Shown: positions 1-64,000 of the stretch, piece by piece
Layout: the number at the start of each line of letters is the position of its first letter
How positions within the stretch are numbered: position 1 is the first letter of the stretch
NCBI GenBank assembly: GCA_012729455.1
Contig: JAAYDC010000009.1
Location: forward strand, 44,598-108,597
Reading direction: 5' to 3'
Source: Chloroflexota bacterium
GTDB lineage: Bacteria; Chloroflexota; Anaerolineae; UBA1429
DNA: 64,000 bases
The notes under the pieces: generated by a model
Told to the model about the DNA's origin: nothing
The model's database searches: none
The model's input: the letters and a program-made list of their open reading frames with translations, nothing else
Position numbers and translations under genes: made by a program

Positions 1-1
1 G

Positions 2-610
2 GTGCTCTCCAACCTGGTCGGCTTTGTGACCTGGTTCAATGGCGCATCATATATCGAGCAGCGTATGAAGGATGGCAGCATTGGGCTCGACCTGCTGCGC
101 CCGGTGAGCATGCGCGGGCTGTTTGTGGCCGCCAACCTGGGCGATGTTGCCACCAGTCTGGTGATGTATGGCCTGCCGCAAACCCTTCTGGCAATCGTCC
201 TCGTGGGCGGCATCGTGGCGCCCGTCTCGTGGGAGGCATTCGGCCTGTTTTTGCTGACGACGCTTCTGGGCATGGGGGTGCAGATCTGCTGGATGCTCTT
301 TCTGGGCACCTTTTCGTACTGGTTTATCAATACCTGGCTGATGCAGTGGCTGCTGCAGGCCTCATGGAAGCTGCTCTCGGGCGCGCTGGTGCCGCTGTGG
401 CTGCTGCCGAAATGGATGCTGACGATTGCCAGGCTGCTGCCCTTTCAGGCCTCACAGTATACCCCGGTTGCCGTGTATCTCGGGCGCATTCCCGTCAGCG
501 ACGTGCCGCGCGCTATCCTGGTGCAGGTGGGCTGGATTATCGGCCTGCTGGCACTGCACTCGCTGATGTGGCACCGCGGGATACGGCGCATCGTGGTGCT
601 GGGGGGCTGA
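2..610 (+). CDS. ABC-2 type permease (DUF990-like), 5' end outside window
   Basis: Membrane subunit of an ABC exporter. The visible 202 residues are strongly hydrophobic, with about five membrane segments. Near the N-terminus they contain the 'dG.i.ldLLRPv' pattern typical of the ABC2_membrane_6 (DUF990) family, seen here as IGLDLLRPVS. Family members are about 260 residues long and the reading frame is open to the window edge, so the true start probably lies upstream. Only one base separates its stop from the start of a second permease of the same family, so the two likely form a heterodimeric channel. The ATPase would be expected just upstream. The exported substrate cannot be told from the sequence. 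Confidence 0.8.
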   Translation: MLSNLVGFVTWFNGASYIEQRMKDGSIGLDLLRPVSMRGLFVAANLGDVATSLVMYGLPQTLLAIVLVGGIVAPVSWEAFGLFLLTTLLGMGVQICWMLFLGTFSYWFINTWLMQWLLQASWKLLSGALVPLWLLPKWMLTIARLLPFQASQYTPVAVYLGRIPVSDVPRAILVQVGWIIGLLALHSLMWHRGIRRIVVLGG

Positions 611-611
611 G

Positions 612-1415
612 ATGTTAAACAGCGCCAAATGGTGGCTGGGCCTGGGCTGGATGAGCCTGAAGATGCGCGTGGCCAGCCAGATCAGCTACAATCGCTGGTC
701 CTATTTCTCGCTCTTTATCGCCCAGATGCTCTCGTATCTCTCCGACATGGCGCTGGTGTGGGCCATGTTCCGCGCCTTCCAGGGCGTCGATGGATGGAGC
801 CTGTATCAGGTGATTCTGTTGAATGCCATCTACCTGATGAGCTATGGCATCTCGCAGGCTTTTACCGTTGGCTTGTGGGACTCTAATGACCTGGTGGCCA
901 ATGGCACTCTGGATGACTATCTGATCCGCCCGCTCAACCCGCTGGTGCACCTGATGGCGCGCAACTTTAACGTGGGGTATCTGTCGCATCTCACGACCGC
1001 GATCATCACCATCGCCGTGATCTATCCGCATTTGGGCGTCGCGTGGGGGGTGCTGCATTGGGTGTTCCTGGCAGTGTCGATCATCGGCGCGAGCCTGATC
1101 AATGCCGCACTGACGATCTTTCCCGCCGCCACCAGCTTTATCTGGACGCGCCAATCGCTCCTCAGCCTGATTCAGTCGATACGCTTCTCGTTCAATAAAT
1201 ACCCGCTGGGGATTTATCCGACTGTGGTGCGTATTTTCCTTACCGTAGTGATACCCATTGCGTTCCTCAACTATTATCCGGCCGCGTCGCTCTTGGGCAA
1301 GGCACCGTTGGCACTCTGGCCGCTGATAACGCTGGCGGTTGGGGTGCTGATGATGACCGCCGCACTGGCTTTTTGGCGCTGGGGCCTCGCGCGTTATTCC
1401 TCAAGCGGCAGCTGA
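612..1415 (+). CDS. ABC-2 type permease (DUF990-like), second subunit
   Basis: A 267-residue polytopic protein with about six hydrophobic segments. The motif ANGTLDDYLIRPLNP (about residues 96-110) matches the 'G.ld..LiRPlnp' signature of the DUF990/ABC2_membrane_6 permease family. It starts one base after the preceding permease stop codon, so the pair is translationally coupled and probably forms the two halves of one exporter. Length is normal for the family. The next gene seems to have its own promoter just downstream, so this is likely the last gene of the transporter operon. Substrate unknown. Confidence 0.85.
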   Translation: MLNSAKWWLGLGWMSLKMRVASQISYNRWSYFSLFIAQMLSYLSDMALVWAMFRAFQGVDGWSLYQVILLNAIYLMSYGISQAFTVGLWDSNDLVANGTLDDYLIRPLNPLVHLMARNFNVGYLSHLTTAIITIAVIYPHLGVAWGVLHWVFLAVSIIGASLINAALTIFPAATSFIWTRQSLLSLIQSIRFSFNKYPLGIYPTVVRIFLTVVIPIAFLNYYPAASLLGKAPLALWPLITLAVGVLMMTAALAFWRWGLARYSSSGS

Positions 1416-1422
1416 ACTGCTC

Positions 1423-1450
1423 TTGCCGGTGTGCGCGCCTGTGCTAGAAT
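1423..1450 (+). promoter_or_regulatory. Sigma-70-like promoter of the FAD oxidoreductase
   Basis: TTGCCG at 1423-1428 and TAGAAT at 1445-1450 are separated by 16 bases, with an extended TGC directly before the -10 box. It lies between the permease stop and the oxidoreductase start (1479). The same layout recurs at several gene starts in this window. Confidence 0.5.
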
Positions 1451-1478
1451 AGCCTCATTACCAGTTATGAGGTGCCGC

Positions 1479-2765
1479 ATGAGCAACAGCAACCATTATG
1501 ACGTATTCATCGCCGGCGGGGGACCCTCCGGCATTGCCGCAGCCCTGGCTGCCAGCCGAGCGGGTGCGCGTACCATCCTGGTCGAAAAGAACCCCTATTT
1601 CGGCGGCACCTGGACGGCCGGCGGTATGTCGCTGATCATCGACTACAACAACAAGTGCGGTATCCTGGCAGAGATCAAGCAGTGCCTGAGTGCCCGCGGT
1701 GCCTTTAAGCGCAGGCACGGCAATTCGGGCATCTTTACCGTCGAGCCGATGAAACTGCTCCTCGACGAACTGCTCAGTGCCAGCGATTGTACGCTCAAGC
1801 TGCACACCATCCTGCTGGATGCCGAGGTGCGCGACGGGCGCATCGCCGCGGTGCGTACTGCCGGCAAGTCGGGGATCGAGCGCTATACTGCAGAGGTCTA
1901 CATCGACGCGACCGGCGATGGCGACCTGGCCGCCCGCGCCGGCTGCGGATTTGACATGGGCGACCCCGAACAGGGCAAGCTGCAGCCCGGCACCATGTTT
2001 GGCCTGGTGGGCGGCTGGCCCGATCCGCTGCCGGATGCCATGCAGGTCAAGGCCGACCTTTTAGCCGGCGGACATGCCCTCACCTATACCGGCGTGACCC
2101 TCTTTACTCAGCCGGGCCAGCCCGGGCTGGCCTTTATAATGCAGTCGCACCTTTACGACCTCGACCCGACCGACACCGACTCGCTGACGCGCGCCGAAAT
2201 TGAGGGGCGTGCCGATGTGGCGCGCGCCGTTGAAACCCTCGTCGCCAGCGGCAAACCCGAATACGCCGGGCTGTTCCTGATCACTGCCGGCCCGTCGGCC
2301 TCGATCCGCGAGGGACGCCGCATCCACGGCCGCTACACCCTCACGGCTGAGGATTGCCGGCGCGGGCGGCGCTTTGAGGATGCTGTTACGACGGCGACGT
2401 TCAACTTTGATGTTCATCACGTCGACCCGACCAAACCGAACCCCTATGACGCCTATGGCACGCGCAACAAGGTGCTCAAGGATGTGCCCGGCGAGCTGTA
2501 TGGCGAGTATGTGCCGCCCTACGATATTCCTTACCGCAGCCTGCTGGCGCGCGATGTCGACAACCTCTTTATGACGGGGCGCTGCATCTCGGGCGACTTT
2601 TTGGCGCATTCAAGCTACCGGGTGACGGGCAACGCTGTGCCGATCGGCGAGGCAGCCGGCAAGGCGGCAGCCCTGTGCGTCGCTCAGCACAAGCTGCCCG
2701 CGGATGTGAGCGTGGCTGAGGTTCAGGCGATCGTGCGGGAGATGTCCGCTACCAGCATGGAGTAG
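1479..2765 (+). CDS. FAD-dependent oxidoreductase (FAD_oxidored family)
   Basis: Flavoprotein of 428 residues, probably cytoplasmic. The N-terminus carries the dinucleotide-binding GxGxxG fold (IAGGGPSGIAAA, residues 8-19), followed by an acidic residue at the end of beta-2 (LVEKN) and a later flavin motif (YIDATGDGDLAARAG). The C-terminal part has a second FAD contact of the form 'NLFMTGRCISGD'. This is the FAD_oxidored (PF12831) pattern, often called glucose-inhibited-division- or succinate-dehydrogenase-like. The start at 1479 is chosen over an upstream GTG because GAGGTG lies 7 bases before it and the predicted -10 box lies at 1445-1450. The substrate is unknown. Confidence 0.8.
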   Translation: MSNSNHYDVFIAGGGPSGIAAALAASRAGARTILVEKNPYFGGTWTAGGMSLIIDYNNKCGILAEIKQCLSARGAFKRRHGNSGIFTVEPMKLLLDELLSASDCTLKLHTILLDAEVRDGRIAAVRTAGKSGIERYTAEVYIDATGDGDLAARAGCGFDMGDPEQGKLQPGTMFGLVGGWPDPLPDAMQVKADLLAGGHALTYTGVTLFTQPGQPGLAFIMQSHLYDLDPTDTDSLTRAEIEGRADVARAVETLVASGKPEYAGLFLITAGPSASIREGRRIHGRYTLTAEDCRRGRRFEDAVTTATFNFDVHHVDPTKPNPYDAYGTRNKVLKDVPGELYGEYVPPYDIPYRSLLARDVDNLFMTGRCISGDFLAHSSYRVTGNAVPIGEAAGKAAALCVAQHKLPADVSVAEVQAIVREMSATSME

Positions 2766-3064
2766 CATCAACACAGAACGGTGTGGATTGCGCCGCTTTA
2801 GCGATTCTGACTATGACGCGGTCAAGCGCCTGAGCGACGACTATCGGCAGGATCCCAGCTATGGCGATGATCACCCTGGCCAGTGTACTGCTGAACCATA
2901 CCATGTCGGTGCGCGATGCCCGGCGCATCGTCAGAGGCACGGGAGAGGGCAATGCCCGCTGCACCCGCATGGACCGGCGCTTGACACCGTGTACCGCTGC
3001 CAAGTAGACTAGCCAAGACAAAAGCGGCGTATAACGCGCCCAACGCTTGTGGAAGCAGGTGTGT
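2766..3064 (+). other. Intergenic stretch with a possible GNAT-like remnant
   Basis: No intact gene is seen. Read from 2788, the first ~30 codons (RRFSDSDYDAVKRLS...) resemble the extreme N-terminus of GNAT acetyltransferases ('iR.f..sDydav..L'), but similarity stops near 2870 and the frame continues as low-quality sequence. A separate 48-codon frame at 2861-3007 is unrecognised. The remnant reading is tentative. The right end holds the promoter of the next gene. Confidence 0.3.
2981..3010 (+). promoter_or_regulatory. Promoter of the methyltransferase gene
   Basis: TTGACA at 2981-2986 (consensus -35) and TAGACT at 3005-3010 are 18 bases apart. A transcript from here would begin about 45 bases before the chosen start codon at 3065. 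This supports the methyltransferase/SNF2 module having its own promoter. Confidence 0.55.
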
Positions 3065-6000
3065 ATGTCATTGAACCTTGAGCAGGGCGTCTGCGGTTTA
3101 CTGAAGGCGATGGCGCGGGGCAATTACGATGCCATGCTCACCCTCTTTTGCCGCGAGCTGAGCTATCCGTGGGCCAATACCCCTGTCTCAACGCGTCATT
3201 GGCCCAAGGCGGCCGTCGATGTCCTGCAAGATGAACCCAAGCTGGTGGCGGCAACCCAGGCTGACGGCAAAACCGGTTTCTGTATCGTGCATGCCCGGCT
3301 GGCACCAGGGAGCCAGTCGTCGCCGCTCTCGCTGGCGGCTGAACGGCAGGTTGTCAATCAGCTCTTGGGCGACTATCCCTTTGGCCTCTATCTCTTTTCC
3401 ACGGCCAGTGATACTCACTGGCACCTGGTCAATGTGCGCTTGGAGCTCGAGTCAGAAGCCTCAGACGCTGACAAGCGGCCTGCCAGGCGCCGTACACTGC
3501 GCCGCATCGCGCTGGGCCCGCACGAGCGCCTGCGTACCGCAACCGAGCGAGTGGCCATGCTCGATCTGGCCAGCATCGGCGACCCTGACCAGGTATCGCC
3601 TCTGGCCGTACAGCAGCGGCACGATGAGGCGTTCGATGTCGAGCAGGTCACCAAGCAGTTCTATGAAGAATATGTGACCGTGTTCCGCCAGCTCGAGGAC
3701 GAGCTCCAGACACAGACGGGCGATCGTACCTGGGCCCACGACTATGCTCTGCAGTTTCACAACCGGCTCATGTTCCTCTGCTATGTGCAGCGCAAGGGCT
3801 GGCTAGGCGACGATCCCGAGTTTCTGACCAAGCTCTGGCAGGCTTATCAAGACACGTCGCAACCGGCTGATACTTTTGTAGAACGATGGCTGCAGGTGCT
3901 CTTTTTCGAGGCCTTTAACCATGGCTTTCAGGCTGGCCGCGCCGACCGCTCCTATCTTCCCGAAGAGATCCGCAACGCTCTGCAGGTTGCGCCCTGGCTG
4001 AATGGCGGTCTGTTCGAGCGCAACGAGCTGGATAGACAGTATGCTTTCAAGGTGACCGATCAGGCCTTTGAGCACAGTCTCAAGCTGCTGAATCACTACA
4101 ATTTCACCGTGGCCGAGGACACGCCGCTCGACCAGGAGGTGGCCGTCGATCCTGAGATGCTCGGCCGGGTCTATGAGAGTCTGGTGAACGTCAGCGATAC
4201 GGACGATGAACGGGGGCAAGCAGGCATCTTTTACACGCCCCGCGTCGAGATCGACCTGATGTGTCGGCTGGCGCTGATCGACTGGCTCTGCAACCACCTC
4301 GGCCGCGAGCGGTTTGAACTGGTCAGCGAGCTGGTCTTTGCCCTGGAGCCCGACGAGCAGGCACAGGCCGATAAGCGCATCTCGAACGAAAACCTCTGGC
4401 CCGATATCCACCGCTTGCTGCAAAGTGTCACCGTGTGCGACCCGGCCTGCGGCTCGGGCTCGTTTCTGGTGGGCGCGCTCAACGTGCTCGACGATCTGCT
4501 GGCCCGCGCGCAGAGGCAGGTGGGCCAGCTCGAGCGCCCCTATGACCGCAAAAAACGCATCGTCGAGCGCAGCCTCTATGGTGTCGATGTAAAAGGCTGG
4601 GCCGTGCGGGTGGCCGAGCTGCGGCTCTGGCTGCAGCTGCTCATCGACACCGAAATCGACGTGAACGAGCTGCGCGTTCAGCCGGTGCTGCCCAACCTCA
4701 GCTTCAAGGTGCGGGTGGGCGACAGCCTGGTGCAGCGCATCGGGAACGTCGATATGGCCCACCTTGGCCGTGGCAGGCTATCAGTACCCCTCAAGGGGCG
4801 CATTACCCGCCTTAAAGCGGCGAAATCCGGTTATTTTTACAACCAGCCCGATGCTATTCTCAACACCCCAGCCAAGCTGCAGCACGAAGAGCTGAGCATC
4901 TTTCGCACCATCATTGATGAAGAGCTGATCCGCATCGACGCCCGCCTGATAGAGCTGCGCCAGAGCCTGACGTCTCAGGCCACCTTCGATGGCATGGCCC
5001 CGGCCGCTGGTACACCCGAAAAGAGACAGATCGAGGCTCAGCAGGCCGAACTGGAAGCGCATCGCACGCAGTTGGCCGCCGCCCGCAACAGCCTGAAGCA
5101 GGCCCAGGATGTGCCCTTTGTGTGGGATATCGCCTTTGTCGAGGTGTTTTCAGGTGAGCGGCAGGGCTTTGATCTGGTGCTGGGCAACCCGCCCTATGTG
5201 CGCCAGGAGAGCATCCGCAACCCGCTGTCTGCCCGCGATGAGGCTGCCGAAAGAGCAGCTGTCGCCGCTTACAAGGCCGCGCTGGCCGATGCGGTCTATG
5301 CCCGCTGGCCCAAGACCTTTGGCGATGGGAGCGGCAAGCAGACGTTCAAGCTCGATGGCCGCAGCGACCTCTACATCTACTTTTATCTGGTGGGGCTGAG
5401 CCTGCTCAACCGGCAGGGCGCCTTTTGCTTTGTCACCTCGAACGCCTGGCTCGACGTGGGCTATGGCGCTGCCCTGCAGCGTTTTTTACTGACCCGCGGG
5501 CTGGTCAGGCTGGTGATCGACAACCAGATCAGGCGCTCGTTCAAAGAGGCCGATGTCAATACTGTCATCACCCTGCTGGGGCCGGCGGTGGATGACCGCC
5601 GTGACCGTGCTGCCAGCCTTGACCACGTGGCACGCTTTGTGATGTTCACTGTGCCCTACGAGCAGGGCCTCTCGGCGGTGCTGTGGCAAGAGGTTGGCGA
5701 GGCCCAAGAGCGCCTTGCCAGGCCCGAGTTTCGCGTGCACCCGCTGATGCAGCGCGACGCGCTGGCGGCCGGCAGCGACCAGGCCAGCCTCTATGCCGGC
5801 GACAAGTGGGGCGGAAAATACCTGCGGGCTCCCGATATCTACTGGGAGATTCTGCGCCGGGCTGGCGACAGGCTGGTGCGCCTGGGCGATGTAGCCGATG
5901 TGCGGCGCGGTATCACGACTGGAGCGAATGAGTTCTTCCAGATAGATGCCCAACAAGCAGATACATGGGGAATAGAAGCCGAGTTCTTGGTTCCGTTCCT

Positions 6001-6685
6001 GTTCTCGCTGAAGGAAGTGAAGGGCTATCAGGTAAAGCCAGAAGGCCTTAAACGTAGGTTGCTCGTATGTCGTGAATCGAAGGCCGAGTTGCGCCTTCAA
6101 AGGAAGGATGGTGTTCTGCGCTATATCGAATGGGGTGAGGAGTCTGGCTATTCGATGCGCCCTTCGGTTCGTGGTCGTAGTCAGTGGTATACCCTGCCAG
6201 ACCAAGAGTCGGCTGACTTTGTGTCAAATCGCTTTCTAGGCGAGCGAGTGGGCTTTCCAGTGATAGACGGAATCGCTGTTTGTGATGTCTTCTTTATTGG
6301 GTCATTCCGTGGAGTCGATGGTGTTTTGGGGACAGCGTTGCTCAACAGCGTGATCTGCTTGATGGTTGCAGAGGTCGTCGCCCGCAAGACCTATGGGACA
6401 GGGGTAGCCTACATGTATGGGCCTGAGATCAGAGGCTTATTGATGCCCAGCCCGTACATAATGACTTCGGTCGGTACTGCGCTACATGAGGCATTCGGGG
6501 CGATGAGACGTCGGCGAATTCTTCCGCTGGAACAGGAACTAGTCCAGTCGGACCGTCAGGCACTTGATGAAGTTGTTCTGGCTGCGCTGGGGCTGCAAGG
6601 TAAATACCGGGCTCTCATCTATGAATCACTTCTCGAGATGGTTCAGGCTCGTCTGGCCAAGGCCAGCAGCCTAGAAAGAATGTAG
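3065..6685 (+). CDS. Eco57I-class adenine-specific DNA methyltransferase with built-in specificity domain
   Basis: A 1206-residue N6-adenine methyltransferase of the type IIG/PglX-like architecture. SAM-binding motif I is DPACGSGSF at 459-467 and catalytic motif IV is NPPY at 708-711; the long spacing between them is usual for Eco57I-like enzymes. Residues 1-180 form a conserved region lacking an obvious PD-(D/E)xK nuclease triad. Residues about 950-1206 are the expected target-recognition region. ATG 3065 is preferred over TTG 3047 because AGGTG precedes it. The next gene supplies an HKD nuclease plus SNF2 motor, so this protein probably provides modification and recognition for a two-gene restriction-like system. 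GC falls sharply from about 5930 onward (see findings). A stand-alone methylase or part of a DISARM/BREX variant are the alternatives. Confidence 0.85.
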   Translation: MSLNLEQGVCGLLKAMARGNYDAMLTLFCRELSYPWANTPVSTRHWPKAAVDVLQDEPKLVAATQADGKTGFCIVHARLAPGSQSSPLSLAAERQVVNQLLGDYPFGLYLFSTASDTHWHLVNVRLELESEASDADKRPARRRTLRRIALGPHERLRTATERVAMLDLASIGDPDQVSPLAVQQRHDEAFDVEQVTKQFYEEYVTVFRQLEDELQTQTGDRTWAHDYALQFHNRLMFLCYVQRKGWLGDDPEFLTKLWQAYQDTSQPADTFVERWLQVLFFEAFNHGFQAGRADRSYLPEEIRNALQVAPWLNGGLFERNELDRQYAFKVTDQAFEHSLKLLNHYNFTVAEDTPLDQEVAVDPEMLGRVYESLVNVSDTDDERGQAGIFYTPRVEIDLMCRLALIDWLCNHLGRERFELVSELVFALEPDEQAQADKRISNENLWPDIHRLLQSVTVCDPACGSGSFLVGALNVLDDLLARAQRQVGQLERPYDRKKRIVERSLYGVDVKGWAVRVAELRLWLQLLIDTEIDVNELRVQPVLPNLSFKVRVGDSLVQRIGNVDMAHLGRGRLSVPLKGRITRLKAAKSGYFYNQPDAILNTPAKLQHEELSIFRTIIDEELIRIDARLIELRQSLTSQATFDGMAPAAGTPEKRQIEAQQAELEAHRTQLAAARNSLKQAQDVPFVWDIAFVEVFSGERQGFDLVLGNPPYVRQESIRNPLSARDEAAERAAVAAYKAALADAVYARWPKTFGDGSGKQTFKLDGRSDLYIYFYLVGLSLLNRQGAFCFVTSNAWLDVGYGAALQRFLLTRGLVRLVIDNQIRRSFKEADVNTVITLLGPAVDDRRDRAASLDHVARFVMFTVPYEQGLSAVLWQEVGEAQERLARPEFRVHPLMQRDALAAGSDQASLYAGDKWGGKYLRAPDIYWEILRRAGDRLVRLGDVADVRRGITTGANEFFQIDAQQADTWGIEAEFLVPFLFSLKEVKGYQVKPEGLKRRLLVCRESKAELRLQRKDGVLRYIEWGEESGYSMRPSVRGRSQWYTLPDQESADFVSNRFLGERVGFPVIDGIAVCDVFFIGSFRGVDGVLGTALLNSVICLMVAEVVARKTYGTGVAYMYGPEIRGLLMPSPYIMTSVGTALHEAFGAMRRRRILPLEQELVQSDRQALDEVVLAALGLQGKYRALIYESLLEMVQARLAKASSLERM

Positions 6686-7020
6686 GCTCATATGCAGTTC
6701 TGGCAGCTAGTGCCGGTGATGGTGATCAATGTTCGGTCCAAGGAGTCCCCTATGTCCGCAAACGTCAGTACAATATCTACTATAGCGAGGTGCCCTGCTA
6801 CCGTGATAGGCTGGCGGTGCCGAGATCATTGACGGTCACAGCGGTGCTGGTGGCCGGCGGCCTCCACCGGGAGGCACGCGCCGCAAGGCACAGGGCCGCC
6901 AGCCTGCGCTGACGGCGACAGAGCGGACGCCCTTGAGCTGTAGTTGCTGGCTGCTTGAGTTCACCTGAAGGCCGGTGAGCCGGCGTTCTATGGCCTTAAT
7001 TGCATGAAAGCGGAGCGAAC
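6686..7020. other. Intergenic region between methyltransferase and PLD-SNF2 gene
   Basis: 335 bases with no credible gene. It contains an inverted pair GGCGGCC/GGCCGCC around 6855-6899 and a second pair AAGGCC (6968-6973) / GGCCTT (6992-6997) just before the next ribosome binding site. No clear promoter was found, although TACAAT/TACTATAG-like boxes occur near 6768-6785. The spacing is unusually long for two genes of one module. Confidence 0.5.
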
Positions 7021-10000
7021 ATGCAACACGATATCATCGATAACCGCACCGAGAAACTGGCCGACCACATCCGCACGATTCTGCCGGGCACGGCGCGGGC
7101 GCGCTTTGCTGTGGGCTACTTTTTCCTCTCCGGCCTCGAGCATGTGGCCGACGTGCTCGACGGCGTATCTGAGCTGCGCCTGCTGATCGGCAACACCACC
7201 AACCGCGAGACGCTCGAGCAGCTCGCCGAGGGCTATCGCCGGCTGGAACGGGTTGAGGTCGAGCTGGACGCGCAGCGCTACACCTCGCGGGTGCGCTCCA
7301 GCCAGGCGGCCGATGCCACCGAGGGCGATATCGCCGACAGCGCGGCTGTGCTCGATCAGACCGATCGTACTGAGCAAATGATCGTCTCGCTGGCCGAGCT
7401 GATCGCACAAGGCAGGATCAAGGTGCGCGTCTACACCAGGGGCAGGCTGCACGCCAAGGCTTATATCTTTGACTATGGCGAGGTGATGAACCTTCAGGGA
7501 GAGATCATCCCGCGGGCGGAGGCGGGCATCGGCATCGTGGGCTCCAGCAACCTCTCGCTGGCCGGCATCAGCAGCAACACCGAGCTCAATGTGCTGGTGC
7601 ACGGCAACGCCAACCATGAGCAACTGGTGAACTGGTTCGACGCGCTGTGGGATGAATCAGAGGACTTTGACGAGCACCTGATGCGTGTGCTGCGGGCGTC
7701 GTGGGCGCTGGCCGAGGTGACGCCCTACGAGATCTACCTGAAGACGCTCTACGAGCTCACCAAAGACGGACTGGATGAGGATGTCGGGCAGCTCTCTCTG
7801 TGGGGCGGCGACATTCAGGAGCAGTTGGCCGATTTCCAACGACACGCCGTGCAGCGGGCGATCCGGATGATCGACCGCCACTCGGGATGCTTTGTGGCCG
7901 ATGTGGTGGGGTTGGGCAAGACCTATATCGGCGCCGCCATCCTCAAGCACTTTGTCGAACGCGATCGGGCTCGGCCATTGATCATCTGCCCGGCGCCGCT
8001 GGTGAGCATGTGGGAGGAATTCAACGAAGATTATGACCTCAATGCCCGGGTGGTCTCGATGAGCATGTTGACCGAGGACGAGGTGATGGGGTCTGAATGG
8101 ATGCTCACCGATCCCTTCTACCGCAACCGCGATCTGGTGTTGATCGACGAGAGCCACAACTTTCGCCACACCAATAACCAGCGCTACCGCGTGCTGTCAT
8201 CCTACCTCGCCACACACGAGCGGCGATGCGTGCTGCTTACCGCCACGCCGCGCAACAGTTCACTATGGGATATCCACAACCAGATTCGGCTGTTTCACCC
8301 CGAAGAGGTGACCGGGCTGCCCATCGATCCCCCGAACCTGCGCGAGTTTTTCGGTTGTGTCGAGCGCAACGAGCGCCGGCTGCCGGAGCTCCTCTCGCAT
8401 TTGCTCATCCGTCGAACGCGCCAGCACGTCCTGCGCTGGTATGGATATGATGACGAGACCGATCAGCCGGTGGACCCCGCGCACTTTGAGCCCTATCGAG
8501 CGGGGCGCAGACGGGCCTACATCAAGGTGGCTGGCGGCAAGCAGTACTTTCCCGGGCGAGAGCTGAACACGGTGCGGTACAGCATTGAAGATACCTATGC
8601 TGGGCTCTATGACAAGATTAAAGACCTGCTGGATGGCGACGGCGACGCCCTGCGCTATGCGCGCTACGGCCTGCATGAGTTTGTCAAGCCGGGCAAGCAG
8701 CGGGTCGATCCCTACCACTCGCTGAGCACCGCCGGGCGCAACCTGCGCGGACTGATGCGGGTGATGCTGTTCAAGCGGCTGGAGTCCAGCGTGCAGGCCT
8801 TTCGCCTGACCGTTAACCGCATGCTCGATAGCCATTGCGCCTTTCTTCAGGCCCTCGACCATGGCATTGTGGCGGTCGGCGATAATGCCAGCGACCTGCT
8901 GCGAGGGACTGGGGAACTCACCGACCGTGAACTGATCAAGGCGCTCGAGCAGGTGACCGGTGAGTATAACATCGATGATTTCCATGCAGAGGCGCTGCGC
9001 GATGCCATTGCCTATGACATCGCGATCCTGGAACGGCTGCTCGAGCTGACTCTCCCAATCGGCCCGCAAGAGGACGACAAGCTCCAGACCCTCTTGGGCA
9101 TGCTCCGTCAGCCGCAGTTCCAGACCAAGTGCCTGATCTTTACGCAATTTGCCGACACGGCCGATTATCTCTACGAGCATGTGAGTGTCGAATACGCCGA
9201 CAGCGAGGTTGTGTCATCGGCCAGCAACAGCAAAGGCGAGATCGTGGCGCGCTTTGCCCCCAAAGCCAATCGCTCCGCAGACCGGTTGCGCAGCACAGGC
9301 GCAGAGATTCGCCTGCTGGTCACCACCGATGTGCTCTCTGAAGGGTTGAACCTGCAAGACTGCAACATCATCATCAACTATGATCTGCACTGGAACCCGG
9401 TGCGTTTGATCCAGCGGCTGGGCCGAATCGACCGGATCGGCTCCGAGCACGACACCATCATCGCGCACAACTTTTTACCAGAGCTGGGCATTGAAGAGCA
9501 TCTCGGACTGCATCAGACCCTGCGCAACCGCATCGCAGAGATCCATCGAACGATAGGCGAGGATGCCGCTATCCTCGATCCTGACGAGCAGCTCAACGAA
9601 GATGCAATGTACGCGATCTATGACGCTGGTGATCTGGGGCCTTTAGAAGAGGCAGAAGATACAGATACCTACGTTGATCTGCACGATGCAGAGGAGACGA
9701 TTCGCCAGTTGCGCGAGCAGCAGCCCGATCTGTACCAACGCATCGTCGCCATGCCCAATGGTGTGCGTTGCGGGCGAAGCTGCGATGACGGCTACACCTA
9801 TGTCTACTGCCGCGCAGGTGACTATTACCGGCTGGTGCTGCTCGATGGCAACGGCACCGAGCTGACACGGCAGACTCCAGCGGTGCTCAACTGGCTCAAG
9901 TGCGCTCCAGACGAGCCGGCCGTCGCTCTGCCGGCGGGCCACAATGAGCGGGTTATGGACTTCAAGCGTGACTTTACCTACGAGGTAAAACGTCGAGCAT

Positions 10001-10332
10001 CCGAACGAACACGCGCTCCGCGGAGCACAAGGGCTCAGACGTACGTTCTGGATGAGATGCGGCGCCTTTACAGTGAGACGCGAAATGAGCAATTTAGGCA
10101 ATCCATCGACCTGTTGGTGAGAACTTTCAGTCGGCCCGTGGTTCGCATAGCCGTGCGCCAAGCGCTCAACCGCCTGTGGCGCGATCAGGTCGTGGGCCTC
10201 GAGCTGGTGCGGGCGCTGAGGCAGATCCACAACCAGTTCCGTCTGGACATGGACAGCCACCCGAATAAGGCCGATGATGGCCAGGATGACCTGCCGATCA
10301 TCGTGTGTTCTGAGGGCGGTTCAGCTCAGTGA
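7021..10332 (+). CDS. PLD (HKD) nuclease - SNF2 helicase/translocase fusion
   Basis: An 1103-residue ATP-dependent DNA-acting protein. The N-terminal phospholipase-D domain has the catalytic HxKxxxxD signature HAKAYIFD (H144, K146, D151), followed by GSSNLSLAG, the usual second PLD element. The SNF2 motor follows: GLGKT Walker A (K300), DESH Walker B (376-379), TATPRNS motif III, and QRLGRIDRIG motif VI (798-807). A single HKD motif implies dimerisation for catalysis, as in BfiI/NgoAVII-type nucleases. The ATG at 7021 has GGAG six bases upstream; an in-frame TTG lies at 7000. Being next to the Eco57I-class methyltransferase suggests this is the restriction arm. The exact family is unassigned here; a DrmD-like DISARM helicase is an alternative. 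Confidence 0.85.
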   Translation: MQHDIIDNRTEKLADHIRTILPGTARARFAVGYFFLSGLEHVADVLDGVSELRLLIGNTTNRETLEQLAEGYRRLERVEVELDAQRYTSRVRSSQAADATEGDIADSAAVLDQTDRTEQMIVSLAELIAQGRIKVRVYTRGRLHAKAYIFDYGEVMNLQGEIIPRAEAGIGIVGSSNLSLAGISSNTELNVLVHGNANHEQLVNWFDALWDESEDFDEHLMRVLRASWALAEVTPYEIYLKTLYELTKDGLDEDVGQLSLWGGDIQEQLADFQRHAVQRAIRMIDRHSGCFVADVVGLGKTYIGAAILKHFVERDRARPLIICPAPLVSMWEEFNEDYDLNARVVSMSMLTEDEVMGSEWMLTDPFYRNRDLVLIDESHNFRHTNNQRYRVLSSYLATHERRCVLLTATPRNSSLWDIHNQIRLFHPEEVTGLPIDPPNLREFFGCVERNERRLPELLSHLLIRRTRQHVLRWYGYDDETDQPVDPAHFEPYRAGRRRAYIKVAGGKQYFPGRELNTVRYSIEDTYAGLYDKIKDLLDGDGDALRYARYGLHEFVKPGKQRVDPYHSLSTAGRNLRGLMRVMLFKRLESSVQAFRLTVNRMLDSHCAFLQALDHGIVAVGDNASDLLRGTGELTDRELIKALEQVTGEYNIDDFHAEALRDAIAYDIAILERLLELTLPIGPQEDDKLQTLLGMLRQPQFQTKCLIFTQFADTADYLYEHVSVEYADSEVVSSASNSKGEIVARFAPKANRSADRLRSTGAEIRLLVTTDVLSEGLNLQDCNIIINYDLHWNPVRLIQRLGRIDRIGSEHDTIIAHNFLPELGIEEHLGLHQTLRNRIAEIHRTIGEDAAILDPDEQLNEDAMYAIYDAGDLGPLEEAEDTDTYVDLHDAEETIRQLREQQPDLYQRIVAMPNGVRCGRSCDDGYTYVYCRAGDYYRLVLLDGNGTELTRQTPAVLNWLKCAPDEPAVALPAGHNERVMDFKRDFTYEVKRRASERTRAPRSTRAQTYVLDEMRRLYSETRNEQFRQSIDLLVRTFSRPVVRIAVRQALNRLWRDQVVGLELVRALRQIHNQFRLDMDSHPNKADDGQDDLPIIVCSEGGSAQ

Positions 10333-10551
10333 TGTCTGCTGGATCAGGCTCGCGCACCGGCGCAGGTCGAACGCGCAGCCAGCCCGAGGAAAAGTCAGGT
10401 GCTGCCGTTAGCGCGGCAGCACGACCGCGTAGACCCTTCCGAAATGGGCGGGGTCAGTGTTATGAGCTAACGGTATGAGGCGGCGAAAACGCCCTTGTCC
10501 GCCGTCTCATACTGGTGTTTATACCGAACGCTCTATCGCACGCGCGCCTGC
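10333..10551. other. Convergent intergenic region with two strong hairpins
   Basis: This lies between the 3' ends of the PLD-SNF2 gene (plus) and the HEAT gene (minus). Hairpin one: GTGCTGCCG 10399-10407 pairs with CGGCAGCAC 10414-10422 around a 6-base loop. Hairpin two: a 13-base arm at 10473-10485 pairs with 10500-10512 with a single mismatch and a 14-base loop. Neither has a long U-tract. They may act as bidirectional terminators or mRNA ends. Confidence 0.5.
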
Positions 10552-11265
10552 TCAGTGTCTTTCAGCCCACCAGTTCAGCACGGACTTGCCCGTCCAGAAC
10601 ATGACCACGATGAGCCCGATACCGGTGAAAGAGATCGCCATGACAATGCCGAATTTATAGATCTTGTCGCGAGAGCCGCTCTTATCCACAAAGGTCACAT
10701 TCCAGCCGGGCATGGCGATGATATACAGGGCCACGACCGCTGCGAGACCCAGCCACATAAAGCCCATCCACCACTTGGTAAGGATAAAGAACAGGAGAGG
10801 AACCAGCCAAAGCACAAAGCCGATGAGAAAGCAGATAAGGTAGGCGGTAAATGTACTGGTGCCGGCCGCCTTTTGCGGGTTGGGCGCTGCTGCCTTTGGC
10901 GCGTCAGACTCTGCCGGCTGCGTGCTTGCGCCCTTGGTGTTGGCCATACGATTGAGCGTCGCATAGATGGCCGCCTCCTGTACGCCCGGGTCGGGGTCCT
11001 CGAGCATACCGCGAAGCTCCCTGGTGGTGGCGTCGTCGCCGCAGGGGCCCAACGCCTGCGCGGCAGCCGTGCGCACCTCCTTTACCGGGTCGCGCAGCGC
11101 CGCCAGCAACCCTGGCGCCGCGCTCACGTCGCCCAACTTTTCCAGGGCCTCCGCCGCCGCCTGGCGTACAGCTGCATCCGGCGAAGACTGCAGGAGTTCG
11201 ATCAGACCCGTTACATTCCCAGCCGCTGCCAGCGCCGCAACCTCACTATCCGCAGTCTGCTCCAT
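10552..11265 (-). CDS. HEAT-repeat membrane protein
   Basis: Predicted 237-residue protein. The N-terminal ~110 residues are three to four HEAT/PBS-lyase-type helical repeats (e.g. 'VRQAAAEALEKLGD', 'VRTAAAQALGPCGD', 'VQEAAIYATLNRM'), which usually bind other proteins. A proline/alanine linker follows, then three or four hydrophobic segments that anchor it in the membrane. The start at 11265 is fixed by a perfect AGGAGG (11271-11276) upstream; a longer frame begins at 11346 but has no ribosome site. A decayed copy of its 5' end lies directly upstream at 11377-11615. Function unknown; it may be a membrane scaffold. Confidence 0.75.
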   Translation of the reverse strand: MEQTADSEVAALAAAGNVTGLIELLQSSPDAAVRQAAAEALEKLGDVSAAPGLLAALRDPVKEVRTAAAQALGPCGDDATTRELRGMLEDPDPGVQEAAIYATLNRMANTKGASTQPAESDAPKAAAPNPQKAAGTSTFTAYLICFLIGFVLWLVPLLFFILTKWWMGFMWLGLAAVVALYIIAMPGWNVTFVDKSGSRDKIYKFGIVMAISFTGIGLIVVMFWTGKSVLNWWAERH

Positions 11266-11376
11266 GTTAACCTCCTGGTTACCTATACTAAAGTACAGTC
11301 GGAGCGTTACGTGCAGAGATGTGACAGACGGTGCGGCAGAGATCAACTGCCCACGCGGCGGCCATGCGCTTGCCCT

Positions 11377-11615
11377 ATACCGGGCCGCGCAGCGCCGCCA
11401 ACAATCCTGGCTCTGTGCTCAAGCCGCCCAGCTTGCCCAGAGCCGCCGCCTGGCGACCAGCCGCGCCCGGCGAATACCGCAGGAGTTCGATCAGACCTGT
11501 TGCGTCCCCAGCCGCTGCCCACTGCAACCTCACTGCCCGCAGTTAACTCTATTTTAACCTCATATTTTCAAACACAAAAGTACAGTCAGAGTGTCGCTTG
11601 CAGGGATGCGGCAGA
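11377..11615 (-). pseudogene. Decayed tandem copy of the 5' part of the HEAT gene
   Basis: The sequence matches 11083-11325 (leader plus first ~60 codons of the HEAT gene) at an offset of 287-294 bases, with several small indels. Shared blocks include GCAGGAGTTCGATCAGACC and GTACAGTC. The equivalent of the start codon has changed from ATG to ATA (11550-11552, minus strand), the Shine-Dalgarno has lost its consensus, and the frame shifts after about eight codons. It therefore cannot make the protein. Confidence 0.8.
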
Positions 11616-11669
11616 TAGCGCCAGGCGCGATGCGTGGGGGGAGCTCAGCCAGCGCCTGAGCTGCTGGTG

Positions 11670-11844
11670 CGCGGCATATTCTTTACCGTCTTGTCGATCA
11701 TCACGACAACCGGTTACGCAGCCGTTGATTTTGCTCAGCGGCCGCTTGCTTCACACGCCTTTTTGCTGACGCTCATGTTCGCGGGAGAGATGGCCGGATC
11801 AACCGGTGGTGGAAATAGGGTATCGCACGCGATCCTACAAGGTC
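11670..11844 (+). pseudogene. Relic of a TrkH/KtrB-type potassium channel subunit
   Basis: About 58 codons read like the region around a pore loop of TrkH: 'SIITTTGYAAVDF', then 'LMFAGEMAGSTGGGNRVS', corresponding to the family's 'SIITTTGFAtaDf' and 'LMFIGGCAGSTGGGIKV'. The family is about 480 residues; nothing upstream or downstream continues it. It sits between the decayed HEAT copy and the SDR gene, so it is a fragment left by rearrangement. No start codon with a ribosome site is evident. Confidence 0.7.
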
Positions 11845-11896
11845 TTTCCGGCAGGAATGGCAGCGAGTTCAAGGCATATCGATGTTTGACCGCAGT

Positions 11897-12646
11897 TCAG
11901 GCGTTGTTGAGCAATGCACGACCGCCATCGATCAGATAATGGGCGCCGGTAATGAACGCGGCATCATCCGAACAAAGATACATAACCAGTTTAACGATTT
12001 CAATCGGTTCAGCAGCGCGCCCCAGCGCGGTTTTCATGCGGCTCATCGCCGGGCGGGTTAGCACCGGTCCGGGGGAGACACTGCAGCACCGAACGCCGTA
12101 AGGTGCGCCGATGCGCGCCAGGGCCTTGGTCATCCCTTCGGATATACCGCTCTTTTCAGCAGAATAATCCACCGCGCCGCCGGTCACACCGTCTATGGAG
12201 CCGATATTGATAATCACGCCTCGCTTCTGGTTGATCATGTGTTCCATCACCGCGCGCGCAAACAGCATCGGTGCACGAAAGTTGACCTGTATTCCCCAAT
12301 CCAGCACTTCCAGCGGCAGGCGGGTAAACGATCCGTCTTCCAGGCCCCATACCCTTGCCGCACAGCCGCCGGCAAAGTTGATGACAATATCCACCCGACC
12401 CTGCTCGCCCATGCACTGCCCGACGACGGCCCGGATCTGCTCATACTCACGGACATCACAGACACAGGGAACCGCCCTGCCGCCATGGCTGCAGATTGCC
12501 TGCGCCGATTCGTGCAGGGGCGCTTCGTTGATGTCCACCATGTAGACGACGGCGCCTTCCTTTGCCATCTCCTGTGAAGTCAGCAATCCCATACCGGAAG
12601 CAGCGCCGGTGATGATCGCCGTGCGATCCTGAAAACGCATGTCCAT
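11897..12646 (-). CDS. SDR-family NAD(P)-dependent oxidoreductase
   Basis: A 249-residue classical short-chain dehydrogenase. Features are the nucleotide motif TGAASGMG (residues 14-21), an aspartate after beta-2 (VDIN) suggesting NAD(H) preference, an NFAGG variant of the NAG motif, and the catalytic Ser (NIGSIDG) and YSAEK pair. A second ATG at 12640 has better spacing from the AGGGAAGG ribosome site and may be the true start. It is the last gene of a three-gene minus-strand operon with a dehydroquinate-dehydratase-like protein (13 bases upstream) and a quinone-reductase-like protein. Likely oxidises or reduces a cyclic polyol or sugar-derived substrate; the exact substrate is inferred only. 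Confidence 0.85.
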   Translation of the reverse strand: MDMRFQDRTAIITGAASGMGLLTSQEMAKEGAVVYMVDINEAPLHESAQAICSHGGRAVPCVCDVREYEQIRAVVGQCMGEQGRVDIVINFAGGCAARVWGLEDGSFTRLPLEVLDWGIQVNFRAPMLFARAVMEHMINQKRGVIINIGSIDGVTGGAVDYSAEKSGISEGMTKALARIGAPYGVRCCSVSPGPVLTRPAMSRMKTALGRAAEPIEIVKLVMYLCSDDAAFITGAHYLIDGGRALLNNA

Positions 12647-12659
12647 GGCCTTCCCTTCT

Positions 12660-13436
12660 TTATACAGTTAAGTCAATGTGCCAGGGATTCTTGTTCAGCA
12701 CCGTCAGCATGTTTGTCAGATGAGGCTGTGCAGTGGTGAAACACTCGGTGTAGCGGCTGACGCAGAACGTTACCGCGTTGCCCAACTTGGGGCTGAGGAA
12801 CCGATGAGCCAGCCCGAACTTGCCGCTGCAGAGGTGAATAAAGGGGATCTTCATCTCCCGACGCAGCGCCAGTGTGGTTTTCACTGCCTCAACAAAGTCC
12901 TCTTCCGTATCGGTCATGGTCACGATCTTGGCAAAATCCACACCGCGCTTTTCCACGGCTTTCATTTGCTCCAGCACCTGCTCGCACGTCCGAGGGGCAG
13001 AGATATGAGAAGACATGACAACTTCTGCGCCAAGGGCGTGAGCACGGTCAATAGCGCGCAGCTGCTTGTCAACAATGTCAGGCTTGTCAGAAAACTCCAG
13101 CGGAGAAGGGTCAAATGTATCGGCGGGAAAGTCAATTGCCGCTGCCCCGTGCCTGGCGCAGCGCAGCAGCAATTCGACGCGCCCTTCCTCCGTGAACGGG
13201 CATGGATTCGGACGGTAGTACAGCGCCATTACCGGCCGATTTGTTGCCTGTATCAGCCGGACAAGATTCTCATCGGTGAGGTTGTCTTTTCCAAGCGCTT
13301 CCAGATGGATAGCAAATGCCGGAGCCCCTTCATATTCGCCGTTTTTAATGGTTGCCACCATGTTGGCAATCGTCCGATCTGAAAGAATGCAGGCAACAAT
13401 CGGCCGCGGCAGGTTCAAAAAAGAGGGTCTCTTCAC
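12660..13436 (-). CDS. Type I 3-dehydroquinate dehydratase-like protein
   Basis: A 258-residue predicted TIM-barrel aldolase-type enzyme. It keeps the Schiff-base pair of type I dehydroquinases: a His in VVMSSHIS and a Lys in FAKIVTM. It also keeps the late Arg (FGLAHRF) and the 'NAVTF' strand equivalent to 'GSaaTF'. The early substrate-contact motif E-x-R is altered to E-A-L (IHLEALG), so substrate specificity may differ from 3-dehydroquinate. The start is GTG at 13436 with AGGAG eight bases upstream. It sits in an operon with an SDR and a zinc-less MDR reductase and no other shikimate gene is near, which favours a catabolic role such as quinate or cyclitol breakdown over aromatic biosynthesis. 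Confidence 0.7.
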   Translation of the reverse strand: MKRPSFLNLPRPIVACILSDRTIANMVATIKNGEYEGAPAFAIHLEALGKDNLTDENLVRLIQATNRPVMALYYRPNPCPFTEEGRVELLLRCARHGAAAIDFPADTFDPSPLEFSDKPDIVDKQLRAIDRAHALGAEVVMSSHISAPRTCEQVLEQMKAVEKRGVDFAKIVTMTDTEEDFVEAVKTTLALRREMKIPFIHLCSGKFGLAHRFLSPKLGNAVTFCVSRYTECFTTAQPHLTNMLTVLNKNPWHIDLTV

Positions 13437-13469
13437 TGTTCTTCTCCTTCTCGAGGAGTGACCTATCGG

Positions 13470-14465
13470 TCAGATTCCGGTCGATTTCGTTGTCAGAACG
13501 ATTTTCCCCACGTGCTTGCCGGAAGCCATGATCGCATGTGCTTCCTCGGCTTGCTGGATAGGCAGCACCTTGAAGATTGCAGGGTGGATGCTGCCGTTTT
13601 CCAGCATCGGCCAGATCTCCCGCACCATGCGGGCAAGGATATCGGACTTTTGTTCCGGCGTGCGGCTTCTGAGCGTTGTGCCGATCAGGCGTGTGCGGCG
13701 CACATACATGCTGCGCAGGTCAACATTGGTATAGTCCCCGGCCAGCGTTGCGATCATGATCCACCGGCCGCCAACGTTCATGTACGGCAGGCATTCACCA
13801 ACAGGGGCATCGCCCAGGCAATCGATGGCGATGTCCACACCATGGCCTGCTTCCAGCTCCGCCTTGAAAACGTCAGCCAGTTTTTGCCGTGTTGAATTCA
13901 CGACAATATCTGCTTTCAGATACGCGATTGCTTTGGCTTGGTCATCTGAAATCACGGTTGTAATCACACGAGCTCCGTAGGCCTTTGCCACCGGGATCAC
14001 AGCACTTGCAAGGCCGCTGGCGCCTGCCTGCATCAGCAGCGTCTCACCTTTTTGCAGGTTGCCATCATAAAACAAAAACAGACACGCTGCGCCAAAAACC
14101 TCAGGAAGCGCTGCCGCTTCTATCATGCTCAATCCCCGGGGAATCGGCATCAGCATACCGGAAGGTACCGCCACATATTCAGCATAACCGCCGCCGCCAA
14201 GGAGCGCGCAGACCTGGTCGCCCACATGCCACTTGCCTTCCTCTTCAACCCTGGGACCAACGGCTTGGATGACGCCTGCCGCTTCCAGACCGAACCATTC
14301 CGGCCAACCAGCAGGCGGCGGATATTGTCCCGCTCTTTGCAAAAGATCGGCGCGATTCAGCGCGGTTGCATGAATTTCAAGCAGAACCTCATCCTCTTTG
14401 GGCTCTGGATCCGGAACAACGCTCCAGTGCAGTTTTCCATCGTCACCAACTAATACCGCATGCAT
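13470..14465 (-). CDS. NAD(P)H:quinone oxidoreductase (QOR/PIG3 subfamily of MDR)
   Basis: A 331-residue medium-chain reductase. The N-terminal GroES-like fold has 'ALNRADLLQRAGQYPPP', diagnostic of the PIG3/QOR group, and lacks the catalytic-zinc cysteine/histidine set. The cofactor domain has AGASGLASA (the AxxGxxG-type NADPH loop). The start at 14465 has GGAGG ten bases upstream and replaces a longer frame from 14513. First gene of the operon with the dehydratase-like protein and SDR. It probably reduces an enone or quinone with NADPH. Base composition is somewhat lower in GC than the flanking operons, compatible with acquisition by transfer. Confidence 0.85.
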   Translation of the reverse strand: MHAVLVGDDGKLHWSVVPDPEPKEDEVLLEIHATALNRADLLQRAGQYPPPAGWPEWFGLEAAGVIQAVGPRVEEEGKWHVGDQVCALLGGGGYAEYVAVPSGMLMPIPRGLSMIEAAALPEVFGAACLFLFYDGNLQKGETLLMQAGASGLASAVIPVAKAYGARVITTVISDDQAKAIAYLKADIVVNSTRQKLADVFKAELEAGHGVDIAIDCLGDAPVGECLPYMNVGGRWIMIATLAGDYTNVDLRSMYVRRTRLIGTTLRSRTPEQKSDILARMVREIWPMLENGSIHPAIFKVLPIQQAEEAHAIMASGKHVGKIVLTTKSTGI

Positions 14466-14570
14466 ATAGGTTCTTCCTCCCGCTTCTATATACCCGGCAC
14501 ACTGATTCAGCATCAGCGATTGCCGTATTCATCCGCCGGTTCGCCCATCCGCCGAATGCGCACTTATCCT

Positions 14571-14640
14571 GGGCCCAACAGGGGGCGGGCCTGTTGCATA
14601 CGAAAAAAGTCCGGTGCTCTGGCCATTGAGCGGTGGGCAT
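14571..14640 (-). pseudogene. Decayed tRNA-Arg copy (adjacent)
   Basis: This aligns over its full length with the tRNA-Arg gene at 14648-14720: GGGCCCAAC acceptor/T-stem end, CCGGTGCT and CCATTGAG D-arm segments. The anticodon arm is broken (loop CTTTTTT with unpaired stem bases) and the T-loop lost its TTCGA motif. It shares GAGCGGTGGGC and CCGGTGCT with the other decayed copy at 18808-18879 and not with the intact gene, so the two decayed copies are closest relatives. Confidence 0.75.
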
Positions 14641-14647
14641 GCTCCAG

Positions 14648-14720
14648 CGCGCCCAACAGGGGTCGAACCTGTAACCTACGGATTCGAAGTCCGGCACTCT
14701 ATCCATTGAGCTATGGGCGC
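14648..14720 (-). tRNA. tRNA-Arg (anticodon TCG)
   Basis: A complete cloverleaf on the minus strand. The acceptor stem GCGCCCA pairs with TGGGCGC, the anticodon loop is CT-TCG-AA on a CGGA/TCCG stem, and the T-arm is ACAGG-TTCGACC-CCTGT. It reads the CGA codon. CCA is not encoded. A promoter lies 11 bases upstream. Confidence 0.93.
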
Positions 14721-14730
14721 GGTTAAATCC

Positions 14731-14758
14731 ATTCTAGACACACCCAACGGGGCGTCAA
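14731..14758 (-). promoter_or_regulatory. Promoter of tRNA-Arg
   Basis: On the minus strand TTGACG (14758-14753), 16 bases, TAGAAT (14736-14731), ending 11 bases before the mature tRNA 5' end. The block is repeated almost exactly before the decayed copy at 18890-18917. Confidence 0.6.
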
Positions 14759-14827
14759 CCTGGCGGGTCATTTCTGGTCTTGTGTATTGAGGGGGTTGTC
14801 GCAGCTCGGCAAACGTAAAAAATGCCG

Positions 14828-14856
14828 TTGGCCGGTCTTAACATACATGCTAAAAT
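14828..14856 (+). promoter_or_regulatory. Promoter of the sialidase-like gene
   Basis: TTGGCC (14828-14833), 17 bases ending in TGC, then TAAAAT (14851-14856): an extended -10 promoter about 60 bases before the start codon at 14918. Confidence 0.5.
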
Positions 14857-14917
14857 ATCAATATACGGCTCACAGGTAAACCGACAACTACATCATTAAA
14901 GTGAGAGGTACTTGGAA

Positions 14918-15958
14918 ATGGGCATCAAAAGAACCATAACCGAACGGGAGATTTTCGTAAATCATCAGGCGAACCGCCGCAGCGGTCACATGGGTCACGC
15001 CCTGCTTGACTGCGGAGAGGGCAAGATCCTTGACTTTTACTCAAACTGCGACGGCGAGCGGGTAGAAGGCCACAGCGGCTACGGCTGGATGGAATACAAG
15101 GTCAGCCGCGACTATGGCAGGACCTTTGGCGAGGCAAAGGTTCTGGAGTGCTCCCGCAAGGTCTATGATGAGGGAATACACACGGCACTCTGCGAGAAGG
15201 CAATCAAGGCGCCCAACGGCGATATCCTGCTGTTCTTTCAGATTACAGACGCCTCAAAGCCCATTTCCTGCGAGCCTTGGTCCTCCCCTGGCATAGCTAT
15301 CAGCAAGGACAACGGCGAGACTTTCTCGGATATCATGCCCACCGGCATGGACGCGGGACGCGTCTACGACGTGGTAAGCGACGGCAAGAGCATCTATGTC
15401 ATTATGCAGTCAAACGACGCGGCGGTGGTTTTCATTGGCAACCGTCCGGAGCACTGCTATAAACTGTACCGGAGTGACGACTGCGGTAAGAGTTTCACGT
15501 CCTATGTCATCTCCATCGACGCCCAGGGCAAGGGCTATGGTGCACTAGAGTTTATGGAGGACGGCGCACTCATAGCATACGTGTACGATGCAAATCACGA
15601 AGACGCGCCGGTGTATGCTATTTCCCGCGACCGGGGCGTCACCTGGTCAGAGCCTGCTCGCGCCAGCACTCAAAAGCTGATCCGCAATCCCCAGCTTGTA
15701 CGGGTGGACAATGTCTGGTTCCTGCTTGGACGCAATGGCGGCGCCGGGGATGGTCTGGTGCTCTATACATCGAATGACGGCATCAGTTGGGACGACGGCG
15801 AAATGCTGGACAAGCGCCCCGAGGGCGGCGGCACCGGCTATTACAGCAACATGCTTGTGATACGCGAGCCGGGTGAGAAACCCCGGGTGCTGATGCAGTA
15901 TTCCCACGTCTATGACAAGAACCGGGTGAATATCGCCCATCGTTATATTCTGCTGTAG
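14918..15958 (+). CDS. Sialidase-like Asp-box (BNR) beta-propeller protein
   Basis: A 346-residue protein with five Asp-boxes (S-x-D-x-G-x-T/S-F/W): SRDYGRTF 63-70, SKDNGETF 129-136, SDDCGKSF 186-193, SRDRGVTW 236-243 and TSNDGISW 284-291. This is the fold of exo-alpha-sialidases and related glycan-binding proteins. No signal peptide is seen, so it is probably cytoplasmic. The start 14918 is preceded by GAGAGG nine bases upstream; an in-frame TTG at 14912 is less likely. Sialidase activity is not proven: the arginine triad cannot be confirmed by eye. It stands alone between tRNA-Arg and a decayed gene copy, so it may be an acquired gene. Confidence 0.75.
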   Translation: MGIKRTITEREIFVNHQANRRSGHMGHALLDCGEGKILDFYSNCDGERVEGHSGYGWMEYKVSRDYGRTFGEAKVLECSRKVYDEGIHTALCEKAIKAPNGDILLFFQITDASKPISCEPWSSPGIAISKDNGETFSDIMPTGMDAGRVYDVVSDGKSIYVIMQSNDAAVVFIGNRPEHCYKLYRSDDCGKSFTSYVISIDAQGKGYGALEFMEDGALIAYVYDANHEDAPVYAISRDRGVTWSEPARASTQKLIRNPQLVRVDNVWFLLGRNGGAGDGLVLYTSNDGISWDDGEMLDKRPEGGGTGYYSNMLVIREPGEKPRVLMQYSHVYDKNRVNIAHRYILL

Positions 15959-16044
15959 AGTTTAACCTGCTTAAAAAGACGTCGATTTTTCAGCGCTTAA
16001 CACAGGTCGGTCGGCGAATATCGAATATTATCGGGTTTTCGACA

Positions 16045-16231
16045 CGGTGCGCGAGACGGCCGCACACCTTGAATAAATCAAGCCCATTGGTACGCTTCCG
16101 GGTCAGATATCAGCTGACGAGGTCACACCTTCACTGCCACAGGCGTGGAGAGCGGCGTGATCCGGCTGAGCTATGAGGTAGAACTGGCCCATACCAATTC
16201 TGAGGGCGAGACGTACCAGACCGGCGGCGCC
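16045..16231 (+). pseudogene. Decayed copy of the 3' end of the lipoprotein metallopeptidase gene
   Basis: The sequence is closely similar to 18535-18721 of the intact gene downstream, with long identical blocks such as CGGCTGAGCTATGAGGTAG and GGCGAGACGTACCAGACC. It has an in-frame TGA early on (CCT-TTT to CCT-TGA) and later indels. Only the last ~60 codons remain; no 5' part is found. Confidence 0.85.
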
Positions 16232-16255
16232 TGATGAACAGGAGCAGGCGCCGCC
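16223..16255. repeat. Perfect 11-bp inverted repeat
   Basis: GGCGGCGCCTG at 16223-16233 pairs perfectly with CAGGCGCCGCC at 16245-16255 around an 11-base loop. It starts exactly at the end of the decayed peptidase copy. No U-tract follows, so it is not a classical terminator. It may be a terminator remnant or a rearrangement junction. Confidence 0.6.
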
Positions 16256-16717
16256 AGCTTGAGTTACCGGATGACGGCCGCCAATCCTGCTCCGTGTATT
16301 CCGAGTACGCCCTCAACCCCTTGACAAATCTGCGGGCTTGTTGGAGAATGCCAACAGGTCTCTGAATCCTGAGGGAAGCGCTATTCACCCGCAGAAGGTC
16401 AGAGTCCTTCCTCTGCGGTCTCGCCAACCGAATATAAAGCCGATTCCACAGCCTTCCAAAGGAGGGAGCAGTAAGGCGGCGTGTTTATGAGAATCGCCGG
16501 TTAAGCTACAACTGCTTCAGGGACATTCCTCTCATACATATTACGGCGAGACATACACGCTGCCGCACGTTACAAAATCACTTTCCGAACGACCGCCTGT
16601 GTTTACTGACGCTGATACCAGATTCGCTGTCCTGGCACAACGCCGAAATGCAGGCCAGCGAGCACATGCTCCAAAGGTTGCGATTTGTTGCTGTCATTTC
16701 ACGCTGGAGGATTGATC
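16256..16717. other. Non-coding stretch before the metallopeptidase
   Basis: No supported gene. GC is lower than the flanks and the short open frames show no protein-like features. It probably holds the promoter and leader of the lipoprotein gene plus debris of the duplicated copy. No clear -35/-10 pair was identified. Confidence 0.5.
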
Positions 16718-18751
16718 ATGGTGCTCTCTGCATTCTCCGCACGTCTCCGACGCCTGGTCGTTTATGTCTGTGTCCTAGCGCTCCTGATAGGCTGCGGATT
16801 ACCGCTGGCTGGCCCGAGACGGGCTGCCCCTAAACGGGCCCTCGTCTCGGCTACCGGTACCAGCAGCCTTGCCACCGACGACGACCTCTTTGTTTTGGAG
16901 GTCCCCGAGGGCGCCGCACCGGCCGGGACGCAGATGGAAATTCAGCCCGTTTCTAATCCCGAACCGCACGCCTTTTCAGGCCTGGCGTCGCTCGCCGCTT
17001 ACAGGGTGACCGTCGGGGATCAGCGGTCTTTTGACCAACCCCTGACTCTGCGCTTTGGCTACGACCCGGAATCACTGCGGGATGACATCGATCCCGCTGC
17101 CCAGCTTACGGTGGCCTATCTGGATGAGGGCACGCAGCGCTGGGTGCCTGCCGATCCAGTGATCGATACCGCAGCAAAGCAGGTGGTGGTGACGACGGAC
17201 CACCTGTCATTCTGGTCTCTCTTTGGCCTGGAAGACAACATTGTGCATTCTACGCACCCAAACTTTGATATTTACTTTAATCAGAACCTCAACGCCCCCA
17301 ATCTCACTGGAGATCTCGGCGGTGATGATAATATTTATCGTTTTGCCTCGCTCGTGCGCAGTGCCCTGGTCACCGCCCGCGAGGGCTACGCCGGCACGGA
17401 CGACAGCGGGTTCATTGTTCCGGCAAGGTCCACGGTCTATATCGATGACTGGGGGCCGGACAAGACCGCCGAGTGGGGCTGGCTTTCCAAAGATATCGAG
17501 ATTCCGACCAGTTACTCTTCGCTGGAAGAGCTCGAGCACGACGCGGCCCACGAGTTGTTCCATGCTGTGCAGAACGAGTACTATAGCGTGGCCGGCATGA
17601 TCACCAATCGCTGGTGGATGGAGGCGACGGCTGACTATGCTGCGGCCTCCATGGGGACAGGACACGGGCTTACCGGCCGCCTCCCGCTAAAGTTCTTAAC
17701 CCTGCCCCTCGACTCGGCTGAAGACGATATCCACATGTACCAGGTTGCCTATTTCCTAGACTATCTGTCGAGTCGGGGGATCGCCTTCCCCGCGCTCTTC
17801 AAGGCGGTAGCGGCTTCTGACAAGGATACCCTGGACGCGATCGCCGAACACGTGGCCGCGAACGGTGCTTTCCTGCCCCAACTCTATAACAAGTTCGCCT
17901 ATGAGATGCTCTTTGGCGGCGGCGTGCCGCGCGAATCCGTATCTGGCCCAGTGGCCGAAGCAATGGGCCAATCACATGTGGAATATACCGATCCAACAGC
18001 CCAGGTGGTGCACGAGCTCAGTGTTCCCGGGCCCTATGCGACCTCCCTGGCAGCCTATACCGTCAAGACGGACAGCAATGCCAGCTACAAGGTGGCCCTC
18101 TCTGCTATCGAGCCCACGGCTGGCGTAATGGTGCGTTACGTGATCAACGGACCCCGCGGCGCCAGCGACGTGTTGGATACAGGCGTGCTGGAGCCCGGCG
18201 TGTCGGTTCCCATCCAGATCGTGGACGGCCAGACGATCACTTTTATAGCAACCAACAGCGCGCCAAAGACCGGCTATGTGACGGTCGTTATCGATGTACA
18301 GCAGGGTGAAACGTCGATTGAGCGCAACCGCCTGGCCACGATGTACAACAAAGACTATGAGGCCAACATTGCCTTTTCGCTGCAGAGCTCACACCCCTTT
18401 GAGATAACGAACGAGCTCATATCACCCAACGGTGAGACCTTGGTGCTGATCCTGCGTCTTCTGGCGCCGGTCACCAAAGAAAAGCCTGCGACCTTTACCG
18501 CCAAGTGCGAAGTGACCGATCTGGCCTTTGCCGACCCCGGTGACGGCGTCGGCCGCACACCTTTTATAAAACAAGCCTATTGGTACGCTTCGGGTCAGGT
18601 GTTAGCTGACGAGGTCACCGTCACCGCCACAGGAGTGGACACCGACGTGAGCCGGCTGAGCTATGAGGTAGAACTGGCCTATACCAACTCTGAGGGCGAG
18701 ACGTACCAGACCGGCGGCGCCCTGCTTGTGTCGATAATAATCGAATACTAG
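16718..18751 (+). CDS. Secreted lipoprotein with HExxH metallopeptidase domain
   Basis: A 677-residue exported protein. The N-terminus is a lipoprotein signal with lipobox LIGC, so it is anchored by a lipidated cysteine. A beta-rich region follows (about 50-170, ZU5-like by pattern 'LEVPEGAAPAGTQ'). The peptidase core has HELFH (H278, E279, H282) and a candidate third zinc ligand E302 in WMEATADY, a gluzincin-like spacing. The C-terminal ~240 residues look like beta-sandwich domains. GGAGG seven bases upstream supports the ATG at 16718. It probably acts on extracellular proteins or peptides. A decayed partial copy lies upstream. Specific peptidase family is not certain. Confidence 0.75.
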   Translation: MVLSAFSARLRRLVVYVCVLALLIGCGLPLAGPRRAAPKRALVSATGTSSLATDDDLFVLEVPEGAAPAGTQMEIQPVSNPEPHAFSGLASLAAYRVTVGDQRSFDQPLTLRFGYDPESLRDDIDPAAQLTVAYLDEGTQRWVPADPVIDTAAKQVVVTTDHLSFWSLFGLEDNIVHSTHPNFDIYFNQNLNAPNLTGDLGGDDNIYRFASLVRSALVTAREGYAGTDDSGFIVPARSTVYIDDWGPDKTAEWGWLSKDIEIPTSYSSLEELEHDAAHELFHAVQNEYYSVAGMITNRWWMEATADYAAASMGTGHGLTGRLPLKFLTLPLDSAEDDIHMYQVAYFLDYLSSRGIAFPALFKAVAASDKDTLDAIAEHVAANGAFLPQLYNKFAYEMLFGGGVPRESVSGPVAEAMGQSHVEYTDPTAQVVHELSVPGPYATSLAAYTVKTDSNASYKVALSAIEPTAGVMVRYVINGPRGASDVLDTGVLEPGVSVPIQIVDGQTITFIATNSAPKTGYVTVVIDVQQGETSIERNRLATMYNKDYEANIAFSLQSSHPFEITNELISPNGETLVLILRLLAPVTKEKPATFTAKCEVTDLAFADPGDGVGRTPFIKQAYWYASGQVLADEVTVTATGVDTDVSRLSYEVELAYTNSEGETYQTGGALLVSIIIEY

Positions 18752-18807
18752 GCCCGGATCTGGGCGATGTGGGTTTAGGGGGGTATCCCGGTCAGATACT
18801 CTCTGGT

Positions 18808-18879
18808 GCGCCCAACAGGTGGCGGACCTGTAGCCTATGGATTTAAAGACCGGTGCTTTATCCATTGAGCGGTGGGCGC
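18808..18879 (-). pseudogene. Decayed tRNA-Arg copy with TTA anticodon loop
   Basis: The acceptor stem (TGGGCGC/GCGCCCA) is intact and the body aligns with tRNA-Arg at 14648-14720. The anticodon loop is CT-TTA-AA, which on paper would read the UAA stop codon. The anticodon stem has at least two mismatches and the T-loop reads TCCGCCA in place of TTCGACC. Most likely non-functional. Confidence 0.75.
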
Positions 18880-18889
18880 AGTTAAATCC

Positions 18890-18917
18890 ATTCTAGGCAC
18901 ACCCAACGGGGCGTCAA
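18890..18917 (-). promoter_or_regulatory. Duplicated tRNA promoter before the decayed copy
   Basis: TTGACG (18917-18912), 16 bases, TAGAAT (18895-18890) on the minus strand, nearly identical to 14731-14758. Similarity to the intact locus continues to about 18935. The decayed tRNA may thus still be transcribed. Confidence 0.55.
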
Positions 18918-18935
18918 CCTTGCGGGTCTTTTCCG

Positions 18936-19049
18936 GTTCTGTACATGACAGGTGGGTGCGGGAGAACGTTTAGGAGATCAAGCCCGAGTTGATATCCATC
19001 GAGTTGCGAGCGCGAGAGTAATAGTCCGAGCTGGATAGCCCTCAACCCA
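18936..19049. other. Downstream end of the large minus-strand operon
   Basis: A short region after the YibE/F stop codon. No gene and no clear intrinsic terminator is seen. Confidence 0.4.
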
Positions 19050-20192
19050 TCAACTTTTTTGCCTCGTAAACCACCCATAACGCGAAACCCACGCCGCCAG
19101 GGCGGTGGTGATCGGCACGGCAATGATCAGGCCGATGCTGCCCACCAGGGTGCGCACGATCTCTTCCACCAGGATCTCGTAATTCAGCACCTCGAGCATC
19201 GGGCGCGAGCGGTCGACGAACAGGAGCAGGAGCGGCAGCGCCGCGCCGGCATAGACCAGCACGAGGGTGTTGACCATTGAGGCGATGTGGTCGCGGCCGA
19301 TCGACATCGCCTGCCGGTAAAGCTGCCAGCTGGAGAGGCTGGGGTTGGCCAGCTTGAGCTGCTGGATGACGGCCGCCTGCGAGATCGTCACGTCATCCAG
19401 CACGCCGGTGATGCCGATGATGATGCCGGCCAGGATCAGCCCGCGGATGTTGATCTGCCCGGGAGAGTAAGCCTGCAGAAAGCCGGCCTCTTCGCTGGCG
19501 AAACCGGTCAGCCTGGTGGCGTCGATGTAATAGCGCGCCAGCAAGCCGGTGATGAGCAGCGCGATGAGCGTGCCAACCATCGCCACGCCCGTCTTGACGG
19601 TGACTCCGTGCGAGAGCAGGTAGGTTGCCGGTATAATCACCAGCGACGCCAGAATGGCGGTGCGCACCGGGTCAGCGCCGTCCAGGATTTGCGGCAGCAC
19701 ATACAGCAGGATCACTGCGAACGAGATCGCCATACCCGCCAGCGACAGCAGCCCCTGCCGGTGCCCGACCAGCGCCGTGATCACCATAAAGATGATCGCC
19801 AGCCCCAGCAGCGGACCGCGCCGCACGTAATCCACCACGGTATAGCTCGTTACGCCCTGGACGTTGGTGGTGGCGCGGATCACCAGATCATCGCCGACCA
19901 CATAGCGCTGCAGGATGGCCGAGGCGTACAGGCCGCTGCGCACGCGGATGGTCTGGCCGCGCAGCGATCCGCGCGCGACCAGCACATCGAACTCTTGCAG
20001 CAGCTGCTTTTGCTCTCCGCCCTCGGGGATGATCTCTTCTTCCGAGATGATCGCCGTGACGGTGCCTTCCAGCAGCTCTTCCTGATGTTCGGGGGGTGCC
20101 TCCGCGGGGCCTGCGCCAACCGTCAGCAGACACAAAATCAGCGCCAATACGACCATCACCAAGCGCCACAGCGCTCCAGCGGTATGGTTCAT
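19050..20192 (-). CDS. YibE/F family membrane protein
   Basis: A 380-residue protein with an N-terminal signal/anchor, a ~100-residue extracytoplasmic beta-rich domain (the 'LEGTVTAI...' part), and eight or so membrane segments. The family signature GVLDDVTISQAAV is present around residue 263. YibE/F proteins occur widely in Firmicutes and Chloroflexota; their role is unknown, with a transport or envelope function suspected. The start overlaps the CCA-enzyme stop by 4 bases (ATGA type), so translation is coupled. Last gene of the long minus-strand cluster. Confidence 0.88.
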   Translation of the reverse strand: MNHTAGALWRLVMVVLALILCLLTVGAGPAEAPPEHQEELLEGTVTAIISEEEIIPEGGEQKQLLQEFDVLVARGSLRGQTIRVRSGLYASAILQRYVVGDDLVIRATTNVQGVTSYTVVDYVRRGPLLGLAIIFMVITALVGHRQGLLSLAGMAISFAVILLYVLPQILDGADPVRTAILASLVIIPATYLLSHGVTVKTGVAMVGTLIALLITGLLARYYIDATRLTGFASEEAGFLQAYSPGQINIRGLILAGIIIGITGVLDDVTISQAAVIQQLKLANPSLSSWQLYRQAMSIGRDHIASMVNTLVLVYAGAALPLLLLFVDRSRPMLEVLNYEILVEEIVRTLVGSIGLIIAVPITTALAAWVSRYGWFTRQKS

Positions 20193-21487
20193 CCGGACGA
20201 CTCCTTGCGCGCGCGCAAAACAAACGCCTCGGCCTCTGCGCGCGCGTTGACCTCGCCGGCTACCTGTGCCTGACGCAAGGCTTCCAATAATTCGCCAACC
20301 TGCGGACCCGCCGGCACGCCCAACGCCAGCAGATCACGGCCCGTCAGGATAGGCGGCGGATTCACGGCGCGGCCGCCATCGGCGTACCAGGAGTCCAGCA
20401 GTTGGGTCAGCGCCTGGCGGGCGGCGGGGTCCTCCTGCGCGGTGAGCGCCAACAGGGCGGCATCCGCGCCGGCGGCGCGCCAGGCACGATAGTAGCGGTA
20501 GCGCGACAGCACTTTAGCGGGCGTTGTGCCGGCAGCCAGTTGACCGTGAGCCCCCAGGATGCCGCGTACATGGCGTACCTCGCTGGTCGAGAGCGCCAGG
20601 CTGCTCAGCAGATGCTCGGCGGCAGACGCGGATAGGCCCATCAGCCACAGCGCCAGCTTGACGAGCTGTCCGCGCGTGCGTCCGCCGGCAACCGGCGCGT
20701 TCCAGCCCTGCTCGATTTCGTCCTGCCAGGCTGCCAACATCGGCCACTGCGGATGCCGTGCCTGCCACGTCTCAAAGGCAGCAAGATGCGCATCGCTCCA
20801 CACCGTCCCGCGCGCCACGAGGGCGTCCGCAATCCCCCAGCTGTGCAGGCGCGCCGTCGCCAGATGCGCCTGCGGCAGCACCAGCATCAGAAACAACTCG
20901 TCGCGGATGCGCTCATGCGCCACGTGCGCGAGCCCGTCGAGGGCTGCCGCGGCGAGCGCCAGGGTCTCGGGGGTAGCCTCAAAGCCCAGTTGAGCGGCCA
21001 GGCGCGCCATGCGCAGGATGCGCAGCGGGTCGTCGGCCAGGCTGCGGGTGCTGGCGGCCCTCAGCAGGCGGGAGGTGAGGTCCGCAAGGCCGTCGCAGGG
21101 GTCGATCAGCGCATCGGGGCGCTGCAGCGGGGCAGCCATGGCGTTGATGGTAAAGTCGCGTGCGCATAGGTCGCCGGTAATCGTGTCGGCACGCAGGTTG
21201 GCCAGATCGATGTGCTCGCCGGTATCGCCCAGCAGCACGCGGGCGATGCGGCGCTGGTGGTCAAGCACGAAAAAGTGGGCGCTCAGGTCGTCCGCCAGAC
21301 GGCGACCGAGCGAGACGGCATCGCCGCCGCCGACAGCCAGGTCGATATCGCACACCGCGCGGCCGAGCATCACGTCGCGCACCGTTCCGCCCACCAGCCA
21401 GACCGATTCGGGGCGCCCTGACAGGGCTTGCGCCGTGCGCTGAAAGAGCGCATCGCCGGCTGCCCAACACGCCAGGCGGGTTCTCAC
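20189..21487 (-). CDS. cca: CCA tRNA nucleotidyltransferase / poly(A) polymerase family
   Basis: A 432-residue class II nucleotidyltransferase that adds or repairs the CCA end of tRNAs. The N-terminal head has LVGGTVRDVMLGR and the metal-binding DID in CDIDLAVGG, then RDFTINAMA and the 'DDPLRILRMARLAAQLGF' neck element (read across residues ~155-172). The C-terminal half is a helical tRNA-binding body. Neither tRNA gene nor pseudo-tRNA here encodes CCA, so such an enzyme is needed. It overlaps both neighbours by 4 bases, showing co-translation with the HAD-Nudix fusion and YibE/F. Some relatives add only CC or only A, which sequence alone does not settle. Confidence 0.9.
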   Translation of the reverse strand: MRTRLACWAAGDALFQRTAQALSGRPESVWLVGGTVRDVMLGRAVCDIDLAVGGGDAVSLGRRLADDLSAHFFVLDHQRRIARVLLGDTGEHIDLANLRADTITGDLCARDFTINAMAAPLQRPDALIDPCDGLADLTSRLLRAASTRSLADDPLRILRMARLAAQLGFEATPETLALAAAALDGLAHVAHERIRDELFLMLVLPQAHLATARLHSWGIADALVARGTVWSDAHLAAFETWQARHPQWPMLAAWQDEIEQGWNAPVAGGRTRGQLVKLALWLMGLSASAAEHLLSSLALSTSEVRHVRGILGAHGQLAAGTTPAKVLSRYRYYRAWRAAGADAALLALTAQEDPAARQALTQLLDSWYADGGRAVNPPPILTGRDLLALGVPAGPQVGELLEALRQAQVAGEVNARAEAEAFVLRARKESSG

Positions 21488-22755
21488 CGGCCGCGGTCCC
21501 TGATCAGACGCGCGCGGTGCAGGGCGATGTGTAGCAGCGCGACCACCGTCTTGGCGTCGCGGATTTGTCCCTCTGCCACCATGCGCAGGGCGTCATCCAG
21601 CAGGAAAAGCCGCACGAGGATATCCTTGTCCTTGGCATCCGAACCGCCGTCTTTGCTGTGGCGCGCGCCCACAGCGATCGGCGCGACATAGATCCACGCC
21701 CGTTCGCTGTGCATTCCCGGGCTGGTATAGGCGCTGGAAACCAGCTCAAGCTCGCCCAATGGATAGCCGCCAGCTTGATCCGATGCGGCCCTTGTACACT
21801 CTTTGGGAGTCACGCCGGGCTCGATGTGCCCCGAAATGGCCTCCCACAGCCAGGCATCATCGCCCTGTGCCAGGGGAGCCGGCCGAAAGCGTTTGATCAG
21901 CACCACCCGCGACGAAAAGGCATCGTAAGGGACCACCGCAGCGCTGTCGCTGCTTTCGAGCAGGCAGTGCCTGGTCTGCGGGGTGAGCTGGCCATCCCAT
22001 CGTTCAAGGCACAGCTGGCTGGACGTTAACCGACAGGCATCGCCCGCCAGCGTGCTCACGTCGATGGTCTCGATGCGGCGCGGTTCGACCGGTGCAGCGC
22101 GCTCGGGCAGCCAACCCGCCAGCTCGGTGATGTCTGTCAGCATCAGGTCGGGCGGGGCGCTGGCATAATGACCGGCATCGCCGTTTTCGGGGGTGATGCC
22201 CACTGTCAAGGCGCCGACACGCTGCCCGCCGAGGATGTCCATGGGATGGTCGCCGGCCATCAGCGATTGGCGCGCCGTCACGTTGAGGGCGTCCAGCGCG
22301 GCGTACAGGTGCCCGGGGGCGGGCTTGACGGCCGGCACGTCTTCGCGCGTCAGGAGCGCGTCATAAGTCAGCGGATGGCGTTCGAGCACGGCCTGCACGG
22401 CTGCCAGACAGTTGCGCGTGATGATAGCGATGCGGTAGCCGCGCGCACGCAGCTCGGCCAGCATCTTGGCCACGCCCGCAAAGGGCTGGGCGGTCTCGGC
22501 CGCGCGCACCTCGAGCGCCTCGATGGCGCGCCGGCTGGCATGAGCGAATTCTGCCCCGCGCTCGCCCAGGCTGGGGGCGGCCGCCTCGATCATCTCCAGC
22601 ACATAACGCCCGCCCAGGTAGCGCTTGTCGATGCCATACTCGGCGGCGATGGCGAGCACCTCGGCGAGCATGGCCTCGAAATCGATCGTCTGGTGCACCA
22701 GGGTGCCGTCGAAATCAAACAGCAGACCCGCCAGCCCCGACCGGATGCGGTCCAT
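21484..22755 (-). CDS. HAD hydrolase fused to a degenerate Nudix domain
   Basis: 423 residues with two domains. Residues 1-215 are a HAD-superfamily phosphatase: LLFDFDGTL (D14, D16), a Thr in IITRN, Lys in VKPAPGHLY and GDHPMDILGG; the pattern resembles phosphoglycolate phosphatase-like enzymes. Residues 225-423 resemble ADP-ribose/GDP-mannose-type Nudix proteins. In the Nudix box, GHIEPGVTPKE is followed by AASDQAGGY where REuxEExGu is expected, so the metal-binding glutamates are replaced. The Nudix half is thus probably inactive and may bind a nucleotide sugar. Its stop overlaps the next gene by 4 bases. Lying in a glycan locus suggests a role with sugar phosphates; this is inference. Confidence 0.8.
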   Translation of the reverse strand: MDRIRSGLAGLLFDFDGTLVHQTIDFEAMLAEVLAIAAEYGIDKRYLGGRYVLEMIEAAAPSLGERGAEFAHASRRAIEALEVRAAETAQPFAGVAKMLAELRARGYRIAIITRNCLAAVQAVLERHPLTYDALLTREDVPAVKPAPGHLYAALDALNVTARQSLMAGDHPMDILGGQRVGALTVGITPENGDAGHYASAPPDLMLTDITELAGWLPERAAPVEPRRIETIDVSTLAGDACRLTSSQLCLERWDGQLTPQTRHCLLESSDSAAVVPYDAFSSRVVLIKRFRPAPLAQGDDAWLWEAISGHIEPGVTPKECTRAASDQAGGYPLGELELVSSAYTSPGMHSERAWIYVAPIAVGARHSKDGGSDAKDKDILVRLFLLDDALRMVAEGQIRDAKTVVALLHIALHRARLIRDRGR

Positions 22756-25700
22756 CAGGGCACCAGCGCCTCAAATACAAGGATGCGGTTATTGCCCGAA
22801 TCTGCCACCAGCAGCCGTCCGTCGGCATCCACCAGCAGGCCGGTGGGGTTCGAGAGGCCGTCCAAACCGCTGCCGAACTGTCCCCACACGCCCAGCAGCT
22901 CGCCGCCCTCGCCAAAGGCGATCACACGGTTGCCGCTAGGGTCAGCGACGTAGAGCGTGCCGTCATCCGCCACCGCCAGATACGGTTTGTTGGTGATGCT
23001 GGTGCCCAGCCAGGCGTTGACCGGCCAGCTTTCCAGAGGCTTCAGACTGGCATCAAGCAGCTGGATCCGCTGGTTCCAAGTATCGGCGACATAGATCGTG
23101 CCGTCACCGGCGACGGCGATGCCGACCGGCTCGCGCATCTGGCCGGGCTCGCTGCCCTCGCCGCCGACCCCGCCCAGGAATTTGCCCTCGGGCGAGTACT
23201 TGTTAATTCGCTTGTTACCGGTATCCGCCACCAGCACATTGCCGTCGGCGTCAAAGGCCACGCTGCGCGGCCCATACAGCGAGTTGCCGGCGATCTCGGG
23301 GTTGGAAGTTTCCCCAGAGGCGCCCCAGCTGAACTTAAAGCTGCCATCCGGCGCAAACACCTGGATGCGATAGTTCCAGGTATCCGCCACATAGATATCG
23401 CCATTGGGGGCGACGGCTACGTCCCAGGGTTCGTTGAACTGGCCCGGAGCGCTTCCCTGCGTGCCAAAGGTGCGCACCAGTTGGCCATTCGCATCTGCCA
23501 CCACGATGCGATGGTTGCCGGCATCGGCGATATAGATATTGCCGGCCTCGTCACGTGCCAGACCGCGCGGCGCCACCAACCCCAGGCTGTTGAACGAGGC
23601 AACCGCCGTGCGCGCAGCCCATTTATCCAGGTACTCGTCGGCCATGTCGGGCGGCTGCAGGGCTGTCTCTACGCCGAAATCCCACAGCTGAGCGGCGGCA
23701 TCTTTGCGCACATACATGGCAAAGGGGTTATAGAGCGACCACTGCGTCAGCTTTAAATCCTTCCAGTCGTGGTTCCACCAGATACTGTTGAGGTTGGCGC
23801 GCCCATCGGGTGTGGAAACATACGACCACAGTTTGGCGGGGGTCATGTCGCGATACCAGGCCTCATCGGGCCACCAGATCAGGCGGTACTGCCGGCGATA
23901 GTAGCGATCGCCCAGGAAGGGCTTGGTAGCCTCTTCGTTGCTGGGACCAACCAGCACCACCACCGCGTCCGAGGGGCCCTTGGGGGCGTCGACAATGATC
24001 TCCAGGTTGGTGAACTTGCGCAGATACCAGACCATCGGCCAGTACGAGTCGTCGTCGTAAGCCACCTTCATCGAAAGATCGCCGTACAATCTTTGCGAGA
24101 GATCCTCGATTTCTTTGGCTGCCTGGCGCGTATCGGGGGTGCCCTGAGCATAGACGATATGCGCTGTGGGCAGGTCGGGTATCAAGAAGGTGACCATCCA
24201 GGCAAAGCGCAGCGTGATGACGGCCAGCCAGAAGGCAGCGGTGACGCCCAGCATCTGCAGGGCGCGCTGCCGGTCAAGCGCGTTGAGCAGCTTGGAACTG
24301 ACCCAGGCGGCCAGCAGCGCCACCAACAGGGCTGCCAACCAGGCCATGGTCTGCGTCAGGTCGGCCGTGCTGGTGCCGCGCGAAGGCGGAAAAGCCGCCA
24401 GATGATACACCGCATAGAGCGTCAGAGGCACCGTCAGGAACAGCAGCCAGGCGCGCCGGGTAGTGAGGGTTGCCCAGATGTCATCCCACATGTGGCTGAG
24501 GCCCCAGCCGCCGACGATGCATAGCGGCGTCATGAACTGCATCGCCAGCCAGGGCATCTTTTCGCCGGCCCACGAATACATAAACAGGCCGCCAAAGCCC
24601 CAAACCAGCAGGAACCAGACCAGCGCATTGGTCGAGCTGACCGGGCTGGCGCTTGCCTGCCACCAGCGCGCGCGTCGCACCGGGGCGCTCTCCAGATCGA
24701 TGGATTCGAGCGGATTGCCGTGCCGGCCGTAGCGGATCGCCGCGGCAGCCGCTCCGATGACGGGCAGGAACTCGTACATCCAGATGATGATCAAATAGTA
24801 ATACCAGGGCTGGCCGCCGCGTTTTTCACCGTGCTGCGAGAGCCAGTATCCCAGCGAACCGACCGCGCCGGATGCCAGGCCTTGCCCGTTGGTAAAAAAC
24901 GTGGTGTAGAGGGGAATATAGATGCCCCAAAAGATCAGCGCAGAGATGATAAAGCGCTTCCGATCCCACAGGATACCCAGCAGCGATCCAACCGCCAAGA
25001 AAGCGCCAAACATGGCTCCCGAAATCGCCAGCGAGCGCGTGTTGGAATAATCCAACGGGTTGTGGCCGATCAGTTTATCGCCAAATGGCGATGCCAGCGG
25101 GATCACCAGCGCCAGGATCAGGATGATCAGGTCGTAGCCGGCAAAATCCGTCAGCGAGCGGCGTCGGCCGGTACGCAGCCATTCCCACAGGGTTACGGCT
25201 GCCAGGCTGGCACCCATCAGCGCCACACTGATATAGCTGGTTTCTTTGCCGGCAAACGAGAGGCTCAGCGAGGCTGCCACCAGGTATAGATCGCGCGATT
25301 TGCGGTCCGCCAGGTAGCGAACAATGCCCAGCAGCATCAGCATGTTGAAAAAGATAGCCCACTGGTCGTGCCGGATAAAGCGCGAGCGGTGCATCATCAC
25401 CGGAGAGATCGCCAGTAAAACCATGGCGAGCAGAGTCCCGCGCTTGCCCAGCCAGCGAGAGAAGAAAAGCGGCATGACGGCGATCAGGATACCGGCAATC
25501 GAGGTCGACAGTCGCCCGGTAAAGTCGTTATCGCCAAAGAGCCAATAGACCAGGGCGGTGATATGATAGAGGAATGGACTGTGGTAGACCGGGTTGTGCA
25601 CATAACCCTGCCCGGTGTAAAGCTTCCACGATTCCCAGGCGTGGATCGATTCGTCGTGGCAGTAGGCGCGCGTGTCGAGCATCACCAGACGCGTGATGAT

Positions 25701-25796
25701 GACAAACGCCAGCACCAGCACTACCGCCACGTGCCACCAGGTGATGCGCACGCCCAGGGCCGGGCGATCCAACCAGTTTTTATGATCGTTATCCAT
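22755..25796 (-). CDS. Agl23/TIGR03663-type GT-C membrane protein with C-terminal NHL propeller
   Basis: A 1013-residue protein. The first ~530 residues are polytopic, with an early acidic loop (YCHDESIHAWES) typical of GT-C glycosyltransferases and the TIGR03663 'flippase activity-associated' family. Residues about 560-730 form an extracytoplasmic domain. Residues ~735-1013 are six NHL repeats, each with 'G.IYVADt.N.RI', forming a beta-propeller outside the membrane. Such proteins use polyprenyl-linked sugars. Stand-alone Agl23 proteins lack the propeller. It shares one base with the HAD-Nudix gene and is 15 bases after the upstream gene. Substrate unknown. Confidence 0.82.
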   Translation of the reverse strand: MDNDHKNWLDRPALGVRITWWHVAVVLVLAFVIITRLVMLDTRAYCHDESIHAWESWKLYTGQGYVHNPVYHSPFLYHITALVYWLFGDNDFTGRLSTSIAGILIAVMPLFFSRWLGKRGTLLAMVLLAISPVMMHRSRFIRHDQWAIFFNMLMLLGIVRYLADRKSRDLYLVAASLSLSFAGKETSYISVALMGASLAAVTLWEWLRTGRRRSLTDFAGYDLIILILALVIPLASPFGDKLIGHNPLDYSNTRSLAISGAMFGAFLAVGSLLGILWDRKRFIISALIFWGIYIPLYTTFFTNGQGLASGAVGSLGYWLSQHGEKRGGQPWYYYLIIIWMYEFLPVIGAAAAAIRYGRHGNPLESIDLESAPVRRARWWQASASPVSSTNALVWFLLVWGFGGLFMYSWAGEKMPWLAMQFMTPLCIVGGWGLSHMWDDIWATLTTRRAWLLFLTVPLTLYAVYHLAAFPPSRGTSTADLTQTMAWLAALLVALLAAWVSSKLLNALDRQRALQMLGVTAAFWLAVITLRFAWMVTFLIPDLPTAHIVYAQGTPDTRQAAKEIEDLSQRLYGDLSMKVAYDDDSYWPMVWYLRKFTNLEIIVDAPKGPSDAVVVLVGPSNEEATKPFLGDRYYRRQYRLIWWPDEAWYRDMTPAKLWSYVSTPDGRANLNSIWWNHDWKDLKLTQWSLYNPFAMYVRKDAAAQLWDFGVETALQPPDMADEYLDKWAARTAVASFNSLGLVAPRGLARDEAGNIYIADAGNHRIVVADANGQLVRTFGTQGSAPGQFNEPWDVAVAPNGDIYVADTWNYRIQVFAPDGSFKFSWGASGETSNPEIAGNSLYGPRSVAFDADGNVLVADTGNKRINKYSPEGKFLGGVGGEGSEPGQMREPVGIAVAGDGTIYVADTWNQRIQLLDASLKPLESWPVNAWLGTSITNKPYLAVADDGTLYVADPSGNRVIAFGEGGELLGVWGQFGSGLDGLSNPTGLLVDADGRLLVADSGNNRILVFEALVP

Positions 25797-25811
25797 GCCT
25801 CACATCCGTCC

Positions 25812-27548
25812 TTAATTCGCTGGGGGCGGTTCGCTTACACGCACCCATACCTCAAGCCAGGTAGGTTCGATCTCGCCGATCGGCTCGCGCAGCAGGAACC
25901 AGTTGAGCCATTCGTTAAACTTGAGCACACGCGGCGTGTAGCGGTGCCAGACCACAAAGCGCTGCCCGATGTAGCCCGCCGGCCCTCCACCGCTATCGTC
26001 GGCGGGGCGTACCAGAGCGTCGGCGGTAGAGGGCGCAGCTGCGATTTTGGCCAACTGGGGCGTAAAATCGCGCAGCAGCCACCCCGCGAGCGGCTCAAGC
26101 GCCGCGTCGTAGGCGGTGTGGATCACATAGGCATCGCCCAGGGTGTGGCTGGAGTGCGCGGCCAGGAATTCTGGCAGCGCGCGCACCTGGCGGGATACTT
26201 GCCCAGCGCCGAGGCTCTCGCGCGGGTCGTCCAGGGTCTGGTATAGCAGGGCTGAGTCGGCGCGCAGCGTCCAGCATACCAGCAACAGCAGGATCAGCCA
26301 GACGCTGTTGCGCAGCGCGCCGGCGCGCTCGGTCCACAGCCAGTGGCCGACCCATGCCAGAATCGCCAGAATAAAACCAACGCCAGCACCCAACAGGAGC
26401 TTGTCATCCGGCACACGTGCATAGGCGATCAGCTCGAAAAACCCCATGGTGGTGAATATGATCACCGGCGATGCCAGCGCCACATCGAGCGCGCGGGTGT
26501 GCTGTAGCAGTGTGTCCCACAAGCGGCTTAAACCCAGGGCTGCCAGCAGCGTGAGGGGCAGGAGGGCGTCCAGCGCGGCGAGCGGATCGTACGAACGGCT
26601 CAACCAGCCGAATAACAATGCCAGCCCCGCCCAGGCAGCTACCGGGCGCACCCAGCGATCGCGCCGCCACGCGGCAGCCGCACCATAGGCTGCAGGCACG
26701 AGGATCAGCAGCTCATAGACCAGCAGGTTGCGCGCCATACCATACCAGCCCCAGGGAGGCTGCAGACGGGCGATGCCAGTTGCCCAGCGCCAGGGCAGCG
26801 CCATGGCCTGATGCAGGCCGGCCAGGTTGGTGAGCAGAGCTGTTGCGCTCATGAGCCAGGCCAACAGCGCCACCACCAGCAGCTTGCCGATAGCGAGGAT
26901 GCCCAAACTGCGGAGTGCGCCGCGCTCTGCTTTCGGATGCCGCCCAAGCCACAAGCCAGCCATAACTACGCCGGCAGCCAGCCAGGTGATCACGTTGGGC
27001 GCGCTCGCCAGGGCAGCGCCCAGAAGGCCGGCACCAATATATTGCCAGGTAATGTGTTCGTCGTGCACGCCGCGCACGAGGGCGGTGATGCCCCATCCGA
27101 CCAGAGCGATCCCGAGGATCGCCCCGTCGCCGCGCTGGCTGGCCAACAGGAGCGTGGGTGAGAGCGCCAGCAGCACGCCGGCTGCTAGCGAGGCGGCGCG
27201 TCCCAGCTCGCGGCGCCAGAGGGCGGCCAGCAGCACCAGGCTGGATCCCGCTATCGCCGAGGGCAGGCGCGTGGGGGCGTCGCTGGCGCCGAATACGCCG
27301 TACAAGCCGCGCAGGAGCGATACCAGCAGAGGACTCCAGGCGCCGCCGGAGGAGCCTCCGTGCAGGGTGCGCCAGGCCGCCAGGGCACTGCCGGCCTCGT
27401 CAGCGGTGAGCGGCCACCAGCCCAGCCATCCTAGGCGCAGCGCCAGGGTAAAGACCAGCAGGGCGCCCCAGAGGAACTGCTCGCGGGTGAGCGGCAGCGC
27501 CAGCGGCTCGGCAGCCGTCTTCGGATTGGTGTGGCTGAGCTCTGTCAT
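25812..27548 (-). CDS. Polytopic GT-C/Agl23-like membrane protein
   Basis: A 578-residue protein with about 12 hydrophobic segments and a C-terminal soluble tail of ~110 residues. The first periplasmic loop has WWPLTADEAGSALAAW, where the acidic pair matches the GT-C catalytic position, and the rest resembles the Agl23/PMT_2 group. The start is set at 27548 (MTELS), 22 bases after the preceding gene; a longer frame from 27587 would overlap it. Probably a lipid-linked-sugar-dependent glycosyltransferase or a partner of the neighbouring DUF2298 proteins. No specific substrate can be assigned. Confidence 0.7.
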   Translation of the reverse strand: MTELSHTNPKTAAEPLALPLTREQFLWGALLVFTLALRLGWLGWWPLTADEAGSALAAWRTLHGGSSGGAWSPLLVSLLRGLYGVFGASDAPTRLPSAIAGSSLVLLAALWRRELGRAASLAAGVLLALSPTLLLASQRGDGAILGIALVGWGITALVRGVHDEHITWQYIGAGLLGAALASAPNVITWLAAGVVMAGLWLGRHPKAERGALRSLGILAIGKLLVVALLAWLMSATALLTNLAGLHQAMALPWRWATGIARLQPPWGWYGMARNLLVYELLILVPAAYGAAAAWRRDRWVRPVAAWAGLALLFGWLSRSYDPLAALDALLPLTLLAALGLSRLWDTLLQHTRALDVALASPVIIFTTMGFFELIAYARVPDDKLLLGAGVGFILAILAWVGHWLWTERAGALRNSVWLILLLLVCWTLRADSALLYQTLDDPRESLGAGQVSRQVRALPEFLAAHSSHTLGDAYVIHTAYDAALEPLAGWLLRDFTPQLAKIAAAPSTADALVRPADDSGGGPAGYIGQRFVVWHRYTPRVLKFNEWLNWFLLREPIGEIEPTWLEVWVRVSEPPPAN

Positions 27549-27570
27549 GCGGATATTATATGTGCCCGGC

Positions 27571-29934
27571 CTAGCGCGGCCAACCATAGATGGTCAGGTC
27601 GCCGTTTGTGTACACGATCGACATAAAGTGAGCGAACTTGGCTTCGGCCGCCGGCGACATGCTGTACGCGCTGCGTTCGTGCGGGCCCAACACCAGATAG
27701 GTGACGCCGTACTTGACAAGCAGGCTGCGCGCCTGCAATTGGTCAGAGGTGGTATAGATCGTCTCGATATCAGGTTCGCGCGCGCCTGGGATCTCATAGC
27801 TGCCGCGCCACTGCATCTCATGGCCGCCCCATCCCAGCAAGGTCGGCACACCGCTGTATGCCGAAAGGCGGTTGGCCTCGCTGTACTGACCGCCGGGCGC
27901 CTCGAGCAGGACCGCGTCGTGCGGTGCGTTGGCCCGTAGCCACAGGATCGCCTCGTATTCGGCCAGGTTGCGCTCGCGGATAAAAGCCATGCCATCCAGG
28001 GTTGGCGTGCCGTTAAAGCCATTGGCGCGGCTGGGGATTGCCATCAGCGGGTAAACCAGGGCGCCCGCCAGCAAGATCGCTACCAGCCCGAGCATCACGC
28101 CGGATGCGGCTTTACCGATGCTGCGCGCCTCGCGCCAATAGGCGGCGATCCGCCATATCGCGGCAGCCGCCGCCAACCCCAGCAGTACCCAGGCCTGGTA
28201 ATAGAACTTGAATACCGTGTTCATGCGCGAGTTGAACACGTCGCGCAGGTAAATCAGCTCGACCGCCAGCGCCAGGCCCAAGCCCAAAAATACCAGCCAC
28301 AGCAGCATGGCACGTGCCGCTGCCGCCGGTGTGGGAACATCGGAGGATGCCAGCTGGTCGGCCAGTAAAATGACTATCACGCCGATCAGCAGCACCAGCA
28401 CGCCGGCCGTGCCTTTGCCGAGGATCACCAGAGCTACGGCGAGTGCCGCCGCGGCAAGCGCAATGATCCAGCTGAGGCGTTTGCGTGCGCGCAGGATGCC
28501 GGCCTGTCGCCACGCCAGCACCAGCCAGGCTGCGATGGCTGCTATAAAGACGCCGAACATGATCAGGAACTGGTGCAGCTGGGTGCTGACGCGCACCAGG
28601 GCGATGCCGCCGGCCTGCGAGCGAAACGAAAGCAGAAAGGGCAGGTATCCGAGCACAGCGATGGCCGCAAGCGAACCGCCGGCTACCACGGCACCCCACA
28701 GCCACGCTCCGAAGCGCGCCTGGCTGCCCCAATAGGCGCCTGCCAGCCATGCGCCGACTGCCAGCACGAAATAGATCGGGTAATCCCAGGTGTTGGCAAA
28801 GATCAATACACCCAGCAGTAGGCCGATCACCACCCATTCCAGGCGTCCGCCCACCCACAGGCGGCTGGTGCGTGCCTGGTCTTGCCGGCGCCCCTCCAGC
28901 GCCCCCAGCAGCAGGTTGAGCGCCAGGGCAACCATCAAGAGTACCAGAGGCAGCGCTAGCACGTGGGGATGGTTATCGCCCAGCAAAAAGCTGAAAATCG
29001 GGAATTCGCTGATGACTTCCTGCGAGTTGCCCGCCAGGTCGCGGTCGTGCAGAAGGCGCGAAGCGCGCCACCACCACCAGCCGTCATCGGGGTACCACAG
29101 CCGGCTGGGGTCGGTGGTGGCCAGGTTGCGGATATCCAGCCACTTCCACAGCGCGTCGCTGCCCCAGCCGCGCGCGCGGATCAGCTCAAAGACGCCCTCC
29201 AGGTTGCCGGCCAGTAGCACCAGTACGGGCGCGAGGGTTGCGCCCAGCAGGCTGCTCAGCCGTTCGCGTGCGCTGGCTACATCACCCCGCTCGTCAAAAC
29301 GTGGCTGGCGCCATAGCAGGATCAGGTTGTGCACCACCGCGGCTGAACCCGTCGCTGCCAGTGCCCAAGTGGAGGCCTGCGCCAGGTTGAACGCCTGTTC
29401 GCTGGGGATCGACCCCAGCTTGGCTAGCATCGCAATCGGCAGATAGCCAAAATAGTAATAACTGATCGAATACCCCGCCAGCCAGGGGTCGTTAGGCGGA
29501 AAGCTGCTGGAGCGCAGGATGGCGTTGATAAAGCCGAATTCCATCGGCTTTTCGGTGGCCACGATCTCGGGCGACCAGGCGCGAAAGAGCGCAAAGGCCA
29601 GAAAACTGATGGCAAAGAGCAGCTCGTAATACCAAAAGGCAGAACGCGCCCGCCGCCAGGTATCGGCCAGCTCGGCGCGGTGGCGCAGACTGACCACCAG
29701 TGAGGCTATAGCGACTGCCACCAGCATGCCGGCGATGGCAGCGCGCGAGTTCTGCAGCGCCCCCAGGCTCACCAATAGCCAGAACACATAGGTTGCGCCG
29801 GTAATGCCCAACACGCGGCTCAGGCCGACCCCGCCATCCGGCAGGAAGCGCAAGAGTCGCAGGGTGAGGGGCAGGCTGATCCAGCCGATTACGCTGATCA
29901 GCAGCCACCATAGGAGGGTGTTGAGGATCATCAC
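27571..29934 (-). CDS. DUF2298 ('YYY') membrane protein
   Basis: A 787-residue polytopic protein of the DUF2298/TIGR03662 family. It has the family's triple tyrosine (GYSISYYYFGYL), preceded by EKPMEFGFINAILRS and FPPNDPWLAGY, within the first third. About 16 membrane segments alternate with periplasmic loops, and a soluble C-terminal domain follows (about 650-787). The family is found mainly in Chloroflexota and archaea, near GT-C enzymes, and is thought to act in glycan assembly. It starts three bases after the 1493-residue fusion gene that contains a second DUF2298 domain, so the two are paralogues acting together. Confidence 0.88.
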   Translation of the reverse strand: MMILNTLLWWLLISVIGWISLPLTLRLLRFLPDGGVGLSRVLGITGATYVFWLLVSLGALQNSRAAIAGMLVAVAIASLVVSLRHRAELADTWRRARSAFWYYELLFAISFLAFALFRAWSPEIVATEKPMEFGFINAILRSSSFPPNDPWLAGYSISYYYFGYLPIAMLAKLGSIPSEQAFNLAQASTWALAATGSAAVVHNLILLWRQPRFDERGDVASARERLSSLLGATLAPVLVLLAGNLEGVFELIRARGWGSDALWKWLDIRNLATTDPSRLWYPDDGWWWWRASRLLHDRDLAGNSQEVISEFPIFSFLLGDNHPHVLALPLVLLMVALALNLLLGALEGRRQDQARTSRLWVGGRLEWVVIGLLLGVLIFANTWDYPIYFVLAVGAWLAGAYWGSQARFGAWLWGAVVAGGSLAAIAVLGYLPFLLSFRSQAGGIALVRVSTQLHQFLIMFGVFIAAIAAWLVLAWRQAGILRARKRLSWIIALAAAALAVALVILGKGTAGVLVLLIGVIVILLADQLASSDVPTPAAAARAMLLWLVFLGLGLALAVELIYLRDVFNSRMNTVFKFYYQAWVLLGLAAAAAIWRIAAYWREARSIGKAASGVMLGLVAILLAGALVYPLMAIPSRANGFNGTPTLDGMAFIRERNLAEYEAILWLRANAPHDAVLLEAPGGQYSEANRLSAYSGVPTLLGWGGHEMQWRGSYEIPGAREPDIETIYTTSDQLQARSLLVKYGVTYLVLGPHERSAYSMSPAAEAKFAHFMSIVYTNGDLTIYGWPR

Positions 29935-29937
29935 AGT

Positions 29938-32900
29938 TCAGCGCTCAAGTACATGATAGATCGTAAGCGGGCCGTCGCGGTAGGCCACTTCGAGGGTATC
30001 TCCGACCATACGCTCGAACTTGGCCAGGCCCACCGGATGGTAATAAACCGACTCGAGCTCGCCCACCACGATATAGCGCACGTTGTAGCGCGCCACGATC
30101 TCCATAGCCGCCTCGGGATTGGGCGAACTGTAGAGGGTGACGAGGTCGTTAAGGCGCCAGTCGATCACGGTAGATGACAAAGCGGCACGCTGCTGCTTTT
30201 GGTGCCAATCCCAGCCGATGATGGTCGGCAGCCCGGTGTTGATGCTGTAGCGGCTGCCCCAGCGATAGGGCGGTGCCGCGCCCTCAGCGATCACCGGCGT
30301 GCCCTGCACGTGGCTCTGCATCCAGGCGATGCCGCGCGCGTCATATGCTAGGGTGAGGGTTTGGTCCTGATCATGAAATTCTGCCAGCGGCATGTAGGCC
30401 AACCCGTCCAGCCCGGTGGGGGCAGGATATTGCCAACGATCCTGCACCTTGGCGGGCGTCGCCAGGATCGGGTAGCTGGCGGCTGCTACGATCAAGAGCG
30501 CCAGGAGCGTCTGCCACCAGGCGTGACGTCCGGCCGGCCAGGTTTTCAACCTGGGGAGGGTTTCGCTCAAGGCGATACCGGCAGCCGCGCCCCAGATCAG
30601 CCAGACTTGCAGGTAGAACTTGAAGACCGTATTCATGCGCCCGATATCGCCCTTGATAACGACATACTCGACGCCGATCACAAGCATCGCACCTGCAAAG
30701 CTCAGCAGCCCGAGCAGGCGCTGCGACGAGCGCGATTCGCTGCGTATCGCCAGCCAGGCTGAGAACACTGCCAAGGGCAGCACCACCACCAGCACCCAGG
30801 CGCCCAGCAGCGCACCAAAAAGCAGCGCCGCCATCAAGAGCCCTATCCCAAACCACGCCAACTGGTACGAGGGCGAAGGATTGTTGACCAGTGCACGGTA
30901 GCGGTCGATCGAGCGCTGCCAGCGCCGTTTGGGCAAGAGCACCCGCACAGCCCTTGCGACAACGCCGCGTGCCTGGCGGCCGAGCACGGCGCTGCTGACA
31001 GAGGTATAGAGGATATACAGCTGCAAGCCAAACATGGCGATGAGCGAGAGCAGGCTGGTGCGCGCTCCCGTCCAGGGCGATACCGACGTATAGGCTGCCC
31101 CATAGTTGGCGTGGAAGGGGCGGTACAGCAGGTTGCTGGCCACCAGGATGACCACCAGCAGCGCGATGCCATATACGATCTCACGCTTGGTCACGCGCAT
31201 GCCCGACTGGTAGAGACCGAGTGCCAGCATGCCGGCTATCAGCGCCACAGAAGCCGGCAGATCCCAGGTGTTGGCGCACCAGCTGAACCCAAGGCTTAGT
31301 GCTGTGAACCCGGCGGCTGCCCAGGGCCAGGCGGTGATCTGCCGCAGCCAGTCAGCCCCCTCTAGGCGCGGACGGTAGCGCGCAAGGTTCAAGCCCAGCA
31401 CCAGGCTCATCAAAAAGAAGGGCATATCCAGCATGTGCGGATGCAGATCAGCGTACAGGAACGTAAAGTAGGGGAACTCGGTGATCTCGCCGTTGGGCAT
31501 GACCCGCGAGGCATTCCAATACCACCATTCCTGGCGCACCGGCAAGGTCTCGCCGCGGAAGAGGTTGGCGGCCATACCGCTGAACAGGCGCTGAATATCC
31601 TGCACGATCGGCCAGGCACCGGGACGCGCGGCTGATTCGCCCAGGCTCATCCAGCCGCGTGCGATCACGCCCACCTCGGCCAGGTTGCCGGCCAGCACCG
31701 TCAGCGCGGCGGCCGCCAGTCCAAACAGCACGGAGCGTCCCAGCCAGCGCCGCGGCTGGTCGGGCCCCACGATGTTGAATACCAGTCCAAAGGCGCCCAT
31801 GCCCGTCAGTGCGAACCAGGTCGGAATCGCCAGGTTGAACGAAATAGCTGGCACGGTCGCCGTCAGCTTGATCAGGTAGGCCACCAGCACCCAGCCAAGG
31901 TAATAATAGTTGAGGTAGCCGCCGGCGAACCACGGGTCGTAGGGCGGAAAGTATTCGCTGCGCAGTATGGCGTTGAGATAGGCCAGTTCCATCGGCTTTT
32001 CGCCGCCCAGGGCGGGGTGCCACAGGTCGGGGTTGGTGGTGCGCACCAGCCACATTAACATAAAGAGGCCGATAAAGAGCAGCTCCATCATTACCAGCTG
32101 GCGCCAGCGCCAGCGAATAAAGCTGGTGAATTTGGCACGGTGGCGCACAAAAATGATGACAGCACCGACTGCCAGCACCCCCAGGATAGCTGCCAGCAAA
32201 GTGCGGCTGTAGGGCACCAGCTTCAGGCTGGGGATCAGCCAACTCAGCCAACCTGCCAGCAGCAAGCCCATCATCTTGGAGATGGCATAGCCGTTATCGC
32301 GTAGCGGCCGGCAGGGCACAAACAGGTAGGCAAACCCGATCAGCCCCAGCAGCCACAGGACAGCCAGCCAGCTCAGAGTCGGCGCTTGAGAAAAGAGGTT
32401 ACCGGCGGGGTAAAGTGCGCTCCAGGTACTGCTGCTCTGCTGGGATGCCCAGCGGTCGTTGGACAGCATCAGGCAATTGGGGGCGCGCCCCACGTCGCGC
32501 GGCATCATGCGCACCACGTGCTCAAGGTCGTATCCGCCAAAGAGCTCACGCAGGCGCTCGGACGAAAACGAGGCGTTCTTTTTAAAGATCAGCACCTTGG
32601 GGTGGTCGTACACGGTAAAGGTTTCGTCGGCATCATCGTCGACGATCTCGATGCCAAACAGGCCCGGGCGCGAGGTAAAGGTCTGGTAAAGGTCAAAGCC
32701 CAGTTCGCCCGAGAAGAGCGCCTCGTAATAGCGCGTGGTCATGGGGTAGCGCATCGGCAGTCTGGGGATTGAGCCATAGAGACGGTTGGAGCTCAGCACG
32801 ATGTACTCGGTCTGCTCCAGCCAGCTGTATAGCTCCTCGCGCTTGTCGGGGGTATCTTCGCCATACGGGCTGGTCTTGATCTGGTTAAACAACTCGCTCA

Positions 32901-34419
32901 CGGCGTGCCCGTCGATGCTGAGCGGCAAGGGGTCGTCCCACTCCTCCCAGGTGAGTGCAGTGCCCTTGGGCAGGTTGGCAAACATCCAGCGCGAGGCGGT
33001 AATGCGCGTGACAGGCTGGGTATAGATGCGGCAGAACGCCAGTGCCCACAGCAGTGTCCCGAGCGCTACGGTGCCGGCTGCGATCCAGGCCAGGCGGTGC
33101 TGCCAGATGCGCCACCTAGTGCGCACAGAGAGGCGTTCGCGCGTGCGCGCCATCAGCCACGACAGCCCCCAGGCGGCGATCAGTGCCATGGTCGGATAAA
33201 TGGGCAGCAGGTAGCGCACCGTCTTGACGAACTGCACGCTCGAGTAAAAGAAGGTCAAAGTCATCCAGATCCAGGGCAAGAGATGGCGCCATTCTCGCCG
33301 GCGCGCAAGCTGCCAGGCCATCAGACCCCATCCGAACCAGGTCGCTAACCCCAGCGGCAGCCCCTGACCCCACAGCACCAGGTTTTTGAACGAATACCAT
33401 ATCGGTGTGCGTGCCGTCCATTGGTGGCTGGGGGGATAGTCGATCTGCCCCGAAACCAGCTTTGAGATCATGGCCATATCGCTGACCCATTTGTCGTTGA
33501 TCGTCAGCCCGAAAAAGCCCGGCCCCATAAAGGCCTGCGGCTGGACAATGCGAAAAGTGAAAAAGGCGACGATCAGCACTACCAGCATTTCCAGCGCGGC
33601 GCGCCACAGCGGCGAGGTTGGGCGCGGAGGCGTGGTTGGGGCATCGGCCTTGGGCGATTCGAGGCGCACTACCAGGCGCCAGCGCCGGCGGGTGGTATCG
33701 GCAGACTGTTTGCGAGCCTGCATGCGCAGCAAGAGCGCCGGCCCGATCACCGCCAGAAACGAAAGGGTGTTGATCTTGCACGAGGCGGCCATGCCAAAGG
33801 CAAACCCGAGGGCGATGAGGTTTCTCCAGCTGCGCCCCTGGGCGACGCGTACCGCATAATAGAGCGCCAGGGTCACGAAAAAGGTGGTAAAGTTATCTAC
33901 AGTAAAAAAGTGGCTGTTTTGAATTGCCAGCACCGAGACGCTGAGCAGAAAGGCGCCCAGCAGGCCCACTTTGGCGCTATAAAGGCGCCGCCCGATGAAA
34001 AACACCAGCAGGATCGAGCCTATATCAGCCAGAGCAGAGAGCACGCGCCCGGCCAAGTGCACCCCAAAGTAGCCGGTATAGCCGCTGGCCTCGCCGGCCA
34101 GTTTGGCAGCTGCCACCGGGAAGAGCCCATACACGTACGAGCCCTGGGTCGAGTTATAGGGGTTGAGCGGGTTATTGGCAGTATCCCAGTACTGGTTGAG
34201 GCTGGTAGGCCAGCTGAGCCCGTTCTCGACCATGGTGAGAAAGCGCTCGTCGGGATGCAGGTGCGTGCCGTCATCCCAGTCGACGTTATAGAGGCGCAAA
34301 CCCGCTCCCAGCGCCACAATCAGTGCCAGCACCACCAGCTGCAGACGCGGGCTGTGCTCTATACGGCAGAGGATGCTGGTGCGCGGTTTGGGTTCAAGGG
34401 CGGTGTCGCTTGCTTGCAT
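29938..34419 (-). CDS. Giant GT39/GT-C - DUF2298 fusion protein
   Basis: A 1493-residue protein with more than 20 membrane segments. Residues 1-~700 are a GT-C (PMT/ArnT-like) unit with an acidic first loop (DWDDGTHLHPDERF, ~50-63) and a soluble middle part. Residues ~706-1493 are a complete DUF2298 'YYY' domain: EKPMELAYLNAILRS, YDPWFAGGYLNYYYLGW. The two halves are separate genes in many genomes, so the fusion says they work on the same substrate. Gaps to neighbours are 2-3 bases. Probably transfers a sugar from a polyprenyl phosphate on the outer face of the membrane. Confidence 0.87.
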   Translation of the reverse strand: MQASDTALEPKPRTSILCRIEHSPRLQLVVLALIVALGAGLRLYNVDWDDGTHLHPDERFLTMVENGLSWPTSLNQYWDTANNPLNPYNSTQGSYVYGLFPVAAAKLAGEASGYTGYFGVHLAGRVLSALADIGSILLVFFIGRRLYSAKVGLLGAFLLSVSVLAIQNSHFFTVDNFTTFFVTLALYYAVRVAQGRSWRNLIALGFAFGMAASCKINTLSFLAVIGPALLLRMQARKQSADTTRRRWRLVVRLESPKADAPTTPPRPTSPLWRAALEMLVVLIVAFFTFRIVQPQAFMGPGFFGLTINDKWVSDMAMISKLVSGQIDYPPSHQWTARTPIWYSFKNLVLWGQGLPLGLATWFGWGLMAWQLARRREWRHLLPWIWMTLTFFYSSVQFVKTVRYLLPIYPTMALIAAWGLSWLMARTRERLSVRTRWRIWQHRLAWIAAGTVALGTLLWALAFCRIYTQPVTRITASRWMFANLPKGTALTWEEWDDPLPLSIDGHAVSELFNQIKTSPYGEDTPDKREELYSWLEQTEYIVLSSNRLYGSIPRLPMRYPMTTRYYEALFSGELGFDLYQTFTSRPGLFGIEIVDDDADETFTVYDHPKVLIFKKNASFSSERLRELFGGYDLEHVVRMMPRDVGRAPNCLMLSNDRWASQQSSSTWSALYPAGNLFSQAPTLSWLAVLWLLGLIGFAYLFVPCRPLRDNGYAISKMMGLLLAGWLSWLIPSLKLVPYSRTLLAAILGVLAVGAVIIFVRHRAKFTSFIRWRWRQLVMMELLFIGLFMLMWLVRTTNPDLWHPALGGEKPMELAYLNAILRSEYFPPYDPWFAGGYLNYYYLGWVLVAYLIKLTATVPAISFNLAIPTWFALTGMGAFGLVFNIVGPDQPRRWLGRSVLFGLAAAALTVLAGNLAEVGVIARGWMSLGESAARPGAWPIVQDIQRLFSGMAANLFRGETLPVRQEWWYWNASRVMPNGEITEFPYFTFLYADLHPHMLDMPFFLMSLVLGLNLARYRPRLEGADWLRQITAWPWAAAGFTALSLGFSWCANTWDLPASVALIAGMLALGLYQSGMRVTKREIVYGIALLVVILVASNLLYRPFHANYGAAYTSVSPWTGARTSLLSLIAMFGLQLYILYTSVSSAVLGRQARGVVARAVRVLLPKRRWQRSIDRYRALVNNPSPSYQLAWFGIGLLMAALLFGALLGAWVLVVVLPLAVFSAWLAIRSESRSSQRLLGLLSFAGAMLVIGVEYVVIKGDIGRMNTVFKFYLQVWLIWGAAAGIALSETLPRLKTWPAGRHAWWQTLLALLIVAAASYPILATPAKVQDRWQYPAPTGLDGLAYMPLAEFHDQDQTLTLAYDARGIAWMQSHVQGTPVIAEGAAPPYRWGSRYSINTGLPTIIGWDWHQKQQRAALSSTVIDWRLNDLVTLYSSPNPEAAMEIVARYNVRYIVVGELESVYYHPVGLAKFERMVGDTLEVAYRDGPLTIYHVLER

Positions 34420-34421
34420 GC

Positions 34422-36437
34422 TCAGCGCTCTCCATAAAAGGCAATAAAGGTCGGTTCGCCGTCATAGTTATAGTGCTTTTCGATGCTGTGGCTGGTAAAA
34501 GCTCGCCTGAGGGTCTCAATCGCGGCTGTGTCGTCGGGATGTACGATCACCAGCACCTTTCCCCTTAGATCATCCAGCGGGGCGGTGCCGGGGACCAGCT
34601 CCCAGAACTCGTCGTTCCAGTTGCTCAGGCGTCGCAGCTGGGCGCGAACGGCATTGCCGTCGTACCAGTGCCCCTGGGTTTTGATGTAGACGCGCCCCTG
34701 GTCGGCATAGGCGTCCATGACCCTGGCCATTTCCAGCGAGATCGAATAGTTGCTCTGCGGCAGATTAGTGCGAAAGCGCTCGAAATAGTAGGGATAGGCC
34801 GCCGCGGTCTCGGCTGCCAGCAGGACGGCCACCAGGCCCCAGGCGAGTATTTGGCCGCGGCGAATTACCCTGCGGCGCGGTGCAGCAGCTGCTGCCAGCT
34901 GGGCTTCGGGTTGGTCGGCAGCATCCTTGAGCGGCTTGACGGCGGAGGGCGGCGCCAGGGAGCGTCGGATGGCATCCAGTGCCACGCTGCTAGCGATAAT
35001 CGCCGGCACGAGCGCGCCGATCGCGCGCCCGGTGTTGGGTACCTCGCGCGGGAAGGCGATCGACAGGGCCGATGGCAGCAGCATCACCAGGATAGTGATC
35101 AGCACCGCCAGGTTGTTGGCATACCGCGGGCGGGCACCAAGATAAACCACTCCGAGCGGCAGCATGGCAGCGGCGACCAGCCCGAATTGGCGCACGCCCA
35201 CCACGTTGAGCACCGAGACCAGGTCGCCGTGATAGTTGAACATCCCCAGGGAGTTGAGCATGTTCTGGATCAGCACCCACAGCGGGTTAGGCGGCAGCGG
35301 CACCTCGGTGGCCGTTACACGCGTCGTCACGCGCAGCAGGTAATTGCCGGGTTCATCCATCATATAGCGTCCGAGCGGCAAAAAGAGCAGCGCGGCAATA
35401 CCAAACAGGTACACAAAGCCGACGCGCATCTCCCACAGCCTTTTGCTTCGCCCCGCGATCACCTCGGTCAGCATCCACCCCAGCACCAAAAAGGGCACCG
35501 CGATAAAGGCATTATAACTGTGCAGCCCCAAGCCCAATGCCAGGCCGGCCAGCGCCAGATGCCAGCGGTTGCGGCGGTTCAATCCGCGTACCATCCAAAA
35601 CCAGGTGAGCGCCAGCAGGGTAGGCACCAGCACCATGCGCAGGCCTACGCGGCTGGTGATGACCGCCCAGGTGCTGGCGGCATACAGCCAGGCGGCGATC
35701 ACCCCCACCGAACGGCGGTAGAGCTCTTTGCCCAGCAGATAGACCAGCGGGATAGTGGCAATGCCGATCAGCGCCGAGGTCAGCTTGATGCTCAGGTGGC
35801 TGAGGCCCACCAGGCTGGCGGGGATGGCCGACAGATAAAAGAAGAGGCCTTCGCGCCCCGGCCAGGACGGGAAAAAGATCGGCCAGTCGCCCTCCAGGAT
35901 TGAGCGGATATTGGCGACGTTGTGGGGCAGGTCGGGCCCCATCTCGGCGGGAATCTCAGCCAGCCGACAAAGGCGCAATCCGGCGCCAGCTACCATGGCG
36001 CCCAGCAGAGCCAGATGGGTCCAGCCCAGCTTAAAGCGGGCACTCTGCTTTGAGGGGCTGCGCAGCGGCGCCTGATAGGCAGATATCAGCAGAACGGCGA
36101 TGCCGGCCAACCAGGCCAAACCGCCCACCAGGCTGTAGCGGTTGTCCGCGAGGTTAACCCAGGCGATCAGTGCCGCCGGCAATACCAGCCAGACCAGGTT
36201 AAGGCGCCAGGCGGCGGGGGCTCGGTAGGCCTGTTTGGCAGCCGCGTGCACGCTATGGGATTGTGACCAGGTGGCCAGCAGCAGGAGCACGCTGGCGATG
36301 ATGAACACGCCTACCGCAATCAATTTCAGGCGCTCTTCCGGGCGATCCAGCAGCAACTGGGCGGCCAGGGCTAGCGCCAGTGCAGCCGCCGCCATCCAGG
36401 GGGCGAGCGATTTGGCCTGTGCGCTGCGCGTGCTCAT
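34422..36437 (-). CDS. GT39-type glycosyltransferase (ArnT/PMT-like)
   Basis: A 671-residue integral membrane glycosyltransferase. It has about 13 membrane segments with a periplasmic acidic loop after the first helices of the catalytic unit (LAEIPAEMGPDLPHN, ~173-187) and a soluble C-terminal domain (~560-671). Similar architecture is seen in PMT_2 (PF13231) enzymes that use polyprenyl-phosphate sugars. Its start overlaps the methyltransferase stop by 4 bases and its end is 2 bases from the giant fusion, so it is co-expressed with both. Acceptor unknown. Confidence 0.8.
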   Translation of the reverse strand: MSTRSAQAKSLAPWMAAAALALALAAQLLLDRPEERLKLIAVGVFIIASVLLLLATWSQSHSVHAAAKQAYRAPAAWRLNLVWLVLPAALIAWVNLADNRYSLVGGLAWLAGIAVLLISAYQAPLRSPSKQSARFKLGWTHLALLGAMVAGAGLRLCRLAEIPAEMGPDLPHNVANIRSILEGDWPIFFPSWPGREGLFFYLSAIPASLVGLSHLSIKLTSALIGIATIPLVYLLGKELYRRSVGVIAAWLYAASTWAVITSRVGLRMVLVPTLLALTWFWMVRGLNRRNRWHLALAGLALGLGLHSYNAFIAVPFLVLGWMLTEVIAGRSKRLWEMRVGFVYLFGIAALLFLPLGRYMMDEPGNYLLRVTTRVTATEVPLPPNPLWVLIQNMLNSLGMFNYHGDLVSVLNVVGVRQFGLVAAAMLPLGVVYLGARPRYANNLAVLITILVMLLPSALSIAFPREVPNTGRAIGALVPAIIASSVALDAIRRSLAPPSAVKPLKDAADQPEAQLAAAAAPRRRVIRRGQILAWGLVAVLLAAETAAAYPYYFERFRTNLPQSNYSISLEMARVMDAYADQGRVYIKTQGHWYDGNAVRAQLRRLSNWNDEFWELVPGTAPLDDLRGKVLVIVHPDDTAAIETLRRAFTSHSIEKHYNYDGEPTFIAFYGER

Positions 36438-37327
36438 ACGCTCGCCTCGTGGAGGGGTTTACGGGCTTTCAGGGCGATGTTGACGAACGTGCGCGCTTTG
36501 GCCATGGCCCTGGGCGATTCGTTCAGCCGGTCGACAGCGCGAAAGAGCGCCAGCATCCAGTTAATCGGGTTGAGCATACTGCCGCGGTTTTCGGTGCCGC
36601 TATAGCGTGAGGTCGAACGCAATATGAACTTGGGCAGCAGATTACGGTCGTAAAGCTCTTTGCCGATCGAATAGACGATAAACTGCGTGCCCGGGAAGGT
36701 ATAGTGAGTCTGCTCTTCAACCTGTTCCACCGTAAAGCCCGCCTCACGGACCAACGCTGCCAATTCGTCCGGCAGGTAGAGGCGGTGATGGTTGGCCCAG
36801 ATACCGGCAAAGGGGCCGCGGCGGATGGGCGGCAGGCGCAGGTGCTGGCGCAGGCGGTTGAGCGGGTCGAACCAACCCGAAAAACGCTCGTGCGGCACGG
36901 TGATGGCCAGCACCGCCCCGGGTTTGATCACGCGGTAGAGCTCGCGCAGTGCGGCGTGGTCGTCGGTGAGGTGCTCGAGCACTTCGGAGAGGATCACTGC
37001 ATCAAAGACGTTATCCTGATAGGGTAGATGATGAATATCGCCGCGGTTGAGCATGACCGGAAGCGCCCCCAGGTGGCTCTGAGCCACCCTCAGGACGTGG
37101 TCTTCGTAATCCAGCCCCACCAGCGTGCAATCCGGGCAGAGCGCTCCGGCCATCTGCAGGTAAAAGCCGCGCCCGGTGCCGCAATCAAAGAGGGTGTCGC
37201 CGGGTTCGAGCTCGAGGTAGGCGGCGATGCGTGTGGCGCGCCGTGTATAGGCCGTATCCGACTCGTTGCGCAGGAGCACGGCGAGAGCAGCGTTTTGGGC
37301 ATCGCTCAGTTCCGGCTCACGGCTCAT
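36434..37327 (-). CDS. Class I SAM-dependent methyltransferase
   Basis: 297 residues, soluble. SAM motif I is LFDCGTGRGFYLQMAG (~39-54), the acidic residue after beta-2 is in VGLDYED, motif II GDIHHLPYQDNVFDAVILSEVLEH (read in parts) is typical of Methyltransf_11 enzymes, and motif III is LKPG-like (VIKPGAVLAITVP). In glycan loci such enzymes often methylate sugars or quinone/lipid intermediates. It overlaps the GT39 gene by 4 bases. Exact acceptor unknown. Confidence 0.85.
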   Translation of the reverse strand: MSREPELSDAQNAALAVLLRNESDTAYTRRATRIAAYLELEPGDTLFDCGTGRGFYLQMAGALCPDCTLVGLDYEDHVLRVAQSHLGALPVMLNRGDIHHLPYQDNVFDAVILSEVLEHLTDDHAALRELYRVIKPGAVLAITVPHERFSGWFDPLNRLRQHLRLPPIRRGPFAGIWANHHRLYLPDELAALVREAGFTVEQVEEQTHYTFPGTQFIVYSIGKELYDRNLLPKFILRSTSRYSGTENRGSMLNPINWMLALFRAVDRLNESPRAMAKARTFVNIALKARKPLHEASV

Positions 37328-37346
37328 ACCGAGTTCCTTTCATTCC

Positions 37347-38498
37347 TCAGGCGTCGGCGGCGGGGCGTGCCAGGGCGCCCAGCAGGCGCTCATAATCGCT
37401 GATGGCACGCTCGTAATCAAAGATCGCCGCGATCTCGGCGCGGCTGCGCAGGTAGCGCTTGCGGTTGGTGAGCACCTCAATGATGCCATCCGCCAGCGAG
37501 CGCGGATTGCGCGGTTCTACCAGCTTGCCCATCCCTGTGACCTTGACCACCTCGCGCGCGCCGGGGATGTTGGTAGCCACCACGGGCGTGCCACATAGCA
37601 TCGCCTCGACCTGCACGCTGGCGAAACAATCGGTGCGCGAAGGTAGGGTAAAGAGGTCGCACATGGCGTAATAGTTGGCCAGTCGCTGGGTATCCGTGAT
37701 CAACCCCAGGCTGACGATGTGGTCGCGGTTAGCCTCCAGGGCGGGCATGCAGCGCTGGTAAAAGCTTTCGTAAACCACATTTGTCTCGCCGGCAAACAAA
37801 AAGACCGTCCCCGGCACCTGCTCGCGCACCATCGGCATGGCCTCTAGCAGGTAGTCAAAGCCCTTTTCCTCGACAAAGCGCCCGGCAAAGCCCACGATCG
37901 GCACGCCGTCCAGCCCCAGCTCACGCCGCCAGGCAGCTACCACCTCCGGGTCGGGCTCGGGGATGACCACTGGCGGATATACCGGCACCACTTTGTCGAT
38001 GTGCGGCCGCAAAAAGTCCGAGTTCAGGGTGTAATCCAGGGTATAGATGCTGATGATGTCGGCAGCCTGCGCGCCGCGCTCGAGCATATAGCCGACGGCA
38101 TGCTGTACGATGCGGTCTCCGAGCCCGGCTGGCATCACCAGATCGCCGTGGTGGGTCATCAGCACCCCCAAGCCGGCGCGATGTGCCGCGGCGGTCACCG
38201 GCCAGGTCTCGAGCATGGGGGTATGCACCTGTACGGCGTCGTGGTGCGGCAACTGGCGCTGGATCTCGGGCAGGAATCCGGGCATCACCTGGCCGCGCGA
38301 GAGGCGGAACCAGCCGTTGACGCGCCGGATGTGCACGCCGTTGTAGGTCTCTTCAGCCGGCAGGTCGCGGTTATAGCGCGAGGTCACCACGGTGATCTCG
38401 TGGCCGCGCGCGGCCAGCCCCTCGGCAATACGCTGGGCAAAGGCCGTCAGCCCCGTCCAGTGCGGGTAGTAATAGGTCAGGGCCGTCAGAATGCGCAT
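37347..38498 (-). CDS. GT4-family glycosyltransferase
   Basis: A 383-residue cytoplasmic GT-B glycosyltransferase. The N-terminal half is GT4-like, with a Gly-rich acceptor loop replaced by 'YYYPHWTGLTAFAQRIA'. The C-terminal half has VGFAGRFVEEKGFDYLLEA (phosphate-binding Arg/Lys pair) and the EX7E-type region 'SRTDCFASVQVEAMLCGTPVVA'. It probably adds a sugar from a nucleotide donor to a polyprenyl-linked acceptor, upstream of the membrane GT-C enzymes. It overlaps the flippase-like gene by one base and lies 19 bases before the methyltransferase. Confidence 0.9.
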   Translation of the reverse strand: MRILTALTYYYPHWTGLTAFAQRIAEGLAARGHEITVVTSRYNRDLPAEETYNGVHIRRVNGWFRLSRGQVMPGFLPEIQRQLPHHDAVQVHTPMLETWPVTAAAHRAGLGVLMTHHGDLVMPAGLGDRIVQHAVGYMLERGAQAADIISIYTLDYTLNSDFLRPHIDKVVPVYPPVVIPEPDPEVVAAWRRELGLDGVPIVGFAGRFVEEKGFDYLLEAMPMVREQVPGTVFLFAGETNVVYESFYQRCMPALEANRDHIVSLGLITDTQRLANYYAMCDLFTLPSRTDCFASVQVEAMLCGTPVVATNIPGAREVVKVTGMGKLVEPRNPRSLADGIIEVLTNRKRYLRSRAEIAAIFDYERAISDYERLLGALARPAADA

Positions 38499-39538
38499 TA
38501 GGCCTCCTCACTGGGGGTATCGGGTTGTGCCTGGCTGATGCCGCTGGAGACCTGCCCAAAGCTGAGGCTTTCGGCGCGCAACCCCACCAGGCCAAATACG
38601 ATCAGGAGCAGGTTGGTAAACATGTGCAGGCCGAAGCCATAGGCAAAAGCTTGCGACTGGTCGACGTTGTACAAGCCCAGTGCCAGCACCACCGCGCCTT
38701 CAAAGACGCCCATTGCGCCCGGCGAGGAGGGGATTATCATACTGAACCCGGTTGCCACCAGTACAAAGGCGGTCAGCGCAAACGAGACCTGGTTGGTCAT
38801 GCGAAAGGCGGCCAGCACCAAATAATTGAGCAGGGCATAACCGAGCCACAGCATCGCCGACCAAAAGAGGATGCCGGGCGCCAGACGCGGCTGGGTGATC
38901 GGCTGCAGGCCTACCACCAGACGGCTGACGAATGCGCGCACTTTGGCGCTGCCAAGGACAGGCACCTTGCCGAGGACGCGCCACAGCTTGTCGATGCCCG
39001 GCTCGCCCAGTTTGGCCAGCACGACCAGCACGGCCATTCCCGCTACCGCCACAGTGCCAAATATCAGCCCGCCGCGCATGGCCCAGTCGGGCATGGCGAT
39101 GAATGGCAGCAGGATCAGCAGGATCACCACCACACACAACACATCCAGCAGGCGTTCGACTAAAAGAGTAGAGAGTGCCTGGGCAAAGCCGCCCTCTACC
39201 GAGCGGCCCACCAGATAAGCCCGCACCAGTTCGCCGACCTTGGCCGGCAGGGTGTTGTTAAACAGGTAGCCGATGTTGACGATATGCACCAGGCGCGGGA
39301 TGGTGATGGGGGCGTCGGGGGCGATCAGCAGTTTCCAGCGAAAGGCGCGCGAAATACTGGTGCTCAGCAGTACCAGAGCAGCCGGGATCAGCCACCAGTA
39401 GTTGGCGGTGCGAAAGACCGCCCACAGCTTGACCCAGTCGGTACCGCGCACCACCAGGTAAAGCGAAAGGACGCTGACCAGTATGCCTAGCAACAAACGC
39501 CAGCGTTGGCGCACAAAACGCACAATTGGATTGTTCAT
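38498..39538 (-). CDS. Lysylphosphatidylglycerol synthase/flippase-like (UPF0104) membrane protein
   Basis: A 346-residue protein with seven to eight membrane segments of the LPG_synthase_TM/UPF0104 type. It has the characteristic segment 'GYLFNNTLPAKVGELVRAYLV' in parts: NNTLPAK then GELVRAY. It lacks the C-terminal aminoacyl-transfer domain of MprF, so it is the flippase-like stand-alone version frequent in glycan loci. ATG 39538 is chosen because the predicted promoter -10 box at 39576-39581 overlaps the next upstream ATG (39577), which would lie before the transcription start. First gene of the eleven-gene operon. Confidence 0.83.
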   Translation of the reverse strand: MNNPIVRFVRQRWRLLLGILVSVLSLYLVVRGTDWVKLWAVFRTANYWWLIPAALVLLSTSISRAFRWKLLIAPDAPITIPRLVHIVNIGYLFNNTLPAKVGELVRAYLVGRSVEGGFAQALSTLLVERLLDVLCVVVILLILLPFIAMPDWAMRGGLIFGTVAVAGMAVLVVLAKLGEPGIDKLWRVLGKVPVLGSAKVRAFVSRLVVGLQPITQPRLAPGILFWSAMLWLGYALLNYLVLAAFRMTNQVSFALTAFVLVATGFSMIIPSSPGAMGVFEGAVVLALGLYNVDQSQAFAYGFGLHMFTNLLLIVFGLVGLRAESLSFGQVSSGISQAQPDTPSEEA

Positions 39539-39575
39539 GAGGTTGACCAGTGCTCGCACATGGGCGGGCACATTC

Positions 39576-39604
39576 ATTATAGCATTGCGCCGTACAAACG
39601 CCAA
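39576..39604 (-). promoter_or_regulatory. Strong promoter of the 20-kb glycan operon
   Basis: On the minus strand TTGGCG (39604-39599), 17 bases ending in TGC, TATAAT (39581-39576): a consensus -10 with extended TG. It lies between the CBM9-like gene stop and the flippase-like gene. It is the only clear promoter seen for the eleven closely packed genes down to 19050. Confidence 0.65.
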
Positions 39605-39611
39605 TGGTTTA

Positions 39612-40268
39612 TCAGGCACCAAACTCGAGCCAACCAAAGCGTTTGGGGGTGTGAAAGGCGTCGCGCCCGGGCGGGGACCAGGCAGAGTATTCGTCGCCAT
39701 CCGCATGCCGGTCGATGCGATACAGGTTGATGCGCCAGCGGTCGCCAACCGCGGGCGGAAGGTTGGGCGCGGTGCAGAAATCCTCGAGCGGGATCGCAAG
39801 AAACGCTGACCAGCCGCGATCGGCCGAATTCGGGTCAGACGGGTCGCCATTCACTGCGACATGCGTGCGCATGCGCGTTGCGCGCCAATCCCACAGCTGC
39901 TTCCAGACCTCGCCGCGCTTCAAGATATACAGCTGCAGCACAGCGTTGTGCGGGTTGACCTCGATCTCTGCATAGGAGCGTTCGTCGCAGTCGTCGTCGA
40001 TAAACACCTCGACAACCTCTTCGTCGTAGAGCGCCTGGCCGTCTTCCGTCATGCTGGAATAGACGGATTTATCGTCACACCAAAAGCCCACATACAGGGT
40101 TTCATCATCCCAGGCCAGCTTGCAGCGCGTCGCCTGGCGCGGGGGCTCGCCCGAGGTGGCCTGCACGAGGGTGATGGTCTCGGCGTTGTGCCAAGCCGCG
40201 TCATCCGGAGCGAGGCTGGCTGGGGCTGTCGCAGTGCGTCGGCAGTAATAGACGGGCAGTTGCGGCAT
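39612..40268 (-). CDS. CBM9-like (DOMON-type) carbohydrate-binding protein
   Basis: A 218-residue single-domain protein resembling carbohydrate-binding module family 9 / DOMON-like domains: 'CKLAWDDETLYVGFWCDD', 'YDEEVVEVFIDDD', 'YAEIEVNPHNAVLQLYI', 'WSAFLAIPLEDF' and a C-terminal 'GDRWRINLYRID'. No signal peptide, so cytoplasmic. The start at 40268 has AGGAG six bases upstream. It is transcribed divergently from the GH36 galactosidase across a 114-base shared control region. It probably binds or senses a sugar product; enzyme activity is not expected. Confidence 0.8.
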   Translation of the reverse strand: MPQLPVYYCRRTATAPASLAPDDAAWHNAETITLVQATSGEPPRQATRCKLAWDDETLYVGFWCDDKSVYSSMTEDGQALYDEEVVEVFIDDDCDERSYAEIEVNPHNAVLQLYILKRGEVWKQLWDWRATRMRTHVAVNGDPSDPNSADRGWSAFLAIPLEDFCTAPNLPPAVGDRWRINLYRIDRHADGDEYSAWSPPGRDAFHTPKRFGWLEFGA

Positions 40269-40294
40269 ATCAGACTCCTTGAGCATACAGGTGC

Positions 40295-40322
40295 ATCATA
40301 GCGCAGATGCCTGGCTATGCAA
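40295..40322 (-). promoter_or_regulatory. Promoter of the CBM9-like gene
   Basis: Minus strand TTGCAT (40322-40317), 16 bases, TATGAT (40300-40295), about 27 bases before the start codon. The -35 box abuts the palindrome at 40322-40333. Confidence 0.5.
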
Positions 40323-40333
40323 GCGTTGACGCT
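40322..40333. promoter_or_regulatory. Candidate operator between divergent promoters
   Basis: AGCGT-TG-ACGCT forms an inverted repeat with two central bases; it is preceded by CA, giving a CAAGCG half-site. It overlaps the -35 boxes of both divergent promoters, a position suited to co-repression. The half-site recurs in the palindrome at 45254-45263. The regulator is not in this window. Confidence 0.4.
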
Positions 40334-40354
40334 CATGCCCCGCTATGCTAGCAT
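40326..40354 (+). promoter_or_regulatory. Promoter of the GH36 gene
   Basis: TTGACG (40326-40331), 17 bases ending in TGC, TAGCAT (40349-40354), about 29 bases before the GH36 start codon. Confidence 0.6.
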
Positions 40355-40382
40355 CAGCCCACCACACATAGTGAGGTGAGCG

Positions 40383-42572
40383 ATGAACATCCATATCAGC
40401 CATGACGCGCCAAGAGCCACAGCACTGGCGGTCGAGCCCTTCCCGATGATCCGCTTTGATGCGGGGCTCGCCTGCTATCAGGAAGCCCTGCTGAATGGGC
40501 AGTATCTGGTGGTAAGTACCTCGGCGATGGGCCGGCCGCGCAACCGCGACGGCGTTTGGCTGGGATACCGCGGCGGAGCATGGGCCACGCGTCCGCAGCG
40601 TATCCGCCAGACTGCCTTTCACCTGGTGGTGGATAGTCAGCAGCTGCACGACCACTGGCGCTGGGTAGGCGCTGAAGAGATCGAAAGCAGCGTACCCGGC
40701 TGCCGCGAGGCGGTCGTGACGCTCGAGCATACCCTGCGGCCGATCCGGGTGCGCGTTTTTACGCGGCTGGATGGCACCGTCTTTCTCACGCGCTGGCTGG
40801 AGATCACCAACACGGGCGATTCAGCCTGCGCGCTCAGCGAAGTTGCGCCCTGGAGCGGTCAGCTGTGGGAGCCGGTCGGGTACCACTGGAATACAGCCGC
40901 CATGGCGCATCTGGATCGCGCACCCTTTACCCTGGGGCATCTGACCGAACATGAGGCCGGCACCGAGGGCACCTTTGCCTGGCAGGAACTGCCCCCGGGG
41001 ATCACGGCGGTCGAGAGCATGCACGGCCGTTCGGGCTGGGGCATCCCAACCGTGTATGTGCGCAACGAGCTCTCCGGTGAGGTTGCCACGCTCGCCTTTG
41101 GCTGGTCGGGCAACTGGCAGTTCTCCTTCCTCAATGACCAGGAGCGCTACCGCGAGCAGGCTGCCGATCAGGGCCGCGAGGTGCGGCTGTATGCGAGAGT
41201 GAGTATGGCTGGCCCCGCCCCGCTGCGGGTGCTGGATGCCGGCGAAACCTGCCTGACGCCCGAGGTGCACCTGGGCTTTCAGTTCGGCGATCTAGATGCC
41301 TGCGCCCAGGCCCTGCACGAGCACGCGCGCAAGTCTGTCATCCTGCAGCACCCCAAAGGGCTCGAGCACCGTGTCGAGATTAACCACACCGGCTATACCC
41401 GCAACGACCAGGTGACGGAAGCGCAGGTTTATGAAGAGATCGATATAGCTGCCGATACCGGCATCGAGCTCTTTATGCTGGATGCCGGATGGTTTGGTGG
41501 CGATGACAGCAAATGGTGGGAGGCTGTCGGCGACTGGGAGCGCGAATCACCGCTCCTGACGCACGGTGTGCGTGCAGTGTTTGACCGCATCCACGAGCGC
41601 GGCATGCTGGGCGGGTTGTGGGTCGAGGCTGAGCGTATGGGCAGTGCCTCGCACATCCTGCGCGACCATCCCGACTGGCAGATGCAGGTACGCGGCGAGC
41701 GCATCCCCAACCTGGACCTCTCACGCCCCGAAGTGGCCGAGTATCTGGAAGCAACCATCGTGGGCGTCATCGAGCGCTACAACCTGGATTGCTTCCGGCT
41801 GGATTACAACATCTCGATCGGTATCGGCGGTGAGCGCGAATATGCCGGCTATCTGGAAAACATCCTGTGGCGCTATTACGACGCTTTGTACGGCATCTTT
41901 GACCGCATTCACGCGCGCTTCCCCAGGCTGCTGCTCGAGAACTGCTCATCCGGCGGCGGCCGCAACGACTTGGGGATCATGAAGCGCTTCAACTGGACCC
42001 AAACCACCGACAAATGGTCGCCGCTGCCGACCTGCAAGATCTCTAACGGCGTAACCCTGATGCTGCCGCCCGAGGTTTGCTCCACCTATCCGGGGGCTAT
42101 CTCGGATGGCCAGGCTGACCTCGATTTCGCCCTGCGCACCGGCCTGTGGGGCCATCTGACCGTCAGCGGGATTTATCCCTCCATGGCAGAACTGCACGAG
42201 GGCGCGCGCGGGCATTGGCGGCGGGTGGTGCAGGTCTACAAGGAATCTATCCGCCCGATTATCGGCACGAGCCGCATGTACCACCACACCCCGCTGCAGA
42301 ACCAGCGCGATGCCGGCGAGTGGGTGGTAATGGAGATCGCCGCCGATGACAAGTCGCGTGCCTATGCCGGCGTTTTCCGCTACCCCGACGCCTGTGGCAC
42401 GGGCTACCAGTTGGTGATGCGCGGCTTGAGCCCCGACCGGCGCTACCGCGTGTCGATGGAGAGCGCTGGCTGGGTGCGCGAGGTGTGCGGCAGCAAGCTG
42501 CTTGGGGAGGGCGTATTTGTGCCGGTAAGGGCTGCCGGCATGAGCGAACTGGTGCTGTTTGAGGCGCTCTAG
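40383..42572 (+). CDS. Alpha-galactosidase, GH36 family
   Basis: A 729-residue retaining glycosidase without signal peptide, so it acts on imported galactosides. The N-terminal beta-sandwich (1-~320) precedes the (beta/alpha)8 barrel. The nucleophile is D474 in CFRLDYN. The acid/base is probably D543 in WTQTTDKW, 69 residues later, a spacing like that of GH36 enzymes. Substrate-contact motif SSGGGRND lies between them, and FMLDAGWFGGDD marks an early barrel strand. Length matches the family. It has its own promoter and is followed by a strong terminator, so it is a single-gene transcript. Raffinose-family or galactoside substrates are likely but not shown. Confidence 0.9.
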   Translation: MNIHISHDAPRATALAVEPFPMIRFDAGLACYQEALLNGQYLVVSTSAMGRPRNRDGVWLGYRGGAWATRPQRIRQTAFHLVVDSQQLHDHWRWVGAEEIESSVPGCREAVVTLEHTLRPIRVRVFTRLDGTVFLTRWLEITNTGDSACALSEVAPWSGQLWEPVGYHWNTAAMAHLDRAPFTLGHLTEHEAGTEGTFAWQELPPGITAVESMHGRSGWGIPTVYVRNELSGEVATLAFGWSGNWQFSFLNDQERYREQAADQGREVRLYARVSMAGPAPLRVLDAGETCLTPEVHLGFQFGDLDACAQALHEHARKSVILQHPKGLEHRVEINHTGYTRNDQVTEAQVYEEIDIAADTGIELFMLDAGWFGGDDSKWWEAVGDWERESPLLTHGVRAVFDRIHERGMLGGLWVEAERMGSASHILRDHPDWQMQVRGERIPNLDLSRPEVAEYLEATIVGVIERYNLDCFRLDYNISIGIGGEREYAGYLENILWRYYDALYGIFDRIHARFPRLLLENCSSGGGRNDLGIMKRFNWTQTTDKWSPLPTCKISNGVTLMLPPEVCSTYPGAISDGQADLDFALRTGLWGHLTVSGIYPSMAELHEGARGHWRRVVQVYKESIRPIIGTSRMYHHTPLQNQRDAGEWVVMEIAADDKSRAYAGVFRYPDACGTGYQLVMRGLSPDRRYRVSMESAGWVREVCGSKLLGEGVFVPVRAAGMSELVLFEAL

Positions 42573-42580
42573 CTGAAACA

Positions 42581-42606
42581 AGAGCCCTCGCGATAGCGAG
42601 GGCTCT
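42581..42606. terminator. Bidirectional intrinsic terminator
   Basis: AGAGCCCTCGC (42581-42591) pairs perfectly with GCGAGGGCTCT (42596-42606) around GATA. It is followed by ATTGTTT and preceded by AAACA, so it can serve both GH36 (plus) and the convergent zinc-ribbon gene (minus). Confidence 0.85.
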
Positions 42607-42611
42607 ATTGT

Positions 42612-43685
42612 TTATTCCGCGCGGTACGATATCACCCGCGTGCCCGAGACCTTTAATGACCAGCGCGTGCCGGGCTGGAACTGGGCCAGCTCGCCAGCGT
42701 TGCTGGTGGTGTAGACGTACTGCTTGTTGGCATCTCCAAAGACGATCACATACTGCTCGGTGCGGTCGCCTTCGCGCTGGCCTGAGGCGAGTTGGGCTCG
42801 CGGCCAGGAGGGGCTATAGTCTCTGCCCTCAGCCTGCAGGGTGTTGACCACCACCCATTCAAGCACGCTGTAGCGGCAATATTCGCGGTATACCAGGTAT
42901 TCGCAATCCTGTACCACCTCTACGCGCCCGTTGCCCAAATCGCGCGAGTAGGGCGTTCCGCACTCTTTGGTCGAATTGGGCTGCGGTCCGTCGGAATAGC
43001 CATATTCGCGCATCTCGCAGCCGTACAGTTCTGCGCCATCGGGGATGTTCTCCTCCCAGTCGGAGCGCTCGACCTGGCGCTGCTCGAGAATCGGGATGGT
43101 GCGCGTCCACGAGACTGATGTGACGGCGGCGCTCGTTGAACGCGGCCAACAGCTGATCACCCCGATCACTACCGCCAGTAATGCCGCAGCTGCCAGCAGG
43201 AACAGGACCCCCTTGCTGCAGCCTTTTTTCGGGGGCGTTGTAATGGTATCCCCATCGGGCGGGGGCGCGGCGGCGCCGTGCATCGGTGCGCCGCACTGGG
43301 TGCAATGCGCTGCATCGGGATGATTAGAGTTGCCGCAGGCTGGGCAGGTGATCGGTTGGACTGAGCCGTCGCTATGCGCTCCCAGCACCTGGCCGACCTG
43401 ACGCGCGGTACCTTCGGAGAGGTCGCCGCCGCACTGCACGCATTTGGCAGCATTGGCCACGTTGCGCGTGCCGCAATAGGGGCAATGGATATCGGGCCCC
43501 AACTGAGCCGCAGCGATCTCGGCTTCGTCGGTGATCAGATCCTCCTGGGTGGCCTGCACGAACTGGGCATCCTCGGGCATGGGCGCACCGCAGCCCTCGC
43601 AGGTACGGCGTGTGCCGATGTTCTTGGTATCGCACGAGGGGCAAACCCAGTAGCTGTAGGCATATCCCAACGACTCTGTCTTCAC
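42612..43685 (-). CDS. Zinc-ribbon membrane protein (three CxxC ribbons)
   Basis: 357 residues. Three zinc-binding ribbons lie in the first ~135 residues: a RanBP2-like one (WVCPSC...CEGCG), then CPYCGTRN...CVQCG, and CPACGNSN...CTQCG. One membrane helix follows at ~158-178 and then a ~175-residue extracytoplasmic domain of unknown type. The start is GTG at 43685, set by AAGGAG seven bases upstream; a nearby ATG opens only a two-codon frame. It lies 30 bases after phoU in the same operon. Probably a sensor or scaffold protein; function unknown. Confidence 0.75.
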   Translation of the reverse strand: MKTESLGYAYSYWVCPSCDTKNIGTRRTCEGCGAPMPEDAQFVQATQEDLITDEAEIAAAQLGPDIHCPYCGTRNVANAAKCVQCGGDLSEGTARQVGQVLGAHSDGSVQPITCPACGNSNHPDAAHCTQCGAPMHGAAAPPPDGDTITTPPKKGCSKGVLFLLAAAALLAVVIGVISCWPRSTSAAVTSVSWTRTIPILEQRQVERSDWEENIPDGAELYGCEMREYGYSDGPQPNSTKECGTPYSRDLGNGRVEVVQDCEYLVYREYCRYSVLEWVVVNTLQAEGRDYSPSWPRAQLASGQREGDRTEQYVIVFGDANKQYVYTTSNAGELAQFQPGTRWSLKVSGTRVISYRAE

Positions 43686-43715
43686 GGCATTACTCCTTTA
43701 TGGTGGCGCATGCGG

Positions 43716-44402
43716 CTAGATGCCCGAGATGCCAGGTTTTCTCATAGTGGTTTCCAGTTCGCGCATCTCACCCGAGACGGTAAAGACGATGCGCTCGCAA
43801 ATGTTGGTCACACGGTCGGCAGAACGCTCGAGGTTGTGCGCCGCCCACAGGTAATAGTTGGCATGCTCGATACAGGTCGGGTCGGCAATGATGTGGTTCA
43901 TCAGCTCGCGCTCGACCTGCCTAAAGAGCGTGTCGACGGCGTCATCCTCGCGCGGGATCAGGCGCGCGTTTTGGGCATCGTTATGAATAAAGCATTGCAG
44001 CGCGCGCAGCATCATGTCGCGTGCCTGCGTCACCATCGGGATGATCGCTTGGGGGGCCGGCACCTTGGGGTTGTCTCCCAGGAGCTGGGTGATGCGGGCG
44101 ATGCCCCTGGCATAGTCGCCGATGCGTTCCAGCTCGGAGGAGATCTCCAGAATAGCTGCCAGGAGTCGGAGGTCGGTGGCCATTGGCTGCTGGGTGGCGA
44201 TCAGCGCTAGCGTGTCATCCTCGATCCTCCCATGCGTGGCTACGATCTCGCGGTAGCGCTCCATGATATCTTCTGTGCCGGCCTGGTCGAGAGTCATCAG
44301 CAGCGCCACCGCGTCGCGCAGGGCGTTTTCAACCGTGTTGCCATACAGCAATACCTGTTCCTGCAGCCGCAGCATCTCCTGTTCAAAGTAAAGGCGTGTC
44401 AT
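43716..44402 (-). CDS. phoU: PhoU-family protein
   Basis: A 228-residue all-helical protein with two PhoU repeats. Each has the E/DxxxD metal-cluster type signature: 'ISSELERIGDYARGIARI' (~85-102) and 'AHNLERSADRVTNICERI' (~192-209). PhoU normally dampens the phosphate starvation response through PhoR/PstSCAB. The start at 44402 is set by AAAGGAG; an upstream frame reaches 44459 but has no ribosome site. No pst transporter or phoBR gene is adjacent. Instead it follows an HD-domain protein by 10 bases, so its partner here may be different. Confidence 0.88.
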   Translation of the reverse strand: MTRLYFEQEMLRLQEQVLLYGNTVENALRDAVALLMTLDQAGTEDIMERYREIVATHGRIEDDTLALIATQQPMATDLRLLAAILEISSELERIGDYARGIARITQLLGDNPKVPAPQAIIPMVTQARDMMLRALQCFIHNDAQNARLIPREDDAVDTLFRQVERELMNHIIADPTCIEHANYYLWAAHNLERSADRVTNICERIVFTVSGEMRELETTMRKPGISGI

Positions 44403-44412
44403 TACAACTCCT

Positions 44413-45189
44413 TTACAAGGTATACAGCGCAAATGAACGCTCGGTCTGGCCGTCCTCATGTAAGAGAGCTTCCACCTCTACGTAGGGCGCCAGGGTCGAG
44501 TTGCGCAGCTTGCGCTTTAAGAGCTCGTCGACCTGAAAGATGCCGGCCGGGTTGGTCAGGCCAATCGTAATGCGCACCGGCCGTTCGTTGCCTTTGGTAA
44601 TCGCCACTCTGTCGATCGCCTGTACCGATACCGAATGAATATTGATCGAGCCGGCCTCGTAAGGGATGCGCGAGCGCCCGTGGGTGATGTCGAGTGCATC
44701 GGCCACCTTGAGCACACCGGCTTCGAGCGTCAGGCAGCGCATATCCCAGCGATGCGCGATCACGGCGTGCAGGGTGTCGGCCGTCATCTGGGTGATGGCC
44801 GGCTCGACATAAATACCCTGCATCAGCCGCCGCAGCTTGGGGTAAGCCAGTGCCACACTGTATTGCTCGTGCTCGTCGCGATGCACGATCATGCCCAGGT
44901 CGTGCATGCAGGCCCCCAGGAATACGATCACTTCGGCGTCATCGGCTGTCAGTCCGTGGTTGGTCACCACACTGGGCTCGATGCCGGCATCTACCAATAG
45001 CCTCAGCAGCCGCAGCGCGGCGTTGGCCACGATCTGGATGTGCACCTCTCCGTGGTCGTTAATGCCCATGCGGTCAACGGCATTGATATTGGCGGCTCGC
45101 AGCATCTCGATTAGCTCGGTATCAGCGTTGACGCGCTCGATAACCCGCATCAGGGTGGGGTTGTGGCGTGCTGGAGCGGTAAGCGTCAT
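44413..45189 (-). CDS. HD-domain phosphohydrolase-like protein
   Basis: 258 residues. The HD motif is in CMHDLGMIVHRDEH (~93-106), with a downstream conserved His (IAHRWD) and Asp (KVADALDITHG), the metal ligands of HD phosphohydrolases. The C-terminal ~70 residues form a separate beta-rich region. Similar stand-alone HD proteins are common in Chloroflexota and archaea. First gene of the HD-PhoU-zinc-ribbon operon, with a promoter of its own. Probably hydrolyses a phosphate ester or nucleotide; substrate unknown. Confidence 0.8.
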   Translation of the reverse strand: MTLTAPARHNPTLMRVIERVNADTELIEMLRAANINAVDRMGINDHGEVHIQIVANAALRLLRLLVDAGIEPSVVTNHGLTADDAEVIVFLGACMHDLGMIVHRDEHEQYSVALAYPKLRRLMQGIYVEPAITQMTADTLHAVIAHRWDMRCLTLEAGVLKVADALDITHGRSRIPYEAGSINIHSVSVQAIDRVAITKGNERPVRITIGLTNPAGIFQVDELLKRKLRNSTLAPYVEVEALLHEDGQTERSFALYTL

Positions 45190-45227
45190 GCGTGCTCTTT
45201 CAAATCATATCCTGTAAGTATAACCGC

Positions 45228-45256
45228 ATTATATCAACAGCCGATCGCTTGTCCAA
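45228..45256 (-). promoter_or_regulatory. Promoter of the HD-phoU operon
   Basis: Minus strand TTGGAC (45256-45251), 17 bases, TATAAT (45233-45228), about 39 bases before the start codon. Confidence 0.6.
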
Positions 45257-45263
45257 GCGCTTG
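45254..45263. promoter_or_regulatory. Palindromic operator candidate (CAAGCGCTTG)
   Basis: A perfect 10-bp palindrome with central CG, the usual shape of LacI-family operators. It overlaps the -35 boxes of both divergent promoters (45251-45256 minus and 45261-45266 plus). The AAGCG half-site is also found at 40321-40325. Confidence 0.5.
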
Positions 45264-45289
45264 CGCGACAGAACGTTTGCGTTTAGCAT
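45261..45289 (+). promoter_or_regulatory. Promoter of the eight-gene carbohydrate operon
   Basis: TTGCGC (45261-45266), 17 bases, TAGCAT (45284-45289), 28 bases before the start codon at 45318. The -10 is the same as at the GH36 promoter. Confidence 0.55.
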
Positions 45290-45317
45290 AGGGCCAACTC
45301 ATATAAGGCGGTGTGCA

Positions 45318-47192
45318 ATGACTTGGTACGACCTGGCAGATCCGAGCAGGCTGGATTGGTGGCTGCACCACCCCGAAATCGGCGATATCTCGTTTGATAC
45401 CTTTACGCGTTTGAGCGCGAATCCGCTCTATGTTGGCGAACCGCCATACGAGTGGCCAGTCAATGGCTTTTTACTGCGCGACCCACAATCTAACAACCTG
45501 TATGTCTATGCCGGTGTGTATTCGTACGGATATTGGGGCGAACCGAGTTACTGCCGGCTGCTGCGCTCGCGCGATAACGGCGCCAACTGGGAAGATTTGG
45601 GCCCCGTGTTGGAGGGTACCATCGACCTGTTCGATTCCGTGGATGGCCAGCGCGGGCACTCGCCGGATGTTTCGGTGGTCTATGATGATGGCATCTACCA
45701 CATGATCTACGACTGGGGACGCCATACCACCGAAGAAGTTAAACGCGACGGCGGTTGGGCGTATGCCTGGTCGCGCAGCCCGGAGGGGCCTTTTGAGCGC
45801 TATCCCGAGCCCTGCTTTGCGCAATCCAACCAGCCGACTGTCTTTGGGCTCTACCAGATGTCCTATGCGGCTGCATTGGTCAAACGCGCCAACGACTGGC
45901 TGGTGATTACAGATATGTCGACGCGCCACAACCATGGCGGCACCTGGGCACTGGTGGCCTTTACCGCCAAGCATCCCGGCGGACCTTATTCCGGCCCGCA
46001 TTTTCTCTTGTGGCCGCAAACTAGCGTCTTTTACCCAACCACGGTGGAATCGTTCCCCGTGTTTCCGCACGATGGCTATGTCTATGCGCCCAACACCTCG
46101 GTGGCGCGCAACCGCACCTACCAGATCCTCTACCGCGCACCAATCGAGCGCGCCCATCTGGCAGAGGCCTGGGAGGTCTACCAGAACGGCTCGGTATGGC
46201 ACGCCGAAGCAAGCGATAACGAGTACTATGGTATTTGGGGTCAGACCTTTTCAGCCGAGGTAGAGGCGGATGGCACCATGTGGGCAATGTTTGCCTGCAA
46301 GAACAGCGCCGATTGCGGCACCATCAACGTGGCACACCGCCCATGGGATACCCCTTACCGCCACGGCGGGGTCATCTCGGCACCGAGCGCTCCTGCCCTC
46401 ACGCTGGTGCAGCGTGACTATACCGCGTTCAACCTGAAAGCCAGCCTGCGCTCGACCGGGGCGCTGCAGCTGGTCTGGCAGCATCGTGCCCCGCTGGGTG
46501 CCGATAAACCCAGCGGGGCGGAGGGAGCTGTCCATCCCCTCAGTCTGGGCAATTGTGCGGCGCTGCGTCTGAGCCCGCAGGGCTGGGCGCTGGTGCGCCG
46601 CGACGCGTGCGGCAACGAAAAAGAGTTCAGCAGCGGCACCCTGGCGCCGGAAGCCGAACGCTACGTAGTCGAGCTCGAGCAGTGCGATGATACGCTCGCC
46701 ATCCGGCTCAATGGCGTCCTGTTGTGGGAGGGCGACTGGCTGGCGGTACTCGGCTGCATTGGCTTGATCGCCGAGGCGCACACCCGGCTGTGGGTCGACG
46801 AGTTTCTCATCTCGGCCGAGGGCAGCCCGGCGCGCCGCGCGCTGCTGCCCACCGAGGGCACGATGGGCTATGGCCTGCTGGGCGATACCTGGCAGGAATC
46901 ACGCGGCAGCCAGTGGCGCTATGGCTTTGGCTACACCTCGGAAAAGCCCGCCGCCGGCTGCAAATGGAACTGGTATGGCGGGGGCTTTACGCTGTGGGCG
47001 CCCCTCGCACCGCATTTTGGTAAATGCGCGGTATGGGTGGATGGCGTCGAGGTTGGCGAGCTCGATTTCGGCGCGCCCGAAGCGCCCAGTACCCCGCGTT
47101 ATACGCATGAACTGCCACGCGGCTACCACGCAGTGGCCTTGATTGCCAAATCAGGCGTGTTGCCGTGTGATTCGTGTGAAGTGGCGCTCTAG
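45318..47192 (+). CDS. Predicted glycoside hydrolase, beta-propeller type, family unassigned
   Basis: A 624-residue cytoplasmic protein. Residues ~1-370 resemble a five-bladed propeller of the GH43/GH32 kind: repeated 'D..YHMiYDwG', 'D.gYVYAPNTSVARNRTYQILYRAPIE', and acidic residues in SPDVSVVYDDG (~117-127) and AEASDNEYYGIWGQ at the expected catalytic positions. Residues ~380-520 look like a concanavalin/GH32C-type sandwich, and the last ~90 form a third beta domain. ATG 45318 lies behind AGGCGG; an upstream frame start precedes the promoter. First gene of the operon, 10 bases before a GH29 fucosidase. I cannot place it in a CAZy family by eye. Confidence 0.65.
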   Translation: MTWYDLADPSRLDWWLHHPEIGDISFDTFTRLSANPLYVGEPPYEWPVNGFLLRDPQSNNLYVYAGVYSYGYWGEPSYCRLLRSRDNGANWEDLGPVLEGTIDLFDSVDGQRGHSPDVSVVYDDGIYHMIYDWGRHTTEEVKRDGGWAYAWSRSPEGPFERYPEPCFAQSNQPTVFGLYQMSYAAALVKRANDWLVITDMSTRHNHGGTWALVAFTAKHPGGPYSGPHFLLWPQTSVFYPTTVESFPVFPHDGYVYAPNTSVARNRTYQILYRAPIERAHLAEAWEVYQNGSVWHAEASDNEYYGIWGQTFSAEVEADGTMWAMFACKNSADCGTINVAHRPWDTPYRHGGVISAPSAPALTLVQRDYTAFNLKASLRSTGALQLVWQHRAPLGADKPSGAEGAVHPLSLGNCAALRLSPQGWALVRRDACGNEKEFSSGTLAPEAERYVVELEQCDDTLAIRLNGVLLWEGDWLAVLGCIGLIAEAHTRLWVDEFLISAEGSPARRALLPTEGTMGYGLLGDTWQESRGSQWRYGFGYTSEKPAAGCKWNWYGGGFTLWAPLAPHFGKCAVWVDGVEVGELDFGAPEAPSTPRYTHELPRGYHAVALIAKSGVLPCDSCEVAL

Positions 47193-47202
47193 GAGGATCG
47201 CG

Positions 47203-48684
47203 ATGCTCTATCAACCGACCGCCGCTTCCGTCAGCCAGCATCCCCTGCCAGCCTGGTTCGATGATGCCAAGTTCGGCATCTTTATTCACTGGGGACTTTA
47301 CTCAGTGCCAGCCTGGGCGCCTGCCACCGGCGAGGTCACCCGCATTGTCGAAGAAGAGGGCTGGAAGAGTTGGTTCGCCAACAATGCCTATGCCGAGTGG
47401 TATCTCAACACCTTAAAGATCGAGGGCTCGCCCACCGCACGCCATCACGCCAAAGTATATGGCGAGATGCCCTACCAGGGCTTTGTGCCGCTCTTTAACC
47501 AGGCGCTGCAAAGGTGGGATCCAGCCCTGATGGCCAGCCAGCTGCAAGTCGCCGGTGCGCGCTATGTGGTGCTGGTGAGCAAACACCATGACGGCTTTAC
47601 CCTGTGGCCATCGCAACAGGCTAATCCGCTGTACAGCCAGTACCACGCCGAGCGCGACATTGTCGGCGAGCTTTCGCAGGCGGTGCGCCGTGAAGGCCTT
47701 ACCATGGGCTTGTACTATTCTGGCGGGCTGGATTGGACCTTTCGTCATCCGGTCATCACCGACGTCGCCGACCTGATGACCTGCATCCCGCAGAACGCTG
47801 AATACATCGCCTATGCCGCGGCGCACATCCGTGAGCTGATAACACGCTACCAGCCGGCGGTGCTGTGGGGCGATATCGGCTACCCCACCGATGCCGATGT
47901 GGCGGCCATCCTGGCTGATTACTATAACGCCGTGCCGGAGGGGGTCGTCAACGATCGTTTTGTACAGCACGAAGTCAACCCGCGCGACATGCGCTTTTGG
48001 GGTTCCAAGCCCGGTCGCTGGCTGCTGCGCAGGCTGTTCGGTCGTCAGCGCAGGCAGCGTCCTACCCATAAACCGATCCTGCCGCATGTGGTGCAGTACG
48101 ATTTCACCACCCCCGAATATGCCACGCACGCGCAAATTATGCCCTACAAGTGGGAGGCTACTCGCGGGCTAGGATTCTCGTTCGGCTACAACCAGATGGA
48201 GGGGCCCGAAAAGACTCTCTCGGTGACAGAACTGGTGCACTTTTTGGCCGATGTGGTCAGCAAGAACGGCAATCTCCTGCTGAATATCGGGCCGATGGCG
48301 GATGGCACTATTCCGCCCATCCAACTCGAGCGCCTGAAGGGCTTGGGCCGGTGGCTCGCGATCAATGGCGATGCCATCTATGCCACGCGCCCTTGGGAGG
48401 TTGCCGAGGGGGTGGCTGAGGGCGGCGTTCAGGTGCGCTATACTGCGCGCGGCGAAACGGTCTATGCCATCATGCTGGGCGAGCGCTCGGGGCCAACCTT
48501 ACTCACCGACCTGAACCTGATTGAGGGCAGTGTGGTCAAGCTGCTGGGGCATACCGAGCCACTCGCATGGGCCAATACAGAGAGCGGGGTGCGCATTGAG
48601 CTGCCCGCTCAAAGCCCGAATACGCCCGCTATGGCGCTGTCGATCTCGCCGCGCCCACGGCTGGCGCATTACGCTCGGTCGTAG
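47203..48684 (+). CDS. Alpha-L-fucosidase, GH29 family
   Basis: A 493-residue retaining fucosidase without signal peptide. The N-terminus has the GH29 hallmark WFDDAKFGIFIHWGLYSVPAW. The nucleophile is D224 in VLWGDIGYP. The late signature NLLLNIGPMADG and a C-terminal beta-sandwich are present. AGGAGG overlaps the stop of the preceding gene and places the start at 47203; the longer frame from 47143 overlaps that gene and is rejected. It probably releases fucose from imported oligosaccharides together with the propeller hydrolase. The acid/base residue could not be pinned down by eye. Confidence 0.9.
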   Translation: MLYQPTAASVSQHPLPAWFDDAKFGIFIHWGLYSVPAWAPATGEVTRIVEEEGWKSWFANNAYAEWYLNTLKIEGSPTARHHAKVYGEMPYQGFVPLFNQALQRWDPALMASQLQVAGARYVVLVSKHHDGFTLWPSQQANPLYSQYHAERDIVGELSQAVRREGLTMGLYYSGGLDWTFRHPVITDVADLMTCIPQNAEYIAYAAAHIRELITRYQPAVLWGDIGYPTDADVAAILADYYNAVPEGVVNDRFVQHEVNPRDMRFWGSKPGRWLLRRLFGRQRRQRPTHKPILPHVVQYDFTTPEYATHAQIMPYKWEATRGLGFSFGYNQMEGPEKTLSVTELVHFLADVVSKNGNLLLNIGPMADGTIPPIQLERLKGLGRWLAINGDAIYATRPWEVAEGVAEGGVQVRYTARGETVYAIMLGERSGPTLLTDLNLIEGSVVKLLGHTEPLAWANTESGVRIELPAQSPNTPAMALSISPRPRLAHYARS

Positions 48685-48686
48685 CC

Positions 48687-49736
48687 GTGAGCGCTGCCGA
48701 GCTCGTGACTCTGGTGCTGCTGGTGCTGCTGGCAGGCGGTGTGCTGCTGCTCCTGCTGCGCGTGGTGCGCCTCGAGCATGTCTCTGCCGTGCTGCCGCAT
48801 GTCCAGCGCGATACCCAGACCCTTAACGAGCGCGTACACAGCATGGAAAGTGGGCAGGCGTATTCCAACCAGAGCCTGCGGAGCGCCGCAACGGCCATTT
48901 TGGGCGATCTGCGTCAGACCCATTCCGAGGTCGCGGCGATCCAGGCGCACCTGCACGCCCGCCAGGAGCTTGACGCGCGCAACGCCCAGGTGCTGCACGC
49001 CTTGGAACTAGTGATCGCCGGCAGCAAGAGCAAGGGCAGCGCCGGCGAAGCCCTCCTCGAGGTGCCCTTTAGCCAGCTGCCCGCCGAGTGGCAGGTGCGC
49101 AACTATCACGTGCAGGGCGGGGTGGTCGAGTTTGGCCTGCGCCTGCCCAACAACCTGGTGCTGCCGATCGACAGCAAGCTGCCGGCTACGGCCGAGCTGC
49201 AGCGCTTTCACGCTGCCGAATCGCGCGAGGCACAGGCCCGCATTAAAGCCGAAATCGAACGTGAGGTGCTTAAACGCGTGGCAGAGGTGCGCAAGTACCT
49301 CGACCCCGACCTGACACTCGGCTACGGCTTGGCGGTCGTGCCGGATGGCGTCTACGAGCTGTGCGGTCCGGCAGTGACGCGCGCCGCTACGCTCAACGTG
49401 CTGGTGATCAATTATGCCATGTTTCTGCCCTATATACTGCTGGTCTACAAAGTGGCGCTGGCGGCTTCCAGCGATATCGACCGTCTGCGTCTGGATGGCT
49501 ATATGCGCCAGTCGCAGGAGCTCTTGGGTCGCCTGGAAAGCAAGCTGACCGGCGCCTTTGACGGTAGTCTTAAACAGCTGACCAACAGCCGCGACGAAAT
49601 GCTCTCCGCCGTCAGCCAGCTAAGTGCCGGCATTGCGCGGCTGCGTCAGTTCAGCATCGAGCCGCCCGTGGCAGATGAGCAGGCACTGGCCGAACTCGAG
49701 ACCTTTGATGATGAGGAGATCCACGATGATGAATGA
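48687..49736 (+). CDS. rmuC: RmuC-family DNA recombination protein
   Basis: 349 residues. An N-terminal membrane helix (~6-26) is followed by a coiled coil (~30-105), then the RmuC core with KGSAGEALLE, 'VEFGLRLPNNLVLPIDSKLP' (read in two parts) and 'YGLAVVPDGVYELC'. RmuC proteins are predicted nucleases limiting recombination between inverted repeats. Start is GTG at 48687, two bases after the fucosidase stop, so it depends on coupling. Its 3' end overlaps the next gene by 11 bases. A DNA-repair-type gene inside a sugar operon is unusual. Confidence 0.8.
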   Translation: MSAAELVTLVLLVLLAGGVLLLLLRVVRLEHVSAVLPHVQRDTQTLNERVHSMESGQAYSNQSLRSAATAILGDLRQTHSEVAAIQAHLHARQELDARNAQVLHALELVIAGSKSKGSAGEALLEVPFSQLPAEWQVRNYHVQGGVVEFGLRLPNNLVLPIDSKLPATAELQRFHAAESREAQARIKAEIEREVLKRVAEVRKYLDPDLTLGYGLAVVPDGVYELCGPAVTRAATLNVLVINYAMFLPYILLVYKVALAASSDIDRLRLDGYMRQSQELLGRLESKLTGAFDGSLKQLTNSRDEMLSAVSQLSAGIARLRQFSIEPPVADEQALAELETFDDEEIHDDE

Positions 49737-50823
49737 CCGTGAGCGTTTTCTGGCGACGATGAACTATGCCCCCCGCGACCGCTGCCCCTGGTGGGAGCTG
49801 TGGTACTGGCCCGAGACGGTCGAACGCTGGCACGACGAAGGCCTGCCCGAGGACGTGCACCTGGCCGAGTATTTCGGCGTCGACCGGCGCGCGGATGTAG
49901 GCGTTGATCTGGGGCTGGTGCCCGGCTTTAAGGCCGAGACGCTCGAAGAAAACGAAACGTACGAGATTTATCGCCGCAGCGACGGCGTGATCGCTAAAAA
50001 GATCAAAGAGGGCGATCTGGGCGCGCGCATGCCGCAGTGGCTCTCGTTCCCGCTCGAGACGCGCCGCGACTGGGAAGAAAACATCAAACCGCGCCTCAAC
50101 CCGGCCTCTCCCTGCCGCTATCCGCTATATTGGGAGGAGCGCGTGCGCACCTGGCAGACGCGCGACTATCCTCTCAGCATCAGCGGCGGCTCGATCTTTG
50201 GCTGGCTGCGCAACTGGATGGGCATGGAGCGTATCTGTAAGACGATGTATGACGACCCAGCCTGGATGCACGAGATGATGGATTACATCGCCGAGTTCGT
50301 GGTCACGACGGTTACAAAGGCGATCAGCGAGGTTGATGTGGACTTGGTTTTCATGTGGGAGGACATGGCTTATGTTGCCGGGCCGCTGATTTCGCCGGCC
50401 ATGTTCCGTGAGTTTATGCTCGAGCCCTACAAACGCATCACGTCGCACTTTAACGCGCACGGTATCGACCTGATCTTTGTGGATAGCGACGGCAATTCGG
50501 AGCCGCTCTTTGAGCTGTGGCTGGAGGGCGGCGTGATGGGCCAGTATCCGCTGGAACGTGCCTCGGGAATGGACCCCGTCATGCTGCGCGACAAGTATGG
50601 CCAAAAGATGCGCCTGATCGGCGGGATCGACAAGCGCGCCATGGCAGCCGGCCGCGAGGCGATCGACGAGCAGCTTCTCGCGCTGGTGCCGTTATTCATC
50701 GAGGGCGGTTATATCCCCTGGTGCGACCATCTGGTGCCGCCGGATGTGCCCTTTGATAACTATTGTTACTATGTGGCGCGCATGAAGGAGATATCCTCCA
50801 ACCCGCGTGCCTATCTGAAATAA
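49726..50823 (+). CDS. Uroporphyrinogen decarboxylase (UroD)-family protein
   Basis: A 365-residue (beta/alpha)8 protein of the UroD/MtaA superfamily: N-terminal MNYAPRDRCPWWE, 'WEDMAYVAGPLISPAMFREFMLEPYKRI' (read in parts), 'FVDSDGN', and 'GGIDKRAMAAGREAI'. It lacks the HxC...C zinc site of MtaA corrinoid methyltransferases and the N-terminal arginines of true haem-pathway HemE are not evident. Relatives of this type cluster with sugar-degradation genes; their role is unknown. AGGAG (49714-49718) supports ATG 49726, giving an 11-base overlap with rmuC. Confidence 0.8.
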   Translation: MMNDRERFLATMNYAPRDRCPWWELWYWPETVERWHDEGLPEDVHLAEYFGVDRRADVGVDLGLVPGFKAETLEENETYEIYRRSDGVIAKKIKEGDLGARMPQWLSFPLETRRDWEENIKPRLNPASPCRYPLYWEERVRTWQTRDYPLSISGGSIFGWLRNWMGMERICKTMYDDPAWMHEMMDYIAEFVVTTVTKAISEVDVDLVFMWEDMAYVAGPLISPAMFREFMLEPYKRITSHFNAHGIDLIFVDSDGNSEPLFELWLEGGVMGQYPLERASGMDPVMLRDKYGQKMRLIGGIDKRAMAAGREAIDEQLLALVPLFIEGGYIPWCDHLVPPDVPFDNYCYYVARMKEISSNPRAYLK

Positions 50824-50832
50824 GGAGACGAC

Positions 50833-51582
50833 ATGCAACTGGATGGCAAAGCAGCCCTCATCACTGGCGGAACGAGCGGCATCGGCGCGGCCACCGCGCT
50901 CGAGCTGGCCCGCGGCGGCGCGGACGTGTGCATCACCGGCCGGCGCGATACTCTCGCGGCTCAGGATGTGCTGGCTCAAGTAAGGGCAATGGGGCGGCGC
51001 GGGGAGCTTGTGCCGGGCGATATGTCTCTGGCAGAAGATTGCCGGCAGGCCGTCGCCGAGACGGTGGCGCGCCTAGGGCGCCTGGATGTGCTGGTGCATA
51101 GCGCCGGCGGTGGCTCAGGCGGAGCGCTCGAGGATGTAGCTTTCGCGCAGTGGCGTTATGCCTTTAGCGTGCACGTCGATGCCCTCTATCATCTGTGTCG
51201 TGAAGCCATCCCGCACCTGCGCGCCCAGGGCGAGGGTGCCATTGTGACGATCTCGTCGGTAGCGGGCATCCGTGGGGTGCCCAAGTCGGTCACCTACTGC
51301 ACTGTCAAGGGCGCGGTACTCGAGTTCACGCGTGCCCTGGCGCGCGACCTGGCGGAGGACAATATCCGCGTCAACACGGTCTGCCCGGGCATCATTCGCA
51401 CGCCCTTTCACGCTGCCATGACGGAAGAGGCTAAACGCCATAACCTGGCCAACCGCATCCCCTTGCATCGCGAGGGCACGGCCGACGATGTGGCGCAGGC
51501 TATCCGTCTGTTGGTGACCAATGAGTTTATCACCGGAGAATCACTCGTGATTGACGGTGGGATGACCAGCCGAGTGCCCTGA
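50833..51582 (+). CDS. SDR-family oxidoreductase
   Basis: A 249-residue classical SDR. Motifs: TGGTSGIG (12-19), TGRRD after beta-2 (Arg suggests NADP(H) preference), HSAGG in the NAG position, catalytic Ser in ISSVAG and YCTVKG as the YxxxK site. C-terminal 'ITGESLVIDGGM' is standard. AAGGAG places the start 9 bases after the UroD-like gene. It probably oxidises or reduces a free sugar or aldonate in the pathway fed by the hydrolases; fucose or galactose dehydrogenation would fit but is inferred. Confidence 0.88.
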   Translation: MQLDGKAALITGGTSGIGAATALELARGGADVCITGRRDTLAAQDVLAQVRAMGRRGELVPGDMSLAEDCRQAVAETVARLGRLDVLVHSAGGGSGGALEDVAFAQWRYAFSVHVDALYHLCREAIPHLRAQGEGAIVTISSVAGIRGVPKSVTYCTVKGAVLEFTRALARDLAEDNIRVNTVCPGIIRTPFHAAMTEEAKRHNLANRIPLHREGTADDVAQAIRLLVTNEFITGESLVIDGGMTSRVP

Positions 51583-51613
51583 TTTCGCATCATCTTCAGT
51601 GAGGAGGAACAGC

Positions 51614-52612
51614 ATGCTAAAAATCGGGATCGTAGGAACCGGAAATGTGGCCGTGCACAGCTATCTGCCCTATCTGGTAGCTCACGAGCAGGCCGAACTC
51701 TCTTACTATAACCGCACGCCATCCAAGAGCGCCGACACCGTGCAGCGCTTTGGCGGTCGCGCGGTTGACTCTCTCAAAGAGCTGGTGGCGGCTGAGCCCG
51801 ATACCATCCTGGTATTGACCCCCGAGACGGTCCGTGACGACGTGGCTCTGCAGCTCCTCGAAGAGCGGCCCAAACGCCTCTTTTTCGAAAAGCCCTTGGT
51901 GGCCAAGCACGGCCAGGCTAACGTCACGGAAGAGGATTTCCGTCTGGGGCAGGGCATGCTGTTAAAGGCGCGCGAGGTGGGCTGCGAAACAGCCATGGTG
52001 TTCAACTATCGCTACTTTTCGCAGGTGGTGCAGGCCCGGCAGCTGGTCGAAAACCGTGCCTTGGGCAAACTGATGCACGTCACCGCCCTGGTGCATTACG
52101 CCTGCTGGAGCCACTGCATCGACCTGATCGGTTATTTTGGCGGCCCGATCGCCACCCTGACCGCCCTGGCGAGCGCCGAGCTGCGCGGCAAGGCCGGCGG
52201 TGAACAGGCTGCCGATGTGGCTGCCAGTTTTCGTATGCAAAATGGTGCTACCGGCACGATCATCGGCACCCTGGCGATCGATTTCGCCATGCCGCTCTTT
52301 GAGATCATCCTGGCCTACGAACATGGGCGACTGGCGCTGCGTGACCTGGATGGCGACCTCGAGCTGGTTGATTACCGCTGCAAGCGCATCGAAAACTATG
52401 CCCTTTCGCGCAACGTCTCGCGCTGGGACCAATACAATGCCACCTTTGCGGCATCTCTCAAAGCCTATCTGGCCACAGTGCGCGCCGGCACGCCTCCGCC
52501 TATTCCGGGCGTGGCCGGTCTGGCCGAGCTGCAGGTTGAGGCCGCTATGAAGCGCTCTATCCGCGAGCTGCGTCCGGTGGTGCTGGTCGACGAATTCCCG
52601 CTCGAGATCTAG
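51614..52612 (+). CDS. Gfo/Idh/MocA-family oxidoreductase
   Basis: A 332-residue NAD(P)-dependent sugar or polyol dehydrogenase. The N-terminal Rossmann fold has IGIVGTGNVA (residues 4-13) and the 'FFEKPLVAKHG' sequence, equivalent to the EKP motif with catalytic Lys. The C-terminal alpha/beta domain has 'YACWSHCIDLIGYFGG', equivalent to the conserved D..H region. GGAGG seven bases before ATG 51614 sets the start. It follows the SDR and precedes GH32 in the operon. Confidence 0.87.
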   Translation: MLKIGIVGTGNVAVHSYLPYLVAHEQAELSYYNRTPSKSADTVQRFGGRAVDSLKELVAAEPDTILVLTPETVRDDVALQLLEERPKRLFFEKPLVAKHGQANVTEEDFRLGQGMLLKAREVGCETAMVFNYRYFSQVVQARQLVENRALGKLMHVTALVHYACWSHCIDLIGYFGGPIATLTALASAELRGKAGGEQAADVAASFRMQNGATGTIIGTLAIDFAMPLFEIILAYEHGRLALRDLDGDLELVDYRCKRIENYALSRNVSRWDQYNATFAASLKAYLATVRAGTPPPIPGVAGLAELQVEAAMKRSIRELRPVVLVDEFPLEI

Positions 52613-52621
52613 GAGGCACTT

Positions 52622-54088
52622 ATGACGCGTTTTGTTTTCAGCGACCTGGCGCCCGACGCCTATCTGGCGCGCGTGGCCGAGGCGCGCAGGACCTTGGCTG
52701 ATCCGAACCGCCCACGCTACCACTTTAGCGCGCCGGCTAACTGGCTCAATGACCCGAATGGGCTGATCCAATGGCGCGGATGGTACCATATGTTTTACCA
52801 GCACATCCCCGACGACCCGGCTGACGGCGCCAAGTGGTGGGGGCATGCCGCCTCGCGCGATCTGATTCATTGGGAGGATCGCCCTCTGGCGCTGGCGCCC
52901 ACCCCCGGCACAGCCGATCGAGACGGCATCTGGTCGGGCTGCTGCCTGGCGCATGCTGGGCAGGTGTATGCCCTTTACACCGGCTTTCGCCTGACGAGTC
53001 CGGCGGAGGGCGGTTCTGACCAGCGTCCCTGCCTGGCGCGGGCACTCGATGACGACCTAAACGCCTGGCAGGTCTATTCGGGCAACCCGCTGATGAGCCA
53101 ACCCGCCGGGGTGCGCAGCGGTGACTTTCGCGACCATACCGCCTGGCAGGAAGGCAAATGGTGGTATCAGGGAATCGGAGCCAGCATCAATGGCGCACGC
53201 GGCGCCGTGCAGCTGTACCGGTCGCGCGACCTCTACACCTGGGAGTATCGCGGCAGCCTGGCTGAGGGTGATCCGGCGCAGAACGGCTGGATGTGGGAGT
53301 GCCCCTCGTTCTTTGCTCTGGATGGACGCCATGTGCTGATCACCTCTCCGATTCCGGGAGCGCGCGCTATCTATCTCAGCGGTGACTATGCCGACGAGCG
53401 CTTTCACGCCCAGCTGCAGGGTGGGGTGGATGCCGGCGGCTGTTTTTACGCCCCGCAGACCTTTATAACGGATGACGGCCGGCGCATCATCTTTGGCTGG
53501 CTTTGGGAAGATCTACCCCCCGATTACGCGCGCCGGGCTGGCTGGGCGGGTATGATGTCGCTGCCGCGGGTGCTCAGCCTGGATGCGGACGGACGCCTGC
53601 TGCAGGTGCCTGCCGCCGAGTGCGAGGTGCTGCGCGGCGAGCACTGGAAGGGCGGTCCGTTCGAACTGTGCGGCGGTGAGTTCTTGCCGCTGCCGGTGCG
53701 TGGCAGTGCCCTCGAGCTGCAGCTGCGTCTGCGCCCGGGTAGGGGAGAATCCGGCGTGGCACTGCGCTGCAGCGCGGATGGCGCCCAGCGCACCCTGGTG
53801 GGGTACCGACCGGGTCAAGGGCTCTTTATCGAGCGCAGAGATTCGACGGCTCTGGCGGATGCCAAGACCGAGCGCAAGAGTATCCCGCTCGTGCTGGAAG
53901 CCGACGGCACGCTCGATCTGCGGATTTTCCTGGATCATTCGGTGGTCGAGGCCTATGCCGGCAACGGACGTGCTGTCCTGACCAGCCGCATCTACCCGGA
54001 TGCAGCCAGCGAAGGCGTGCAGCTCTACAGTACGGACGGGGCGCAGGTCGAGGCGCTCGATATCTGGCAGTGTAAATCCATCTGGTAA
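52622..54088 (+). CDS. GH32 beta-fructosidase / sucrose-6-phosphate hydrolase family
   Basis: A 488-residue cytoplasmic enzyme. Five-bladed propeller with all three catalytic motifs: nucleophile D44 in NWLNDPNG, transition-state stabiliser D171 in DFRDHTAW and acid/base E226 in MWECPSFF. The C-terminal GH32 beta-sandwich is present ('LRIFLDHSVVEAYAGNGRAVLTS' in parts). AGGAGG precedes ATG 52622. It probably cleaves sucrose or fructo-oligosaccharides, or another furanoside, after uptake. The last codons overlap a palindromic operator-like element. Confidence 0.9.
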   Translation: MTRFVFSDLAPDAYLARVAEARRTLADPNRPRYHFSAPANWLNDPNGLIQWRGWYHMFYQHIPDDPADGAKWWGHAASRDLIHWEDRPLALAPTPGTADRDGIWSGCCLAHAGQVYALYTGFRLTSPAEGGSDQRPCLARALDDDLNAWQVYSGNPLMSQPAGVRSGDFRDHTAWQEGKWWYQGIGASINGARGAVQLYRSRDLYTWEYRGSLAEGDPAQNGWMWECPSFFALDGRHVLITSPIPGARAIYLSGDYADERFHAQLQGGVDAGGCFYAPQTFITDDGRRIIFGWLWEDLPPDYARRAGWAGMMSLPRVLSLDADGRLLQVPAAECEVLRGEHWKGGPFELCGGEFLPLPVRGSALELQLRLRPGRGESGVALRCSADGAQRTLVGYRPGQGLFIERRDSTALADAKTERKSIPLVLEADGTLDLRIFLDHSVVEAYAGNGRAVLTSRIYPDAASEGVQLYSTDGAQVEALDIWQCKSIW

Positions 54089-54098
54089 ACACGTTTAC
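54085..54098. promoter_or_regulatory. Operator-like inverted repeat GTAAAC-AC-GTTTAC
   Basis: Two perfect 6-base arms separated by AC, close to the LacI/GalR-type TGTAAACGTTTACA. It covers the GH32 stop codon and lies just before the ribosome site (AGGAGG) of the dehydratase gene. It could modulate transcription internally or form a weak RNA stem. Confidence 0.35.
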
Positions 54099-54113
54099 AT
54101 AAAGGAGGACATC

Positions 54114-55217
54114 ATGATCGTCACAGAGATCGAATCCTATCGCGTGCGGGTACCTGTCGGCGAAAAGGCCGCCTCCCACGGCGTTTCGGGCGATATATGG
54201 GTCACTGAAGTGGCGACCAATGCCGGCTATACCGGCTATGAGTTTTACCCGACGGTTGGCCGCAACCTCGAGCGGGCGCGAAGGCTGGTAGTGGGGAAGG
54301 ACCCGCACCTCATCGAGCAGTTTATTGCTGATGGCTTGATTTACGCACCAGCCGTTGAGACAGCCCTGTGGGATATCATAGGCAAAGCCGCCAACCAGCC
54401 GGTCTACAAGCTTCTGGGCGGCGCCAAAGACCGCATCCCCTGCTACCTGACGTGTGTGTGGCCCGGGCCGGCCGATCAATCCGGCGTGACCTACCAGCAG
54501 CAAGCCGATGACCTGGCCTATTACAAGAAACATGGCTTTAAAGCCGGCAAGATCCGCGCCTTTCGCCGGCCGATCCAGGCGGATGGCGATGCCGTAGCCA
54601 CGATCCGCGACAAGGTGGGCGGGCGCGACGAGTTCCAGATCATGATCGACCGTACCGGCCCTTATTCCGGCACCATCTGGAGCATGGACGAAGCCATCAT
54701 CATGGCGCGCCGCTTCGAGAGCCTGGAGGTCACCTGGCTCGAAGAGCCCCTTAATCGCGGCGATGTGTTCGAGCACAGCAAGCTCACCGCCACGGTCGAC
54801 ATCCCCATTACGGGCGGCGAGGGCGACCGCGGGCTTACCATGTTCAGCCGCTACTGCCGTGAGCGCTCTTACGACATCCTGCAGCCCGACACGATGAACT
54901 GCGGCGGGTTGCTGACGTGTAAAAAGATCGGCGGTATGGCCGAGGCCTTTGGGCTGGATTGCGTATTGCACGGCACCCACGGCTTGCTGCTGGCCTCAAG
55001 ATTGCAGAACGCAGCTATCCTGCCGAACTGCTGGATCCTGGAAGTGGCGCTGACCAACCCGCCGCTCCTGCCCTGGGAGCAATGGGAGCACTGTCTGGCG
55101 CTCGTCAACCAGGACGAGCTCTTCCAGATCGAGGACGGCGAGATGCTGCTGCCAGATCGCCCCGGGCTGGGGCTGGATGTGAACGCCGAGGCTTTGACGC
55201 GTTACCGCGTGAGCTAA
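54114..55217 (+). CDS. Enolase-superfamily (mandelate racemase/muconate lactonizing) dehydratase
   Basis: 367 residues. The capping domain is followed by a barrel with metal ligands D179 (MIDRTG), E210 (TWLEEP) and E236 (GGEGDRG), and base K146 (GKIRAF). This is the MR-subgroup arrangement used by acid-sugar dehydratases. AGGAGG precedes ATG 54114. Last gene of the operon. With an SDR and a Gfo/Idh dehydrogenase it would fit an oxidative pathway in which a sugar is turned into an aldonate and dehydrated to a 2-keto-3-deoxy acid. Substrate not determined. Confidence 0.85.
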   Translation: MIVTEIESYRVRVPVGEKAASHGVSGDIWVTEVATNAGYTGYEFYPTVGRNLERARRLVVGKDPHLIEQFIADGLIYAPAVETALWDIIGKAANQPVYKLLGGAKDRIPCYLTCVWPGPADQSGVTYQQQADDLAYYKKHGFKAGKIRAFRRPIQADGDAVATIRDKVGGRDEFQIMIDRTGPYSGTIWSMDEAIIMARRFESLEVTWLEEPLNRGDVFEHSKLTATVDIPITGGEGDRGLTMFSRYCRERSYDILQPDTMNCGGLLTCKKIGGMAEAFGLDCVLHGTHGLLLASRLQNAAILPNCWILEVALTNPPLLPWEQWEHCLALVNQDELFQIEDGEMLLPDRPGLGLDVNAEALTRYRVS

Positions 55218-55230
55218 AGCGCTGCGCCTT

Positions 55231-55259
55231 TTTTCGAAACGCGTCAGTTACGCTATACT
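55231..55259 (+). promoter_or_regulatory. Promoter of lepA
   Basis: TATACT (55254-55259) is a good -10; the -35 (TTTTCG, 55231-55236) at 17-base spacing is weak. A six-T run at 55229-55234 after a GC-rich stretch may also end the preceding operon. Confidence 0.45.
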
Positions 55260-55293
55260 GGAGGGCATCTAACGACCTGACAGGCACATACCC

Positions 55294-57108
55294 TTGAGTA
55301 CAGACCGTTTCCCGCTGGAGCGCATTCGCAACTTTTGCATCATCGCGCACATTGATCATGGTAAGTCGACGCTTTCCGACCGCCTGCTTGAGCTGACGGG
55401 CACGCTTGAAAAGCGTCAGATGACCGATCAGGTGCTCGACCGCATGGAGCTCGAGCGCGAAAAGGGCATCACCATCAAGGCCAAAGCCGTACGCATGCAT
55501 TATAACGCCCCGGATGGCGAGCGCTATGAGCTCAACCTGATCGATACCCCCGGCCATGTCGACTTTTCGTATGAAGTCTCGCATGCCCTCTCAGCTTGCG
55601 AGGGAGCTTTGCTGGTGGTGGATGCCACGCAGGGGATCGAGGCCCAGACTCTCGCTAACCTCTACCTGGCGATCGATAAAGACCTCGAGATCGTTCCCAT
55701 CGTCAACAAGATCGACCTGCCCTCGGCGCGCCCCGACGAGGTGGCCGAAGAACTCGAGAATCTGATCGGCTGTCATGCCGAGGAAGTGCTGCAGGTCTCT
55801 GCCAAGGATGGTATCGGCATCGAGACGGTGCTGCCGGCGGTAGTCGCCAACATCCAGCCGCCGGAGGGCAACCCGGATGCACCGCTGCGCGCCCTGATCT
55901 TTGATTCGCACTATGATGCCTACAAGGGCGTGATCGCCTATCTGCGGGTGGTGGATGGCGTCATCCAGGCCAACCAGCCGTTGATGCTGATCTCGACCGG
56001 CAAGACTTTCGAGGGGCTCGAGGTGGGAGTCTTCCGGCCCGACATGCAGCCGATCGAGGCGCTGTATGCCGGCGAGGTCGGTTACATCGCCACCGGCATG
56101 AAGACTGTGCGCGATTGCCGGGTGGGCGATACCATTACCACCCAACAGGATGGCGCGCTCGAGGCGCTGTATGGGTACAAGCCGCCCAAACCGATGGTTT
56201 TTGCCGGAATTTACCCCGTCGATAATGACGACTACCAGGCTCTGCGCGAGGCGCTCGAAAAGCTGCAGCTTAACGATGCCTCGCTGGTCTACGAGCCCGA
56301 GACTTCGGCGGCGCTCAACCAGGGCTTTCGCTGCGGTTTTCTGGGGCTTCTGCACATGGAGATCGTCCAGGAGCGCCTGGAGCGCGAATACTCTCTCGAC
56401 CTGATCGCTACCTCGCCATCCGTCGAGTACCAGGTCGAACTGACCAACGGAGAGACGCATCTTGTCGATAACCCCGAAGAGCTGCCGGACGAATCAGCGA
56501 TTGCCGAGATCCGCGAGCCGTGGATGCGCATTACTATCTATACCCCGCCGGATTTCATCGGCACGCTGATGGAGATGACCACCAAGTGCCGCGGCGAATA
56601 TGTGCGCATCGATTACCTCGACGAGCACCGCGTCGCGCTCGAGTTCAACATCCCGCTTTCTGAAATCCTGGTAGATTTCCATGACGAGCTCAAGGCGCGC
56701 TCGCGCGGTTACGCCTCGCTGGATTACACCTTGGGTGAATACCGCGCAGCTGACCTGACCAAGCTGACGGTGCTGGTGAATGAGGAGCCTGTCGACGCGC
56801 TGTCGATCATCATTCATCGCGACCAGGCCTATGCCAAGGGGGCGGCCATGGTGCGTAAGATGAAAGAGGTGATCCCGCCGCAGATGTTTCGCGTGCCGAT
56901 CCAGGCGGCGGTGGGAGGCAAAGTGGTAGCACGCGCCAACGTCTCTGAAATGCGCAAGGATGTGCTGGCCAAGTGCTACGGCGGCGATATCTCCCGCAAG
57001 CGCAAGCTGCTCGAGCGCCAAAAAGAGGGCAAGCGCCGCATGAAGCGCGTCGGTAAGGTCGATATTCCGCAGGAAGCCTTTATGGCAGTGCTGAAACTGG
57101 ACGACTAG
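55294..57108 (+). CDS. lepA: Elongation factor 4 (LepA), ribosome back-translocating GTPase
   Basis: A 604-residue translational GTPase, full family length. G1 AHIDHGKST (18-26), switch I '[13 protein letters not shown]', G3 DTPGHVDF, G4 NKID and G5 'VSAKDG', followed by EF-G-like domains II, III and V and the LepA-specific C-terminal domain with '[26 protein letters not shown]' (read in parts). It binds stalled ribosomes at the membrane/cytoplasm and assists elongation under stress. The start is TTG at 55294 with no strong ribosome site; no other in-frame start preserves the N-terminus. Confidence 0.97.
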
Positions 57109-57117
57109 GAGGCAAAC

Positions 57118-57852
57118 ATGAACGTAGTGATGGTCGGAGCGCATCAGGACGACGAGATGAGTGCCGTCGGCACACTACTCAAGTGTGCGGCGCGGGGTGA
57201 TAGCGTTTCGCTGGTCTCGATATCCAACGGTGACAAGGGCGGCCAGTTCGACCCGTCTATTCCGCACGACGAGATCAGCCGCATCCGTATTGCCGAGTGC
57301 ACCGCCGTTGCAGAGGCGCTGGGCGGACACTATTATTGTCTTGGCCAGGAAGATGAATATATCGCCGATACGCGCGAGACGCGCGACCAGCTCACTGAGT
57401 TGCTGCGCGTGTTAAAGGCCGATCTGGTGCTGACCTCGCCGCCAAACGACTATAACCCCGACCACATTATCACCGGCGAGATCGTTTTCCATGCCGTGAT
57501 GCTCACCACGGTGCGCACCATGACCTGGGAGGCGGTCCCCCTCGAGCGCACCCCGGCGATGTACTATGTGGATTCGACCGGCGGGATCGGCTTTGAGCCG
57601 ACCGATTACGTGGATATCTCGGACGTGTTTGAGCGCAAACTCGAGATCTGCGCCCTGCACAAGAGCCAGATGGCCAACATGGCCACCTTTGGCGGCTGGG
57701 ACCTGGTTACCTATGCCAAGGTCGTCAACCGTTACCGCGGGCTGCAGTGCTCGGTGGAATATGCCGAAGCCTTTCGCGCCGAGATGCGCTGGCCGCGCGC
57801 TATGCCTTATGACTTTTTGCCCAAAGGCGTGCGTCCGGGCGTAAAGGTTTAG
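57118..57852 (+). CDS. PIG-L/LmbE-family deacetylase
   Basis: A 244-residue predicted zinc-dependent N-deacetylase. It has the hallmark AHQDDE (H9, D11/D12, E13) and the second zinc ligand in NPDHIITG. Family members remove acetyl groups from N-acetylglucosaminyl lipids or small thiols (bacillithiol, mycothiol). AGGAGG places the start 9 bases after lepA, so it is probably co-transcribed with it. The 3' end overlaps the convergent phosphotriesterase gene by 4 bases. No signal peptide. Substrate not determined. Confidence 0.88.
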   Translation: MNVVMVGAHQDDEMSAVGTLLKCAARGDSVSLVSISNGDKGGQFDPSIPHDEISRIRIAECTAVAEALGGHYYCLGQEDEYIADTRETRDQLTELLRVLKADLVLTSPPNDYNPDHIITGEIVFHAVMLTTVRTMTWEAVPLERTPAMYYVDSTGGIGFEPTDYVDISDVFERKLEICALHKSQMANMATFGGWDLVTYAKVVNRYRGLQCSVEYAEAFRAEMRWPRAMPYDFLPKGVRPGVKV

Positions 57853-58871
57853 GCGCGCACCGCAAACGCTTTGGCCGGGTTGGTCACCGTCAGCTGGGTG
57901 ATGACCTCGTCGCTCATACACTGCTCACGCAGCGCCGGCAGGATTGTGCCGTACAGGCCGCTGTAAGGGCGGACCTTGCCGCCGCCTTCCTCACCGACGT
58001 TGTACCAGCCAGCATCCTGGGAGAGCATCACCTGCGCCGCGTAGCCGCCATCCAGCGCCCGCCGGATGATCGCAAGATCCTGCTCGAGCGGGCGTGTGCC
58101 GAGAGCGTCATATTCCAGCCAGGCGCCGCGCTTGAACAACGCCTCGTGCCCGGCCCAATCAGCGATCTGGTCGGCATGCACCACGATAAACCGCCGCGGG
58201 TCCATTCCGCGCGCCTCGATCAGATCGAGCGACTTGTGCGCCGCCTGTAGCTCACCGGTATGGCAGGCAACCGTGAGATCTGTCGCCAGATGGGTGAGCG
58301 CGGCAGCCTGCACGATGGTGCGCTGAACAGGTTCGAGCGCACCGGGGTTGACGGCGATCTTGATAAAGCCCGGACGCACGGCGGTGCCGTCGATGCCCTT
58401 TCGCGCCTCGGCGATCCATTCCTCTGCGATAGCCTCAGCACTGCTCGTGAATGCGCGCTCGGGAAGATAGGGGGCTTTGTACCAGCCGGTGTTCGACAGG
58501 ATATGCAAGCCGCTCACGCGCGTGAGGCGCTGTAACAGGGTGACATCGCGCCCGAGAAAAGCTGGAGAGCAATCGATAAAGGCGCTGACGCCCTGCGCCG
58601 CAACCTCCTGCAGGTAGGGAAGCATCACCTGAGCCACATCATCGCGGTTCCAGCGGCTGGGCGAGGTCTGGTCGGCGCCGATAAAGTCGCACATCACGTG
58701 CTCATGCGGCAATGCAGCGCCCAGGGCGTCGGGGGCGATATCTCCCAGCACAGTTCGGATGACAACGGCGGGGTTAACGGGCGGGGTAGTGCAGTTCATC
58801 AGGCTTACTCCTGCCAGGCTCAACAGGCTGGCGCATAAGAACCGCCGGCGGGTGAATTGTTTTTCGCGCAC
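57849..58871 (-). CDS. Exported phosphotriesterase-family hydrolase (Tat lipoprotein)
   Basis: 340 residues. The N-terminus has a twin-arginine motif TRRRFL followed by a hydrophobic stretch and lipobox LMNC, so it is predicted to be Tat-exported and lipid-anchored. The amidohydrolase barrel has H56-E-H58 (PHEHV), a probable carboxylated Lys in FIKIAVN, His in ACHTGE, His in VVHADQ and Asp in LSQDAGW: a complete binuclear metal site. Relatives are lactonases or phosphotriesterases, usually cytoplasmic, so export is unusual. Start is GTG at 58871, six bases after the creatininase stop. Natural substrate unknown. Confidence 0.85.
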   Translation of the reverse strand: MREKQFTRRRFLCASLLSLAGVSLMNCTTPPVNPAVVIRTVLGDIAPDALGAALPHEHVMCDFIGADQTSPSRWNRDDVAQVMLPYLQEVAAQGVSAFIDCSPAFLGRDVTLLQRLTRVSGLHILSNTGWYKAPYLPERAFTSSAEAIAEEWIAEARKGIDGTAVRPGFIKIAVNPGALEPVQRTIVQAAALTHLATDLTVACHTGELQAAHKSLDLIEARGMDPRRFIVVHADQIADWAGHEALFKRGAWLEYDALGTRPLEQDLAIIRRALDGGYAAQVMLSQDAGWYNVGEEGGGKVRPYSGLYGTILPALREQCMSDEVITQLTVTNPAKAFAVRA

Positions 58872-58877
58872 AATGAT

Positions 58878-59792
58878 CTAGCGGCTGGGGCCACCGCCCA
58901 GTTCAGGCACGCGCCAGTTGGCGTACCAGCGCGAATCCTCCGGCGGGCTGGCGACCGCACCCCAGTTGTTTTGCATCGAGCAGAATTTCAGCAGCTCGGG
59001 CCAGACGACCTCCTGCCACAGGGCTTCGGTTTGGCCAAAGGTGGTGAGCGGGGCAGGCAGCTCTGTGTTCTGGTAGGCGGCCAGCAGTTCGGCGGCACGC
59101 TCACCCAGGTAGCGCACCTCGTCGGCTACCATGCGCTCGCCGATACGCCGGTCAGATTCGCTCACGCTGAGTCCCATCGCATATGGGTGTACGCCCATCT
59201 CATCCGGCACGCGCTCCAGGTCGACCAGCTCTGGCATCAGCGCCATCAACAGCGAGGTTTCCACGCGGCCGGCGTGGTCGCCTCCCGAGTTGCCGTCGCC
59301 GTCGAATCCTGGAGTGTTGGCCTCGAAATCGGGCAGCGAATAGAGCCGCGCACGGATGTACGGCTGTACCAACTTGACGAGGGTTTTTAGGTCCTCCCAG
59401 TTGGGGCCGTAGTGGCCGGTGAGCAGGATCACGCCCTGAAAGCCGATGGCATCGGCCTGGCGCAGCTGGTAGAGCACGTTTTTAAAGTGGACCCAGGGCG
59501 GCACGCTCGTTACCCAGGTGCGCGGCACCTCGCCGATCCATTCGTGCGCCCAGATGGCATACCCGCCGAGCTCATTGATGTGCCAGTAATCGGGCGGCGC
59601 CACAATACCGCCATGTGCGCGCGCTGCCAGGCAGGCGATGGTATGAGCCTTGAGAGCGTCCAAGCCGACGGCGTTTTGCGGGCCGTGCGGTTCGCACAGG
59701 CCATAAGTCAGGTACAAGAGCGGACATTCGGCAAAGGCAGCCTCGAGTTCGTCGGGGAACATGGTCTCCCAGCGCACCTTTTTGTCGATCAT
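58878..59792 (-). CDS. Creatininase-family amidohydrolase
   Basis: A 304-residue protein of the creatininase/MftE fold. Metal-binding motifs: an early Glu/His in CEPHGPQN, the DALKAH segment, TGHYGPNW, and GGDHAGRVETSLLM with the D-H-A-G-x-x-E-T-S signature. Such enzymes hydrolyse creatinine-like cyclic amides, or process peptides in mycofactocin synthesis. ATG 59792 overlaps the stop of the upstream HTH gene by 4 bases. Middle gene of the HTH-creatininase-phosphotriesterase operon. Substrate unknown. Confidence 0.85.
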   Translation of the reverse strand: MIDKKVRWETMFPDELEAAFAECPLLYLTYGLCEPHGPQNAVGLDALKAHTIACLAARAHGGIVAPPDYWHINELGGYAIWAHEWIGEVPRTWVTSVPPWVHFKNVLYQLRQADAIGFQGVILLTGHYGPNWEDLKTLVKLVQPYIRARLYSLPDFEANTPGFDGDGNSGGDHAGRVETSLLMALMPELVDLERVPDEMGVHPYAMGLSVSESDRRIGERMVADEVRYLGERAAELLAAYQNTELPAPLTTFGQTEALWQEVVWPELLKFCSMQNNWGAVASPPEDSRWYANWRVPELGGGPSR

Positions 59793-60733
59793 GCGTCTTC
59801 GCCCCCGGTGCGCACTGTCTGTTCGGCGCGGGTGATGATGTCGCTCCACAGCACGTATAACAGGTCGCTGGCGGGCAGCAGCTCGGGGCGCCCGACAATA
59901 AAGCCAAAGCTGCAGCGCCGTTCGAGACGATGCTCGAGTACGACGGCATAGCGGCGCAGCTCGGTAAAGCGCTTGAGCGACACCTTGGCATTCGGCTGTG
60001 CGACCTGCACCAGGAGCAGATAACGCGGTGTCTGCAGCAGGATATCGATCTCGGCTCCCAGCAGTTTCGTCACAGCGGCTGCTTTGGCATACTGGCGTCT
60101 GGTAGATATGGTGGCCTTTAGATGCTTGGCAGGCCAGCCGGTGCGTCCTGATTCGCTGGGCAGCCGCAGGCGGTTATCACTGCCGCCGCGCCAGGTATGC
60201 TCGAGGCCAAAATCAACGGGCAGCCCGAGGATCCTGTTATAGTAACGGATCAGGGCATCCTCGCGCTCGCGCGACCCCTTTGCCTGGGCGGCATCGGCAT
60301 ACAAGAGCCCGCGCAGAGGCTGACTAAAGTGCACCACCTGGGCATTGGCGGCTTCGGCGGGGGGCGCTGGCGAGGCGAACTTGCGCATCAGCCAGGATCG
60401 GTTCTCAGCTTGGGTTAGCAACGGCACCAGGTAGCGCGCCTGGTAGCTAGCGGCAGAGCGCAGCATGTCGACGGCGAGTTCGCTGGCGGGGGTAAAGGTC
60501 CCCAGTTCGGCAGTTGCAGGTGCAGGCGCCTGGATGGGCGGTTCGGCTGCATAAAAACGCCACGCGCGCCCCTCGCGTTCGCCGCGCACCTCGCCTACCA
60601 TCATCAGGTCGCGTGCGGTGTGGTAGACGCTCGAACGTGAGGCGATGCCGGTTTGCTGGATGATCTCGGCGGTGGTGAGCCCTCCGGGGAGCACGGCGCG
60701 CAGGGCTTCTAAGATTGTGTCGGCGTGAGCCAT
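59789..60733 (-). CDS. Winged-helix protein with degenerate nuclease-like C-terminus
   Basis: 314 residues. The first ~65 residues form a winged helix ('TTAEIIQQTGIASRSSVYHTARDLMMVGEV' in parts) with an 'REGRAWRFYA' wing. The C-terminal ~140 residues contain LGAEIDILLQTPRYLLLVQVAQ, similar in spacing to PD-(D/E)xK nuclease or McrC/VRR-like cores but with QVA where ExK is expected. It could be a DNA-binding regulator with an inactive nuclease fold. GGAGG six bases before ATG 60733 sets the start. First gene of the operon with creatininase and phosphotriesterase, so it may control them. Confidence 0.55.
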   Translation of the reverse strand: MAHADTILEALRAVLPGGLTTAEIIQQTGIASRSSVYHTARDLMMVGEVRGEREGRAWRFYAAEPPIQAPAPATAELGTFTPASELAVDMLRSAASYQARYLVPLLTQAENRSWLMRKFASPAPPAEAANAQVVHFSQPLRGLLYADAAQAKGSREREDALIRYYNRILGLPVDFGLEHTWRGGSDNRLRLPSESGRTGWPAKHLKATISTRRQYAKAAAVTKLLGAEIDILLQTPRYLLLVQVAQPNAKVSLKRFTELRRYAVVLEHRLERRCSFGFIVGRPELLPASDLLYVLWSDIITRAEQTVRTGGEDA

Positions 60734-60833
60734 GTTCAACCTCCAGATCCGGTTAAAGCGGGAACAATTATCACGCGGTTTGCGTACCTAGAATAACACA
60801 CTCAAACATGTGTAAGCAAGCCCAGGAGGCACA

Positions 60834-61604
60834 ATGAACACGAAACGAACCCGTACGATTCTCGCCGTCATGTTGGTGCTGGCCGTCAGCGTCATGGCTG
60901 CCGGATGCGCGCCGCAGCGCCTAGCCCTGGCGCAGGAGCAGGGGCTGCAGGCAGCTTCCCAGCTCACCGGACCGGTGCGCACCATCAACGTAGCCGGCAG
61001 CGGCATCGCCTACGGCGACCCGGATGTGGCCTATGTCACCATCGGCGTCTCGTCGATGGGTGAAGATGCTGCCAAGACCATCGAAGAGAACAACACAACC
61101 CTCGACGCTGTCAATAAGGCGATCCAGGCAACCGGCATCATGCCTGCCGACATACAAACCACCTCTTATATGATGTGGGTCGAGACCGTCACCGACTACG
61201 ATGGCAGACCTACCGGCGTGACCAGGCTGCATGTCGATAACATGCTGCAGGTAACCGTGCGCGACCCGAAATCGGTGGGCGCGTTGATCACCAAGGCCAT
61301 CGAGGCTGGCGCCAACAGCGTCAACAGCATCAGCTTTGGCGTGCTTGATCCCTCAGCGCTGCAGGGTAAAGCCCGCGAGGCGGCTATCAAACAGGCCCGT
61401 GAGCGCGCCGAGTTGCTCGCCAAGGGCTTTGGGCTCGAAGTGGGCGACGTAGTCGCCGTCACCGAGGGCGTCACCTCTCAGGCTCAGCCATTCTTTGACA
61501 AGCTCGGCATGGGTGGCGCGATGGTTGAGTCAGCCGTAGTGCCGGTCGAGACTGGCCAGCTGGGCGTGGGCGTGAGCATCGAAGTCACCTTTCTCGTCAA
61601 ATAA
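60834..61604 (+). CDS. SIMPL-domain (DUF541) lipoprotein
   Basis: 256 residues. A signal peptide ends in lipobox AAGC, so the protein is lipid-anchored outside the membrane. The rest is one SIMPL/DUF541 domain: 'INVAGSGIAYGDPDVAYVTIGV' (in parts), 'IQTTSYMM', 'SVNSISFGV' and 'AREAAIKQARERAELLAKGFG'. The family is widespread; members form oligomeric envelope proteins of uncertain role. AGGAGG precedes ATG 60834. It diverges from the HTH operon and is followed by an intrinsic terminator, so it is monocistronic. Confidence 0.9.
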   Translation: MNTKRTRTILAVMLVLAVSVMAAGCAPQRLALAQEQGLQAASQLTGPVRTINVAGSGIAYGDPDVAYVTIGVSSMGEDAAKTIEENNTTLDAVNKAIQATGIMPADIQTTSYMMWVETVTDYDGRPTGVTRLHVDNMLQVTVRDPKSVGALITKAIEAGANSVNSISFGVLDPSALQGKAREAAIKQARERAELLAKGFGLEVGDVVAVTEGVTSQAQPFFDKLGMGGAMVESAVVPVETGQLGVGVSIEVTFLVK

Positions 61605-61619
61605 TCGCCACTTACACTC

Positions 61620-61653
61620 GACAGGCAAACCCCGCGGGTTTGCCTGTCTTGTT
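61620..61653 (+). terminator. Intrinsic terminator of the SIMPL gene
   Basis: GACAGGCAAACCC (61620-61632) pairs perfectly with GGGTTTGCCTGTC (61636-61648) around a 3-base loop, followed by TTGTT. Confidence 0.85.
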
Positions 61654-61655
61654 AT

Positions 61656-61684
61656 TTGCGCCGAGACGGTGGGCGCGCTATGAT
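61656..61684 (+). promoter_or_regulatory. Promoter of rex
   Basis: TTGCGC (61656-61661), 17 bases, TATGAT (61679-61684), 29 bases before the rex start codon. No obvious Rex-type palindrome was noticed next to it. Confidence 0.6.
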
Positions 61685-61713
61685 TGTGCCAGAATGCACA
61701 AAGGGAGCCCGAC

Positions 61714-62355
61714 ATGAGCGACCGACCTTCGATCCCCCAGCCCAGCCTGCGCCGCCTGCCGCTTTATTATCGGCTGGTGAGCCTCAACCACGACAAAAAG
61801 CTCGCTTATACCAGCTCGCGAGATCTGGGGCTGACGGCGAACGTGCCGGCCGCCAGGGTGCGCAAGGACCTCTCCTACCTTGGTGAACGCGGACGCCCCG
61901 GCGTCGGCTACGATACCGAGCTCCTCATGCAGCGCCTGGAGACCTTTCTGGGGCTGATTAACGATAAAGAGGCGGTGCTGGTGGGAGTGGGGAACCTGGG
62001 GCGCGCGCTGGCGCTCTATCCCGGGTTTGCCAGGTATGGGCTGAAGATCGCGGGGCTGTTTGATATAGACCCGGCCAAGATCGGCCAGATGGTCGGGACG
62101 CTCAAGATCATGGACCAATCGCGCCTGCCGGATTTGGTGCGGCGCTGGCGCATACAGATGGGCATCATCGCGGTGCCTGCCCAGGCTGCTCAGGGTGTGG
62201 CTGAGAAGCTGATCCGATCTGGTATCTCGGTGATCTGGAACTTTGCGCCGGTCACACTGGTGGTGCCACCATACGTTCTCGTCAAGGACGAGGACCTGGC
62301 GGTGGATCTGGCGACCCTCTCACACCAGATCGTAGAACGCGACCAAGCCCGTTGA
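61714..62355 (+). CDS. rex: Redox-sensing transcriptional repressor Rex
   Basis: A 213-residue regulator, full length. The N-terminal winged helix has 'SLRRLPLYYRLV', then the recognition region 'AARVRKDLSYLGERGRPGVGY' (in parts), followed by the Rossmann fold with VGVGNLGRALA (NADH loop) and FDIDPAKIG. The C-terminal helix swaps in the dimer. Rex senses the NADH/NAD+ ratio and represses fermentative and respiratory genes. AGGGAG before ATG 61714 sets the start; the longer frame from 61684 begins at the -10 box. Confidence 0.95.
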   Translation: MSDRPSIPQPSLRRLPLYYRLVSLNHDKKLAYTSSRDLGLTANVPAARVRKDLSYLGERGRPGVGYDTELLMQRLETFLGLINDKEAVLVGVGNLGRALALYPGFARYGLKIAGLFDIDPAKIGQMVGTLKIMDQSRLPDLVRRWRIQMGIIAVPAQAAQGVAEKLIRSGISVIWNFAPVTLVVPPYVLVKDEDLAVDLATLSHQIVERDQAR

Positions 62356-62380
62356 CCCTTCTGCGTACGTAAGGAGTAAG

Positions 62381-63946
62381 ATGAACGAAACGCAAGCCCC
62401 TCTCGCCAGCCGGCGTCCTTCGATCCGTGGCGTGAACCTGACACTCCTGATCGCAATAGTGCTGTTCCTGTCCCTTGGATCCCTGATGCAGCTCGTTTCG
62501 CTGCTGTGGGGAACGATCGGTGCCGAGATCTGTACCATGCTGCTGCCGGTGAGCGTTTATATCCTGATCAAAAATCTGCCGTATGCTGAATCGATCCGCT
62601 GGCGCTGGCCGGGGTGGAAGCTGCTGCTCGTGGCAGCTGTGCTGGGCGCCGGCATGATGGTGCTGACGGCCAACTGGGGTCTTGTAGTAAGCGAGTGGAT
62701 CACATACGATCTGCCATTGTCGCCCGAGTTATTTCCGCGTACTATTTCTGATAGCCTGGTGCTGCTGCTGGCCCTGTCGGTGACTGCCCCGATATCCGAA
62801 GAGATCCTTTTTCGCGGTTTTTTCCAGCAGGCTCACGAGCACAGCGGAGCGCTGCGTGCTATCGTGCTTTCGACACTCCTGTTTGCCGGTTTTCATATGA
62901 GCATGCTGCGCTTTATTATTCTGCTGCCGGTATCGTTCATGTTTGCATATGTTGCCTGGCGCACGCGGTCGGTGCTGGTGACGATCGTGATGCACTCGGT
63001 CTATAACGGCATTTCGGCTGTGTCGACGATCCTGAGCACGCACAGTGCTGAGCTGCTCAATCAGGAGATTGAGCCCAGCATGATCCCCTGGGTGATTTCC
63101 AGCCTGGTCATAGCTGCCGGCCTGTATGCCCTGCACCGCTGGAGCACTCCGCCCGACGAACCGCTCGAGGCACCCCGTCGCAGCCTGCTGGGACGCAGCT
63201 GGCCGCTGGTGCCGGTGGTGCTGCTTTTGATCGGTGCCATGGGGGTGGAATTGGTCATGGGTTTACGCCCCGACCTGTTGGCTACGCGTCCTCTGGTGGT
63301 CACGAACAGCCAGGCGACGGGCAGTTGGACCTATGACCTGCAGGGACCGGCAGATAGCGCGCTCGGTTCTGCTGCCGTTCAGGTGACGAATAGCGACGAA
63401 TTGCTTCACATTGCGGTAGGCCAGCAGATCACCGGCGAGTTACCCGTCAGTACGACCGCACCGCTGTGGATCAACCAGCAGACCGAATATGGCGCGGATG
63501 CCAACTCTCTGACGTCCCTCAACAGTAGTCTGCAGCTGGAAGGCACCGCTTATGATGCCGAACTGAGCTGGAATGATACGCGGGTGAGTTGGGAGGTTTC
63601 AGGCGGTGCGAGTGCCGAGGCGGAGATGAGCCAGCCGCTGTTGGTAGCGGGAGAATGGCCCTGGCGTATGAGCGCGCTCGACTTTGGCGTCCTGGCTACT
63701 TGGAAGGTAACCCTCGCCAAACCCGTTCAGGATGAAAACGGCGCGGTGGTGTATGCGTTTGAGGATACCCTCCTGCGGGTGCGCGGCGCCGAGCCGGTGG
63801 CGGTGCCGGCGGGCATTTATGTGGCATGGCGCGTGACAGTCGGCGACGCCACCGCCTGGTACGATTCGGAGGCGCCCCACACTCTGGTGCGCTATGAAGA
63901 GAATGGGGTTATCTGGCAGCTGAGTGAAGCGACGGGTGAAAAATGA
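62381..63946 (+). CDS. CPBP-family intramembrane protease with C-terminal extracytoplasmic extension
   Basis: 521 residues. The first ~290 residues hold about eight membrane helices with the Rce1/CPBP motifs: EEILFR (E140, E141, R145), FHMSMLRF and HSVYNG, which form the glutamate-type intramembrane active site. A last helix near 285-305 is followed by ~215 residues of beta-rich sequence on the outer face, not typical of the family (usually 200-300 residues in all). GGAG precedes ATG 62381, 25 bases after rex. It may process a membrane substrate, or act in bacteriocin-type immunity. Its stop overlaps the next start by 4 bases. Confidence 0.85.
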   Translation: MNETQAPLASRRPSIRGVNLTLLIAIVLFLSLGSLMQLVSLLWGTIGAEICTMLLPVSVYILIKNLPYAESIRWRWPGWKLLLVAAVLGAGMMVLTANWGLVVSEWITYDLPLSPELFPRTISDSLVLLLALSVTAPISEEILFRGFFQQAHEHSGALRAIVLSTLLFAGFHMSMLRFIILLPVSFMFAYVAWRTRSVLVTIVMHSVYNGISAVSTILSTHSAELLNQEIEPSMIPWVISSLVIAAGLYALHRWSTPPDEPLEAPRRSLLGRSWPLVPVVLLLIGAMGVELVMGLRPDLLATRPLVVTNSQATGSWTYDLQGPADSALGSAAVQVTNSDELLHIAVGQQITGELPVSTTAPLWINQQTEYGADANSLTSLNSSLQLEGTAYDAELSWNDTRVSWEVSGGASAEAEMSQPLLVAGEWPWRMSALDFGVLATWKVTLAKPVQDENGAVVYAFEDTLLRVRGAEPVAVPAGIYVAWRVTVGDATAWYDSEAPHTLVRYEENGVIWQLSEATGEK

Positions 63947-64000
63947 CGATCAAAGAAGGCTTGAGCTCCCTTTTTTATAACCATACGGAGCGTCGGCTGA
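63943..64000 (+). CDS. Start of a further gene, 3' end outside window
   Basis: ATG 63943 overlaps the preceding TGA (ATGA), so it is translationally coupled. The 19 visible residues (MTIKEGLSSLFYNHTERRL) resemble the N-terminus of CPBP-type membrane proteases ('l.N..ErRlra.wRl'), suggesting a second protease of that family. Too short to be certain. Confidence 0.45.
   Translation, partial: MTIKEGLSSLFYNHTERRL

Follow-up and report, generated by a model that had tools for sequence, protein, structure and literature searches.

Several described systems join a PLD nuclease to a helicase-like motor, with or without a methyltransferase. CglI and NgoAVII consist of a methyltransferase, a PLD nuclease and a helicase-like ATPase (PMC4267653, PMC5737866). 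The Type IV enzyme SauUSI is described in PMC7913695 as one chain of PLD nuclease and SF2 motor, which dimerizes via its nuclease domains and moves along DNA. HKD-SNF2 fusions together with an N6-methyltransferase have been published for DUF499-centred, Type-2 BREX-related loci, which carry a DUF499 ATPase and DUF3780 as further core genes (PMC12839542, PMC7641849). For CxC/PbeABCD, PMC10853773 reports a fusion of HKD endonuclease and SF2 helicase, with a methylase at some loci, and places an ABC ATPase and DndE at the core of the system. Searches of an open-access library gave no description of a two-gene system of an Eco57I-type methyltransferase and an HKD-SNF2 fusion, and nothing on the methyltransferase of Synechocystis pSYSX.

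The window, i.e. the whole stretch of 64,000 nucleotides analysed here, contains such a pair of genes. The first encodes a methyltransferase with the following features:

2981..3010, + strand: promoter-like sequence TTGACA-18-TAGACT before the methyltransferase gene, matching the consensus at 10 of 12 positions (a consensus match only; five such matches in the region against a mean of 2.2 in shuffles)
3065..6685, + strand: DNA methyltransferase gene, 1206 amino acids, ATG at 3065 and stop codon ending at 6685; predicted N6-adenine methyltransferase, Eco57I/CamA/BseCI-like
3065..3514, + strand: front domain, residues 1-150, the divergence of which tracks the motor; predicted adapter without conserved nuclease motif
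4439..4465, + strand: SAM motif I, DPACGSGSF, residues 459-467
5186..5197, + strand: catalytic motif IV, NPPY, residues 708-711
5942..6559, + strand: target-recognition domain, residues ~960-1165, hypervariable among relatives; borders approximate

It is followed by the gene for the motor:

6686..7020, + strand: gap of 335 bp between the genes, mostly longer and with variable cargo genes in relatives
7021..10332, + strand: PLD nuclease-SNF2 motor fusion gene, 1103 amino acids, ATG at 7021 and stop codon ending at 10332
7450..7473, + strand: single HKD motif HAKAYIFD (H144, K146, D151), pattern HxK(x4)D
7783..9630, + strand: SNF2 motor region, residues ~255-870, from Pfam, motifs and fold search
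7900-7920, + strand: Walker A, residues 294-300
8146-8157, + strand: DESH, residues 376-379
9412-9435, + strand: motif VI, residues 798-805
9673..10329, + strand: C-terminal domain of the motor, residues ~885-1103

An alternative start of the motor is possible at an in-frame TTG at 7000.

The initial annotation had described a methyltransferase with SAM motif I and NPPY next to an intact HKD site fused to a complete SNF2 motor, and both descriptions hold: the two methyltransferase motifs are intact, and nuclease and motor motifs are present in one ORF. The Pfam matches of the methyltransferase (Eco57I 9.6e-25, MmeI_Mtase 8.2e-12) and of the motor (Helicase_C 2.6e-17, PLDc_2 4.2e-11, SNF2-rel 1e-10) have E-values that rule out chance. 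Among 43 aligned relatives, H144, K146, GSSN (residues 174-177) and DESH are invariant, likewise the core residues of Walker A and motif VI, and D151 is conserved in at least 90%. Each motor chain contains a single HKD motif.

The neighbourhood of the two genes is conserved. Counted over all six-frame ORFs, a methyltransferase precedes the motor on the same strand in 37 of 39 related loci that offer 7 kb or more of upstream sequence. Of 20 methyltransferase matches with 7 kb or more downstream, 17 are followed by the motor and three have none. Therefore, the objection that homologs might rarely be adjacent fails, and the pair is a conserved cassette in many unrelated bacteria. The counts from the large genome searches, which scored the two best candidates of each genome, are lower bounds. 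Among 15 family genomes, the own included, the upstream flanking gene has relatives in two others (40-45% identity) and the downstream one in none. Phage records gave only partial matches, in three records with 41-44% coverage.

Judged from its sequence, the cassette is probably an ATP-dependent restriction-modification system, in which the methyltransferase marks self DNA and guides the motor, and the motor cuts unmarked DNA. Such a system requires intact methyltransferase, nuclease and ATPase motifs and components that are encoded together across genomes, and both were found. The predicted recognition domain of the methyltransferase would read the target site, and the enzyme would place an N6-adenine mark at this defined site and thereby protect self DNA. 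The motor, presumably without site specificity of its own, would dock on the front domain, a putative former nuclease domain turned adapter, and would be loaded by the methyltransferase at unmethylated sites. ATP-driven movement would come first and cutting afterwards, and two motor chains, like those of SauUSI and CglI, might pair and build a single cutting site together.

The suggestion that the front domain is the coupling element comes from the comparison of related loci. The methyltransferase bodies fall into three families, and neither these families nor their hypervariable recognition domains track motor identity. In contrast, the identity of residues 1-150 correlates with motor identity with a rho of 0.73, although the pairwise comparisons are not independent of each other. 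In a small second set, from which the duplicate L176 (= L082) and the broken locus L167 were excluded and in which the motors of three of the eight loci share 84-97.5% identity with motors of the first set, rho is 0.89. Inside one body family the motor is also tracked by the helical part (0.60 versus 0.79 for the front domain). Partial correlation, used to locate the docking site within the motor, yielded no clear position, the best value being 0.30 for residues 101-200. Since the front end follows the motor and the remainder is exchanged, we predict that the coupling resides in the front end of what is, unexpectedly, a modular methyltransferase.

The same pattern might have arisen neutrally. 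The locus would then still work in restriction as proposed, but recombination would have exchanged the middle between two conserved ends and no docking would be involved. We consider this unlikely, but it is the most serious of the alternatives. Body and cargo indeed turn over jointly while both ends of the locus are kept, and tree splits separate the segments of the methyltransferase much less than the identity correlations do: of 39 splits, the front domain shares 13 with the motor tree, the helical part 11 and the body 10, with two each for the core and the recognition region. However, the exchange boundary lies near residue 160, within the coding gene of the methyltransferase, and the front-domain profile is almost confined to the partners of one motor clade (55 loci including six second copies of a contig, the five loci without the domain being ORFs whose start falls at or beyond profile position 168). 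A functional joint is the simpler explanation for both observations.

It is very improbable that the motor alone is a modification-dependent nuclease of the SauUSI kind and the methyltransferase an independent neighbour. SauUSI, a PLD-SF2 fusion, works without a methyltransferase, but this enzyme has its own SRA reader for modified C, whereas neither an SRA nor another reader domain was matched in the motor of the window by Pfam at E ≤ 1. Moreover, the frequent pairing of the two genes argues against independence, as does the front domain, which diverges together with the motor.

A degraded or partial DISARM, BREX or DUF499-centred system is less probable still. The motor, an SNF2 helicase, is scored by the DrmD profile of class 1 DISARM (163 bits) and by PADLOC BrxH profiles, and the methyltransferase by DrmMI and PglX. 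However, all NCBIfam scores are far below the cut-offs (DrmD 163 of 610 bits, PglX 47 of 900 bits with its best model), and the neighbourhood of the pair revealed no partner gene of DISARM, BREX or DUF499-centred systems. The claim that drmA/drmB, pglZ and brx genes are missing from the flanks is supported: a scan of 39 further ORFs of the window gave no PADLOC match at E ≤ 1e-15, drmC included. For 37 large flanking ORFs of relatives, no such partner is among the best 25 of 117 families. The own genome lacks DUF499; of nine other pair-bearing genomes searched, three lack it as well and six carry it away from the pair, which speaks against membership in the Type-2 BREX-related loci. The methyltransferase of the latter is given as COG1743.

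The pair also differs from the remaining described systems. CglI and NgoAVII have separate genes for PLD nuclease and helicase, which are fused in one ORF here. Type ISP enzymes (LlaGI, LlaBIII) likewise combine a motor and a nuclease with a methyltransferase and its recognition domain, and the methyltransferase fold resembles theirs in the fold search. However, they are single polypeptides, whereas the window has two genes 335 bp apart and uses a PLD nuclease. The PbeA profile is matched weakly (3.1e-11), and the PLD anti-phage protein NF042964 of NCBIfam scores 153.8 of 1100 bits, below its curated cut-off. A related profile is C3a139 'HKD+Snf2' of PADLOC (PDLC01075; 3.5e-78, 262 bits, in a library without cut-off), which like the motor joins an HKD nuclease to Snf2. 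However, its best stretch covers positions 3-374, i.e. 372 of the 948 profile positions, and the profile names no methyltransferase partner or system. The cassette is likely a variant of ATP-dependent restriction-modification to which a related profile already exists in PADLOC. It had been proposed as a compact, poorly described defence type; a restriction-like pair without PADLOC-recognised neighbour agrees with this, whereas the match to C3a139 and the published HKD-SNF2 fusions qualify the proposal.

The front domain lies where MmeI, BsaXI and DrdV carry extra N-terminal sequence, according to fold searches that covered mainly residues 250-875 of the motor and 186-1173 of the methyltransferase. 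Among their listed rows none concerned the PLD nuclease, the C-terminal domain or the front domain, regions that these runs hardly cover. The copy in the window contains EPK at 57 and DGK at 67. However, an alignment of 49 relatives revealed no conserved D...(D/E)xK set in residues 7-156, and 46 of them have a gap at position 69, which bears out the earlier statement that no PD-(D/E)xK motif is visible. Thus, although REase_MTase_IIG profiles are the best PADLOC matches of the methyltransferase (5.7e-47) and the position of the front domain fits, the missing nuclease motif makes a complete Type IIG restriction enzyme with an accessory motor the least probable reading of all.

The chances are about even that the cassette goes further and represents a distinct type of restriction-modification. 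A specificity-blind PLD-SNF2 effector would be aimed by interchangeable methyltransferases, with three body families fitted to a common dead-nuclease adapter domain that matches this effector clade alone, and the locus would at the same time accommodate back-up immune genes. Should the proposed mechanism hold, it would explain how a restriction motor that lacks a recognition domain is directed to its target, namely via one exchangeable partner, and the natural swaps would reveal the position of the joint near residue 160. It would then be directly testable how ATP-dependent restriction couples site recognition to cutting, and exchange of one module might suffice to change the target site. Many database pairs of 'helicase-related protein' and 'Eco57I methylase' could be annotated by the resulting definition.

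The designation as a two-gene module applies to the core, but 39 of 44 relatives carrying both genes have a gap of at least 400 bp, as judged by ORF picking that keeps the longest of overlapping ORFs, and these gaps mostly hold variable cargo. Two natural pairs, L105 and L107, are tight, with gaps of 2 and -1 bp. The cargo includes OLD, Schlafen, TIR, PIN or nucleotidyltransferase-HEPN genes, according to a scan of 93 out of 144 candidate ORFs. These 93 come from 36 of 44 loci in which the methyltransferase had been identified; the scan took plus-strand ORFs, omitted one motor fragment and passed over loci with no methyltransferase identified. In relatives, the intergenic slot would carry back-up immune genes and might be a place to seek unknown ones, while it appears empty in the window: six-frame translation of the 335-bp gap and comparison with related loci gave no recognisable gene. 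The gap does contain a run of about 74 codons that is open.

Both genes of the pair are intact, and the coordinates and residue numbers given for them in the initial annotation are correct:

3065-6685, plus strand, methyltransferase gene (1206 aa) with SAM motif I DPACGSGSF at residues 459-467 and NPPY at residues 708-711
7021-10332, plus strand, PLD-SNF2 motor gene (1103 aa) with one HxK(x4)D motif (H144, K146, D151) and with GSSN, Walker A, DESH and motif VI starting at residues 174, 294, 376 and 798

Pfam matches agree with the motif assignment of both genes, and alignments with 43 relatives of the motor and 49 of the methyltransferase show no or hardly any variation in the motif residues. 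Since a promoter-like match (10-of-12) lies ahead of the methyltransferase gene at 2981-3010 and the same scan detected none on the plus strand of the gap before the motor gene, a single transcript for both genes is plausible. Judged by eye, the flanking genes look like transport, oxidoreductase, sugar and housekeeping functions. A PADLOC scan of 39 further window ORFs gave no match at E ≤ 1e-15, in line with the earlier view that drmA/drmB, pglZ and brx genes are missing from the flanks. A short interrupted copy at 11333-11521 on the minus strand (65% identity to residues 39-103, one TAG) adjoins a gene at 10555-11346 that is repeat-rich as read by eye. A series of long one-strand ORFs (up to 1493 aa), part of it with strong AT skew, occupies 19050-39850 on the minus strand.

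The adjacency of the homologues, named as a check in the initial annotation, is kept wherever there is room for both genes, with few exceptions. A methyltransferase gene lies upstream of the motor on the same strand in 51 of 80 compared loci, in 43 of the 48 with at least 4 kb upstream and in 37 of the 39 with at least 7 kb; the loci with at least 4 kb but no methyltransferase are L053, L075, L080, L089 and L091. Counted in reverse, starting from the 37 methyltransferase genes that were matched at E ≤ 1e-60 in 36 genomes of the class sample, a same-strand motor follows 17 of the 20 genes with at least 7 kb downstream, the exceptions being in genomes G217, G227 and G299. Distant motors (approximately 29-40% identity) likewise adjoin methyltransferases.

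Judged by its sequence, the methyltransferase is a chimera, whose front domain (residues 1-150) has diverged together with the motor. Among 37 complete pairs, front-domain identity tracks motor identity with a Spearman coefficient of 0.73 (630 comparisons, 36 loci), the six other methyltransferase segments giving -0.14 to 0.22; pairwise comparisons of this kind are not independent of each other, and none of 500 label permutations reached the value of the front domain. Scanned in 40-residue windows, the methyltransferase gives a rho of 0.50-0.65 as far as residue 160, of 0.19 at 161-200 and of -0.09 to 0.19 beyond residue 200, except for 0.36 at the sparsely aligned 561-600. A second set (8 further loci plus the window, 36 comparisons), in which 3 of the 8 loci have motors 84-97.5% identical to first-set members, gave a rho of 0.89 for the front domain, with the other segments between -0.26 and 0.05. 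By their bodies the methyltransferases form three families (18, 17 and 10 of 45), and in comparisons between families front-domain identity continues to track motor identity (rho 0.68, 621 comparisons). In the close locus pairs L081/L084 and L042/L050 the recognition region is swapped and the motor retained; in the latter, everything beyond approximately residue 400 differs, with residues 1-400 96-99% and the motors 93-99% identical.

The main rival explanation is recombination between conserved locus ends, which would produce the same co-divergence without any docking. It gains from the fact that the helical part also tracks the motor within one body family (0.60, vs 0.79 for the front domain), and that trees separate the segments less clearly: of 39 splits (42 loci), the front domain has 13 in common with the motor, the helical part 11, the body 10, and the core and the recognition region 2 each. 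The bodies thus seem to accompany the motor over short times and to be exchanged over longer ones. Closeness on the DNA alone would predict the opposite pattern, since the recognition region is nearer to the motor gene than residues 1-150 are.

We read the front domain as a putative dead nuclease turned adapter. In a predicted model (mean pLDDT 81) residues 7-150 fold compactly, with helices and six strands. This unit is located where MmeI, BsaXI and DrdV, whose alignments begin after or within it, have extra N-terminal sequence; that sequence is their nuclease domain. The methyltransferase alignment contains no conserved D...(D/E)xK set in the front domain, and the lack of a visible PD-(D/E)xK motif noted before is therewith confirmed. 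A profile, built from these same methyltransferases, detects the domain in 50 of 55 methyltransferase ORFs adjoining a close motor (6 of the 55 being second copies) and beside a distant motor in 1 of 18 (26 bits). Of 17 ORFs whose stretch lacks a full motor, 7 also have the domain; in each of these less than 3.3 kb of sequence follows, and one stretch (L117) breaks off with a motor fragment. When residues 1-160 were searched against a database, the result was 11 proteins, all with an Eco57I methyltransferase domain, 5 of them carrying PF12950 instead of PF22837 as C-terminal family.

The methyltransferase is similar to CamA and BseCI in its core and recognition region and to HsdM, BrxX and LlaGI in its helical and core parts, which makes N6-adenine methylation at a defined site its likely activity. 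The motor part resembles SNF2 ATPases. The motor protein has no Pfam match to a reader or recognition domain, and stays unchanged in close locus pairs where the recognition region is replaced; most likely, the methyltransferase would therefore supply the target address. The motor has one HKD motif, SauUSI dimerises via its nuclease domains (PMC7913695) and R2H2 CglI has a single active site (PMC5737866); two motor chains are thus likely to pair. By analogy to SauUSI, CglI and Type ISP enzymes, we propose that cutting would follow ATP-driven movement.

In the 44 loci where both genes are present, the gap between them spans -1 to 8534 bp. It is below 400 bp in five loci (L107, L105, L061, L071, L076), similar to the 335 bp in the window, and most other gaps hold ORFs oriented as the pair. 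A set of 93 of these ORFs, taken from 36 loci, matched 57 Pfam families at E ≤ 1e-4; among the 25 listed, AAA_21/AbiEii-like, Schlafen AlbA_2 and PIN lead with 5 members each, followed by spore-photoproduct-lyase-like, AAA_15 and nucleotidyltransferase families (4 each), Uma2 and TIR (3 each), DUF3644 (2), and RloB, YhcG, XisH and XisI (1 each). L043 carries a two-ORF nucleotidyltransferase-HEPN pair. Nearly identical motors go with different cargo: a nucleotidyltransferase-cluster protein in L081 vs an OLD-type ATPase with TOPRIM in L084 (motors 94% identical), and no ORF in L076 vs a PIN-cluster pair in L085 (97%).

Immune genes within RM operons (HEPN, PIN-GNAT-EVE) are a known theme (PMC3710099, PMC7641849). 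Published work describes HKD-SNF2 fusions in DUF499-centred Type-2 BREX-related systems (PMC12839542) and CxC/PbeABCD systems (PMC10853773), a COG1743-DUF499-SNF2-nuclease operon (PMC7641849), the enzymatic parts in CglI/NgoAVII (PMC4267653; PMC5737866) and SauUSI (PMC7913695; PMC12707154), and other helicase-nuclease groupings (PMC2292703; PMC12458937). The suggestion of a poorly described defence type therefore holds in part: the fusion is already known, and PADLOC includes an HKD+Snf2 profile, but we found no description of this pair, its chimeric methyltransferase or the cargo slot in the literature searched.

Relatives of the motor number thousands (7219 of 7999 scored candidates at E ≤ 1e-3; 2855 of 7991 for the methyltransferase), the nearest being Chloroflexota records. 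One of 14 other family genomes has a close motor (G005, 90% identity), in which the contig begins. With two candidates scored per genome, the sample counts are lower bounds: at least 17 of 396 genomes in the class at ≥ 50% identity (own included, some fragments), at least 6 of 400 in the phylum at E ≤ 1e-180 (own included), and at least 3 of 338 and 6 of 345 in two other groups (centre genome counted in each). Titles among the locus set, the best 80 of 253 stretches in named genomes, include Chloroflexi, cyanobacteria, delta-proteobacteria, Verrucomicrobia, Poribacteria, Nitrospirae, Cloacimonadota, one acidobacterium and others. This patchy spread suggests the pattern usual in horizontally moving defence genes. 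In L097/L150, L098 and L167 motor or methyltransferase genes are split or interrupted, by either decay or assembly error.

Among the distant relatives, the motor precedes the methyltransferase in L114, L135, L141, L144, L145 and L146. Plasmid records with distant pairs include those of the archaea Halorussus aquaticus (L151) and Thermococcus profundus (L152), where one or more genes, AbiEii-type in the latter, lie between the methyltransferase and a distant PLD-SNF2 relative. Plasmid pSYSX of the genetically tractable Synechocystis sp. PCC 6803 (L153, 7992-15425) likewise has a distant version of the pair, with genes for a helicase-related protein, a VapC-type toxin and a DNA methyltransferase that shares 27% and 24% identity with the window methyltransferase over two stretches; a methyltransferase of pSYSX has a known motif. 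ThiF, E2 and multiubiquitin genes follow downstream.
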